A model generated the notes under the pieces. That model worked only from the letters and a program-made list of their open reading frames with translations. It made no database searches and was not told the origin of the DNA. From NCBI GenBank assembly GCA_028292825.1, contig JAQGLO010000105.1, forward strand, positions 1 through 47,051: a stretch of DNA of 47,051 nucleotides, in the 5' to 3' direction. A program made the position numbers and the translations under genes. Each line of letters starts with the position of its first letter. Position 1 is the stretch's first letter. Below, in pieces: positions 1 through 47,051 of the stretch. The stretch comes from Alphaproteobacteria bacterium. Lineage in GTDB: Bacteria > Pseudomonadota > Alphaproteobacteria > Micropepsales > Micropepsaceae.

Positions 1-73
1 GCCGCCAGTTAGCATGGGCGGTAACGGCGACGCAATAATGACGGAGAAGCCAAGCTGTCGCGGGGGAAAAAGC
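1..73. other. window edge, no supported gene
   Basis: This short stretch lies downstream of the minus-strand lepB gene. In many Alphaproteobacteria lepB is followed by rnc (RNase III). A minus-strand ATG at 15-13 would begin M-L-T-G-G, but no ribosome binding site precedes it and only five codons are visible, so I do not call a gene. Confidence 0.3.
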
Positions 74-817
74 CTAGATTGGCCTGAGGAACCGCGACAG
101 CCGGACTTTGCCGATCAGGTCGGCCACCGAGTGCAGGTTCAGATAGTCGTAGGACCCCAGCATCAGGTCCGCCCGGGCCATCAGGTTCTCCACCGGCACA
201 AAGCCGACGCCGCCATCTTCGGCCGCCACCCGGCTGTCCAGCGAGTTGTCGCGATTGTCGCCCATCATGAACAGGTGTCCGGCCGGCACGGTGAATTCCG
301 CGGTGTCGTCCAGGAGGCCGTCCCAGCGGGTCTTGAACACCGTGTGGCGGACGCCGCCGGGCAGGGTCTCGGTAAAGCGGCCGATCGGGATGTGGCGGCC
401 ATGGGCGTCTTCCACCTTGCCGGTGCCGTCGGCTTCCAGCTTGACCTGCTGGCCGTTGATCACCAGCCGCCCGGCCACCATCTGGACGCGGTCGCCCGGC
501 AGGCCGATCACCCGCTTGACCAGGGTCTCGCTGGGATCGCGGGGCAGGCGGAAGATCACCACATCGCCGCGCTTGGGCATGCGGCCGAACAGGCGGTTCC
601 GGGACGCGGGCGCCAGTCCGTGCGGCACCGACCAACGGCTATAGCCATAGGCGAATTTGGTCCCCAGCATGACGTCGCCGATCTGCAGGGTGGGCTCCAT
701 GGAGCCGGACGGAACATAGAAAGGCTGGGCGATTGCGGTGGTCGCGCAGAAGACCATCGCCACCACCATCACCGGTTCGGCCAGCCATTTCATTGCATTA
801 CGGAGGTTCTGGTTCAT
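74..817 (-). CDS. lepB: signal peptidase I
   Basis: Type I signal peptidase (family S26, 247 aa), which removes signal peptides from Sec- and Tat-exported proteins at the periplasmic face of the inner membrane. One N-terminal transmembrane segment covers about residues 12-31. It is followed by the nucleophile box PSGSMEPTL with catalytic Ser39. The general-base Lys101 lies in LVKRVIGLPGD, and the late conserved box GDNRDNSLDSR is present. Length is normal for an alphaproteobacterial enzyme. It is divergent from the queD-like gene across about 98 bp. The many exported proteins in this window would be its substrates. Confidence 0.95.
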   Translation of the reverse strand: MNQNLRNAMKWLAEPVMVVAMVFCATTAIAQPFYVPSGSMEPTLQIGDVMLGTKFAYGYSRWSVPHGLAPASRNRLFGRMPKRGDVVIFRLPRDPSETLVKRVIGLPGDRVQMVAGRLVINGQQVKLEADGTGKVEDAHGRHIPIGRFTETLPGGVRHTVFKTRWDGLLDDTAEFTVPAGHLFMMGDNRDNSLDSRVAAEDGGVGFVPVENLMARADLMLGSYDYLNLHSVADLIGKVRLSRFLRPI

Positions 818-915
818 CCGCCCATCTTGGACCCCCGGGACAGGGTTTCAATAGTTTTCGCGGCAATGTTGGCCTTGGCCTTGACCAAAAGCGGGCGAGG
901 CCCGATATCCGGCCC

Positions 916-1266
916 ATGATCGAACTGTCCCAGGAATTCACCTTTGACGCCGCCCATTACCTGGACGGGGCCCCGGAATATCGCCGGATGCACGGGCATT
1001 CCTTCTATGCCGAGGTGACCCTGCGCGGCGAGCCCGATGCGGCCACCGGCCTGCTGCGCGATTTCGGCGAGGTCGATGCCGTGCTGAAGACCATCCGCGA
1101 AAGCCTGGATCATCGCCTGCTCAACGAGGTGGAAGGCCTGGGCGCGCCGACGCTGGAGAATCTGGCGAAGTTCATCTTCGTGCGCGCCAGGGCGATCTTG
1201 CCGGAAGTGGCGCGCGTCAAGCTGCGCCGTCCGTCCTATGGCCAGACCTGCGTGTACGAAGCCTGA
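916..1266 (+). CDS. QueD/6-pyruvoyl-tetrahydropterin synthase family protein lacking the catalytic Cys
   Basis: A 116-aa protein of the PTPS/QueD (T-fold) family. It sits 1 bp before queF, which points to queuosine precursor synthesis. QueD makes 6-carboxytetrahydropterin from dihydroneopterin triphosphate. The Zn-binding histidines are recognisable in FTFDAAH and in MHGHSF, and the LDH motif of the catalytic relay is present (SLDHRLLN). However, the Cys four residues before HGH (CxxxHGH in QueD) is Tyr here (EYRRMHGH), and the usual late Glu near the C terminus is also not seen. It may be a divergent subfamily with altered chemistry. The ATG at 916 is chosen because homology begins immediately after it; an open frame extends upstream without similarity. 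Confidence 0.8.
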
Positions 1267-1267
1267 C

Positions 1268-1720
1268 ATGGCAAAGAAGCTCACCCAGCTTGGCCAGCAT
1301 GTCGCGCAGCCCGCCTCGCCGGACAAGGCAGTGCTGGAAGCGGTGCCCAATCCACATACCGATGTCGATTACCTGATCCGCTTCACCGCGCCGGAATTCA
1401 CCACCTTGTGCCCCATCACCGGCCAGCCCGACTTCGCGCATTTCGTCATCGACTATGTGCCGGGCAAGACCATCGTCGAGTCCAAGTCGCTGAAGCTCTA
1501 TCTCACCAGCTACCGCAATGTCGGCAGCTTCCACGAAGCCACCACCATCGCCATCGCCAAGCGCATCGCTGCGGCGATCAAGCCGAAATATCTGCGCATA
1601 GGCGGCTACTGGTATCCGCGCGGCGGCATTCCGATTGATGTCTTCTACCAGTATGGCAAGGCCCCCTCGGGCGTCTGGCTGCCCGATCCCGGCGTCGCGC
1701 CCTATCGCGGACGCGGCTGA
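1268..1720 (+). CDS. queF: NADPH-dependent 7-cyano-7-deazaguanine reductase, type I
   Basis: QueF (150 aa) reduces the nitrile of preQ0 to the aminomethyl group of preQ1 in queuosine tRNA modification. This is the short unimodular (YkvM-like, type I) form. It carries the thioimide-forming Cys48 and general acid Asp55 in [13 protein letters not shown], and the QueF motif ESKSLKLY (residues 71-78) for NADPH. Substrate-binding residues lie in SFHEATT. The ATG at 1268 follows the queD-like stop by 1 bp, so the two are almost certainly co-transcribed and coupled. No queC or queE is visible in the window. Confidence 0.95.
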
Positions 1721-1754
1721 ATTGCGCTAATCTCCTGTTTTCGGGGAGGGGTGC

Positions 1755-2078
1755 ATGCGAAGTTTCATTCCGGCGGCGATTTTCCTTTTTCTGATCACGG
1801 GCGCATCCGCCCAGACCGCGGCGCCGGATGCCGCGGACCAGAAGCCGTCGCCCGGCACCGAACACACCACCGTCACCGCCGATGCGCCCGTTGCCCCCAA
1901 GCCGATCAAGATCATCTGCGTGAAGAGCGCCGCCGAAACCGGCAGTCACATGGGCGCGACCAAGGAGTGCCACAGCGAAGCCGAATGGGACATGATCCAC
2001 CATCAGAGCGAACGCACCATGGACAGGTTTCACACCATCCTGAATTCGCAGTCGCCCGACCCGAAAGCCGGCCGGTAA
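1755..2078 (+). CDS. small exported protein with C...TGS...C...EW pattern
   Basis: A 107-aa hypothetical protein. A Sec signal peptide (MRSFIPAAIFLFLITGASA) is followed by a Pro/Ala-rich linker. The conserved-looking core is IICVKSAAETGSHMGATKEC followed by EW. The C-x-TGS-x-C-x-EW spacing recurs, as I recall, in small exported proteins of Alphaproteobacteria. The two Cys could form a disulfide. A GGGGAGGGG purine run lies just before the ATG. Function is unknown. Confidence 0.75.
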   Translation: MRSFIPAAIFLFLITGASAQTAAPDAADQKPSPGTEHTTVTADAPVAPKPIKIICVKSAAETGSHMGATKECHSEAEWDMIHHQSERTMDRFHTILNSQSPDPKAGR

Positions 2079-2087
2079 ACGCCGATC

Positions 2088-2549
2088 CTATCTGACCGGG
2101 CAGGTTTTCATCAGCGCGGCGCGCTGCGCCGCCAGGTCGCCGAAGCTGAAGCTGTCCTCGCCAAGGCCATCGCCTTCGAACGTCACCGCCACATGATGCG
2201 CGCCGGACAGCGCCTTCTGGATGCGCCCGGCGTCATGCAGCGTCACCACATCGGTCTCATCGTCGCCGAAGGCGTCGCCGCCCAGCGTTACCGGCTTTGC
2301 GGAATCGATCGTCAGGGTGAGCCGGGCAGGGCCTTCACCCAGCAGCTTGCGATGCGGTGCGAACATGACGCGAAAGCCGGTTTCGGTATCGCAATAGAGC
2401 ATCATGCGCGCCTTGCCGGCGTCGGCATCGGCCCAGGCTTCCATCATCACGCGGTCGACGAAACGGTCGGTCTGGTGCACCACGGTCCAGTCCTGATGCG
2501 CGGCCTGCGCGGACGCGGTGAGAAGCAAAAGGGCGATCACGGCTTTCAT
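2088..2549 (-). CDS. exported hypothetical protein
   Basis: A 153-aa protein with a short Sec signal peptide (MKAVIALLLLTASAQA) and a mature domain of alternating hydrophobic strands. It has two Cys (YCDTETG and the C-terminal KTCPVR) that could pair in the periplasm. I recognise no family. It starts 20 bp after the ligD stop on the same strand, so it could be read through from the ligD promoter, but nothing else links it to DNA repair. It converges with the small exported protein at 1755-2078, with 9 bp between them. Confidence 0.7.
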   Translation of the reverse strand: MKAVIALLLLTASAQAAHQDWTVVHQTDRFVDRVMMEAWADADAGKARMMLYCDTETGFRVMFAPHRKLLGEGPARLTLTIDSAKPVTLGGDAFGDDETDVVTLHDAGRIQKALSGAHHVAVTFEGDGLGEDSFSFGDLAAQRAALMKTCPVR

Positions 2550-2569
2550 GCCGCGACCATAGCAGCGGA

Positions 2570-5236
2570 CTACTTCCCCGCCAGCTTTTTCAGGACCGGC
2601 AACAAAGGACGCTCACCTTTGTCATAGTCCCGCCATGCCGTGCTTTTGGCGATCAGGGCAGGCACGCTGCGCACCGTGAATTTCTTCGGGTCCAGGCCTT
2701 TCTTGATCTGGCTCCATTCCAGCGGCATGGACACCGTGGCGCCGTCGCGGGCGCGCGGCGACAGCACCGCCACCGCCGTGGCCATGCGGTCGTTGCGCAG
2801 ATAGTCAAGGAAGATTTTTCCGGTGCGCTTGGCCTTGGACATGTTGACCAGGTACTTGTCCGGACTGTCCGCCGCCATGCGGGCGCAGATTTCCCGTGCG
2901 ATGGACTTTGCTTCCTTCCAGCCGATGGTCTTGCCGGCGTCGAAGGGCGTCACCAGGTGCAGGCCCTTGCCGCCGGTCGTTTTGACGAAGGGGATCAGGC
3001 CGATGGCTTCAAGACGGTCCTTCAGTTCCTTCGCCGCCGCGATCACATCGTCGAAGCCCAGGTCGGTGGACGGATCCAGATCGAACACAAAGCGTCCCGG
3101 CACCTCGGGCTTGCCAGGAGCGCAATTCCACGGATGCAGTTCCAGCCCGCCGGATTGCGCGGCCGCGATCAGCGCCTCGACGCGATCGATCTGAAGGTAT
3201 GGCTTGCGGTCACCGGAGACCTTGACCTGCGTGAACAGGTTCGACTGTCCCGCGCCGGCATGGCGCTGGAAGAAATGCTGGTCGCCCTTGATGCCGTCCG
3301 GGGCGCGCACCAGCGAACAGGGGCGGCCCTCAATGTGCGGCATCATCCAGTTGCCGATCTTCTCATAATAGCGCGCGAGTTCCAGTTTGGTAACCGGCAC
3401 ACCGTCACTGGCGTCCGGCCACAGCGCCTTGTCGGGATGGGAGATGGGAATATTCATCACCACCGACGCGCCTGCCTTGGCCGGCGCCATCCTTGCCTTG
3501 ACGGCTTTCGGCTCCGCCAGCGCCTTGTTCTTCTTCGGCGTCTCGGCCTGCACTTCATCCGCAGGCTTGTCGGCACGCAGGCCCTTGAAGGCCGCCTGCC
3601 GCACCATGCCGTCGCCGGTCCAGCCGGCGAATTCGATTTCCGCCACCAGTTCGGGCTTCAGCCAATGCACGCCGGCCTCGCGGCGCGGCGCGCCCTTGCC
3701 GGTAAAAGGCGACTCTTTTGCCGTCATCTCCTTCAGGCGCGGCATCAGGCGTTTCACCTTGTCGGCGGAATAGCCGGTGCCAACCCGCCCGACATGGATC
3801 AGGTGATTGCCGCGATGCACGCCCACCAGCAGCGAGCGGAATTTTCCCGCCGTGGTCGACCAGCCGCCGATCACCACCTCATGCCCGGCGCGGCACTTGG
3901 CCTTGGTCCAGGTATCGCCACGACCCGACTGGTACGGCGCGTCAGCACGCTTGGAGACGATGCCCTCCAGATGCATGCGGCAGGCCGACAGCAATATGGC
4001 GTCGCCCCCGCTGGTGAAATGCTCGACAAAGCGCAGATGGGTGTCGTGCTTTTTCAGCAGCGGCTGCAACCGCGCCTTGCGTTCGATCAGGGGCAGGGCG
4101 CGGAGGTCTTCGCCGTCCGCAAACATCAGGTCGAAGGCGAAGAAGATCAGCGGCTCGGTCTTGCCATCCGACAACGCCGCCTGCAGCGCCGCGAAATCCG
4201 GGGCGCCATTGTGATCCAGGGCGCATATCTCGCCGTCGATGATGCAGTCTGGCAATCTGGCGGCGACCTTGGCGATGGCCCCGAACTTCGCCGTCCAGTC
4301 CAGGCCCTTGCGGGTGAACAATTTCGCCTTGCCGCCTTCTACATGCAGCTGCATGCGATAGCCGTCGAACTTGACCTCATGCACCCAATTGGCGCCGGAC
4401 GGCGGCTGGTCCACCAGCTTGCACAGCTGTGGCTCGACAAAGTGCGGCAGTTTGGAAAGTTTTTTCGCCTGTTTCACTTTGGCTGGCTTGTCATCGGAGC
4501 CGCTGGTATTTTCGCGCACACCTCTTTTATCGCCGACCGGATCGCTGCGCGAGCCCTTGCTTTGCCACACCGCATCCGCCTGGAAGGTCTTGGCCCGCAT
4601 GAAAGGCTTGGGCTTGGCCCCGCTGCCTTTCTCGATCGCCGCCATGGCGCGCCCTGATGCCACGGAGCTGTCTTTCTCCAGCACCTTTTCGCCGCTGCCA
4701 TCCTTGGCGAATTCATCGCGATGCTTGATCAGCAGCCAGTTGTTGCGCTTGGATTTGAACTTGTCGTTGCGCATCAGCACCAGCACCCAACTGCCGTGCA
4801 GCTTCTCGCCGTCCAGCGAGAATTTCAGGTCGCCCTTTTTCAGCATCTTGTCCGGGTCGCCTTCGGGCTCCCAGAAGCCGCGATCCCACAGCATGACGGT
4901 GCCGCCGCCATACTGGCCCTTGGGGATGGTGCCTTCGAAATCGCCATAGTCCAGCGGATGGTCTTCCACCTCCACCGCCAGTCGCTTCTCGGCGGGGTCC
5001 AGCGAGGGCCCGCGCGTCACCGCCCAGGACCGGAAGGTGCCGTTCAGCTCCAGCCGGAAGTCGTAATGCAGCCGGGTGGCGGCATGCTTCTGGATGACAT
5101 AGCGCAGGCGCCTGGATGGCCCTGTTTCGCCCGCCTTGCCGCTGGGCTCGGCGGTCACGGCGAAATCCCGCATGGACTGGTACTTTTCCAGCGCGGCCTT
5201 GGCTATCTTGCGGACGGTCTTCTTGACTGTGGCCAT
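2570..5236 (-). CDS. ligD: NHEJ ATP-dependent DNA ligase D (PE-ligase-polymerase)
   Basis: Multidomain LigD (888 aa) of bacterial non-homologous end joining; it trims, fills and seals double-strand breaks held by Ku. Domain order is: 3'-phosphoesterase at about 41-175 ([16 protein letters not shown]), a Lys/Ser-rich linker at 180-262, ATP-dependent ligase at about 263-560 with nucleophile Lys289 in EVKFDGYR, and a primase-like polymerase at about 595-885 with the metal-binding DLDP motif and GKGLHLVTP. All three catalytic modules look intact and the length is normal for this order. The N terminus is basic ([13 protein letters not shown]). It is divergent from ku, with AGGGAGA as ribosome binding site. 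Confidence 0.96.
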
Positions 5237-5253
5237 GGCAGCGTCTCCCTGGT

Positions 5254-5281
5254 GGAAACAAAGTTCCCGCGGGGCGTTTCC
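5254..5281. promoter_or_regulatory. symmetric EcfG-like promoter shared by ligD and ku
   Basis: The 71-bp ligD-ku gap contains GGAAAC-N16-GTTTCC (5254-5259 and 5276-5281). On the plus strand it reads GGAAA-N16-CGTT. The EcfG/RpoE2/SigT general-stress promoter is GGAAC-N16/17-CGTT, so this is one base off at -35. Because the element is an inverted repeat, the minus strand offers GGAAAC with a -10 of TGTT toward ligD. The ku ATG is 27 bp downstream and the ligD ATG 18 bp away on the other side. It could instead be an operator. Stress-sigma control of NHEJ genes has been reported in rhizobia. Confidence 0.45.
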
Positions 5282-5307
5282 GTTCCGGATTTCAGGGAAA
5301 AACCATC

Positions 5308-6219
5308 ATGGGTGCGAAGAAAAAGACCAAGGCCGTGGCCAAGAAAGCGCCCCGCAAGGCGCCGGCCCGCCGCAAGGCCGCTGCCGTTCAGCACGGCCAT
5401 CACAGCCCCGCCAATTCCAACGAGCCGCATCTGTCCGCCCGCCCCATGTGGCAGGGCCAGCTGCGCCTGTCGCTGGTTTCCTGTCCGGTGGCGCTGTTCA
5501 ACGCCACCAGCCGCTCCAGCGATATTTCCTTCCATCTGCTGAACCCGGAGACCAACAACCGCATCCGCATGATCCCCACCGATCCCGACACCGGCCCGGT
5601 GGAGCGCGCCGACCTGGTCAAGGGCTATGAGATTTCCAAGAACCATTACGTCATCGTGACGCCGGACGAACTGGATGCGGTGAAGCTGGAAACCACCCGC
5701 ACCATCGAGATCGAGCGCTTTGTCGATGAGAAGGAGATCGACCGTCTCTACTGGAACGCGCCCTATTACCTGGTGCCCAACGGCAAGGAAGGCGTGGAAG
5801 CCTATACCGTGATCCGCGAGGCGCTGGCGGAAACCGGCCGCATCGCGCTGGGCCGGGTGGTGATGCACACCCGCGAGCGCCTGGTCGCGCTGGAGCCCAA
5901 GGGCAAGGGCATCATCGTCTATACCCTGCGCATGGCCGACGAGGTGGTGCAGCCCAAGGACGCCTTTGACGATATTCCCGCCGCGCGGCCCAACAAGGAG
6001 ATGATCGACATCGCCCGCCGCATCATCGAGCAGAAGGAGGGCGCCTTTGAGCCGGCCAAGTTCGAGGACCGCTACGAGACGGCGCTGCGCGAACTGATCC
6101 GCCGCAAGGAAAAAGGCGAGAAGCTCGTCACCGCCGAACCGGTGCAGGAAGACAATGTCATCGACCTGATGGCGGCGCTGAAGAACAGCCTCAAGGCGAG
6201 CGGCAAGAAGGCGCGCTAA
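5308..6219 (+). CDS. ku: non-homologous end joining protein Ku
   Basis: Bacterial Ku (303 aa), the homodimeric ring that binds double-strand break ends and recruits LigD. The Ku core starts at about residue 44 (RPMWQGQLRLSLVSCPVALF) and runs to about 270, including YYLVPNG and the RVVMHTRERL strand. The C-terminal arm contains VIDLMAALKNSL before a basic end. Unusually, residues 1-25 form a Lys/Ala/Pro-rich, histone-H1-like tail, whereas bacterial Ku proteins generally carry their basic tail at the C terminus. A candidate ribosome binding site is AGGGAA. It forms a complete two-component NHEJ system with the divergent ligD. Confidence 0.96.
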   Translation: MGAKKKTKAVAKKAPRKAPARRKAAAVQHGHHSPANSNEPHLSARPMWQGQLRLSLVSCPVALFNATSRSSDISFHLLNPETNNRIRMIPTDPDTGPVERADLVKGYEISKNHYVIVTPDELDAVKLETTRTIEIERFVDEKEIDRLYWNAPYYLVPNGKEGVEAYTVIREALAETGRIALGRVVMHTRERLVALEPKGKGIIVYTLRMADEVVQPKDAFDDIPAARPNKEMIDIARRIIEQKEGAFEPAKFEDRYETALRELIRRKEKGEKLVTAEPVQEDNVIDLMAALKNSLKASGKKAR

Positions 6220-6316
6220 ACACCCAGTCTGGAATGTTTCCAGCGTTCGTTTTCTGTCGCAGTTTGTCGCGAATGCTGCCACTGTTTCCCAGAACAAGCG
6301 TCATGCCGGGGGGACA

Positions 6317-6913
6317 TTGGCAGCCGCAGGGGAAGCATTCGGATTCAGCACGGCGCCTGTCCTGCAAGGGGCGGCGGTGTCATGGCACGGCCTGTTCTCG
6401 CAGGCCGAGCTGGACGCGCTGGCGCGCCATTGCGACGCGCTGGTGCTGGAGCAGGCCGGCCTGTCGGGCACCGAGCAGAACCGCATCCGCCAGACCAGGG
6501 TCGCCTGGGTGATGCGCGACGCCGCCACCGAGGCCTTCTATCGCCGCATGGAAGAGGTCGTGCTGGCACTGAATGCGCGCTACTTCCGCTTCGACCTCTC
6601 CCGCCTCGTGACCTTCCAATATGCCGTCTATGACGGCGGCGGGTATTTCGACTGGCACAAGGATTATGGCCGCGCCGCTGGCGAGCCGGGGCAGGAGCCG
6701 CGCAAGCTGACCCTGTCGCTGCAACTGTCCCACGGCAGCGACTATGACGGCTGCGACCTGGAAGTGCGCGGCGGCAACGAGATCGACCGCGCCCCGCGCG
6801 AACGCGGCGCCCTGGTCGCCTTTCCCGCCAATGTGCTGCACCGGGTGACGCCCCTGACAGGCGGGGTCCGCAAGTCGCTGGTGATCTGGGCCGCGGGGCC
6901 GGAATTCCGCTGA
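6317..6913 (+). CDS. 2OG-Fe(II) oxygenase (prolyl 4-hydroxylase-like)
   Basis: A 198-aa Fe(II)/2-oxoglutarate dioxygenase of the P4Hc/PKHD type. The double-stranded beta-helix carries the iron facial triad His114-x-Asp116 (FDWHKDYG) and His175 (NVLHRVTPL), with Arg185 (GGVRKS) to bind 2-oxoglutarate. Substrate is unknown; relatives hydroxylate proteins or small molecules. The start is uncertain. No in-frame ATG covers the domain. TTG at 6317 is preceded at short distance by a G-rich run, and the frame stays open upstream with a CTG at 6254. Confidence 0.85.
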   Translation: MAAAGEAFGFSTAPVLQGAAVSWHGLFSQAELDALARHCDALVLEQAGLSGTEQNRIRQTRVAWVMRDAATEAFYRRMEEVVLALNARYFRFDLSRLVTFQYAVYDGGGYFDWHKDYGRAAGEPGQEPRKLTLSLQLSHGSDYDGCDLEVRGGNEIDRAPRERGALVAFPANVLHRVTPLTGGVRKSLVIWAAGPEFR

Positions 6914-7059
6914 CCGGCCCCGGCAGACGGCCTTGAATTTACAGATTTATTTGCCGCATTAAGCCTGTTTTACGCAGTGCTTGAAGGTTGTTGCCTTGCA
7001 TTTTACTGTTCTGTCCGTGCCGTGCATTTTCGCGGTCAAATGGGCGGGGATTTTTCATC
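6914..7059 (+). promoter_or_regulatory. bactofilin upstream region with CtrA-like TTAA-N7-TTAC
   Basis: This 146-bp gap precedes the first bactofilin. It is AT-rich relative to its surroundings. It contains TTAA at 6959-6962 and TTAC at 6970-6973 separated by seven bases, one mismatch from the CtrA consensus TTAA-N7-TTAA. A loose sigma-70-like TTGAAT at 6933 is also present. CtrA control of a morphogenesis gene would be plausible but is not proven by a degenerate site. Confidence 0.25.
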
Positions 7060-7464
7060 ATGGCTGACATCACACAACAGGATTCCGACGGCACGATCTT
7101 CATCGGCGCCGGCGTTCAGTTCAAAGGCGACATGATCGTGCCGGGCTGCGCCTCGGTCGACGGCAAGTTCGAGGGCGTTCTCAAGGCCAAGAGCCTGATC
7201 GTGGGCCAGTCGGGCCATGTCTCCGGCGAGATCAGCGTGGAGACCGCCGAAGTGCGCGGCACGGTCGGCGACCAGCTGACCGTCCAGTCCAAGCTGGTGG
7301 TGCGCTCCAGCGGCAGCATCTCCGGCTCGGTGAGCTATTCCAAGATCATGGTCGAGGAAGGCGGCGAATTGTCCGGCACCATCAAGAAAATTGCTGCCGC
7401 CGACGATGCCGCCATGCCCGAAGGCCAGGCCAAGGTTGTCCCCATGCAGCGCAGCGCCGAATAA
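7060..7464 (+). CDS. bactofilin A
   Basis: Bactofilin (DUF583/CcmA-like, 134 aa), a bacterial cytoskeletal protein whose right-handed beta-helix polymerises into filaments. The central repeats are clear: IVPGCASVDGKFEG, LIVGQSGHVSGEI, VEEGGELSGTIKK. Each has the hydrophobic/Gly periodicity of the fold, flanked by short disordered ends, as is typical. GGGCGGGGA precedes the ATG at 7060. It is followed after 51 bp by a second, divergent bactofilin, so the pair probably act together in cell shape, stalk or septal peptidoglycan organisation. No M23 peptidase partner lies adjacent. Confidence 0.92.
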   Translation: MADITQQDSDGTIFIGAGVQFKGDMIVPGCASVDGKFEGVLKAKSLIVGQSGHVSGEISVETAEVRGTVGDQLTVQSKLVVRSSGSISGSVSYSKIMVEEGGELSGTIKKIAAADDAAMPEGQAKVVPMQRSAE

Positions 7465-7515
7465 CGCTGGTTCCAGGGCCCGGCTCTTTGGACCGCAACA
7501 GGTGCCGATACCGTG

Positions 7516-8016
7516 ATGTATGACTGTTCGCGCGTCGTGGTGCCGCAACATGAGGACGATGTTGCGCTGTTCGACTGGGAGAATTTCCCGCCCAGCAAGT
7601 TCCAGGGCGCCAAGAGTTCTTTCACCATCATCGATGAATGTACCGGCATCGACGGCAAGCTGATCGCGCGCAATGCCTTCATTCACGGCCAGGTCCAGGG
7701 CCTGGTATTCGCCGAACATGTCACGGTCGAAAAGACCGGCCTGGTCACCGGCGTGATCTTCTGCCGGACCCTGACCATTTTCGGCAAGGTGCAGGCCAAT
7801 ATCGTCTGCGACAGCATCCTGGTGCGCGATGGCGGCAAGCTGTCCTCGTTCCTGAAATACCGCGCCCTCAGGATCGAGCAGGGCGGACAGGTGGCCGGCA
7901 AGTTCGAACGCCGCTGCGTCATCGACCAGCAAGGCCGCCCGCAGAACCAGACCGAAGCGCCCTCGCTCGATTTCCTGCGCAGCACACAGCGCAATTCCGC
8001 CCCGCCAGGACGCTAG
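7516..8016 (+). CDS. second, divergent bactofilin-like protein
   Basis: A 166-aa bactofilin-family protein. The core (about 45-145) has the same beta-helix periodicity as its neighbour: IDGKLIARNAFIHGQVQG, VEKTGLVTGVIF, IEQGGQVAGKF. It differs in a longer acidic/aromatic N terminus (VALFDWENFPPSKF), extra Cys residues and a disordered C-terminal tail. It is probably co-transcribed with bactofilin A. ATG at 7516 is preferred to the overlapping GTG at 7513. Co-polymerisation with, or targeting of, the first bactofilin is inferred only from adjacency. Confidence 0.85.
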   Translation: MYDCSRVVVPQHEDDVALFDWENFPPSKFQGAKSSFTIIDECTGIDGKLIARNAFIHGQVQGLVFAEHVTVEKTGLVTGVIFCRTLTIFGKVQANIVCDSILVRDGGKLSSFLKYRALRIEQGGQVAGKFERRCVIDQQGRPQNQTEAPSLDFLRSTQRNSAPPGR

Positions 8017-8127
8017 CGTCCCGATCGAATGATTTTAAAATAGGTGCCGAACGGCGACGTGTATTCGCCGGGTTTGCGGTATGTCTGTTTTGAAACGGCC
8101 TCTAGGGTGGGAAAGTTGGCGCAGGGC

Positions 8128-9066
8128 ATGAGCCGCGACATGCTGATGGGCGTCGGCAGCGGGCTTCTCGCCGGCGCGCTGTGGGGATTTGTCTTCATCG
8201 CGCCCGGCCTGACGGCCGATTTCACCGCGGCCCAGATCTCCGCCGCGCGCTATCTGGCCTATGGCCTCATCGCCGTCCCGCTGCTGGCGCCCCGCTGGCG
8301 CGCGCTGTCGCGCAAGTTGACCCGCGCCGACTGGCTGGCGCTGGTCTGGCTGGGGCTGACGGGCAACATCGTCTACTACGTCTTCCTCTCCACCGCCGTG
8401 CAGCTGGCAGGGCCCGCGCCGACCTCGCTGATCGTGGGCTTGCTGCCGGTGGTAATCACCCTGATCGGGGCGCGTGAAAAGGGCGCCATCCCGCTGCGCG
8501 CGCTGGCGCCGTCGCTGGCATTGGCGGTGGCCGGGGTGGCACTGATTTCGTTCACCTCGCTGGCGCAGGGCGGGGCGCATGGCAGCTGGCAGCGCCAGGC
8601 GCTGGGTCTGTTATGCGCCGGCGGCGCGCTGGCCTGCTGGGCGGCCTATGCCGTGGGCAATGCCCGCGCCATCGCCCGGGTGCCCGATATCTCCTCGCAG
8701 GACTGGTCATTGCTGCTGGGCGTGGCGACGGCGGCGCAGTGCGTGGTGCTGGCGGTGCCCGCCTTCGCGCTGTCGCCGGTACCGCAGAGCCACGAAGCCT
8801 GGCTGCGCTTTTCCGCCGTCAGCATCGCCATCGCCATCGGCGCCAGCGTGATCGGCAATGCGCTGTGGAACAGCGCCAGCCGCCGCCTGCCGCTGACAAT
8901 GATGGGGCAGCTGGTGGTGTTCGAGACCCTGTTCGCGCTGCTCTACAGCTTCGGCTGGGAGCGTCGCTGGCCGACCCTGCTGGAAGTCACCGCCATCACG
9001 GCGCTGCTGGCCGGCGTATGGTGGTGCGCCGCGACCCACCGCATCGAGCGACCCGCCCACGACTGA
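8128..9066 (+). CDS. EamA/DMT-family transporter
   Basis: A 312-aa inner-membrane permease of the drug/metabolite transporter superfamily with about ten hydrophobic segments in two EamA repeats. The first repeat begins VGSGLLAGALWGFVF. A loop near the middle (RAIARVPDISSQDW) separates the halves. The end of the second repeat has the usual ETLFALLYSF. Members export amino acids, sugars or metabolites; the substrate cannot be read from sequence. ATG at 8128, after GCAGGG, is chosen because the upstream in-frame extension from a GTG at 8044 has no membrane character. Confidence 0.88.
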   Translation: MSRDMLMGVGSGLLAGALWGFVFIAPGLTADFTAAQISAARYLAYGLIAVPLLAPRWRALSRKLTRADWLALVWLGLTGNIVYYVFLSTAVQLAGPAPTSLIVGLLPVVITLIGAREKGAIPLRALAPSLALAVAGVALISFTSLAQGGAHGSWQRQALGLLCAGGALACWAAYAVGNARAIARVPDISSQDWSLLLGVATAAQCVVLAVPAFALSPVPQSHEAWLRFSAVSIAIAIGASVIGNALWNSASRRLPLTMMGQLVVFETLFALLYSFGWERRWPTLLEVTAITALLAGVWWCAATHRIERPAHD

Positions 9067-9113
9067 ACCGTCAGCCAAAATGCGCGTTATCCTGGTTCAG
9101 ATGGAGGCTGCGC

Positions 9114-9284
9114 ATGTCCGAACCCGGTGGAAGCATCAAGAACCCCGACCACGAAGCCGAGAACCCGGCGCCGATGCCGCAAGGGACGATCCGCCAGGAC
9201 AAGCCCTCCGCGGTGAAAGGTCCGGAAAAACCGACCGATATCGCCGGCCAGCAGGGCGGGACGCACGGCGGCGGCCGCGGCTGA
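9114..9284 (+). CDS. small disordered hydrophilic protein
   Basis: A 56-aa predicted protein, rich in Pro, Gly, Lys and Glu, with no hydrophobic segment and a Gly/His tail (GGTHGGGRG). It is supported mainly by a strong Shine-Dalgarno (GGAGG at 9103-9107) 6 bp before the ATG, and by ending 12 bp before the next gene. The composition resembles small stress- or desiccation-related disordered proteins, but there is no recognisable family. Confidence 0.55.
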   Translation: MSEPGGSIKNPDHEAENPAPMPQGTIRQDKPSAVKGPEKPTDIAGQQGGTHGGGRG

Positions 9285-9296
9285 TCCCAGCTTGTA

Positions 9297-9899
9297 ATGG
9301 CGCGTAAACTCAAGACATACCTGACCCAGAGCGGCTTTTATGACCTTGCGGTCGCCGCGCCGTCGATGCAGGCGGCGCTGGAGGCTTGGGGGTTCACCCA
9401 CAACGTCTTCCATCAAGGCTTCGCGGCCGAGACCGACGATCCCGATATCGTTGCTGCCGCACTGGCGGCGCCCGGCATCGTGCTGAAACGGGCCGTGGGC
9501 ACCAGCGATCCATTTCAGGAACATGCGGCACCGCCGAAGAGCTTGCCCGCTGCGGCCGGATCACCAAAACCAGCCTCAAGGCCAAAGAAGGTGCCGCCAC
9601 CCAGGTCGGCACGCGAATCTTCGCGGGCTGCGATTCTATCGTTTGAAAAGGCGAAGGCCGCGCGTGAGGAAAAACAGGCGCGCGAACGCGAAGCCCTGGA
9701 GCGCCGCCAGGCGTCGCGTGACCGTGCCGTCGCCACCGCTGAAGCCGAACTGGAAAAGGCCCAGAAAGCGCACGCGAAAAGACTCGCTGCACTGGAAGCC
9801 GAACGACAGAAGATCGATCAGCGACGGGAAGCGGAGGACGATGCCTGGACCAAAATGCGCGAAAAGCTGGAACGCGCGATCCGGGACGCGGAGCGCTGA
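9297..9899 (+). CDS. coiled-coil protein, TolA-like composition
   Basis: A 200-aa protein. Residues 1-75 form a small globular segment (MARKLKTYLTQSGFYDLAVAA...). A Pro/Ala/Lys linker follows, and about 105-200 form one continuous charged helix (REEKQAREREALERRQ, KAHAKRLAALEAERQ) typical of a coiled coil. It has no signal peptide or transmembrane segment. Such proteins are often misannotated as TolA because of composition alone. The N-terminal part resembles uncharacterised alphaproteobacterial proteins. Function unknown. It is convergent with tRNA-Asn. Confidence 0.75.
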   Translation: MARKLKTYLTQSGFYDLAVAAPSMQAALEAWGFTHNVFHQGFAAETDDPDIVAAALAAPGIVLKRAVGTSDPFQEHAAPPKSLPAAAGSPKPASRPKKVPPPRSARESSRAAILSFEKAKAAREEKQAREREALERRQASRDRAVATAEAELEKAQKAHAKRLAALEAERQKIDQRREAEDDAWTKMREKLERAIRDAER

Positions 9900-9915
9900 A
9901 TGGGCGCTGGAAAAT

Positions 9916-9990
9916 TGGCTCCCCGGGCAAGATTCGAACTTGCGGCCAACCGGTTAACAGCCGATTGCTCTACCACTGAGCTACCGAGGA
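9916..9990 (-). tRNA. tRNA-Asn (GTT)
   Basis: A 75-nt cloverleaf on the minus strand. The acceptor stem TCCTCGG pairs with CCGGGGA, discriminator G, encoded CCA. D-loop is AGCTCAGTGGTAGAGC, anticodon loop CTGTTAA with GTT, and T-arm is GCAAGTTCGAATCTTGC. A plausible promoter upstream on the minus strand is TTGGTT-N17-TAAGAC. Confidence 0.96.
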
Positions 9991-10030
9991 ACACAGGACG
10001 GGCGTCTTAGCGCGTCCGGAGGCCCAAACC

Positions 10031-10051
10031 AAGCGGGAAATTTCCCCGCTT
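10031..10051. repeat. palindrome upstream of tRNA-Asn
   Basis: Inverted repeat AAGCGGG-N7-CCCGCTT, with GGGAAATTTCCC as an inner palindrome, about 40 bp upstream of tRNA-Asn. It overlaps the candidate -35 of the tRNA promoter, so it could be an operator. It lacks the T-run of an intrinsic terminator. Confidence 0.4.
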
Positions 10052-10074
10052 AACCGCCGATTTCGGCTCCCCAT

Positions 10075-10106
10075 AAAGAAAAATGAGGCCGGGAGTGATC
10101 CCGGCC
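10075..10106 (-). terminator. intrinsic terminator of the beta-propeller gene
   Basis: A perfect 8-bp stem, GGCCGGGA-GTGA-TCCCGGCC (10087-10106), is followed on the minus strand by a T-rich run (the complement of 10075-10084). It lies about 130 bp downstream of the minus-strand gene ending at 10235. Confidence 0.7.
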
Positions 10107-10170
10107 CCAAGGCGTTGGGTAATGGTGGGGTGTCTTCAAGGAAGACGAGGGGAGGATGCACAGGTGGCGG

Positions 10171-10186
10171 TTAACAAGCCCTTAAC
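10171..10186. promoter_or_regulatory. candidate CtrA box
   Basis: TTAA-CAAGCCC-TTAAC matches the full CtrA consensus TTAA-N7-TTAAC. It lies in the 244-bp gap between tRNA-Asn and the 3' end of the beta-propeller gene, so its target is unclear; tRNA-Asn is 180 bp away. Function is inferred from consensus alone. Confidence 0.35.
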
Positions 10187-10234
10187 CGTGACCTCGAATT
10201 CCCCAAATAGTTCCCCACAGGAAATTTCGGCGGA

Positions 10235-11119
10235 TTATTTCGGCATCGGGATGGAGATCGCCTTGCCGGTGCCGCGCTCGGCGATCCAGATAACGTCGCC
10301 GGCGGGTTCGGCCGCGGTGGGCGTCACCAGCCCGTCCTTCAGCACCGTGACATGGGCGGTGTCGCCAGCGATGGTCAGGCTGTCGATCTTGCCCGCGCCA
10401 TTCTCGGCCACCAGCAGCTTGCCGCCCGCGGCGCGCATGCCGTCCGGGCCCTTGACCGGGGCATCCATCCAGATGTCCACCGGCGTCTTGGGCTTGCCGT
10501 CCGCGCCGACATCCACGCGCCACAGCTTGTTGAAGAACACGCTGTTCACATAGAGCGTGCCGTTCAGGAAGGTGATGCCGTCGATGCCGGTCAGGTTGCG
10601 GTGCTCCAGATACAGCTCCGCCGCGCTGGCGCCCGGCGCCAGGCGATAGATGCGGGCATTGCCGGTGTCGGCGATGTAGAGCGCCTTGTCCGGACCGACG
10701 GTGAAATCGTTGCAGGTGGTGTTGTCGCCCGGCAGGTTCCAGCGCAGCTTTTCCTTGCCGGTCCTGATGTCAAAGCCGCGCAGGGCGGTGTGGCGCTGGA
10801 CCGGCGTGACGCCCGCGACCGGCGTCAGCTGGCAGGTCCACAGGGTGTTGCCGTCGGCCAGCTGGCCGAAGAAGAAGGTGCCCGGGCCTTCGGCGCTGGC
10901 GTCGATGAACTTCTCCGCCGTGGTGGAGCCTTTCTTGACCTTGTAGACGAAGGGCGTGGAGGCGCTGCCCACGATCAGGTCGCCGTTCGGCGCGATGGTC
11001 AGGCTTTCGGGCTGGGACTTGGCGTCCCCGATCAGGACTTCGGCGGACAGCGCGGCCGTGGTGGACAGCGCGAGCAGGGCGCAGGCGGCACCCACGGACA
11101 TCTTGAACGTGCGGATCAT
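10235..11119 (-). CDS. exported SMP-30/NHL-like beta-propeller protein
   Basis: A 294-aa exported protein. The signal peptide ends near residue 25 (STTAALSA-EV). It is followed by repeated strands of a six-bladed propeller typical of SMP-30/gluconolactonase or strictosidine-synthase-like proteins: SLTIAPNGDLIVGS, DFTVGPDKALYIADTGNAR, IDGITFLNGTLYVNS, GKLLVAENGAGKIDSL. These proteins are often Ca- or Zn-dependent lactonases or sugar binders; no substrate is evident. GGGGAGA precedes the ATG. It is divergent from the PilZ gene across 159 bp and ends at a clear terminator. Confidence 0.8.
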   Translation of the reverse strand: MIRTFKMSVGAACALLALSTTAALSAEVLIGDAKSQPESLTIAPNGDLIVGSASTPFVYKVKKGSTTAEKFIDASAEGPGTFFFGQLADGNTLWTCQLTPVAGVTPVQRHTALRGFDIRTGKEKLRWNLPGDNTTCNDFTVGPDKALYIADTGNARIYRLAPGASAAELYLEHRNLTGIDGITFLNGTLYVNSVFFNKLWRVDVGADGKPKTPVDIWMDAPVKGPDGMRAAGGKLLVAENGAGKIDSLTIAGDTAHVTVLKDGLVTPTAAEPAGDVIWIAERGTGKAISIPMPK

Positions 11120-11278
11120 GGAAATCTCCCCGTTGGTTATTTGGCCAGCTTTATAGCCAATTGCGGAGGTTGTGTGAAATTCCGGCAGGCTTGTGCGGGT
11201 TTCCTAAAATTCGAACCATCCCGTTGAACAAGCCACAGTTTTTCCCTGTCAGGATCGCCTTGGGCTTGGGGACATACG

Positions 11279-11626
11279 ATGCCGTTGCTGGGATTGATCA
11301 GGGCAAAAGACACGCATGTGGACCGGCGCGCTTCGCCGCGCCGGCGCGTGAACTGGGGCAGCTTCATAGCGCTGCTGGACGGCAGCCACTGGATCAAATG
11401 CCAGACCCGCGACATCTCCGCGGGCGGGGCGCGTGTGGCGCTGGACGAGCCGCGCGGCCTGCCGCCCGCCGTCTGGTTCCTGGATATGCGAAACCGGCTG
11501 GCCTATGAGGGCCGCATCGCCTGGCAGCGTTCGCCCGAGATCGGGCTGGAATTCCTCAAGGTCCACCGCTTCGCCGACGCGCCCTCGGACGCCTTGCGCC
11601 GGGTGATCGAGACCGTCAGCCAGTAG
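11279..11626 (+). CDS. PilZ-domain protein
   Basis: A 115-aa single-domain PilZ protein, a candidate cyclic-di-GMP receptor. The nucleotide-binding signatures are present: an Arg-rich RxxxR region (RRASPRRRV, about 16-24) and D45-I-S-A-G-G, matching D/NxSxxG. The closing strand IGLEFLKV is also present. It stands alone, with the start of the divergent beta-propeller gene upstream and the convergent large exported protein 8 bp downstream. No flagellar or cellulose gene is adjacent, so the output cannot be inferred. Confidence 0.88.
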   Translation: MPLLGLIRAKDTHVDRRASPRRRVNWGSFIALLDGSHWIKCQTRDISAGGARVALDEPRGLPPAVWFLDMRNRLAYEGRIAWQRSPEIGLEFLKVHRFADAPSDALRRVIETVSQ

Positions 11627-11634
11627 GGGAGTGA

Positions 11635-13320
11635 TCAGTTGGGGACTTGGTGTGCCGCGGCTCGCCAACGCGCCAGGGACAGCCTGCAAGCCTCGGGCTT
11701 GGAGGCCTGGCACCCACCATCGCGTTCCACGTCGCCCAGGTAAGCGCCCTTGTTGCCGGTGTGCCTGACGGTCTTGAAATGGAAGTCCGGGCCCAGGTCC
11801 AAAAGCACCGGCCCCGCAGCGCTGTTCATGGCAATCGTCGCGGCCTGTCCGCTGCGGATGCTGACCAGGTTGCTGCCGCCGGAATAGTTGGTGAAGACAA
11901 GGTTCGGGCCGGCGCTGTACTTGCCGGGCGAGGAAAACTCACCGATCCAGATGCCGTTGCTGCCGGCGGCCGCGCCGTCCTTGCCGCTGGCGCCGCTGGG
12001 ATAGACGGTGAGCACGTCCGCTACAATCTTCTCGATGGCGACCTTCTGGGTGTGGTCCCCGATCTGCGCAAGATAGACCTTGGAAGCATCATTGGAATTC
12101 GGTCCGGAAACCGCATGGATGGTGCCGCCGATCAGGCTCTCCATGCGGTACTTGTCGCCGTTCTGCGGATTCAGCACAAAATCGTTGCCGTTGCTCCCGG
12201 CAATATCCACCAGGTCGAATGTCACGCGTGACGTGTTGCTGATATTCACGCCGCCATAGGGATGGGAATAGTCCCGCTTGGCCGCCGGATCCTGTATGGA
12301 CGTGATCTGGTCGATATTTTCAGTGCCGGCCCAGGTCTCCAGGTCATAGTTGAAGAAACCGGAATTCTCGATCCGGCTGCCCGCCATGGTGACCGTGGCC
12401 TTGGGATCCCCGCTCTGAATGAAGAGGCCCGATTGCGCCGCGAAGCGGGCCCGCAATCCCCGATCGTCGAGATGACCATGCACATTCTGCTGCCATACGC
12501 CGAAGGGACGTCCGCTCTGCGGGTCAGCCGGCGCAGCGACAAGGTGCCAGAAATCCCCGCAATGCTCGAAAAGACCGGCCACGCGCTCGTCCATATTGTC
12601 GGTGCTGAAATAACAGGCGCCCTTGGTGCCGGTGACGGTGATGCCCGGTCCGATTGTCATGCCCCGGATGGAAGCGCTCGCCAGCGCCTTCATGTTGTAC
12701 TGGTCCTTGCCGTAGCTGGCATATTGTCCGTCGAACGTGATCGTGCCGTCCAGGTGGAAATTCTGCGCCATGAAGGCAATCTGGTTGCCGCTGTCCGATG
12801 CCGCGCCACTTTCGCCCAGGGCGATATAGGCGCCGCTGCCCGTCCAGGAAGTGTTGCGCACCGTCACGGTACGGACGGTGTTGAAGATGTCGCCTGGCGT
12901 GGCGAGCATGATGCGGGCCTTGCCGAAATCGACCGCGACCGGTTTCTGCGCCATGGCGTTGAAGGCATTCCAGTCGTCGGTACCGAAATCCACACGCAGG
13001 CCCGTGCCGTTGGCCGCCGGCGCCATCGCCAGGATCGCCGTGCAGGATGACGCGGCGGCGATGAATGTGGGGAAACTGGCGCGTCCATGGCTGCCCGGGG
13101 CGCCCACCTCAAACAGCACCACAGCCTTTTTGACGTCGGCCGCGATAAAGCAATGGCTTTGACTTTTCAGGCGGTTGCCGTCGACCGCGCCATCGCTGAG
13201 TGTAAGTTCGTCAGCGGCAAGTCCGGCGGCGGCAGGGGTAAGCGGCGCGGCGGCGCAACCATCAGCGCATGCCAGAAACAGGACAGCGGACGCCAGGAAG
13301 AGGCAGCGGACATTTTCCAA
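11635..13320 (-). CDS. large exported protein, possible right-handed beta-helix
   Basis: About 561 aa. The N terminus LFLASAVLFLACADGC is a signal peptide. A lipobox-like LAC or an AAA-P cleavage site are both possible. The mature part has many short Gly/Asn-rich strand repeats (VTVRNTSWTGSGAYIALGE, VTMAGSRIENSGFFNYDLE, GVNISNTSRVTFDLVDI), the pattern of pectate-lyase-like beta-helices, and a Cys-rich C terminus. No catalytic motif is recognised. The start is uncertain: the frame runs back through tRNA-Cys. TTG at 13320, after GAAAGG, is chosen because it gives a proper signal peptide. A single-gene unit directly downstream of a tRNA may be acquired DNA. Confidence 0.65.
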   Translation of the reverse strand: MENVRCLFLASAVLFLACADGCAAAPLTPAAAGLAADELTLSDGAVDGNRLKSQSHCFIAADVKKAVVLFEVGAPGSHGRASFPTFIAAASSCTAILAMAPAANGTGLRVDFGTDDWNAFNAMAQKPVAVDFGKARIMLATPGDIFNTVRTVTVRNTSWTGSGAYIALGESGAASDSGNQIAFMAQNFHLDGTITFDGQYASYGKDQYNMKALASASIRGMTIGPGITVTGTKGACYFSTDNMDERVAGLFEHCGDFWHLVAAPADPQSGRPFGVWQQNVHGHLDDRGLRARFAAQSGLFIQSGDPKATVTMAGSRIENSGFFNYDLETWAGTENIDQITSIQDPAAKRDYSHPYGGVNISNTSRVTFDLVDIAGSNGNDFVLNPQNGDKYRMESLIGGTIHAVSGPNSNDASKVYLAQIGDHTQKVAIEKIVADVLTVYPSGASGKDGAAAGSNGIWIGEFSSPGKYSAGPNLVFTNYSGGSNLVSIRSGQAATIAMNSAAGPVLLDLGPDFHFKTVRHTGNKGAYLGDVERDGGCQASKPEACRLSLARWRAAAHQVPN

Positions 13321-13408
13321 CAGAATGCCTTTCGACCGGAGCGGTCTGCCCCAGTCAAACGGCAAAGGCAAAACCGCATTTTGTGATTTTCTAAGCCCTT
13401 GAAATGTA

Positions 13409-13482
13409 TGGAGGCCTCGCCCGGAATCGAACCGGGGTGCAAGGATTTGCAATCCTCTGCGTAACCACTCCGCCACGAGGCC
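13409..13482 (-). tRNA. tRNA-Cys (GCA)
   Basis: A 74-nt minus-strand cloverleaf. Acceptor stem GGCCTCG/CGAGGCC, discriminator T, encoded CCA. Anticodon loop is ATTGCAAAT with GCA, T-arm is CCGGTTCGATTCCGG. The downstream exported-protein gene lies on the same strand. Confidence 0.96.
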
Positions 13483-13561
13483 TCATGAAAGCGACCGGAT
13501 GAACGGGTCTTTGCGGGTGGGCGGCGGCTATAGCAGCCGGGGCCCGGCCCGACAACCCGGA

Positions 13562-13930
13562 TCAGGACATGACAAAGGCATTGAGCTTGTTGCCGTCCAG
13601 GTCGCGGAAATAGGCGGCATAGAAGCCTTCCCACCGTTGGCCGGGCGGGCCTTCGCAGGTGCCGCCCAGCGACAGGGCCAGGGCATGGATGCGGTCCACC
13701 TGGGCCGTGTCCCTGGCTTCCAGCGCCACCATCACGCCATTGCCCACCGTGGCCGGCTGGCCGTCAAAGGGGACGGTCAGGCCGATTCCGGCCGCACCGC
13801 CGGGAATGCCCCAGGTGACGAATTTGTCGTCGCCCCCCATGCGGGATACGCCCATTTCCGCGGCGATGGCGTCATAGAAGGCCGCGCCTTTGACCAGATT
13901 CTTGGTGCCCAGGGTCACATAGCCGATCAT
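13562..13930 (-). CDS. VOC/glyoxalase-fold protein
   Basis: A 122-aa vicinal-oxygen-chelate protein. The two beta-alpha-beta-beta-beta modules are visible: IGYVTLGTKNLVKGAAFYDAI at the start, and GFYAAYFRDLDGNKLNAFV at the end, the characteristic DPDGN-type finish. Members include metal-dependent lyases, dioxygenases and binding/resistance proteins. The metal ligands are not complete enough to assign glyoxalase I. It is a single gene between tRNA-Cys and the divergent methyltransferase. Confidence 0.85.
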   Translation of the reverse strand: MIGYVTLGTKNLVKGAAFYDAIAAEMGVSRMGGDDKFVTWGIPGGAAGIGLTVPFDGQPATVGNGVMVALEARDTAQVDRIHALALSLGGTCEGPPGQRWEGFYAAYFRDLDGNKLNAFVMS

Positions 13931-14061
13931 TTTTGCCTCCGAAAAACCCGATGCTCCAGCGGGCCGGGGAGGGCGTCAAGCGTCCTTTCGGCGCGTTGTG
14001 ACGAGGCGGCGGGGAGCCTATAACCCCCCAACGCTTCCGCGACTCTTTCAAAGGCTTTCCG

Positions 14062-14703
14062 ATGTCCGAATCCGCGCGCTTCAACATGATCGAGACCCAG
14101 ATCCGTCCCGCCAATGTCACCGATCCGCGCATCTTCGCCGCCCTGGACGCCGTGGCGCGCGAGAAGTTCGTGCCCCGCGCCGCCCAGGCCCTGGCCTATG
14201 CCGATGTGCCGGTGGCCGTGGCCCAGGGCCGCTACCTGCTGGACCCGCGCAGCTTCGCCAAGCTGCTGCAGCTGGCGCAGGTGACGGCCACCGACCGCGT
14301 GCTCGATGTCGGCTGCGCCACCGGCTATTCCTCCGCCGTGCTGGGACGCCTGGCCGCCGAGGTGATTGCGCTGGAGCAGGATGCCGATTTGGTGCGTGTT
14401 GCCAGCGACTTGCTGGCGACTGTTGTGGGCAGGGTTGAACTGGTCCAGGGCGGGCTGATCGAAGGCGTGAAGAACCATGCCCCCTATGACGTGATCTTCA
14501 TCAACGGTGCGATCGAGGCGGTGCCTGACATCCTGCTGGGCCAGTTGGCCGAAGGCGGCCGCCTGGTCACCGTGATCAAGGACGGCCAGAGCCGCGCCTG
14601 GCTGTTCCTGAAAGAGAATGGCCAGATCGGCAAGCGCCCCGATTTCGACGCCGATGTGCCGCTGCTGGCCGGGTTCCGCAAAGCCATGGGCTTTGTTTTC
14701 TAG
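14062..14703 (+). CDS. protein-L-isoaspartate O-methyltransferase family protein
   Basis: A 213-aa Rossmann methyltransferase of the PCMT family. SAM motif I is VLDVGCATGYS (about 80-90) and the motif II region is DVIFINGAIEAVPDILL. The classical PCMT substrate loop containing TISQP is replaced by QGRYLLDPRSF. It therefore belongs to the divergent pcm-like group that in many Alphaproteobacteria precedes tolC, popZ and valS. Repair of isoaspartyl proteins is the family role, but activity is uncertain without that loop. Here popZ follows directly and no tolC is present. Confidence 0.85.
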   Translation: MSESARFNMIETQIRPANVTDPRIFAALDAVAREKFVPRAAQALAYADVPVAVAQGRYLLDPRSFAKLLQLAQVTATDRVLDVGCATGYSSAVLGRLAAEVIALEQDADLVRVASDLLATVVGRVELVQGGLIEGVKNHAPYDVIFINGAIEAVPDILLGQLAEGGRLVTVIKDGQSRAWLFLKENGQIGKRPDFDADVPLLAGFRKAMGFVF

Positions 14704-14819
14704 CGCCGTTCTGTCCGAATTTTTGATGCCGCAGCGTTAACTCTATCTTTGCCATCCGCCCCCCACTGTCATACCGTTCAATCTAGCCCGCCCATTGTGG
14801 CGGAGCCGTGGAGCTGCCG

Positions 14820-15428
14820 ATGTCGAATCCCCAGCATGAGCCCACCATGGAGGAAATCCTTGCCTCCATCCGCAAGATCATCTCGGAAGACGCGCCTGAA
14901 GGCGCGCCCGCGGAGGCCCCGGCCGCGCCGCCGGTGCATGACGATGTGCTGGAACTGACCCAGGAATTCACGCCCGAACCGCCCGCGGCGATACCGGCGC
15001 CCGCACCGGTGCCGACTCCCGCCCCGGTCATGGCTCCTGCGGCCGAAGACCTGGTGTTCGAGACCGTGGCGCCCGCGGCGCCGTCGGCCCATTCCGATAT
15101 CTTCTCCGACCATACCCGCAAGGCGATGGAAGACGCTTTTGATTCCATTCCCGAAGAGCCGGAGCCCGCGCCGGCCCCGGTGCGCGCCGCCGCCGCGGCC
15201 TTCGCGCCAGTGGACGGCTCCAGCGTCGAAACCGTGTTCGAGCGCGCCGTGCGCGAAAGCTTCGAGCCGGTCATGCGGGGCTATCTCTCCGACAATTCCG
15301 CTTCCGTGATCGAGGGCATGAAGCCCCTGATCCGCGAATGGATGGACGCGCATTTCCCGGCTTTGCTGGAAGGCGCCGTCCGCGCCGAAGTCGAGCGGGT
15401 TGTGAAGTCCCGGGCCGCCAAGCGCTAG
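14820..15428 (+). CDS. popZ: polar organizing protein PopZ homologue (DUF2497)
   Basis: A 202-aa PopZ-family protein. In Caulobacter PopZ self-assembles at cell poles and anchors ParB and cell-cycle regulators. The diagnostic N-terminal helix PTMEEILASIRKIISED is followed by a long acidic Pro/Ala/Glu-rich disordered region. The C-terminal oligomerisation helices are VETVFERAVRESFEPVMRGY and PLIREWMDAHFPALLEGAVR. Position directly before valS matches the Caulobacter arrangement. ATG at 14820, after GGAG, begins the conserved N terminus. The organism therefore probably has PopZ-type polarity, consistent with the candidate CtrA sites. Confidence 0.92.
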   Translation: MSNPQHEPTMEEILASIRKIISEDAPEGAPAEAPAAPPVHDDVLELTQEFTPEPPAAIPAPAPVPTPAPVMAPAAEDLVFETVAPAAPSAHSDIFSDHTRKAMEDAFDSIPEEPEPAPAPVRAAAAAFAPVDGSSVETVFERAVRESFEPVMRGYLSDNSASVIEGMKPLIREWMDAHFPALLEGAVRAEVERVVKSRAAKR

Positions 15429-15435
15429 GCTTGTC

Positions 15436-15455
15436 ATCCCCGCGAAAGCGGGGAT
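15436..15455. repeat. GAAA-loop palindromic repeat upstream of valS
   Basis: ATCCCCGCGAAAGCGGGGAT is a perfect 8-bp stem with a GNRA tetraloop, embedded in TTGTCATCCCCGCGAAAGCG. It belongs to a short dispersed repeat type common in proteobacterial intergenic DNA. A degenerate copy lies just after valS. Confidence 0.7.
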
Positions 15456-15524
15456 CCGGGGCCACCGGACTTGACGTTCCGGCAAATAATCCGCAATTCC
15501 CCACCCGGATTTGCCGGATTTACC

Positions 15525-18143
15525 ATGCTCGACAAGACATTCAACCCCGCCGACGTTGAGAAGCGCATCGCCGCCCAATGGGAGGAATCCGGTGCGTTCA
15601 AGGCGGGCAACCGCCCCGAGGCCGAGCCCTTTTCCATCGTCATCCCGCCGCCCAATGTCACCGGGCGGCTGCATATCGGCCACGCCCTCAACAACACACT
15701 GCAGGACATCCTGGCGCGCTTCGAGCGCATGCGCGGCAAGGACGTGCTGTGGCAGCCCGGCACCGACCATGCCGGCATCGCCACCCAGCTGATCGTCGAG
15801 CGCCAGCTGGCCGAGAAGCAGATGACGCGCCTCGGTCTGGGCCGCGAGAAATTCCTGGAAGAAGTCTGGAAGTGGAAAGCCGAATCCGGCGGCGCCATTG
15901 TCGAGCAGCAGCACCGGCTGGGCGCCTCCGCCGACTGGAGCCGCGAACGCTTCACCATGGACGAGGGGCTGTCCAAGGCGGTCACGAAAGTGTTCGTCGA
16001 GCTCTACAAGCAGGGCCTGATCTACAAGGACAAGCGCCTGGTCAACTGGGACCCGCGTTTGCAGACGGCGGTGTCGGATCTCGAAGTCGAGAGCATCGAG
16101 GTCAAGGGACATCTCTGGTACATCAAATATCCCATCGAGGACAGCGACCAGTTCATCACTGTCGCCACCACCCGCCCCGAAACCATGCTGGGCGACACCG
16201 CCGTGGCGGTGCATCCCGATGACGAGCGCTACAAGTCGCTGGTGGGCAAGCAGGCGGTGCTGCCGCTGACCGGGCGACTGATCCCCATCATCGCCGACGA
16301 ATATTCCGATCCGGAAAAAGGCACCGGCGCCGTCAAGATCACCCCCGGCCACGACTTCAATGACTTTGAAGTCGGCAAGCGCCACAAGCTGCCGTTGATC
16401 AATCTGATCAACCGCGACGGCACCCTGAACGACGACGTGCCCGCGCCCTATCGTGGCCTGAGCCGCGAAGCCGCGCGCAGGAAGATCGTCGCCGACCTGG
16501 AAGCGATGGAGCTGGTCGAGAAGATCGAGCCCATCACCCATGCCGTGCCGCATGACGAAAAGACCAAAACGGTGGTGCTGGAGCCCTATCTCACCGAGCA
16601 ATGGTACCTGAATGTCGAACCGCTGGCCGCCAAGGCGATCGCAGCGGTGGAGACAGGCGAAACCAAATTCGTCCCCGACAACTGGGCCAATGTCTATTTC
16701 AGCTGGCTGAAGAACATCCGCCCCTGGTGCATAAGCCGCCAGTTGTGGTGGGGCCATCAGATTCCGGTCTGGTACGGACCTGAAGGCGAGATTTTCGTCG
16801 CGGAAACCGAAGCCGAAGCGCAAGCGCAGGCTGGAGGCAAGGCAATCACCCGCGATGCCGACGTGCTCGACACCTGGTTCTCCTCCGCGCTGTGGCCGTT
16901 CTCGACCATGGGCTGGCCGGAAGACACCATCGAGCTGAAGCGTTTCTATCCCACCAGTGTGCTGGTGACGGGATTCGACATCATCTTCTTCTGGGTTGCC
17001 CGCATGATGATGATGGGCATTCATTTCCTGGGCGAAGTGCCGTTCAAGACCGTGGTGATCCACAACCGCGTGCTGGACGAAGCCGGCGCCAAGATGTCCA
17101 AGACCAAGGGCAATGTGGTCGATCCCATCACCCTGATCGACGAATTCGGCGCTGACGCGCTGCGCTTCACCCTGGCGCTGGCCGCCGGGCAAAGCCGCGA
17201 CATGCGCATCGGCCCTACGCGCGTGGAAACCAACCGCAACTTCGCCACCAAGCTGTGGAACACCTCGCGCTTCTGCGAGATGAATGGCTGCGTCACCGTG
17301 CCGGGCTTCGATCCCGCCAGCGTCACCCAGACCGTCAACCAGTGGATCGTGGCCGAAACCGCCCGCGCCATCGCCGACGTCACGGCCTCCATCGAGGCGC
17401 TGCGCTTCAATGATGCGGCCGGCAATGCCTATCACTTCGTCTATGACATCTTCTGCGACTGGTACATCGAGATCACCAAGCCGATCATCCAGGGCACGGA
17501 CGAGGGTGTGAAGGCCGAGACCCGCGCTACCACCGCCTGGGCCCGCGACCAGATCCTCAAGCTGCTGCATCCCTTCATGCCCTTCATCACCGAAGAGCTG
17601 TGGGCCGCCACCGCGCCGCGCGACACCATGCTGGTTGTGGCGGCATGGCCGACGCTGAAACTGGATGCGCAGGCCGCCAGCGCCGAAATGAACTGGGTGA
17701 TCGATCTCATCAAGGGTGTGCGCTCGGTCCGCGCCGAAATGAATGTGCCGGCAGGTGCGAAAATCCCGCTGCTGCTGACCGGTGCTGACGCCACCGCAGC
17801 CGAACGCCTGGCGCGCAACAAGGATGTGGTCCTCACCCTGGCGCGTCTGACAAGCGCCGACATCGCCGACGCGATTCCCAAAGGCTCGGCCCAGTTCGTT
17901 CTGGGCGACGCCGTGGCGGCACTGCCGCTGGGCGACGTCATCGACTTCGCCAAGGAGCGCGCCCGCCTGGAGAAGGACCTGAAAAAGGCCCAGGACGAAA
18001 TCGCCCGCTTCGACGCCAAGCTGGGCAATGAGCAGTTCGTCTTCAAGGCCCCGGAAGAGGTACTCACCGAACAGCGCGAAAAGCGCGCCGAGGCCCAGGC
18101 CCTGTCGGTTCGGCTGTCGGAAGCCATTGCACGTCTTCAGTAA
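15525..18143 (+). CDS. valS: valyl-tRNA synthetase
   Basis: Class Ia aminoacyl-tRNA synthetase (872 aa) charging tRNA-Val. The HIGH motif appears as HIGHALNN, within PPPNVTGRLHIGHALN. The editing CP1 domain carries TTRPETMLGDTAVAVHP. The KMSKS loop is KMSKTKGN. A C-terminal Val-specific coiled-coil arm (EKDLKKAQDEIARFDAKLGN) ends the protein. All catalytic signatures are intact. ATG at 15525 is chosen at the conserved MLDKTFNP start. The gene is flanked by two copies of a GAAA-loop hairpin repeat. Confidence 0.98.
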   Translation: MLDKTFNPADVEKRIAAQWEESGAFKAGNRPEAEPFSIVIPPPNVTGRLHIGHALNNTLQDILARFERMRGKDVLWQPGTDHAGIATQLIVERQLAEKQMTRLGLGREKFLEEVWKWKAESGGAIVEQQHRLGASADWSRERFTMDEGLSKAVTKVFVELYKQGLIYKDKRLVNWDPRLQTAVSDLEVESIEVKGHLWYIKYPIEDSDQFITVATTRPETMLGDTAVAVHPDDERYKSLVGKQAVLPLTGRLIPIIADEYSDPEKGTGAVKITPGHDFNDFEVGKRHKLPLINLINRDGTLNDDVPAPYRGLSREAARRKIVADLEAMELVEKIEPITHAVPHDEKTKTVVLEPYLTEQWYLNVEPLAAKAIAAVETGETKFVPDNWANVYFSWLKNIRPWCISRQLWWGHQIPVWYGPEGEIFVAETEAEAQAQAGGKAITRDADVLDTWFSSALWPFSTMGWPEDTIELKRFYPTSVLVTGFDIIFFWVARMMMMGIHFLGEVPFKTVVIHNRVLDEAGAKMSKTKGNVVDPITLIDEFGADALRFTLALAAGQSRDMRIGPTRVETNRNFATKLWNTSRFCEMNGCVTVPGFDPASVTQTVNQWIVAETARAIADVTASIEALRFNDAAGNAYHFVYDIFCDWYIEITKPIIQGTDEGVKAETRATTAWARDQILKLLHPFMPFITEELWAATAPRDTMLVVAAWPTLKLDAQAASAEMNWVIDLIKGVRSVRAEMNVPAGAKIPLLLTGADATAAERLARNKDVVLTLARLTSADIADAIPKGSAQFVLGDAVAALPLGDVIDFAKERARLEKDLKKAQDEIARFDAKLGNEQFVFKAPEEVLTEQREKRAEAQALSVRLSEAIARLQ

Positions 18144-18146
18144 TTG

Positions 18147-18174
18147 CCATCCCCGCGAAAGCAAGAATGACAAG
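18147..18174. repeat. degenerate second copy of the CCCCGCGAAAGC repeat
   Basis: CCATCCCCGCGAAAGC followed by AAGAATGACAAG repeats the left half of the element at 15436, but the right stem arm is changed, so the hairpin is lost. It starts 3 bp after the valS stop. Confidence 0.55.
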
Positions 18175-18263
18175 AAAGGGTGCGGCAATACCTCCTTGGC
18201 CGCGACCTTGCGGCTGGGCCGAGCCGTGCCTAATTCTTCGAAAAGCGTCTGACGGAGCCCGCC

Positions 18264-19373
18264 ATGCCCACCTTGTTCGATCCTTTGAAGCTGGGCGCGC
18301 TGTCGCTGCCCAACCGCATCATCATGGCCCCGCTCACCCGCAGCCGCGCCACACCGGATACCCGCGTCCCCACCGATCTGGCGCTGGACTATTACGTCCA
18401 GCGCGCCTCGGCGGGACTGATCATCACCGAGGCCACCATCGTCACGCCGCGCGGCGCCGGCTATGCCGCCACGCCCGGCATCTGGTCCGATGAACAGACA
18501 GCAGGCTGGAAGAAAATTGTCGATGCGGTGCATGCCGCCGGCGGCCGCATCGTGCTGCAGCTCTGGCATGTCGGGCGTGTTTCCGATCCTTTGTTCCTGA
18601 ACGGCGAACTCCCCGAAGCCCCCAGCGCCGTGCAGCCCAAGGGCACCGTCTCGCTGGTGCGCCCGCAAAAGGACTATGTGACCCCGCGCGCGCTGGAGCT
18701 GTCCGAAATTCCCCGCATCATTGCCGAATTCAAGAAGGGCGCCGAGAACGCCAAGGCCGCCGGTTTCGACGGCGTGCACATTCACGGCGCCAATGGCTAT
18801 CTGCTGGACCAGTTCCTGCAGGATTCCACCAACACCCGCACCGATGCGTATGGCGGCTCCATCGAAAACCGCGCCCGCCTGATGCTGGAAGTCACCGATG
18901 CGGTGATTGATGTGTGGGGCGCTGACCGCGTCGGCATGCATCTGGCGCCGCGCATGGATGCGCATGACATGGGCGACAGCGACCGGCTGGGCACCTTCAC
19001 CTATGTGGCGCGCGAACTGGGCAAGCGCGGCCTGGGCTGGATCGCGGCGCGCGAGGCGGTGATGGACGAGAGCACCCAGCTGGTCGACAGCGCCGGCAAC
19101 CCGCGTTTCTCGCCGCACAAGACCAGCATCGGTCCGAAGCTGAAGGCGGTGTTCGGCGGGGCCTATATCGTCAATGAAGGCTTCGACAAGGCGAGCGCCG
19201 AAAAGGCCTTGGCGGACGGCGTGGCCGACGCCGTCGCGTTCGGCAAGCTCTACATTGCCAATCCCGACCTGGTGGAGCGATTCGCCAGCGGCGCACCGCT
19301 GAATGCCTGGAATACCGCCACTTTCTACAGCGGCGGCGCGGAAGGCTATGTCGACTATCCCGCCATGACCTGA
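18264..19373 (+). CDS. alkene reductase, Old Yellow Enzyme family (NemA-like)
   Basis: A 369-aa FMN-dependent ene-reductase of the OYE family, which reduces activated C=C bonds or nitro groups with NAD(P)H. The TIM barrel starts NRIIMAPLTRSRA. Substrate-binding His174 and Asn177 lie in VHIHGANGYL, and the proton-donor Tyr196 lies in TDAYGGS. Phosphate binding of FMN is by the late VNEGFDKASAE and AFGKLYIANPDLVERF segments. Length and motifs fit the E. coli NemA class. Ribosome binding site is GGAG. Usual role is detoxification of electrophiles. Confidence 0.94.
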   Translation: MPTLFDPLKLGALSLPNRIIMAPLTRSRATPDTRVPTDLALDYYVQRASAGLIITEATIVTPRGAGYAATPGIWSDEQTAGWKKIVDAVHAAGGRIVLQLWHVGRVSDPLFLNGELPEAPSAVQPKGTVSLVRPQKDYVTPRALELSEIPRIIAEFKKGAENAKAAGFDGVHIHGANGYLLDQFLQDSTNTRTDAYGGSIENRARLMLEVTDAVIDVWGADRVGMHLAPRMDAHDMGDSDRLGTFTYVARELGKRGLGWIAAREAVMDESTQLVDSAGNPRFSPHKTSIGPKLKAVFGGAYIVNEGFDKASAEKALADGVADAVAFGKLYIANPDLVERFASGAPLNAWNTATFYSGGAEGYVDYPAMT

Positions 19374-19392
19374 TCCTGCCGTCGCCTGGAAG

Positions 19393-19417
19393 GGAACTTT
19401 CGGGACATCGGTACGTT
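19393..19417 (+). promoter_or_regulatory. EcfG-type general stress promoter
   Basis: GGAAC (19393-19397) and CGTT (19414-19417) are separated by 16 bp, an exact match to the alphaproteobacterial EcfG/RpoE2/SigT consensus. The next gene's ATG is 57 bp downstream, a normal leader length. Confidence 0.65.
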
Positions 19418-19474
19418 CCTGTCCTTGTGAGGGATACGCGGCGCTGCCGCAGCCTGAAAACAGGAGATTTGTTC

Positions 19475-19816
19475 ATGAAAAACTTTGCCATGATTGCCGC
19501 CGCCGCCGTGTTCGCACTGGGCGCGGGTACCGTCTCGGCTTCCGCAGCGTGCAACAATGACACCGGCACAGAAACGGCCCTGGGTGCCGGTTCGGGCGCG
19601 CTGGTCGGCGGTCTTGCCTCGCATTCGATCGTCGGCGCCGTGGTCGGCGGTGTCGCCGGCGGCGTGATCGGCAATTCGATCGGTAACAGCAACAACCGCG
19701 ATGACTGCCGCCGCGCCGGCTATAGCCGCGATCGCCGCGACCGCGCCTATCGCGATCATGACCGCGATTCCTACTACATCGACCGCGATGGTCGTCGTCA
19801 CTATTACTATCGCTAA
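19475..19816 (+). CDS. exported glycine-zipper protein, probable stress gene
   Basis: A 113-aa exported protein. A Sec signal peptide (about 1-23) ends near VSASA. A glycine-zipper hydrophobic stretch follows (ALGAGSGALVGGLASHS, VVGGVAGGVIGNSIG), which probably inserts in or packs against the outer membrane. The C-terminal tail is highly charged and Tyr-rich (RDRRDRAYRDHDRDSYY). AGGAGA precedes the ATG at 19475. An EcfG-type promoter and a strong terminator make it a monocistronic unit, consistent with an abundant envelope stress protein. Exact role is unknown. Confidence 0.85.
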   Translation: MKNFAMIAAAAVFALGAGTVSASAACNNDTGTETALGAGSGALVGGLASHSIVGAVVGGVAGGVIGNSIGNSNNRDDCRRAGYSRDRRDRAYRDHDRDSYYIDRDGRRHYYYR

Positions 19817-19840
19817 GTCGCGAACAGCCTGAGACCAAGA

Positions 19841-19869
19841 AGCCCCGGACTTTCGTCCGGGGCTTTTTT
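19841..19869 (+). terminator. intrinsic terminator after the glycine-zipper gene
   Basis: AGCCCCGGAC-TTTC-GTCCGGGGCT is a perfect 10-bp stem followed by TTTTT, 24 bp after the stop codon. Confidence 0.9.
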
Positions 19870-19872
19870 CAT

Positions 19873-20304
19873 TCAGCGCGGAAACTTGTCGCCCGATCCG
19901 TCCATTTGCAGCCAGGAGCCGGAAACGGGATTGTCGCCCTTGGGGCTGCCCTCCACGCGGCGCGAGACGATAAAGCCTTTGGCCGGCTTGGGCCCGCTGG
20001 TGTCGGTGAAGTCGGTGGTGGCGGTGCGCCGGTCGCTCGAAATGCTGGTGTTGATGGTTGTCACCACCTTGCCGCCCTTCATCCGGATCTCGGTGGCGCC
20101 GCTGCCGGTGAGCCGCACGGCAACGGCGTCGAAATTGGCGCCCTTGACCGGATAGGCGCCGCCATCGGCTTTCACCGTAAAGGCGGGCGTGCAGGTCTTG
20201 CAGGCATAGATGCCCTTGTTGATGATGAATGTCTCGGTTTTTCCGGCTGCGCAAACAGGTGCAGTCAGTGCCGCAAGGTACGCGGCGGCAAGCAGCAATT
20301 TCAT
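19873..20304 (-). CDS. exported hypothetical protein
   Basis: A 143-aa protein with a Sec signal peptide (MKLLLAAAYLAALTAPVCA). The mature domain has a CKTC pair near its N terminus (YACKTCTPAF) and strand-rich sequence (VVTTINTSISSDRRTATTDF). The CxxC could be a redox or metal site, or a structural disulfide. I do not recognise the family. GGGAGG precedes the chosen ATG at 20304. Confidence 0.72.
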   Translation of the reverse strand: MKLLLAAAYLAALTAPVCAAGKTETFIINKGIYACKTCTPAFTVKADGGAYPVKGANFDAVAVRLTGSGATEIRMKGGKVVTTINTSISSDRRTATTDFTDTSGPKPAKGFIVSRRVEGSPKGDNPVSGSWLQMDGSGDKFPR

Positions 20305-20451
20305 GAAACGCCTCCCTTTGAGTTTGGGGTCTTGTCGCCCCATGTCAGGCTAGCACGTAACAGTAGGGCGGGAAGGGGTGACGGACTGTCAACCGGATGG
20401 AAAAACCCGCCCGGTCCGGCTAACCTCGGCCATCCAATCGGGAGGGACAAC

Positions 20452-20862
20452 ATGCTCGCAAAGACCTTTGCGCTGATTGCGGCGCTGGCGCCCACGGCGG
20501 CGGCGGCGCATTGCTGCTGCGAACATCGCCATCACCACGAAGCCCGGGCCGACTGGGGCTATCACCGCACTGGGCGCGCCGAAAGCTGGGACGGCGCATG
20601 GTTTGAACCGACGGCCGGACGGCCCTGCAACAATTATCCCCGCTCCGCGCTGCACGCCCAAGCCTCGGGCGTGACCGTGATCAGGATGCGGCTGGACGAG
20701 GATGGTTTTGTCGAAGCCAGCCGGGTCAGCGAGAGCAGCGGCCGTGCCGATCTCGACCGTGCCGCGCGGGCCTGTGTCGCGGGCTGGCAGCTGGGCGGCG
20801 GCAGCGAATGGCGCGTGGCGCGCATTGTGTGGCGATATCACTGGGTGTCGTATTACGGCTGA
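20452..20862 (+). CDS. exported TonB C-terminal-domain protein with His/Cys-rich N terminus
   Basis: A 136-aa exported protein. After a short signal peptide (MLAKTFALIAALAPTAAAA) the mature N terminus is HCCCEHRHHHE, a dense cluster of potential metal ligands. Residues about 60-115 match the TonB C-terminal fold (GVTVIRMRLDEDGFVEASRV, DLDRAARACVAGWQL). Unlike true TonB there is no membrane anchor kept after cleavage and no Pro-rich spanner, so it is a free periplasmic domain, not an energy transducer. GGGAGGG precedes the ATG. Confidence 0.78.
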   Translation: MLAKTFALIAALAPTAAAAHCCCEHRHHHEARADWGYHRTGRAESWDGAWFEPTAGRPCNNYPRSALHAQASGVTVIRMRLDEDGFVEASRVSESSGRADLDRAARACVAGWQLGGGSEWRVARIVWRYHWVSYYG

Positions 20863-20887
20863 TTGCGAACACGCGAAGCAGAAACAA

Positions 20888-20915
20888 AAAGCCCGGCATT
20901 GCTGCCGGGCTTTTA
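20888..20915. terminator. bidirectional terminator between TonB-domain gene and katG
   Basis: AAAAAGCCCGGCA-TTG-CTGCCGGGCTTTT forms a GC-rich stem flanked by an A-run and a T-run, serving the two convergent genes. Confidence 0.85.
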
Positions 20916-20933
20916 GCATTCTGGAATGACTGC

Positions 20934-23084
<2,151 letters not shown>

Positions 23085-23088
23085 TCAA

Positions 23089-23105
23089 TTTAGAATAATT
23101 CTAAA
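23089..23105. promoter_or_regulatory. Fur-family (Irr/PerR-like) operator of katG
   Basis: TTTAGAATAATTCTAAA is a perfect 17-bp palindrome. It fits the rhizobial Irr-box pattern TTTAGAA-N3-TTCTAAA and is close to a PerR box. It is centred 28 bp upstream of the katG ATG and 133 bp upstream of ilvD. Which regulator binds is inference. Confidence 0.65.
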
Positions 23106-23229
23106 CAGAGCTGGTCTGCCCGTCAACAGGATGGAAGCTGCGTGTGAAGCCGCTATGTCAAAAAGCGCCTTGCCGGTCCGCAGCGTCACGGCAATAGTCC
23201 GCCGCGTTTCGCCGTCACAGGGTAATTTT

Positions 23230-24948
23230 ATGTCAAACACGTTCGACAAGTCCAAGCTGCCCAGCCGCCATGTCACCGAAGGTCCGGAGCGGGCGCCGCA
23301 CCGTTCCTACTATTACGCCATGGGCCTGACCGAGGTGGAGATTCACCAGCCCTTCGTGGGCGTGGCCAGCTGCTGGAACGAAGCCGCGCCTTGCAACATC
23401 GCCCTGATGCGCCAGGCCCAGTCCACCAAGCGGGGCGTCAAGGCCTCCGGCGGCACGCCGCGCGAATTCTGCACCATCACCGTCACCGACGGCATCGCCA
23501 TGGGGCATGAAGGCATGCGCTCGTCGCTGGTGTCGCGCGAAGTGATCGCGGACTCGGTCGAGCTGACCATGCGCGGCCATTGCTATGACGCGCTGGTGGG
23601 TCTTGCCGGCTGCGACAAGTCGCTGCCGGGCATGATGATGGCGATGCTGCGGCTGAACGTGCCGTCGGTGTTCCTCTATGGCGGCTCGATCATGCCGGGC
23701 CGTTTCCACGACAAGGATGTCACCGTCGTCGATGTGTTCGAAGGCGTCGGCAAATATTCCGCCGGCAAGATTCCGGAAACCGAACTGGTCGAACTGGAAA
23801 AGGTCGCATGCCCCGGCTCGGGCGCCTGCGGCGGCCAGTTCACCGCCAACACCATGGCCTGTGTCGCCGAGGCCATCGGCATCGCGCTGCCTTATTCGTC
23901 GGGCCCGCCCGCCGAAATCCTGTCACGCGATGACTTTGCCCTGAAGGCGGGCGAGGCGGTGATGGACCTGCTGGCCAAGAATATCCGCCCGCGCGACATC
24001 TGCACCCGCAAGGCGTTCGAGAATGCCGCCATGGTGGTGGCCGCCACCGGCGGCTCGACCAATGCCGCGCTGCATCTGCCGGCGATGGCCAATGAGGCGG
24101 GCATCAAGTTCGACCTGTTCGACGTGGCGGACATCATGCGCAAGACGCCGTACCTGGCCTCGCTCAAGCCCGGCGGCAAGTATGTCGCCAAGGACATGTG
24201 GGAAGCCGGCGGCGTGCCGATGCTGATGCGCGCCTTGCTGGATGCGGGCCTGCTGCATGGCGACTGCATGACCGTCACCGGCAAGACCATTGCGGAGAAC
24301 CTGAAAGACGTGAAATTCAATCCCGACCAGAAGGTGATGGTCGAGGTCAAGAACGCGCTCGCCCCCACCGGCGGCGTGGTCGGCCTGCGCGGCAATCTCG
24401 CCCCGGAAGGCGCCATCGTGAAGGTTGCGGGTCTCGCCCATGTCAAGCATCGCGGCCCCGCCCGCGTGTTCGACTGCGAGGAAGACTGCTTCGCGGCAGT
24501 TGAGAAGCGCGAATACAAGGAAGGCGATGTGCTGGTGATCCGCTGGGAAGGCCCCAAAGGCGGACCCGGCATGCGCGAGATGCTGTCGACCACGGCGGCG
24601 CTGTACGGGCAGGGCGTCGAGAATATCGCGCTGGTCACCGATGGCCGCTTCAGCGGCGCGACCCGCGGACTGTGCGTGGGCCATGTCGGCCCGGAAGCCG
24701 CCGACATGGGCCCCATCGGGCTCATCCAGGACGGCGACATCATCGTGATCGATGCCGACAAGGGCACCATGGATGTCGAACTCACGGACGCCGAACTGGA
24801 AGAGCGCAAAAAGTCGTTCAAGCCCAAGCCCGCCGGTTTCAAAACCGGTGCGCTGGCGCGCTATGCCAAAAATGTCGGCCCCGCCCGCGACGGCGCGCTG
24901 ACCACGCCCGGCGCCGACCAGGAAGTGCGCTGTTACGCCGACATCTAG
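23230..24948 (+). CDS. ilvD: dihydroxy-acid dehydratase
   Basis: IlvD/Edd-family Fe-S dehydratase (572 aa) of valine, leucine and isoleucine synthesis, converting dihydroxy acids to 2-keto acids. Cluster-binding Cys residues are seen in CNIALMRQAQ, GCDKSLPGMM and CPGSGACGGQFTANTM. The late substrate loop is TDGRFSGATRG. Length fits IlvD, not Edd (no other Entner-Doudoroff genes are nearby). ATG at 23230 with AGGG upstream is chosen at the conserved N terminus; the frame continues upstream into the katG promoter without similarity. Confidence 0.95.
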   Translation: MSNTFDKSKLPSRHVTEGPERAPHRSYYYAMGLTEVEIHQPFVGVASCWNEAAPCNIALMRQAQSTKRGVKASGGTPREFCTITVTDGIAMGHEGMRSSLVSREVIADSVELTMRGHCYDALVGLAGCDKSLPGMMMAMLRLNVPSVFLYGGSIMPGRFHDKDVTVVDVFEGVGKYSAGKIPETELVELEKVACPGSGACGGQFTANTMACVAEAIGIALPYSSGPPAEILSRDDFALKAGEAVMDLLAKNIRPRDICTRKAFENAAMVVAATGGSTNAALHLPAMANEAGIKFDLFDVADIMRKTPYLASLKPGGKYVAKDMWEAGGVPMLMRALLDAGLLHGDCMTVTGKTIAENLKDVKFNPDQKVMVEVKNALAPTGGVVGLRGNLAPEGAIVKVAGLAHVKHRGPARVFDCEEDCFAAVEKREYKEGDVLVIRWEGPKGGPGMREMLSTTAALYGQGVENIALVTDGRFSGATRGLCVGHVGPEAADMGPIGLIQDGDIIVIDADKGTMDVELTDAELEERKKSFKPKPAGFKTGALARYAKNVGPARDGALTTPGADQEVRCYADI

Positions 24949-24951
24949 GGG

Positions 24952-25524
24952 CTATCCGACCATCTTTTCGATACGCCGGTCCGGCACCAGCCACAGCACC
25001 GCGACCGCGAGGTAGCAGAGCAGCGCGGCCCAGGGCGCCACGAAGGACAGCCCGATGCCGGCGCCGTACAGGTATGGCGAGACCGTGCCCTTGATGTCAC
25101 GACCCAGATAGGCCGCCATCTTAGATCCCTTCCCCTGGCTCTTCACGATCACGATCTGCAGGATCCACCAGGCGATCGCGGGCATGAACAGCGACACGCC
25201 ATACAGCGCGGTGGGAACGGGGGCGAATTCATGCTCGCCCATCCAGGCGGTGGCGAAGGGCACCAGGGAAATCCAGAACAGCAGGTTGAAGTTGGCCCAC
25301 ATCAGCCCGCCGCTGACCCGGTCCACCAGGTGGAAATAGTGGTGATGGTTGTTCCAGTAGATCGCCACATAGATGAAGCTCAGCGCATAGGCCAGAAACA
25401 CCGGCCACAGTTCGGCCAACGCCGCGAAGCTGGTGCCGTGCGGTGCTTTCAATTCCAGCACCATGATGGTGATGATGATGGCGATGACGCCGTCGGTCAT
25501 GGCCAGCAGGCGGTCCTTTTGCAT
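24952..25524 (-). CDS. TMEM175-family potassium channel-like protein (DUF1211)
   Basis: A 190-aa membrane protein with about six hydrophobic segments. The family signature lies in the first helix, MTDGVIAIIITIMVLEL, matching FSDGVFAIAITLLVLEI of bacterial TMEM175 channels, which conduct K+. A His-rich stretch follows (WNNHHHYFH). Its ATG overlaps the dipeptidase stop by one base (TGATG), so translation is coupled. It ends 3 bp from the convergent ilvD gene. Confidence 0.87.
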   Translation of the reverse strand: MQKDRLLAMTDGVIAIIITIMVLELKAPHGTSFAALAELWPVFLAYALSFIYVAIYWNNHHHYFHLVDRVSGGLMWANFNLLFWISLVPFATAWMGEHEFAPVPTALYGVSLFMPAIAWWILQIVIVKSQGKGSKMAAYLGRDIKGTVSPYLYGAGIGLSFVAPWAALLCYLAVAVLWLVPDRRIEKMVG

Positions 25525-26738
25525 CAGCCCGCCTTGCGCGCGGTTTCCGCCTTGCCCAGCACGCGCAGCACATTGCCGCCCCAGAATCCGGCCAGCTGGC
25601 TTTCGGTATAGCCCAGCTTCACCAGCCGTTCCGTCACGCGGGGCAGGGCCGCCACATCCTCCATGCCGATGACGCCGCCGCCGCCATCCCAGTCGCAGCC
25701 GATGCCGACATGCTCCGGCCCCACCAGGTCCAGCGCATGGATGACGTGGCGCATGAAGGTCTCGAAGTCGGCCTTGGGCACGGGATACTGCTTGTCCAGC
25801 GCCGCCATGCCGGCCGCCACCGCGCGCACCGCCGCCGCCGCATCTTTCGGCGACATGCTGCCCAGATTTTCCAGCTTGGCATACAGCGCCCCGCGCGCCT
25901 TGGCGCGGTCGGGATTGGGCGGTTCGGCAATCAGATAGCCATTGTAGGAATTGATCTGGATGGTGCCGCCGATGGCGCCCAGCTTTTTGATCCGCGCATC
26001 GTCCAGATTGCGGGGATGGTCGAACACCGCCCGGCAGCCGGAGTGCGAACAGATGATGGGGCTGCGCGACATCTCCGCCATCTGGTCGAAGACATCGTCA
26101 CTGGCATGGCTGGCATCCAGCATCATGCCCAGGTCATTGGCCAGCAGCGCCAACTCGCGGCCCTTGGGCGACAGGCCTTTCCATTTTGACGTGTCGGTGG
26201 CGCTGTCGGCGAACTGGTTGTTCTTGAAATGCACCGGCCCCACCAGCCGCACCCCCAGTCTGTAGAAGCTGCGCAGCAAGGTGACATCCTCGCCCAGCGG
26301 ATAGCTGTTCTCGATCGACTGATAGACAATGATCTTGTTCTTCGCGGCGATGCGCGCGGCATCCGCGGCGGTGAAGGCCAGTTCAAACTGTGCCGGATGC
26401 GCCGCCACCATTTCGCGGATTTCCGCCGCCCGCAGCAGCGCCGCGTCGCGCGCTGCCATCAGGCCTTCCGGCGTCAACGGCCCCTGCGGCGTGTAGATCG
26501 CCCAGAAGCCGCCATCCAGCCCGCCCGCCACCATGCGCGGATAATCTACCTGGGTCAGGTCGGTATCGAAGCTGTGCCGCGCCATCACATCCCATCCCGG
26601 CCGCGCCAGGCTGGCCGGGGTGTCCAGATGGGTGTCCAGGCGGATTAGGCGCTGGTGAACGGCAACTTCAGCCAGCGCCGGGCCGGTGACGGCCAGGGCC
26701 GCCCCGTTAACCAAGAATGTGCGCCGTGATGATCCCAT
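25524..26738 (-). CDS. exported membrane dipeptidase, peptidase M19
   Basis: A 404-aa zinc dipeptidase of the renal-dipeptidase family. The N terminus MGSSRRTFLVNGAALAVTGPA is a Tat-type signal, so it acts in the periplasm. Zn ligands are in RLDTHLDTP (HxD), the bridging Glu in QSIENS, and His in CSHSGCRAVFDHP. GIGCDWDGGGG lies near the end. Members hydrolyse dipeptides, often with D-residues. ATG at 26738, after GGGAGCGGG, gives the signal peptide. It is the first gene of a two-gene unit with the channel-like gene. Confidence 0.92.
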   Translation of the reverse strand: MGSSRRTFLVNGAALAVTGPALAEVAVHQRLIRLDTHLDTPASLARPGWDVMARHSFDTDLTQVDYPRMVAGGLDGGFWAIYTPQGPLTPEGLMAARDAALLRAAEIREMVAAHPAQFELAFTAADAARIAAKNKIIVYQSIENSYPLGEDVTLLRSFYRLGVRLVGPVHFKNNQFADSATDTSKWKGLSPKGRELALLANDLGMMLDASHASDDVFDQMAEMSRSPIICSHSGCRAVFDHPRNLDDARIKKLGAIGGTIQINSYNGYLIAEPPNPDRAKARGALYAKLENLGSMSPKDAAAAVRAVAAGMAALDKQYPVPKADFETFMRHVIHALDLVGPEHVGIGCDWDGGGGVIGMEDVAALPRVTERLVKLGYTESQLAGFWGGNVLRVLGKAETARKAG

Positions 26739-26866
26739 GTCCCGCTCCCTGCGTACCAAAGGTCTGAAATCTAGGGGATTCTTGCCCCTCGCAGCCAGCG
26801 CCGCCTTGCCCGAAACGGCGCGACTGGTAAATTAAATTCGGCATTTGGGCGTTCAGAGCGGTGGTC

Positions 26867-27745
26867 ATGCGTAAAGTTGCTTTGGTGATGGGCGTGTTGC
26901 TGGCTTTGACGGCAACGGCGATGGCGGGCGAACCCGTGAAATCCAAACCGGCCCAACTGGCCTGGCTGCAGGAACGCACCATTTTCAAGTCGGGCCTGCG
27001 CAATGCCCACACCATCGCGCTCACCTTCGATGACGGCCCCAATGCCCATACCGGCGAGGTGCTGGACGCGCTGAAGGAAATGCACGTCAAGGCCACCTTC
27101 TTCATCGTCGGCAAGCAGGCGCACAAGAATCCCGACATGCTGGCCCGCATTGCCCGCGAAGGCCATCTGCTGGCCAATCACAGCGCTACCCATGCCTTCC
27201 TGGGCAGCCGCTATGACGCACACCCCGACGCGCTGCTGGAGCAGCTGCGCGACGTGCATGAGCAGATCGCGCCGCTGATGGCGCCCACCGACAAATTCTA
27301 TTTCCGCGCCCCCTATGGCGCCTGGAAGTCGGCCCATGCCGCCATCCTCAATGCCGATCCGGTGCTACGCAACTATGTCGGCCCGATCTATTGGGACATC
27401 GGCGGCGACATCACCTTCAACAATGACGGCTATGTGATGAGCGCCGCGGACTGGGACTGCTGGCACCTGAAATGGTCGGCGCGCACCTGCGCCAAGGGCT
27501 ATAGCCGCGAGATCCGCCGCAAGGATGGCGGCGTGGTCCTGATGCATGCCATTCACCTGCGCTCCGCCGACCTGGTGCGCCAGGTGGTGCCAGCCCTGAT
27601 CGAGGAAGGCTACAAGTTCGTCCGTCTCGATGAGATGCCGCAATATCGCCAATATGAGACGCCTAAGATGCCGTCCAGCGCCATTGCCAGCGCGCGGGAC
27701 AAGCCCGTGCGCCTCAGCAGTTTGCGGCCGGACGACATAAAATAA
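26867..27745 (+). CDS. exported polysaccharide deacetylase (CE4/NodB)
   Basis: A 292-aa exported CE4 esterase. Signal peptide about 1-20. NodB motif 1 is TFDDGP with base Asp55 and metal Asp56. Motif 2 is NHSATH with His105 and His109. Motif 3 is RAPYG, and motif 5 is VVLMHAIH. All metal ligands are present, so it should be active on N-acetylated glycans such as peptidoglycan or an exopolysaccharide. The segment DCWHLKWSARTCAKGYS is an insertion with two Cys. ATG at 26867 is preferred to GTG at 26861. Confidence 0.9.
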   Translation: MRKVALVMGVLLALTATAMAGEPVKSKPAQLAWLQERTIFKSGLRNAHTIALTFDDGPNAHTGEVLDALKEMHVKATFFIVGKQAHKNPDMLARIAREGHLLANHSATHAFLGSRYDAHPDALLEQLRDVHEQIAPLMAPTDKFYFRAPYGAWKSAHAAILNADPVLRNYVGPIYWDIGGDITFNNDGYVMSAADWDCWHLKWSARTCAKGYSREIRRKDGGVVLMHAIHLRSADLVRQVVPALIEEGYKFVRLDEMPQYRQYETPKMPSSAIASARDKPVRLSSLRPDDIK

Positions 27746-27789
27746 CGCGGCCCGTCCAAGGGTTGCAAACAACCCCAAAGGAGGATCGC

Positions 27790-28578
27790 ATGACTGTTTC
27801 GCGCAGCCTGTTTGCCGCCGCCGCCATCGTCTGCATGGCCGCACCCACATTCGCCGCCGACAGCAAGCTCACCGCCGCCGTGGCGGCCCATACCCGCAGC
27901 TCCGAGAACAGCGCGCGCGACGGTGCCCGCCATCCCGTCGACAGCCTGGAATTCTGGGGCCTGAAGCCGGGCATGACCGTGATCGAGATCTCGCCCGGCG
28001 GCGGCTATTGGAGCGAAATCCTGGCGCCCTATGCCAAGGCGACGGGCGGTCACTATATCGCCGCCACCGGCAAGCCGGACGCGCGGCTGCCTGCAAAATT
28101 CAGCGATGCTGCTGTTTACGGTCCCATCCACTATACCGTGTTCAGCAAATCGTCCGGCGCGCTGGCCGCGCCCGGCAGCGCCGACCTGGTGCTGACCGCC
28201 CGCAATGTCCACAACTGGATGGCGGACGGCTTTGCCGACAAGGCGTTCGCGGACTTCCATGCCGCCCTGAAGCCGGGCGGCATCCTGGCGCTGGAAGAAC
28301 ACCGGGCCGATCCCAAAGCGATGCTGCCGGGGGCCAGCAATGGCTATGTCTCCACGGCGCATGTCATCGCGATGGCTGAGAAGGCAGGCTTCAGGCTGGA
28401 AGCGAAATCCGAGATCAACGCAAATCCGAAGGACACCAAGGACCATCCTTTTGGCGTCTGGACCCTGCCGCCCAGCCGCCAGAGCGCCGCAAGCGGCGAG
28501 AACCCCAAGTTCGACCACGCCAAATATGACGCCATCGGCGAGAGCGACCGCATGACCCTGCGTTTCCGCAAGCCCTGA
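27790..28578 (+). CDS. exported SAM-dependent methyltransferase-fold protein
   Basis: A 262-aa class I methyltransferase fold preceded by a clear Sec signal peptide (MTVSRSLFAAAAIVCMAAPTFAA). Motif I is VIEISPGGGYWSEIL (about 64-78), the motif II-III region is ADLVLTARNVHNWM, and later LKPGGILALEEHR. SAM is not known to be available in the periplasm, so export of this fold is odd. It may use another ligand. A near-perfect AAGGAGG precedes the ATG. Similar signal-bearing methyltransferases occur in other Alphaproteobacteria, as I recall. It lies 44 bp after the deacetylase. Confidence 0.85.
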   Translation: MTVSRSLFAAAAIVCMAAPTFAADSKLTAAVAAHTRSSENSARDGARHPVDSLEFWGLKPGMTVIEISPGGGYWSEILAPYAKATGGHYIAATGKPDARLPAKFSDAAVYGPIHYTVFSKSSGALAAPGSADLVLTARNVHNWMADGFADKAFADFHAALKPGGILALEEHRADPKAMLPGASNGYVSTAHVIAMAEKAGFRLEAKSEINANPKDTKDHPFGVWTLPPSRQSAASGENPKFDHAKYDAIGESDRMTLRFRKP

Positions 28579-28725
28579 CAGTCCACGTCGCTCTCCACGC
28601 CGCATCGCTATAGGCTCGCGGCGGGGAAACGGATTCGGCTGGTGGACAAGGTGCGCAACAAGGGGGAGGGGGTACCCCTCCGTTCAGCAAAACAAGGATC
28701 AAGCGCTGGTGCCGGCTGGCGGCGC

Positions 28726-30549
28726 ATGGCCAGATATTGCTGTTTGCCGGCGCTGATGGCCGTGCCGGCCCTGGCCGCACCGCTGGATAGCGAATGGCCG
28801 ACCTATGGCCATGACTATGGCGAAAGCCGCTATTCGCCGCTGGCCCAGATCACCGCCGCCAATGTGGCGCAGCTGAAGCCGGCCTGGACCTATCACATGC
28901 GCACGCCGGACCGCGCCGCGCGGGGCTTCCTGGCGTCGGAGAACACGCCCATCGTGGTGGGCGGCGTGATGTATGTGAGTACGCCCTATGGCCGGGTGGT
29001 GGCGCTGGATGCCAGGACCGGCAGGCAGCGCTGGGCTTACGAAGTGCCGGGCACCGACAGCCCCGCTACGCGCGGGGTCGCCTATTGGCCCGGCAAGCAG
29101 CCCCAGATCGTGTTCGGCACCAAGGCCGGATTGTTGATCGCCCTGCATGCCGCAACCGGCGAACCGGTCGCTGGCTTCGGAACAGACGGCGTCTTGGACT
29201 TGCATACCAAGGCCGTGATGCAGGGCTATCCCAATGCCTTTCTGGGCCTGACCGCCGCGCCCACCATCTACAAGGACATTATCATCATCGGCTCGCGCAC
29301 CCAGGAGGCGCCGGCGCGCGGCGCGTCCGGCCAGGTGCGCGCCTTTGATGTGCGCACCGGCAAGGAGCTGTGGCACTTCAATGGCGTGCCGCAGCCGGGC
29401 GAACCCTTCCATGAGACCTGGGAGGCTAACACCTGGCACAAGCGCTCCGGCGTCAATGTCTGGACCAATGTGGTGCTGGATGAAAAGCGCGGCATCGCCT
29501 ATCTGCCCTTCGGCGCGCCGACCTTCGACCAGTCGGGCAATGACCGCAAAGGCCAGAGCCTGTTCGCCAATGCGCTGGTGGCGGTGGACGCGGCGACGGG
29601 AAAGTATCTCTGGCACTTCCAGGCGCTGCGCCATGACCTTTGGGACTATGACCTGCCGCTGACCACCTTGGTGGATGTGAAGAAGGATGGCCGCACCATT
29701 CCCGCCATTGCGACGATGAACAAGGGCAGCCTGCTGTTCCTGCTGGACCGCGTCACCGGCAAGCCGATTCATCCGCTGCATGACATTGATGTGCCCACCG
29801 ACACCGACATGATCGGCGACGTCGTATCGCCGACCCAGCCTGCATCGGTGACGCCGCCTTTGGGTCGCACGTCGTTCGCCATGAGCGAACTCTCAAGCCT
29901 GACCCCGCAACAGAAAGCCGGCTGCGAAAAACTGATCGCAGACCAGAAGGTTGTTGGTGCAAGCTATTTCCAGCCGCCGCGTGTCGACCACGCCATGGCG
30001 CGCTTTCCCGGGAACTGGGGCGGCATCGACTGGAGCCACGCCGCTTTTGATCGCAGGAACGGCCTGTACATCGTCAACACCAGCGAGATGGGCTCGCAGG
30101 AAATGATGATCCGCAAGCCCGACGGCAGCTATGACATGCGCTATGGCTATCAGTGGTTCTGGGACAAGGACAGCCACATGCCCTGCCAGAATCCACCCTG
30201 GGGCAAGCTGTATGGCATCAATGTCTCGACCGGCGCCATCGCCTGGGAGAGCGTGCTGGGCGTGACCGACGGCCTGGCCGACCCGAACACCGGGCGCCCC
30301 AATGTCGGTGGCCCCATCGTCACCGGCAGCGGGTTGGCCTTCATCGGCAGCACCGACGACAAGCGGTTGCGCGCCTTCGATACCAGAACGGGCAAGGAGC
30401 TGTGGACCTTCAAGCTGCCCGCTTCGCTCTACGGCACACCGCTGACCTATCGCGCCGGCGGCAAGCAGTATGTCGCCGCCGTCACCACCGGCGGCTTCTG
30501 GGGCGACCCGGCCGGCGCCGATGACGTCACGGCGTTCGCGCTGCCATGA
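28726..30549 (+). CDS. exported PQQ-dependent dehydrogenase, soluble glucose dehydrogenase-like
   Basis: A 607-aa periplasmic quinoprotein with an eight-bladed propeller. Signal peptide MARYCCLPALMAVPALA. Quinoprotein W-motif repeats include VVALDARTGRQRWAYEV, VRAFDVRTGKELWHFNG, VAVDAATGKYLWHFQAL and RAFDTRTGKELWTFKLP. The end GGFWGDPAGADDVTAFALP is typical of membrane glucose dehydrogenase relatives, but the five transmembrane helices of that enzyme are absent. Substrate (sugar or polyol) is not determinable. ATG at 28726 is preferred to GTG at 28642 because it yields the signal peptide. Its stop overlaps the next gene (ATGA). Confidence 0.9.
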   Translation: MARYCCLPALMAVPALAAPLDSEWPTYGHDYGESRYSPLAQITAANVAQLKPAWTYHMRTPDRAARGFLASENTPIVVGGVMYVSTPYGRVVALDARTGRQRWAYEVPGTDSPATRGVAYWPGKQPQIVFGTKAGLLIALHAATGEPVAGFGTDGVLDLHTKAVMQGYPNAFLGLTAAPTIYKDIIIIGSRTQEAPARGASGQVRAFDVRTGKELWHFNGVPQPGEPFHETWEANTWHKRSGVNVWTNVVLDEKRGIAYLPFGAPTFDQSGNDRKGQSLFANALVAVDAATGKYLWHFQALRHDLWDYDLPLTTLVDVKKDGRTIPAIATMNKGSLLFLLDRVTGKPIHPLHDIDVPTDTDMIGDVVSPTQPASVTPPLGRTSFAMSELSSLTPQQKAGCEKLIADQKVVGASYFQPPRVDHAMARFPGNWGGIDWSHAAFDRRNGLYIVNTSEMGSQEMMIRKPDGSYDMRYGYQWFWDKDSHMPCQNPPWGKLYGINVSTGAIAWESVLGVTDGLADPNTGRPNVGGPIVTGSGLAFIGSTDDKRLRAFDTRTGKELWTFKLPASLYGTPLTYRAGGKQYVAAVTTGGFWGDPAGADDVTAFALP

Positions 30550-31445
30550 ACAGGCTTGGCTTCGCCTATGCCGTCATCGCCGCGGCGTTGTTCGGCATCG
30601 GCGGTACCTTCGCGCAGTTTCTCTTCACCCAGCGCGGGGTGAACATGGACTGGCTGGTGACCATGCGGCTGCTGGTCTCCGGTGTGTTGCTGCTGGGCTT
30701 TGCGGGCCTGCGGGGCGGCAAAAAGGCCTTCGCCGTGTGGCGGGACTGGCCTTCGCTGATCCTGTTCGGCCTGTTCGGCATGCTGGGGGTGCAATACACT
30801 TACATGGCGGCGATCGCGGCATCCAACACCGCCACCGCCACGGTACTGCAATACACCGCCCCCGCCATGGTGGCGCTGTGGCTGACCGCCCGCCGCCGCC
30901 GGTTGCCGAACGCGCGCGAATTGGCGGCCATCGCGCTGGCGCTGGCGGGCACCTTCTTCCTGGTCACCCATGGCGATGCCGGCAAACTCAACATCTCGCC
31001 GGCAGCCTTGTGGTGGGGCATTGCGTCCGCGGTGACGGCTGCGTTCAACGCGATCCAGCCTGGCGCGCTGCTGAAGAAGCATGGCGCGGCGCTGGTGACG
31101 GGCTGGGGCATGCTGATCGGCGGCGCGGCGCTGTCCTTTCGCCATCCGCCCTGGATGGTGGAAGGCGTGTGGGACGCCAGGGCAATTGTCTTCGTTGCTT
31201 TCATTCTCTTGTTCGGCACCTTGCTGGCCTTCTATCTGTCGCTGAAGGCGCTGCAGATGATCGGGGCGCAGAAATCCAGCCTGCTGACCTGCGCCGAACC
31301 CCTTTCGACGGCGGTGTTGGCGGTGTGGTGGCTGGGCGTGTCCTTCGGGGCGATGGACTGGCTGGGCACGATATTGATCCTGGCGACCATCGTGCTGCTG
31401 TCGCGCGAACAGTCGGCGCAGACCCAGTCCGAGCATGTCACTTGA
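30546..31445 (+). CDS. EamA/DMT-family transporter
   Basis: A 299-aa permease with ten hydrophobic segments in two EamA repeats. The first repeat starts AYAVIAAALFGIGGTFAQF, and the second has SAVTAAFNAIQPGALL. CAEPLSTAVLAVWWLGV is the usual penultimate-helix signature. It overlaps the PQQ dehydrogenase stop by 4 bp (ATGA), so they are translationally coupled, perhaps for a substrate or product of the dehydrogenase. Its 3' end overlaps the convergent epimerase gene by 8 bp. Confidence 0.88.
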   Translation: MNRLGFAYAVIAAALFGIGGTFAQFLFTQRGVNMDWLVTMRLLVSGVLLLGFAGLRGGKKAFAVWRDWPSLILFGLFGMLGVQYTYMAAIAASNTATATVLQYTAPAMVALWLTARRRRLPNARELAAIALALAGTFFLVTHGDAGKLNISPAALWWGIASAVTAAFNAIQPGALLKKHGAALVTGWGMLIGGAALSFRHPPWMVEGVWDARAIVFVAFILLFGTLLAFYLSLKALQMIGAQKSSLLTCAEPLSTAVLAVWWLGVSFGAMDWLGTILILATIVLLSREQSAQTQSEHVT

Positions 31446-32322
31446 CGAGTTCGCCCAGTCCCTCCGCAAAGGAGATCTTCGGCGCCCAGCCCAGCGCCGC
31501 CTTGATGCGAAAAATATCGGCGCAGGTTGCCATGGAATCGTCGCGCCGGGCATCTGTCATGACCTGGTCCGGCGAGATCATATCCGCCAGTTCCTTGACC
31601 GAGATATTCGTCCCGCTGCCGACATTGAAGACCTGGCCATGCGCATCGCTCTCGTAGGCTGCGATATTCGCCGCCACGATATCGCGCACATGGATGAAGT
31701 CGCGCCGCTGGCTGCCGTCGCCATGGATCTCCAGCGTCTCGCCCGCCGCCGCCCGGCTGAGAAAGATGCCCAGCACCAGCGCATAGGCGCCCGCTTCCGG
31801 CTGGCGCGGGCCATAGGCGCTGAAATAGCGCAGCACCACCGACGGCAATCCGAAGTCGCGATCGAACAGCAGGCAATAGTCCTCGCCTGTCTTCTTGGTC
31901 AGGGCATAGATGTTGAGGAACTGCAGTTGCCCATCCTCGCGGTGCGGCGGCGGCAGGTTGCCATAGGCGGTGGCCGATCCGGCATAGAGGAAACGCTTCA
32001 CGCCCGCATCGCGCGCCGCCAGCAGCATGTTCTGGGTGCCGACAATGTTGGACTGGGTGCAAAGCTCGATCAAATCATTGGACGGGCCCGCGCGCGACAT
32101 GGCAGCGAGATGGAAGACACCGTCCATGCCGGCCACCGCACGGGCGCAGTCTGCCGCATCGCGGATGTCGCCATCCAGGAATTCGCAGGCACCCGGAACC
32201 CATTCGCGCCGGCCATAGGAAAGATTGTCCAGCACCCGCACCCCGTAGCCGCGCGCCAGCAGGCCCTCGCACAGATGGCTGCCAATGAAGCCGGCGCCGC
32301 CGGTGACCAACACGTTCTTCAT
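31438..32322 (-). CDS. NAD-dependent NDP-sugar epimerase/dehydratase (extended SDR)
   Basis: A 294-aa extended short-chain dehydrogenase acting on nucleotide sugars. NAD site GGAGFIGSH (8-16), then DIRD, HLAA, catalytic Ser in GSATAYG, and YALTK as the YxxxK pair. FSAYGPRQ and GDGSQRRDFIHVRDI are sugar-nucleotide loops typical of UDP-glucose or UDP-GlcNAc 4-epimerases and related dehydratases. Exact sugar unknown. It is the last gene of the five-gene operon, and its ATG overlaps the nucleotidyltransferase stop by 4 bp. It presumably reshapes the activated sugar used by the upstream glycosyltransferases. Confidence 0.9.
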   Translation of the reverse strand: MKNVLVTGGAGFIGSHLCEGLLARGYGVRVLDNLSYGRREWVPGACEFLDGDIRDAADCARAVAGMDGVFHLAAMSRAGPSNDLIELCTQSNIVGTQNMLLAARDAGVKRFLYAGSATAYGNLPPPHREDGQLQFLNIYALTKKTGEDYCLLFDRDFGLPSVVLRYFSAYGPRQPEAGAYALVLGIFLSRAAAGETLEIHGDGSQRRDFIHVRDIVAANIAAYESDAHGQVFNVGSGTNISVKELADMISPDQVMTDARRDDSMATCADIFRIKAALGWAPKISFAEGLGELVK

Positions 32323-33044
32323 GGCGCGGTTTTATACAGGCTGCGAAAGAAAGCCAGATCGTCCGGGGTGTTGATGCCGCGGGCTTCCGTGGCGTCGGCA
32401 ACCTCCAGCGGCGTGATCCGCCATCCCTGGGTTGCCAGGAAAGGCAGGAAGGGCAGGAAGTTGATCTCGCCTGTGGCGCCGCCGCGCGGGCTGGTGGCGC
32501 GATAGGCCTCCCATGCCGGCTTCAGGCCATCTGTGCCCAGCGCGAAGGTGCCGACATCGGAAAAGCCACCTGGCCTGGTGACGTCGCCCTCGCGGGTCTG
32601 CAATACCTTGGTCAGTGCCGCGCCCGAGAAAACATATTCGACATACGGTGCGGTCATGCGCGTGACCGGCAGCACGGCATTGCGCCCCGGCACAAGCGCG
32701 GCCAGGCTGCGCGACAGCGTGTCGGCGGACACGAACACCTGGTCGCCCCACACCACCAGGACGGCATCATGGCGCGACCAGATATCGTATCCCCGGAAGA
32801 TCGCGTCGCCCATGCCGGTGGGCGCGGGTTGAATGCTGGTCGAGACATTGGCCGGCAAAGCAGGAAACACCGACGCGCCCTCCGGTGACAGCACCAGGTG
32901 GATATGATTCACCAGCGGCGTCAGCCGGTCGTAAAGAACGGACCAGATGGTGCGACTGTCCGTCAGCGGCGTAAGTATCTTGGGCCCGTTACCGCCCAGC
33001 CGCGTGCCGCGTCCTGCCGCCGGAATGACCGCGCAGACGCTCAC
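32319..33044 (-). CDS. sugar-phosphate nucleotidyltransferase (GlmU N-domain-like)
   Basis: A 241-aa NTP-transferase (GT-A-like) enzyme. The N terminus VCAVIPAAGRGTRLGGNGPK holds the GxGTRx...PK nucleotide signature. VVWGDQVFV carries the metal-binding Asp, and GEINFLPFLPF with ARGINTPDDLAF resembles the late GEyy...GvN segments of GlmU/RmlA. It should condense a sugar (or other) phosphate with an NTP. It lacks the GlmU acetyltransferase half. GTG at 33044 overlaps the upstream gene stop as GTGA. Position beside a CofD-like protein recalls CofC, another member of this fold. Confidence 0.85.
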   Translation of the reverse strand: MSVCAVIPAAGRGTRLGGNGPKILTPLTDSRTIWSVLYDRLTPLVNHIHLVLSPEGASVFPALPANVSTSIQPAPTGMGDAIFRGYDIWSRHDAVLVVWGDQVFVSADTLSRSLAALVPGRNAVLPVTRMTAPYVEYVFSGAALTKVLQTREGDVTRPGGFSDVGTFALGTDGLKPAWEAYRATSPRGGATGEINFLPFLPFLATQGWRITPLEVADATEARGINTPDDLAFFRSLYKTAP

Positions 33045-34888
33045 AACAGCCCCATCAGGTTGCGCAGTCCGCGCCGGACCCGCCAATAGGGATCGGTGAA
33101 GCCGGAAAAGGTGCGGTACAGCACCGGCAGTTCGGCGATCTCCACGCCATGCGCGATCAGCTGGCGCACGATCGCCAGCGGCGCGTCACTGCCGCTGGCG
33201 GGCAATCCGGCCAGGCTGCGCCGCCGGAACACGCGCAAACCCGTCAGCGGATCGGACACGATGACGCCGGTGCGCAGATAGAAAAGCTGGCTGAGGAAAA
33301 ATGCCGCCACCTTGCCCAGCCGGTACAGCACGCGATGCTCGCCATACGCCGCCTGGATGGAAGTGATGAACTGCCGGCGGCTCTGGGTGCGCGAGCCGAA
33401 TACGCCGCCCAGCGAAGGCTGGCGTTCCATCAGCGCCAGGATCGCCTGCACGTCGCGGAAGCGATAGCCGCCATCGCCGGTCATCAGCACCAGATAGTCA
33501 GACACGCCATGCTTCAGCCAGTCGCGGAAATAGCCGCTTTCCGGGAACATGCCGTCCAGATGCACCGTGGCGATCGGACCCGCATCCGCCTGCGTGACAT
33601 GGTTGAGCGTGAGCTGCACCGGCACGCCGCCCCAGTCGGTCTCCAGGAATTCCTCCACGATCTCGTCGCCTGCGGCGGACCGGTTGTGGATATCGGCGAA
33701 TATCTCCAGCGACGTACCGGGAGCATCCGTATGCAAGGCCAGTGCCGCGTCCGCGACGGCGCTGCCGTTATGGACAGCGGGGCGGAATGGGGTGGCGAAG
33801 GCACCGCGCACGATCCTGGCGCCACGATAGCTATCGGTTGTCAGCGCACCGGCTGGAAGGCGGTCCGACGCCTTGTTGAGCAGGATGTCCGACACCGGCG
33901 CGCCATAGGCCAGCGCGCGGTCCACCAGGTCGCTGGCCGTCAGGCCCAGAACGTCGTTATCGCTGTCCAGGTTCATCACCAGCGCCTTTACCGGCGCAGG
34001 CGAGGCGGTCAATGCCATGCGGGCGATCCGGTAGCTGGGCAGCAGGGAGGAATGTTGCGTGCCGGGCCCGTAGAGAATGATGTCCGCCCGCGCCAGCGCC
34101 TCGGCGGCGGCCGGCGACAAATGCGGCAAGGCATCGCGGGCCGCCAAGAAGGCCTGCTTGCCCGAAAAATCCAGTGCTGTCAGGGCCTGCACGTCCGCGT
34201 CGGAGAGCGGCAACTGCAACAGGTACAGGTCGGTGATCGGCGCGGGCGATTGCGGGCCAACGATTTCGGCTTCACTGGCCAGCAGGCTTCCATCTTGTTT
34301 CAGGCCCACAAGAACACGGTTCTGCTCACTGCTGACATTCAGCAGCTGCGCGCGGCTTGCCACCAGATCGCCCACTTCGGCCGCGGCAGCATTGAAATCG
34401 TTGCCGCGCGCCAGATAGGCGCCCGCGAAAACAAGATTACCCAGCGAACAATCGCGGTAATCGAAAGCGCCGCCGGCCGCGTGATCGAAAAAGCGCCCCA
34501 GCAAGCCGCGCACCCGCAGCGACAAAAGCGGCGCCAGCTGCGCGAACCAGCTCTTCAGCGGTTCTTCCAGCAGCGTCGCGTCATTGTCGCGCGCAAAGCG
34601 CGCGAGGTTTTCGACCGCCGCCGCGCCGCCCGGCAGGCGATATTCCATCAGGTTTTTCAGGGCGTACTGAGCGTCGGAATAATTTCCCAGCAGATACGAC
34701 AGGTTCTTGCGGAAATCCGACGGCCCCAGCATGCCGGGAATGAAACTGCGCAGCGCCCCGGTCGACAGACCATCGTCATAGGCGTTGACCAGCAAGGTAA
34801 GGTCGATACCTGTCTGGCGCAGCAAAGCGCGAATGATGGTGGCGCTGCCGCGCCCGCCGCAGAACAGGACGACCCTTGTCGCGCTCAT
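33041..34888 (-). CDS. fusion of CofD/YvcK-like domain with GT2-like glycosyltransferase domain
   Basis: A 615-aa protein. Residues about 5-385 match the CofD/YvcK (UPF0052) fold: LFCGGRGSATIIRALL, NAYDDGLSTGALR, GPSDFRKNL, DCSLGNLVFAGAYLARGNDF, IILYGPGTQHSSLLPSYRI, and NLDSDNDVLGLTASDLV. Known members bind nucleotide-linked donors: CofD transfers phospholactyl from a GDP derivative, and YvcK binds UDP-sugars. Residues about 390-615 resemble a GT2/dolichol-phosphate-mannose-synthase domain: DYLVLMTGDGGYRFRD, DPLTGLRVFRR, ELPVLYRTFSG and a basic GLRNLMGLL end. The combination is unusual. ATG at 34888 overlaps the GT2 stop (ATGA); similarity starts immediately after it. Membrane association at the C terminus is possible. 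Confidence 0.85.
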   Translation of the reverse strand: MSATRVVLFCGGRGSATIIRALLRQTGIDLTLLVNAYDDGLSTGALRSFIPGMLGPSDFRKNLSYLLGNYSDAQYALKNLMEYRLPGGAAAVENLARFARDNDATLLEEPLKSWFAQLAPLLSLRVRGLLGRFFDHAAGGAFDYRDCSLGNLVFAGAYLARGNDFNAAAAEVGDLVASRAQLLNVSSEQNRVLVGLKQDGSLLASEAEIVGPQSPAPITDLYLLQLPLSDADVQALTALDFSGKQAFLAARDALPHLSPAAAEALARADIILYGPGTQHSSLLPSYRIARMALTASPAPVKALVMNLDSDNDVLGLTASDLVDRALAYGAPVSDILLNKASDRLPAGALTTDSYRGARIVRGAFATPFRPAVHNGSAVADAALALHTDAPGTSLEIFADIHNRSAAGDEIVEEFLETDWGGVPVQLTLNHVTQADAGPIATVHLDGMFPESGYFRDWLKHGVSDYLVLMTGDGGYRFRDVQAILALMERQPSLGGVFGSRTQSRRQFITSIQAAYGEHRVLYRLGKVAAFFLSQLFYLRTGVIVSDPLTGLRVFRRRSLAGLPASGSDAPLAIVRQLIAHGVEIAELPVLYRTFSGFTDPYWRVRRGLRNLMGLL

Positions 34889-35640
34889 GGCGTGGGTCGC
34901 GTGAGAATGCCCAGCCGCAACAGCAGCTGGCGCAGGGCGATGTAAAGCACGAACAGAAGCCGGTGCGCCGCACCGCGCACCAGCTTCATGCTGGAAACCC
35001 CGGTGGTGCGCGGACGATGTTCGATCGTCACTTCTGCCGGCGTGATGCCGCATTCCAGCAGCCGCGACGTGACTTCGGTGGAGTAGTTCATGCCGCGCGC
35101 CTCCAGCCCCAGCTTGCGCAGGGTGGGTCCCCATACCAGCTTGAAGGCGGAATTGAAGTCACGCATGCGGCTGCCATGCACCAGGTTGCAGACAACCCCG
35201 CTGGCCCAGCTGCCGAACTGGGCAAATGGCGCGTCCTTTTTCTGCCGGATGCCGATGGCGGCGCGGCTCTTGCCCAGCGCCGCCAGCATGTCGGGCAGGT
35301 TGGCAATGGGAAACTGCCCGTCGGAATCGATCAGGAGCACCCAGTCGCCGTGGGTCGCCGCGATGGCGAAATTCAGCGCTGCAGCCGCCCCCTGGTTCTG
35401 CTTGAAATGCAGTACCCGCAGTTGCGGATAGCTGAGCGCCAGGCGGTCCAGGATATCGCCGGTGCGATCCCTGCTGCCGTCATTGCAGATCACGATCTCG
35501 AATTCCGCCACCGCGTCGCAGGCGGACAGGAATGCGTGCCACTCTGCCAGTACAGCTTCGATACCTTCCGCCTCGTTATAGGCGGGCGCCGCCACCGACA
35601 GGCGGATCGGCGCAAGCAGCGTCGGTGCCGGATCGCTCAT
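34885..35640 (-). CDS. family 2 glycosyltransferase (polyprenol-phosphate sugar transferase-like)
   Basis: A 251-aa GT2 enzyme. SVAAPAYNEAEGIEAVLAEW is the donor-binding start, EIVICNDGSRDRTGDIL follows, and LIDSDGQFP carries the DxD motif. RDFNSAFKLVW and IEHRPRTTGVSSMKLVRG match DPM1/GtrB-like enzymes that load a sugar onto a lipid phosphate. The tail (HRLLFVLYIALRQLLLRLGIL) is amphipathic/hydrophobic but does not form the two transmembrane helices of GtrB. Starts and ends in 4-bp overlaps with its neighbours. Confidence 0.92.
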   Translation of the reverse strand: MSDPAPTLLAPIRLSVAAPAYNEAEGIEAVLAEWHAFLSACDAVAEFEIVICNDGSRDRTGDILDRLALSYPQLRVLHFKQNQGAAAALNFAIAATHGDWVLLIDSDGQFPIANLPDMLAALGKSRAAIGIRQKKDAPFAQFGSWASGVVCNLVHGSRMRDFNSAFKLVWGPTLRKLGLEARGMNYSTEVTSRLLECGITPAEVTIEHRPRTTGVSSMKLVRGAAHRLLFVLYIALRQLLLRLGILTRPTP

Positions 35641-37877
35641 ACCTGCTCCAGCATGGCGCCATAGGCGGCTTCCAGGTTGCAGGTGAAACGCGCAGTGTCG
35701 AACAGCGGTGTTTCGCGCACGACGACCAGCTTGTCACGGACGGCCTGTAACGCCTCCGGTTCTCGCGCAAACTTCAGTGCCAACGCCTCATATGCTGGCA
35801 GATCGGGTGCGATCAGTTCGGGCAAGCCCGCCGCTTGCAGGATGCTGGCGGCAACGCGTGCCGGAAACGAATGGCCCGGCGTGGTGACCAGCGGCAGCCC
35901 GGCCCACAGCGCATCGCTGGCGGTGGTGTGAGCATTGTAGGGCAGGGTGTCCAGGAACAAGTCTGCCAGTTGCTGCCGCGCCAGATGCTTTTGCGGGGTG
36001 GTGCGGGCGGCAAAGACCAGACGCGCGGGATCGATGCCGCACGTCTGTGCCTCGCGCTGCAGGTTGCTGCGAATGACGGCGTTTCCCTCCAGCAGCCACA
36101 ATACGCTGCCGTCCACGGTGTCCAGCAGCCGCATCCAGATGTCGAACAGCGGCGCGGTGATTTTCCAGTTGTGATTGAAGCAGCAGAACACAAAGCCTGT
36201 ATCGGGCAACCCTGCTTCGGCGCGGCTGGGCGGCGCCGGTATTTCGACCATAGTATCCGTCACCCACAGCGTGTCGGGCAGGGCAGCGATCTTCTCGTTG
36301 AAAAACTGTTCCTGATCAGTCGGCACCACCATCCGGTCCGCCACCAGCCAGTCGGTGAAATCGGTACCCGACGTGCCGGGATAGCCCATGTATTTCGCCT
36401 GCACGGGCGCCGGGCGATGCGCCAGCACCCAAGGGCGCGCGCCGCTGGTATGGCCGCCCAGGTCCACCGCGATATCGATCTCCCATTGCCGCAGCAGCTG
36501 CGCCACTTCGCGGTCGGTCTGGGTGCGGGCGTCGTGGAAGCGGTCGAATGCCCGCACCAGCCGGGCGCGCATGTCGCTGCCGTCATCGGGACCAAACGAG
36601 ACCGCTGTGATCTCGAACCGCTCCCGGTCATGCCGCTCGAACATTTCCACCGTCAGGGCGGCGGTGACATGCTGATGGAAGTCGGCGGACAGATAGGCCA
36701 CGCGAATCTTGTCATGCGCATATTTCTGGCCAGTCCACAGCGGCGGCTGCGGGCCCGGTCCGGCCTGGCGCACATAATTGCGCGAACAATGCAGTTGCAG
36801 GTCATTGTCGTCGTGATAGCCCATCAGCACGAAGGGCTGGATCACCGATTTTCCCGCCAGCACATCAGCTTTCAGCACATCGGCCAGTTCGGCGGTGCGC
36901 ACCCAGTCGCCCGTCATCAGCGCCGCATTGGCCAGTCCGCTCAGCGCATTGGGATGGGCCGGGTCAGCGGCCAGCGCCTGCTCATAGCTGACCAGCGCAT
37001 CTTCCGGCCGCCCCAGTTCGCTCAGCGCATTGCCGCGATTGTACAGCGCATCGGCAAAGGCGGGACGCAGCAGCACGGCGCGGTCGCAATCGGCCAGGGA
37101 TTCCGCAAACCGCTTCAGCGCGGCCAAGGCCACGGCGCGGTTGTTCAGCGCCTCGGCATAACCGGGCTGCAACACCAGCGCCCGATCATAGCTGGCGATT
37201 GCCTCGCCGGTGCGCTTCAGGTCGAACAGGATGATGCCGCGATTGTTCCAGGCTTCCGCAAAGCCCGCATGCAGCGCCACCGCCCGTTCGGCATTGGCCA
37301 GCGCCTCTGCGAGCCGCTTTACAGCCTTCAGGGTGAGGGCGCGGTTGTTCCACACATCGGGAAATTGCGGCGCCATGGCCAACGCCCGGTCATAACTGGC
37401 AAGGGCCTCGTCATGCCGCCCCAGGTCCGACAGGATCACCCCGTGATTGGAATGCGCCTCGGCAAAACCCGGATTCATCTTCAGCGCCGCATCGCTGGCC
37501 GCCAGCGCCTCATCAAGCCGCCCCAGGTCGCGCAAGACCTGGGCGCGCTTGGCCAGGGCGGCGACATAATCCGGCTTCACCGCCAGCGCCCGGTCATAGC
37601 TGGCCAATGCCTCGGCGAACCGCCCCAGCGTCTTCAGCACATTGCCATGGTTTGACAGCATCTCCGGCGCGTCGGGCTTCAGCTTCAGCGCCGCCCCGAT
37701 CAGTTCCAGCGCCTCGCCGTTACGTCCCTGCTGCGCCCGCACCACGCCCAACAGATGCGGTGCTGCGGCTTCTCGCGGTGCCGCCCGCATCACTTCCACA
37801 TACAGCCGCTCCGCATCCGCCAGGTTGCCGGTCTGGTGGAAGGCGATGGCCTGGCTGAGGGCGCTTTGCGGATTCAT
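35637..37877 (-). CDS. TPR-containing O-linked GlcNAc transferase-type glycosyltransferase (GT41)
   Basis: A 746-aa protein and first gene of the glycan operon. Residues about 3-345 comprise nine TPRs and a degenerate tenth (e.g. GRFAEALASYDRALAVKP). The GT41 catalytic half follows: YLSADFHQHVTA with a conserved His, DLGGHTSGARPWVLAHRPAP, KYMGYPGTSGTDF, FNHNWKITAPLFDIW with a donor-contacting Lys, and TTASDALWAGLPLVTTPGHS. Family members add sugars to Ser/Thr/Asn of proteins in the cytoplasm, with the TPRs choosing substrates. ATG at 37877 is 43 bp after tRNA-Ser on the same strand. The target protein is not evident. Confidence 0.93.
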   Translation of the reverse strand: MNPQSALSQAIAFHQTGNLADAERLYVEVMRAAPREAAAPHLLGVVRAQQGRNGEALELIGAALKLKPDAPEMLSNHGNVLKTLGRFAEALASYDRALAVKPDYVAALAKRAQVLRDLGRLDEALAASDAALKMNPGFAEAHSNHGVILSDLGRHDEALASYDRALAMAPQFPDVWNNRALTLKAVKRLAEALANAERAVALHAGFAEAWNNRGIILFDLKRTGEAIASYDRALVLQPGYAEALNNRAVALAALKRFAESLADCDRAVLLRPAFADALYNRGNALSELGRPEDALVSYEQALAADPAHPNALSGLANAALMTGDWVRTAELADVLKADVLAGKSVIQPFVLMGYHDDNDLQLHCSRNYVRQAGPGPQPPLWTGQKYAHDKIRVAYLSADFHQHVTAALTVEMFERHDRERFEITAVSFGPDDGSDMRARLVRAFDRFHDARTQTDREVAQLLRQWEIDIAVDLGGHTSGARPWVLAHRPAPVQAKYMGYPGTSGTDFTDWLVADRMVVPTDQEQFFNEKIAALPDTLWVTDTMVEIPAPPSRAEAGLPDTGFVFCCFNHNWKITAPLFDIWMRLLDTVDGSVLWLLEGNAVIRSNLQREAQTCGIDPARLVFAARTTPQKHLARQQLADLFLDTLPYNAHTTASDALWAGLPLVTTPGHSFPARVAASILQAAGLPELIAPDLPAYEALALKFAREPEALQAVRDKLVVVRETPLFDTARFTCNLEAAYGAMLEQV

Positions 37878-37919
37878 CGGGGCCAAGTCTGGGGGTGGGG
37901 CCGGTGCGTGTCGAGGTCG

Positions 37920-38009
37920 TGGCGGATGGGGTGAGATTCGAACTCACGGTAGCGTTGCCGCTACGCCAGTTTTCAAGACTGGAGCCTTAAACCACTCGGC
38001 CACCCATCC
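37920..38009 (-). tRNA. tRNA-Ser (TGA)
   Basis: A 90-nt class II tRNA on the minus strand. Acceptor GGATGGG/CCCATCC, encoded CCA, D-arm GGCCGAGTGGTTTAAGGC. Anticodon loop has TGA within CTTGAAA. Long variable arm GTAGCGGCAACGCTAC. T-arm GTGAGTTCGAATCTCAC. The glycan operon begins just downstream and could be co-transcribed. Confidence 0.96.
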
Positions 38010-38122
38010 ACGGGCGATTTCCTAGCTTTAACAAGGCTTTTGGGCAACCTCCGGGCTGCATCCGTTGAGCCGGGGGCTCCGGCCCGCTAGCGTCAACCGG
38101 CTCTACCGGACACGATTCGACC

Positions 38123-39061
38123 ATGCGGCTTGCCGCCAGACTGATCCCTGCCGTCGCCGCCCTGATCCTGGCCGCCTGTACCACCACGACCCCGCCGCCC
38201 AAGCCCGCCGAGGATCATACCGTCCAGGTACCGGCCAATGCCGGAATCTACAAGGTTGGCCAGCCCTACCAAGTGGACAATGTCTGGTATTACCCCCGCG
38301 AGCAGCCGGACTATGACGAGACCGGCATCGCCTCCTGGTACGGCCCGACCTTCTACGGCCATCACACCGCCAATGGCGAAATGTATGATGGCAACCAGCT
38401 GACCGCCGCCCACAAGACCCTGCCCATGCCGGTCAATGTGCGGGTGACCAACCTGGACAATGGCAAGTCGCTGGTGGTGCGGGTGAATGACCGCGGGCCT
38501 TATGCCCGGGGCCGCATCATCGACCTCAGCAAGCGCGCCGCCGAACTTCTGGACGTGGTGCAGACCGGCACGGCGCGGGTGCGGGTGACCTATCTGGGCC
38601 GCTCCGACATGAATGGCGGGCCACCGCCGCCCATCACCCCACCCGCCATCGCCAACGCCCTGCCGCCCGTACCCGCCGGCAAGGTGGATACGGCCGCACT
38701 GGCCATCGTGCCCGGCGCCACTGTCGCGCCGCCGGCCAAGGTCGCCAGCCTGCCGGCGCCCGCGCCGATCCCGGCCGCCATGTTCGCCGACGCCCAGCCG
38801 ACCGGGCAGGTGACCAGGGTTCCGATTCCCGCCAGCACACACCTGTATGTCCAGCTGGGGGCTTTCTCCAAGCTGGAGAACGCCAAGGCGCTGCTGGGCA
38901 AGGTGGGCGGGGACATCCGGATTTCGACCCTTCAACGTGCCGGGCAGACCCTCTATAGAGTGCGCACCGGGCCGCTTGGCTCGGTCCAGGACGCAGACGC
39001 GGCCCTGGCCCGGATCACGGGCGCGGGCGCCAACGACGCCCATATCGTCGTAGACCAGTAA
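38123..39061 (+). CDS. rlpA: RlpA-family lipoprotein with SPOR domain
   Basis: A 312-aa outer-membrane lipoprotein. Signal with lipobox LAAC (Cys19). The double-psi beta-barrel at about 65-155 carries GIASWYGPTFYGHHTANGE, AAHKTLPMP and VNDRGPYARGRIIDLS, the RlpA signature. Pro/Ala linker, then a C-terminal SPOR domain (about 236-312: LYVQLGAFSKLENAKALL) that binds denuded septal peptidoglycan. RlpA is a septal lytic transglycosylase in Pseudomonas; the motifs are kept here. It heads the cell-wall/replication operon; dacA follows after 11 bp. Confidence 0.94.
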   Translation: MRLAARLIPAVAALILAACTTTTPPPKPAEDHTVQVPANAGIYKVGQPYQVDNVWYYPREQPDYDETGIASWYGPTFYGHHTANGEMYDGNQLTAAHKTLPMPVNVRVTNLDNGKSLVVRVNDRGPYARGRIIDLSKRAAELLDVVQTGTARVRVTYLGRSDMNGGPPPPITPPAIANALPPVPAGKVDTAALAIVPGATVAPPAKVASLPAPAPIPAAMFADAQPTGQVTRVPIPASTHLYVQLGAFSKLENAKALLGKVGGDIRISTLQRAGQTLYRVRTGPLGSVQDADAALARITGAGANDAHIVVDQ

Positions 39062-39072
39062 CTGGAGATTCC

Positions 39073-40224
39073 ATGTTCCGCCGCCTTGCACTTGCCCTGT
39101 CCATCCTCGGCGCGTTTGCCTTGCCCGCACAGGCCGTGATCGACACCAGCGCCGAACATGCGCTGCTGATGGACGCGGCAACCGGCCAGGTCCTGTGGCA
39201 GAAGGACGGCATGTCACCGATGCCGCCGGCTTCGATGTCCAAGCTGATGACCATCGACCTGCTGTTCAGCCGCATCGCGGACGGCCGCGTGAAGCTGGAG
39301 GACACCTTTCCGGTGTCGGAACGCGCCTGGCGCACGCAGGGCTCCAAGATGTTCGTGGAACTGGGCTCTCGCATCACAATCGAGAACCTGATCCGCGGCA
39401 TCATCATCCAGTCGGGCAACGATGCCTGCGTCACGGTGGCCGAAGGCGTCGGCGGCACCGTGGAAGGCTTTGTCGAACTGATGAACAAGCGGGCGAAGGA
39501 GCTGGGACTGAAACAGTCCACCTTCGTCAATCCCGATGGCCTGCCGGACCCGCCGGGCCAGCTGATGAGCGCGCTCGACCTGGCCAAGCTGTCGCGCCAC
39601 ATCATCACCACCTATCCGCAGCTCTATCATTATTTCAGCGAGCGCGAATTCGTCTGGCACAATATCCACCAGCCCAACCGCGACCTGGTGCTGGGCTCGC
39701 TGCCGGGCGCCGACGGCCTGAAGACCGGCCATACCGATGCCGCCGGCTATGGCATCACCATCTCCGCCAAGCGCGGCGACCAGCGCCTGATCCTGGTGCT
39801 GAACGGCCTGCGCTTCCCGCAGTACAACAATGACTATTTCCCCAACATCAAGCGCGCCGAGGAAGCAGGCCGGGTGATGGATCTGGCTTTCCGCGAATTC
39901 CGTTCCTATCCGGTTTTCGCCACCAATCAGATCATCGGCAATGCCCCGGTCGCGGGCGGCGCCCAGCCCGGTGTGGCGGTGACGGCCGCCAGGCCGCTCA
40001 ACGTCACCATGCAGGTGGATTCCAAGGCCGGCATGAAGACCCAGCTGAAATACGATCTTGGCCTGGCCGCGCCCATCCATGTCGGCCAGAAGGTCGGCGT
40101 GGTGGTGGTGACGGCGCCGGAATTCCCGCCGCTGACGGTGCCGGTCTTTGCCGCGAATTCGGTGGCGCAGGTTGGCATCTTCGGCCGCATGACCAATGCC
40201 GTGAAGCATCTCTGGAAAAAATGA
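39073..40224 (+). CDS. dacA: D-alanyl-D-alanine carboxypeptidase (PBP5/6-type)
   Basis: A 383-aa serine DD-carboxypeptidase (S11) that trims peptidoglycan pentapeptides. Signal peptide about 1-21. Active-site S54-M-S-K (ASMSKLM), the SGN motif (QSGNDACVTV) and KTG in GLKTGHTDAAGYG are all intact. A C-terminal beta domain (about 285-370) precedes a short basic amphipathic tail (FGRMTNAVKHLWKK), which anchors such enzymes to the membrane. Overlaps tmk by 4 bp (ATGA). Confidence 0.95.
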   Translation: MFRRLALALSILGAFALPAQAVIDTSAEHALLMDAATGQVLWQKDGMSPMPPASMSKLMTIDLLFSRIADGRVKLEDTFPVSERAWRTQGSKMFVELGSRITIENLIRGIIIQSGNDACVTVAEGVGGTVEGFVELMNKRAKELGLKQSTFVNPDGLPDPPGQLMSALDLAKLSRHIITTYPQLYHYFSEREFVWHNIHQPNRDLVLGSLPGADGLKTGHTDAAGYGITISAKRGDQRLILVLNGLRFPQYNNDYFPNIKRAEEAGRVMDLAFREFRSYPVFATNQIIGNAPVAGGAQPGVAVTAARPLNVTMQVDSKAGMKTQLKYDLGLAAPIHVGQKVGVVVVTAPEFPPLTVPVFAANSVAQVGIFGRMTNAVKHLWKK

Positions 40225-40859
40225 CAGGCCGCTTCATCACGCTCGAAGGCGGCGAGGGGACCGGGAAGTCCACCCAGGTCAAGCGCCTGAAGGCGGCGCT
40301 GGAAGCCAAGGGGCTCACCGTGCTGGCCACCCGCGAGCCGGGCGGTTCGCCGGGTGCGGAGGAAATCCGCAGACTGCTGGTGGAGGGTGAGCCCGGCCGC
40401 TGGAATCCCATCACCGAAACCCTCTTGGCCTATGCCGCCCGTGCCGACCATGTGGCGCGTACCATCGGGCCGGCGCTGGCAACCGGGGCCTGGGTGATCA
40501 GCGATCGCTTCAACGATTCCACTTTCGCCTATCAGGGCGTTGGCCGCGGCGTGGAGCGCGAAACCATCCGCCGCATCGACAGCGCCGTGCTGGACGATTT
40601 CCAGCCCGACCTCACGCTTGTCCTGGACCTCGATGTGAAGACGGGGCTGGAACGCGCCCACGCGCGCACCGACGCCAAAAGCGCGGTGGAAAACCGTTTC
40701 GAAAAGTTCGGTCCGGAGTTCCATGAAAGGCTGCGCCAGTCCTTCCTGGACATCGCCAAGCGAGCGCCCGAGCGCTGCCGGGTGATTGACGCGTCCGGCA
40801 GCCCGGATGCGGTGGCGGAAGCGATTTTCACCGCCGTCGCCCGCCGTTTCGATCTATAA
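40221..40859 (+). CDS. tmk: thymidylate kinase
   Basis: dTMP kinase (212 aa) in dTTP synthesis. P-loop EGGEGTGKSTQ (about 8-18), DRx motif in ISDRFNDSTFAYQG, and the LID region (ARTDAKSAVENRFEKFG). The LID arrangement resembles the bacterial type. Placed between dacA (4-bp overlap) and holB (6-bp gap), the standard alphaproteobacterial order. Complete and of normal length. Confidence 0.96.
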   Translation: MTGRFITLEGGEGTGKSTQVKRLKAALEAKGLTVLATREPGGSPGAEEIRRLLVEGEPGRWNPITETLLAYAARADHVARTIGPALATGAWVISDRFNDSTFAYQGVGRGVERETIRRIDSAVLDDFQPDLTLVLDLDVKTGLERAHARTDAKSAVENRFEKFGPEFHERLRQSFLDIAKRAPERCRVIDASGSPDAVAEAIFTAVARRFDL

Positions 40860-40865
40860 AACCGC

Positions 40866-41921
40866 ATGGCCAAGCGTTCCGCCGCCCCCGAACCCAACGA
40901 CAGCGACCGCGTGGAAGGCTTCGCCCATCCGCGCGAAAACCTCGATCTGCTCGGTCAGGATATCGCCCTGGGCCGGGCCGCGCGCGCCCTGCGGGCCGGC
41001 CGCCCGCCCAGCGCCTGGTTGATCACCGGCGCGCCCGGTACCGGCAAGGCGACACTGGCCTATCGTATCGCGCGCTATCTGCTGGCCCATGGCGCCACCG
41101 ATGCCGGCCCGGAAGATCTTGCTGTGCCGCTGGACGATCCCGCCGCGCGCCAGGTGACGGCGCAATCCCATCCCGGCCTGCTGGTGCTGAAGCGCGCCAT
41201 CAATCCGCGCACCGGCAAGCTGATGACCGTGCTGTCGGTGGACGAGATCCGCCGCCTGTCCGATTTCTTCGGCATGACCAGCGGCGCCGGCGGCTGGCGT
41301 GTCGCCATCGTCGATACCGCCGACGACATGAACGACAATGCCGCCAACGCCCTGCTGAAGATGCTGGAAGAGCCGCCGGGCAACGCCATGCTGTTGCTGC
41401 TGTCCAACACCCCGGGCCGGTTGCTTCCCACCATTCGTTCGCGCTGCCAGCGGCTGGATTTGCGGCCGCTGCCCGATGCCGTGCTGGAAAAGCTGCTGGC
41501 ACATCATCTGCCGGACATGAGCGCATCGGAGCGCGCCGCCCTGGCGCGGCTGTCGGGCGGCAGCATCGGCGCGGCACTGACCCTGGCGACAGGCGAGGGC
41601 GGGGCGCTGGCGCAAGAGGCCGACCGCCTGATCGACCAGGCCCGCGATCCCGATCTGCTGGCGCTGCTGGCGCTGGGCGAAAAGCTGGGACGGATGCGCG
41701 ATGGTCTCGACAATTTCGGCAACTTCCTCACCGAGGCGCTGGCCGACCGCATCCGCGCCAAGGCGCACAGTGGCGCGGGTGGGCTCGATCGCTGGGTCGC
41801 GCTGCTCGGCCGGCTGGAACAGGGCTTCAGTCGCGCCACCGGCCTGAACCTAGAGCCGCGCCAGGCGGTTCTGACGGCGGTGCGCGACCTGTCTGGCGTT
41901 GCGCGGCGTGGGACGCTGTGA
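40866..41921 (+). CDS. holB: DNA polymerase III subunit delta'
   Basis: Clamp-loader delta' subunit (351 aa). AAA+ fold with P-loop LITGAPGTGKATLAYRIAR. HPGLLVLKRAINPRTGKLMT is the region typical of alphaproteobacterial HolB. IVDTADDMNDNAANALLKML EEP-type and SNTPGRLLPTIRSRCQRL are the delta'-specific motifs (SRC). C-terminal collar domain follows. It delivers the beta clamp to DNA as part of the replisome. Its TGA overlaps the tatD ATG by one base. In many relatives metG lies here; it does not in this window. Confidence 0.95.
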   Translation: MAKRSAAPEPNDSDRVEGFAHPRENLDLLGQDIALGRAARALRAGRPPSAWLITGAPGTGKATLAYRIARYLLAHGATDAGPEDLAVPLDDPAARQVTAQSHPGLLVLKRAINPRTGKLMTVLSVDEIRRLSDFFGMTSGAGGWRVAIVDTADDMNDNAANALLKMLEEPPGNAMLLLLSNTPGRLLPTIRSRCQRLDLRPLPDAVLEKLLAHHLPDMSASERAALARLSGGSIGAALTLATGEGGALAQEADRLIDQARDPDLLALLALGEKLGRMRDGLDNFGNFLTEALADRIRAKAHSGAGGLDRWVALLGRLEQGFSRATGLNLEPRQAVLTAVRDLSGVARRGTL

Positions 41922-42706
41922 TGCTGGTAGACAGCCACTGCCATCTCGATTTTCCCGATTATGCCGGCAAGGTGGACGAAGTCGTGGCGCGGGCCAGGGC
42001 GGCCGGTGTCGGCGTCTGCGTCTCCATCGGCACCGAGCTGAAGCGCTTTCCCGGTGTGAAAGCCGTGGCGGAAGCCCATGCTGATGTCTGGTGCACAGTC
42101 GGCGTTCATCCGCATGAATCCGAAAAGGAACTGCTGGACGATGCCGCCGCCCTGATCGCGGAAGCCGCCCATCCCAAGGTGGTGGGGATCGGCGAAACCG
42201 GGCTCGATTATTATTACGAACATGCGCGACGTGATCCGCAGCGCGCCAATTTTCGCAGCCATATCGCGGCAGCGCGCCAGACAGGGTTGCCGGTGATCGT
42301 CCACACCCGCGACGCCGATGACGACACGATCGAAATCCTGCGCGACGAGATGGCGAAGGGCGCTTTCACCGGCCTAATCCATTGTTTCACTGGCACACAA
42401 AGGCTGGCGGAGGCCGCGCTTGAGCTTGGGCTCTATATTTCGGTGTCGGGCATTGCGACGTTCAAGAACTCCACCGCTTTGCGCGATGTGATCAAATCCG
42501 TGCCGCTGGACCGACTGCTGGTGGAAACCGACGCGCCCTATCTGGCGCCGGTGCCGCATCGGGGCAAGACCAACGAGCCGGCCTTCGTGGTGCATACCGC
42601 GAACATGCTGGCCGAGCTCAAAGGCGTGAGCGCCGGCGAACTGGCCACCGCTACCACCGACAATTTCTTCCGGCTGTTTTCCAAGGTGAAGCGTCCGGAT
42701 GCTTGA
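41921..42706 (+). CDS. TatD family metal-dependent hydrolase
   Basis: A 261-aa TatD-type deoxyribonuclease. TIM-barrel metal ligands are visible: DSHCHLDF at the start, VHPHE, GIGETGLDYYYEH with Glu, VHTRDADDD, IHCFTG, and ETDAPYLAP with the late Asp. Family members show 3'-5' exonuclease activity in DNA quality control. Start ATG at 41921 is preferred to GTG at 41918. Its 3' end overlaps the MBL gene by 8 bp, so the operon is compact. Confidence 0.94.
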   Translation: MLVDSHCHLDFPDYAGKVDEVVARARAAGVGVCVSIGTELKRFPGVKAVAEAHADVWCTVGVHPHESEKELLDDAAALIAEAAHPKVVGIGETGLDYYYEHARRDPQRANFRSHIAAARQTGLPVIVHTRDADDDTIEILRDEMAKGAFTGLIHCFTGTQRLAEAALELGLYISVSGIATFKNSTALRDVIKSVPLDRLLVETDAPYLAPVPHRGKTNEPAFVVHTANMLAELKGVSAGELATATTDNFFRLFSKVKRPDA

Positions 42707-43505
42707 GGTTCGAATCCTGGGCTGCGGCTCTTCCGGCGGCGTGCCGCGCCTGGGCGAGGGCGCACCCAACTGGGGCGTGTGCGATCCGGCCGAGCCGAAG
42801 AACGCCCGTACTCGCTGCTCCATCCTGGTGACACAAAAATCGGGCGCGGGCGAAACCCGTGTGCTGGTGGATACATCGCCCGACCTGCGCGCTCAGCTTC
42901 TGGCCGCAAAGATTGGCCGGCTGGACGGCGTGCTGATCACCCATGACCATGCCGACCAGACCCACGGCATGGACGATCTGCGGGTGCTGACCCTGCAGCA
43001 GAATGGCCGGATGCTGGACCTGTGGTCCGATCATTTCGCGCTGGACAGCCTGCACCACAAGTTCAGCTATATCTTCGAAAGCCAGCGCGGCAGCGGCTAT
43101 CCCCCCATCGTGGCTGCCCATCAGATTCCCGAACCTTTCGCGCCGTTCGCGATCGACGGTCCCGGCGGTCCGTTGCCGGTGCTGGCCATGGGGCTGGGCC
43201 ATGGCCGTATTCGCAGCCTGGGTTTCCGCTTCGGATCGCTGGCCTACTGCCCAGATGTCGACGCGCTGGACGAGGCCGCCTTCGCGGCGCTGTCGGGGCT
43301 GGACTGCTGGATCGTGGATGCGCTGCGCATGACGCCCCATCCCAGCCATGCCCATCTGGAGCGCACCTTGTCGTGGATCGCGCGCGTACAGCCCAGGCGC
43401 GCCATCCTCACCAACATGCATATCGACATGGATTACGAAACGCTGCGGCGCGACCTGCCGCCCGGCGTCGAGCCGGCTTATGATGGCATGACGATCACGC
43501 TATAG
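42699..43505 (+). CDS. MBL-fold metallohydrolase (PhnP-like)
   Basis: A 268-aa metallo-beta-lactamase-fold phosphodiesterase-type enzyme. ILGCGSSGGVPRLGEG start, then the metal motif THDHADQTHG, and later His (LGHG, PHPSHAHLER) and NMHIDMDYE. The PhnP/RNase Z-like family hydrolyses phosphodiesters or cyclic nucleotides; it follows tatD in nearly all alphaproteobacterial versions of this operon. Cys residues near the start (CGSSGG, WGVCDP, RCSIL) resemble the extra structural Zn site of PhnP. Last gene of the operon. Confidence 0.92.
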   Translation: MLEVRILGCGSSGGVPRLGEGAPNWGVCDPAEPKNARTRCSILVTQKSGAGETRVLVDTSPDLRAQLLAAKIGRLDGVLITHDHADQTHGMDDLRVLTLQQNGRMLDLWSDHFALDSLHHKFSYIFESQRGSGYPPIVAAHQIPEPFAPFAIDGPGGPLPVLAMGLGHGRIRSLGFRFGSLAYCPDVDALDEAAFAALSGLDCWIVDALRMTPHPSHAHLERTLSWIARVQPRRAILTNMHIDMDYETLRRDLPPGVEPAYDGMTITL

Positions 43506-43685
43506 TGTCTGCCGAATTTCTCGCCCCAGGACCTTTTCCGCGCCGGTATCAATCAGGAACAGGACCAAGCGGCGGGGCACCTTGAATCGTCGGCGAGAGT
43601 GCAAGCAGTATCTCGCGCATCAAGCATCCCCTTTGGCCCTCAGAAGGCTAAAGTCGTCCGGCCGCGGAGGCAATCTGCCGCCGGC
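43506..43685. other. 180-bp intergenic region, no gene seen
   Basis: Between the convergent MBL and cupin genes. It contains a GC-rich imperfect inverted repeat (GGCCGCGGAGG / CCGCCGGC at about 43660-43685) but no T-run, so I do not call a terminator. Short frames here are remnants of antisense readings of the cupin genes. Confidence 0.5.
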
Positions 43686-44642
43686 TTACTGCTGGCCGTT
43701 CGCGTCCTCTGCGAAGTTGTGCAGCATGGTCGGGCTGCGGTTGAAGGCAATGCGCGTGTCCACCTGGCCGGGCGCGAAACTGGCGCGGTGAAAGCGCTGC
43801 GGCGGCACCAGCACCAGGTCGCCCGGTGTGGCCACGATCAAGCCGACGCCCTCGATCTGGTAGGCGATCTTGCCTTCCGGAATGAACCAGAACTCGTCAT
43901 TGCCGATGTGAAAATGGCCCCTGTTGCTGTCGGGCGGAATGGCAACACCGGGACCCCGGATGATGGCGGCCTGGTTGTCGGCATCGGCGACGAAGAAGTG
44001 CAGGCGGCCCTTCTTTGCTTCGGGATCGCCCGCAACATAGTCTTTCATGAAATCCAACGAGGGCTGGTTCTTCTCGGTATAGACGTCCATGCCGCCGCCG
44101 ACCGGCTTGGTGGGGTAACTGACCTTCACATAGTGCTGGCCGTCGGCCGCAGGCGGCATGGCACCGGAATCCAGCGGATAGGAGGGCAGGGTCTTGCCCC
44201 GGGTGATCTCCAGCCGCAGGGCGGGCTCGTCGCCCACCGTCTCCATCGAATAGGGCACGCGCAGGGGGACCTGGACCAGGAAGCCCTTGGTCGCCACGAA
44301 CGGTTCCTGTCCCTTGATGGTGAAACGGATCTTGCCGCCCCACACCACCCACACCGTGCGGTCATCGCCATAGAAGCGGGTGCGCGTCTTCTCGCCTGGC
44401 GCCATCTGGATCCATTTGGCGCTGTAGCGCTCGGTTTCGATCACATCTTCGGTCCAGCTTTGCCGGCCCGTATGCTTTGCCAGCACGTCGGCGATGCGCC
44501 AGATCGGCTTGTTGACGCCGGCATAAGGCACGGGCGCGCCCTTGGGCGACCAGGACATATAGACCTTGCGGCTCTGGGCCAGCGCGGGGATGGCGAGAAG
44601 TGCCAGCGCACAGGCCATGAGTTTGGTGGACGTTTTCATCAT
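43686..44642 (-). CDS. exported bicupin protein A
   Basis: A 318-aa exported protein. Signal peptide about 1-23 (LLAIPALAQS). The first cupin-like barrel (about 75-150) contains RTVWVVWGGKIRFTIKG and LVQVPLRVPYSMETVG but lacks a full His ligand set. The second (about 236-295) carries HFHIGNDE with His243, His245 and Glu250, and FHRASF with His285, the complete metal site. It follows its paralogue by 9 bp. Substrate is unknown; a dioxygenase, isomerase or sugar-acid-binding role is possible. Confidence 0.85.
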   Translation of the reverse strand: MMKTSTKLMACALALLAIPALAQSRKVYMSWSPKGAPVPYAGVNKPIWRIADVLAKHTGRQSWTEDVIETERYSAKWIQMAPGEKTRTRFYGDDRTVWVVWGGKIRFTIKGQEPFVATKGFLVQVPLRVPYSMETVGDEPALRLEITRGKTLPSYPLDSGAMPPAADGQHYVKVSYPTKPVGGGMDVYTEKNQPSLDFMKDYVAGDPEAKKGRLHFFVADADNQAAIIRGPGVAIPPDSNRGHFHIGNDEFWFIPEGKIAYQIEGVGLIVATPGDLVLVPPQRFHRASFAPGQVDTRIAFNRSPTMLHNFAEDANGQQ

Positions 44643-44651
44643 GCGCTCCGC

Positions 44652-45587
44652 TTACTGCTTGCCGCCGGCGTCGGGGCCGAAATTGTGGAACAGCAGAGGA
44701 CTGACATTGAAGGACAGGCGGGTATCCATCTGGCCGTCATGCCAGCTGGCGCGGTGATAGCGGCCTGGCGGCACGAAGACGATATCGCCGGTGTCCGCGG
44801 TAAACAGTCCGACCTTCTCGATGAGATAGTCGCACTTGCCTTCCAGAATGAACCAGAACTCGTCGTCGCCGATATGGAAGTGGCCGCGATTTCCGGCGGG
44901 CGGCGTGGGTGTGCCGGGACCGCGAATGATGTTGACCAGCCCCGCCTCATCGGAAACCACGCGCGTCTGCTTGGGACCATGGGTGGAATCCGCGGCGACG
45001 ACATCCTTGAAGAAGTCGATATAGGGCCGGTTGATCTCGTCATACTTGTCCGGCTGGGTCGGCGTGCTGACCTTGATATAGCTGGTATCGGCCCCGGCCG
45101 GTTTCGCCTCGCCATTGTCAGCCGGATAATTGGGCTTGATCCCCGTATGCGTGACCTCGAAGCGCAGCGACGGTTCGCTGCCGATGGTCTCCATGGAATA
45201 GCGCACTCGCTGCGGCACCTGTACCAGGAAGCCCTTGGTGGCGACGAACGGTGCCTGGCCCTCGATGGTGAAGCGGATCTGCCCGCCCCACACCACCCAC
45301 ACGGTACGATCATCGCCATAATACTGGACCGGCGTCTTGTCGCCCGGCGCCGCCTGGATCCACCTGGCGTCCCAGCGTTTTGTCAGGACGGCCTGTTCGC
45401 TCCAGCGCGGCTGGCCCTTGTGGCGTGCCAGCACGGCGGGCAAGCGAACCACGGGCTTGTTCTTGCCATAGGATGGCAGCCTGTCGGGCTTGGGCGACCA
45501 GGCGTACCAGGCATCGTCCTGGGCCACGGCCGGCGCGGCCAGCGCCAATGCCAGGGTGCATCCCAGCAACAATTGCCAACGGGTCAT
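44652..45587 (-). CDS. exported bicupin protein B
   Basis: A 311-aa paralogue of the downstream gene, from a tandem duplication. Signal peptide MTRWQLLLGCTLALALAAPAVA. First cupin: RTVWVVWGGQIRFTIEG, LVQVPQRVRYSMETIG. Second cupin: RGHFHIGDDEFWFILEGK and RYHRASWHDGQMDTRL, with all metal ligands. The two proteins are nearly identical in the first cupin motif but diverge elsewhere, suggesting different substrates or a heteromer. ATG at 45587 follows AGGA. Confidence 0.85.
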   Translation of the reverse strand: MTRWQLLLGCTLALALAAPAVAQDDAWYAWSPKPDRLPSYGKNKPVVRLPAVLARHKGQPRWSEQAVLTKRWDARWIQAAPGDKTPVQYYGDDRTVWVVWGGQIRFTIEGQAPFVATKGFLVQVPQRVRYSMETIGSEPSLRFEVTHTGIKPNYPADNGEAKPAGADTSYIKVSTPTQPDKYDEINRPYIDFFKDVVAADSTHGPKQTRVVSDEAGLVNIIRGPGTPTPPAGNRGHFHIGDDEFWFILEGKCDYLIEKVGLFTADTGDIVFVPPGRYHRASWHDGQMDTRLSFNVSPLLFHNFGPDAGGKQ

Positions 45588-45652
45588 TCCTGTCTCCCAG
45601 CATGAAAAAGGCGCGGCCCGGCTTGCACCGGACCGCGCCGAACGTCGGTGGA

Positions 45653-46642
45653 TCACACCATGGTCTTGAGCTGGGCAACGCCGGCGCGCAGCTTGGCTTT
45701 TTCGTCGTCGCTCAGCGGCACATGCGGCGGACGGGCCATGTTCACCCGGTCGCTGCCCATCATCAAGTTCAGCGCATACTTGATGGCGTTGTAATTCGAA
45801 CTATAGCCATTCGCCGCCATGAGACTGGTGGCCTTGGTCAGCTTGTCGAAGGCCGGCTGCACGTCCTGGCCGGCGCGGTGGGCCGCGAAGATGCCCGCCA
45901 CGATCCTGGTATAGACATTTCCCGATCCCAGGATCACGCCGTTGCCATGCTTCAGCGCCGCCAGCATGTTGTTGTCGGTGCCGGAGATGATGTTCAGGCG
46001 GCCTGGTGTCTGGGTGGACAGGGCTTCGAACTCGTCCGCCATGCCGTGGGAGTTCTTGATGCCGACGAAATTGGGATGCTGTTCCGCCATGGCGGTGACG
46101 AAAGCCGGGTTGATGGTAACGCCCGTCACCTGGGGAATGTCGTAATAGCGGACCTGCGTACTGGCCGGCAGCTTTGCCAAAACCAGCCGGAAATATTCCA
46201 GCAGGCCATCGGTCTTGGGATTCTTGTAATAGAAAGGCGGCTGGATCAGCACGCTGTCGCCGCCGATGGCAGTGGCATGCTGCGACAGCTCGATGGTTTC
46301 CTTGAAGTTGGCGGTGCCGGTGGTGATGATCAGGTCCAGACCGTTGCGGTGCTTGACCGCCGTCTCGGCGATCTTCTTGCGTTCGGCCACCGAGAAAGAG
46401 GGGCCTTCGCCATTGGTGCCCAGCACCAGCACGCCGTCGGCGCCCTGGCTTTTCCACCAGGCCAGCTGCTCGGCATAGGCGGCGGCATCGAACTCATAGT
46501 TCTTGTCGCAGGGCGTGGTCGCGGCGATCCAGAACTTGTCCTTGGCCTGCGATATCGGCGCCGAGGCGGCCGGGGCGGCGCCCGCGGCGACGGCGGCAGC
46601 TGCCGTGCTCATGCCGACAAACATCCTGCGTGTGGTGTCCAT
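45653..46642 (-). CDS. Tat-exported DapA/N-acetylneuraminate-lyase family protein
   Basis: A 329-aa TIM-barrel aldolase-family protein with a Tat signal (TTRRMFVG followed by an Ala-rich h-region ending ASA). The Schiff-base Lys196 is in VGIKNSHG, the Tyr167 in RYYDIPQVTG, and the carboxylate-binding GTTGE-type motif is GTNGEG (75-80). All class I aldolase residues are present, yet the family is normally cytoplasmic. It lies 65 bp upstream of the bicupins on the same strand, so they probably form an exported catabolic unit acting on a keto-acid or sugar acid. ATG at 46642 is chosen to include the twin Arg. Confidence 0.88.
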   Translation of the reverse strand: MDTTRRMFVGMSTAAAAVAAGAAPAASAPISQAKDKFWIAATTPCDKNYEFDAAAYAEQLAWWKSQGADGVLVLGTNGEGPSFSVAERKKIAETAVKHRNGLDLIITTGTANFKETIELSQHATAIGGDSVLIQPPFYYKNPKTDGLLEYFRLVLAKLPASTQVRYYDIPQVTGVTINPAFVTAMAEQHPNFVGIKNSHGMADEFEALSTQTPGRLNIISGTDNNMLAALKHGNGVILGSGNVYTRIVAGIFAAHRAGQDVQPAFDKLTKATSLMAANGYSSNYNAIKYALNLMMGSDRVNMARPPHVPLSDDEKAKLRAGVAQLKTMV

Positions 46643-46934
46643 AGCGCTCTCCCGGGTTGGCCGGTTCGTCCGGCCTATCACTGATTCATTGTCAGAGTTT
46701 CACTTTTGATTTGCCCTGTAAATGTGCCCATCCGGTGTTGCGGCGCAGCAGAGATATCCACCTTGAGAGGCGACCGCGCTGGCTGCGATAATGGGTCCGG
46801 CCGTCTCTTTCGGCACCGCGCAGTCGGGGGGAGGGGGGGTGCGCCAAAGTGAGGTTCAAATGGGCAGCGGAAACTCTTGACTTACTGTCACTCCCGCCCA
46901 AACGTCTGGCCAACAAAGAAGAAGGGGAGCCGCC
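46643..46934. other. 292-bp divergent intergenic region
   Basis: Separates the DapA-like operon from a plus-strand Tat-substrate gene. It holds a G-run (about 46827-46839) and a possible -35 TTGACT at about 46877 facing right, without a convincing -10. I see no RNA gene. Confidence 0.35.
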
Positions 46935-47051
46935 ATGTCCACGATTCAGCGCCGCCATTTCGTGATGGGCGCCGCCGCCACCGCTGGCATGGCCGGGGTC
47001 CCCGCCTGGGGAAAGACCATCAAGCACAAGCCGCTGGATCCGGTGAATCCC
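46935..47051 (+). CDS. Tat-exported protein, 5' fragment
   Basis: The first 39 codons only; the gene runs off the window. The N terminus is a Tat signal, STIQRRHFVMGAAATAGMAG, with cleavage likely near VPAWG. AAGGGGAG precedes the ATG. The family cannot be told from the visible part. It is divergent from the DapA-like gene, so it may belong to the same exported pathway. Confidence 0.7.
   Translation, partial: MSTIQRRHFVMGAAATAGMAGVPAWGKTIKHKPLDPVNP

Follow-up and report, generated by a model that had tools for sequence, protein, structure and literature searches.

Gene organisation of the cassette

The DNA analysed here, a stretch of 47,051 nucleotides (the window), carries five intact and tightly packed genes on the minus strand at 31438–37877, which make up a sugar-handling cassette. 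The first gene (35637–37877) encodes a TPR-GT41 (OGT-like) protein glycosyltransferase of 746 amino acids, recognized by Pfam as GT41 (268 bits) with TPRs; its start was placed at the ATG at 37877, with a TTG at 37886 as a possible alternative. It is followed by a GT2 enzyme of the polyprenyl-phosphate type (34885–35640; Pfam GT2, 93 bits, together with alignment and hydropathy) and by a CofD/GlmR-type domain fused to a GT2-fold domain (CofD-GT2, 33041–34888; Pfam CofD, 79 bits, and a structure model). Relatives conserve the CofD-GT2 start at 34888, although the frame extends without a stop to an ATG at 35134. The last two genes encode a MobA-like nucleotidyltransferase with a GTG start (32319–33044; Pfam NTP_transf_3, 64 bits) and an SDR nucleotide-sugar epimerase resembling GalE, WbpP and WbgU (31438–32322; Pfam Epimerase, 197 bits).

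The genes are joined by four overlaps of exactly 4 bp (35637–35640, 34885–34888, 33041–33044 and 32319–32322), as an earlier note on this DNA had reported. Since neighbouring genes in the window overlap by 4 bp in three more places (30546–30549, 40221–40224 and 41918–41921), such overlaps alone are ordinary, and the suggestion that they imply a defined stoichiometry is weak. The arrangement nevertheless exceeds chance: the gene order was found again in related species with proteins 69–84% identical, the 4-bp junctions are mostly kept there, and gene distances are correlated across loci (r 0.87–0.97). The order is thus not unique to this genome, and the proposal of a single pathway is supported in the sense of one co-inherited pathway.

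In several relatives an additional gene of the HAD family (beta-phosphoglucomutase-like) lies between CofD-GT2 and the nucleotidyltransferase. It was found in L016, L017, L018, L019 and L022 as well as in other phyla, and profile search placed it nearest to phosphosugar phosphatases and mutases. The corresponding site in the window is the junction at 33041–33044 on the minus strand. Relocation of the gene within the window genome was rejected, as no orthologue was found elsewhere in this genome, which is 82% complete. By comparison with the relatives that keep the HAD gene, the window cassette has lost it. Five genes do form the unit here, but they are not its basic form, which includes the HAD gene and which GT41 joined only in particular lineages.

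The standalone GT2 conserves the canonical donor motifs CNDGS and DSDGQFP in the alignment, and hydropathy indicates one C-terminal hydrophobic helix. In profile searches against the PDB, the nearest solved relatives of the nucleotidyltransferase are GlmU N-terminal domains (E 6e-19), with no CofC match there or in Pfam, and those of the SDR are UDP-sugar 4-epimerases (E 7e-60).

Domain structure of CofD-GT2

In the fusion, the hallmark of the cassette, a CofD/GlmR-type domain (approximately 1–335) precedes a GT2-fold domain (approximately 389–615). The first domain scores 79.1 bits against Pfam CofD (PF01933; cut-off 30), and in a profile search of the PDB only UPF0052/YvcK was matched at E below 0.1. 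Foldseek with the AF2 model (pLDDT 82.7) matched this domain to UPF0052 (2o2z; E 1e-14, TM 0.81 by target length) and more weakly to FbiA (E 4e-7). Profile and modelled fold together place the domain in the GlmR/YvcK type, a UDP-sugar binding class, and not in the F420 type. In Bacillus, GlmR/YvcK (UPF0052) binds UDP-GlcNAc and regulates GlmS (PMC7525490). The fusion shares its fold and the GGxG, DDG and LGN-type motifs, but differs in its added GT2-fold domain and its place in a glycan cassette. BH3568 has an Arg in its RH motif, presumably equivalent to R301 of B. subtilis, that appears absent from the fusion. With NCBIfam TIGR01826 (YvcK) the fusion reached 60.7 bits against a cut-off of 196, which makes it a relative but not a classified member of YvcK. 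Its best NCBIfam match, the GAK-system CofD-like protein TIGR04357 (67 bits, cut-off 340), has in its annotated example a neighbourhood other than the cassette. The earlier note had remarked that a CofD-like domain has no standard place in protein or lipid glycosylation. A place in sugar-nucleotide metabolism is less strange, because the domain belongs with GlmR/YvcK, and the member of that type which has been studied binds UDP-GlcNAc.

Synthesis of F420 is not supported, since profile and fold rank UPF0052/YvcK structures above CofD/FbiA; no F420 genes were recognized in the cassettes. The fusion has PF01933, the weaker fold match and a MobA-like neighbour in the manner of CofC in common with CofD/FbiA, the 2-phospholactate/PEP transferase of F420 biosynthesis, but it lacks a recognized F420 context, its profile does not reach CofD structures, and it carries the fused GT2 domain. 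A CofD-type reaction on another substrate was also considered. The MobA-like enzyme would make an NDP-X, and the CofD domain would move X-phosphate to a hydroxyl with release of NMP, so that a glycan or lipid would end up carrying a sugar or acid in phosphodiester linkage. The CofC/CofD pair (PMC8764529) does offer a parallel to a MobA-like NTP transferase encoded next to a CofD-family protein. In addition, D38/D39 and D58, invariant in the fusion, lie in motifs that we infer to be equivalent to those of the metal-binding Asp residues of FbiA, in which Asp45 and Asp57 bind the catalytic metal (PMC7253369), and FbiA is itself among the fold matches. A CofD-family gene without a GT2 domain in Clostridia, which keeps the HAD gene and adjoins HIT-like and GT28-like genes, also fits such a reaction; these clostridial relatives are rare, since among 341 genomes the query genome was the only 1 to have it. 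However, profile and fold lie much nearer to GlmR/YvcK, which has the same Asp motifs, and the nucleotidyltransferase profile is nearest to GlmU with no match to CofC. We know of no transferase activity in GlmR/YvcK proteins, and we regard this reaction as unlikely.

The second domain of the fusion was not detected by Pfam but is seen in the structure model, where Foldseek matched it to ArnC (E 3e-7), DPM synthase (E 2e-6) and GtrB (E 5e-6). In the fusion of a sister subtype the domain is detected by Pfam (69 bits), and its matches to the models of AglJ and PpgS score under the respective cut-offs. By its model the domain has the polyprenyl-phosphate glycosyltransferase fold, and the nucleotide-binding motifs of that class are lost. 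While the classical motifs of ArnC, GtrB and DPM synthase are present in the standalone GT2, the fused domain shares the fold but lacks PxYNE and DDGS, and its DXD reads TGD, so that the first Asp is gone; the second Asp (D472) is invariant. Hydropathy predicted no membrane segments in the fusion, a further difference from these enzymes. Within the genus the altered GT2 domain (77%) matches the GlmR domain (76%) in conservation, so it is no decaying remnant.

Distribution of the cassette and its TPR-GT41 gene

A core without GT41, consisting of GT2, CofD-GT2, HAD, the MobA-like nucleotidyltransferase and usually the SDR, was found in Legionellales, Binatota, Armatimonadota, Myxococcota and Bradyrhizobium; in four Binatota-like loci no standalone GT2 was seen. 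The locus of Bradyrhizobium sp. CSA207 carries GT2, CofD-GT2, HAD and the nucleotidyltransferase, and GT41 was not seen in it. A second deep subtype, the sister subtype, occurs in other families of Pseudomonadota and in Myxococcota. It combines the four core families with a B12 radical-SAM enzyme and a methyltransferase, and the four families stand together in nearly all sufficiently long loci. Plasmid carriage was considered and rejected, as the search gave only distant CofD-like proteins in other neighbourhoods. As part of our best overall explanation, to which we give roughly even chances, the cassette would be a horizontally mobile glycan-biosynthesis unit.

The closest solved relatives of the TPR-GT41 protein are XcOGT and human OGT. 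Its catalytic motifs are intact, including the motif His, the Lys of nhnwK and the NAHTTASD block. Among congeners, an orthologue (79% or more) is present only in cassette-bearing genomes, and all the cassette genomes that were checked have it (chance about 3e-6). The gene is absent from the cassette loci of other phyla that we examined. In the other subtype, two loci (L088 and L095) likewise have a TPR-GT41 gene beside CofD-GT2. Such genes have joined the cassette twice, independently.

These observations bear on a role in cytosolic protein O-glycosylation, close to what the earlier note had proposed, in which GT41 would add the first sugar to targets chosen by the TPRs, and GT2 and CofD-GT2 would extend or modify it. 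The leading position of GT41 in the operon, its conserved 4-bp overlap with GT2, its presence in all cassette genomes examined, its intact motifs and the two loci of the other subtype all agree with this reading. It is nonetheless doubtful. Many core loci lack GT41, the GT2 and the fused domain resemble transferases acting on lipid-linked rather than protein-linked chains, and further TPR-GT41 paralogues lie in the genome away from such genes. One genome holds about eight copies of this expanded family; the paralogue loci inspected had no adjoining cassette genes, and we rejected them as extra copies of the cassette. A cytosolic protein glycosyltransferase of Alphaproteobacteria, Caulobacter FlmG, binds its target through a TPR domain, with flagellin as the known target (PMC7591256). 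The cassette GT41 shares TPR and GT41 domains with FlmG and OGT/XcOGT and keeps the XcOGT catalytic motifs, but it is locked to CofD-GT2 and occurs in genomes without detectable flagellin, namely G014 (100% complete), G041 (98%) and G017 (89%). Flagellin glycosylation as its general role was therefore rejected; the window genome itself has flagellin. No NeuB-type or pseudaminic-acid genes were recognized in the cassette loci.

A proposed route through a lipid carrier

Our preferred reading, which we consider about evenly balanced, is that a nucleotide sugar is made and loaded on polyprenyl-phosphate by the GT2/CofD-GT2 pair, with TPR-GT41 added here. The nucleotide sugar would be produced by the GlmU-like nucleotidyltransferase together with the HAD enzyme, for which a housekeeping enzyme would stand in here, and the SDR would epimerise it. 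The canonical GT2 and CofD-GT2 would then act as a pair to transfer the sugar to polyprenyl-phosphate or a similar lipid carrier, the former holding the donor and the altered GT2 domain of the latter assisting on the acceptor side. The GlmR-like domain could be a module that binds the nucleotide sugar, either to feed the donor or to sense feedback. Given the four Binatota-like loci, strict pairing does not hold everywhere. Nor does the GT41 gene follow from the lipid route, because GT41 enzymes use nucleotide sugars and not lipid-linked sugars; the cytosolic TPR-GT41 of this genus would probably draw on the same nucleotide-sugar pool. The product may be used by membrane glycosyltransferases that adjoin the cassette in other phyla. 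In several other lineages its neighbours include a GtrA gene (L047) and multi-TM proteins, which we call GT-C-like by TM count and an acidic-loop motif only. The GT-C-like protein had no Pfam, NCBIfam or PDB match, and its AlphaFold model (pLDDT 40) was unusable. In this genus no GT-C or GtrA gene was recognized adjoining the cassette, and GtrA genes lie elsewhere in the genomes. The conserved order and core, the sister subtype, the GlmU, SDR and HAD profiles, the GlmR and ArnC-class folds and the GtrA and GT-C-like neighbours are consistent with the lipid route.

An ordinary surface-polysaccharide set, supplying a UDP-GalNAc-like sugar for an envelope polymer with the GlmR domain as a mere UDP-GlcNAc sensor, would be mechanistically nothing new. 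Although every piece is a common glycan enzyme and GlmR is a known UDP-GlcNAc sensor, we find this improbable: a simple sensor leaves the GT2 fusion, the altered active site and the linkage to HAD and NTP genes in two deep subtypes unexplained, and no Wzx/Wzy-type genes were recognized adjoining the cassette in the loci inspected. A bolder conjecture, which we rate as unlikely, is that the CofD/GlmR domain catalyses sugar-phosphate transfer with a nucleotide sugar as its substrate, and that the fused GT2 is reworked for a new donor or acceptor. This soluble two-domain enzyme would build a lipid- or protein-bound glycan by an undescribed route, in a mobile cassette that several phyla share and that was coupled twice independently to OGT-type protein glycosyltransferases. 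Anti-phage defence was also considered and rejected, as the repeat region drew nothing from PADLOC beyond weak TPR and PrimPol matches.

If confirmed, the pathway would establish a new class of glycan cassette, in which the GlmR/CofD fold takes part in glycosylation. With a GT2 domain that is altered yet strongly conserved, the fusion makes a two-protein glycosyltransferase a clearly testable claim, and the repeated coupling to TPR-GT41 bears on the donor sugars and targets of bacterial OGT-like enzymes. Literature searches returned no description of such a cassette and no match to a characterised cluster, in line with the suggestion of the earlier note that the pathway may be undescribed. In Mycoplasma fermentans, a transposase-flanked island tied to a capsule polymer carries a gene of the CofD family, with genes for an NDP nucleotidyltransferase and a GT2 synthase nearby (PMC11658790). 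Its CofD is split into pseudogenes, its GT2 is a membrane synthase, neither SDR nor GT41 is mentioned and the pathway is not worked out, but judged by gene content as described, this island is the nearest published hint of the cassette.

Organization and conservation of the cassette

The five intact genes of the cassette lie on the minus strand at 31438–37877 and are ordered, in the direction of transcription, TPR-GT41, GT2, CofD-GT2, NTP (a MobA-like nucleotidyltransferase) and SDR epimerase. All four junctions between them are exact 4-bp overlaps. Since 4-bp overlaps also join three other pairs of neighbouring genes in the window, those of the cassette are ordinary. The CofD-GT2 protein was matched in 12 of 100 searched genomes, comprising ten strong same-genus orthologues (including the window genome) and two weak and partial matches. 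Cassette gene order is kept in the relatives' loci wherever the contig is long enough, with protein identities of about 69–84%, and most of the 4-bp junctions are retained.

Five relatives carry a sixth gene between CofD-GT2 and NTP, the beta-phosphoglucomutase-like HAD, which the window cassette lacks. As the loci of most other phyla also contain HAD, the gene looks ancestral on the tree, with several losses. No HAD orthologue was found elsewhere in the window genome, which is 82% complete.

The genes to the left of the cassette (EamA, PQQ dehydrogenase, methyltransferase and deacetylase) are often found in the relatives' loci too. The EamA transporter and the adjoining gene for a PQQ-dependent dehydrogenase-like protein (28642–30549), which scores well under NCBIfam cut-offs, are convergent with the cassette and kept there in several relatives. 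On the right, about 43 bp separate the GT41 ATG from the end of an upstream tRNA-Ser(TGA) on the same strand (37920–38009). The loci retrieved from the relatives show no tRNA at this place, which makes the right flank look like a break in synteny.

The CofD-GT2 fusion and its GT2 neighbour

When solved structures were searched with a profile of CofD-GT2 (33041–34888), UPF0052/YvcK proteins were the only noteworthy hits. Its AlphaFold model (pLDDT 82.7) matched, in order, UPF0052 (E 1e-14), ArnC (3e-7), FbiA (4e-7), DPM synthase and GtrB. The N-terminal domain is thus GlmR/YvcK-like, and the C-terminal domain is folded like the polyprenyl-phosphate glycosyltransferases.

In the motif alignment, the C-terminal domain of the window's subtype lacks PxYNE, DDGS and the first Asp of DXD, and retains the second Asp of DXD, GSR and SDPxxG(F/L)R. 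Because it is as conserved as the N-terminal domain, the altered domain is under selection. The standalone GT2 beside it is canonical. From altered motifs in a domain that is yet conserved, next to a canonical GT2, we infer a pair in which GT2 would hold the donor and CofD-GT2 would be its non-canonical partner.

GT41, sugar enzymes and a possible product

The cassette GT41 is closest to XcOGT and OGT and keeps the catalytic motifs. GT41 paralogues are expanded in the genus, with eight matches in the window genome and eleven in its relative G014. Orthologues of the cassette GT41 (79–82% in the GT domain; other paralogues at most 61%) occur only in cassette genomes and in the relative G036, where GT41-GT2 stands at a contig end. 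The probability of this co-occurrence by chance is about 3e-6, a figure that ignores shared ancestry. Other contigs of the window genome (L069–L073) hold further TPR-GT41 genes, some in tandem, including two matches at L070:6537–10046; related genomes hold up to eleven. Flagellin was considered as a general GT41 target and ruled out, since it was undetected in three cassette genomes.

Among solved structures, NTP is closest to GlmU, SDR to WbpP, WbgU and other UDP-sugar 4-epimerases, and HAD to phosphosugar phosphatases and mutases. Judged by these relatives, the three enzymes are compatible with making an epimerised nucleotide sugar. In other lineages the cassette has GtrA (L047) and GT-C-like multi-TM proteins nearby, which suggests a lipid-linked product; the GT-C identity is weak.

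The cassette did not turn up in the literature searches. What comes closest in print, by its described gene content, is an island of Mycoplasma fermentans, putatively mobile, that holds a GT2 synthase, a split CofD-family gene and an NDP nucleotidyltransferase and is named as a candidate for making a glucofuranose donor (PMC11658790). The protein families are already known; what appears undescribed so far is their combination, together with the altered-GT2 fusion and the existence of two subtypes.

Distribution and a second subtype

Scanning one genome per species yielded 29 loci, a lower bound because the scan was driven by two short peptide patterns. The core is wide but rare. In a 385-genome sample of the class, the only match besides the window's own was weak and confined to the CofD part. 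GT2, CofD-GT2, HAD, NTP and often SDR occur in the same order in Legionellales (without HAD), Binatota/Deltaproteobacteria, Armatimonadota, Myxococcota and Bradyrhizobium. GT41 is absent from these core loci, and a standalone GT2 was not seen in four Binatota-like loci. Distance matrices of the cassette genes are correlated (r 0.87–0.97). The tree is patchy across phyla, which suggests that the genes were transferred horizontally as a set; some of its branches are long and of unsure placement. Upstream of the cassette in a Legionellaceae MAG (L041:5360–9193) is a tandem pair of multi-TM proteins, closely similar at 85%.

Ten more Pseudomonadota genomes came from a broader profile search; their loci form, with a Myxococcales locus (L056), a second deep subtype. 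In the one example tested, the C-terminal domain of its CofD-GT2 is a GT2 by Pfam (69 bits). HAD, NTP and standalone GT2 are present where the contig is long enough, and the subtype adds a radical-SAM enzyme of the B12 type as well as a methyltransferase. In L056, L057 and L087–L096 the former is nearest to B12-binding radical-SAM models, far below cut-off, and the latter is of the SAM type. One group of these loci has a multi-TM protein. In L088 and L095 a TPR-GT41 gene adjoins CofD-GT2, an association separate from that in the window's genus.

Clostridium sp. KNHs205 and Anaerocolumna (L055:9108–11882 and L058) carry a CofD-family gene without a GT2 domain, together with HAD, a GT28-like gene and a protein bearing the HIT-like motif LNHFHTQV; this set lies downstream of a very large gene of about 3000 residues.
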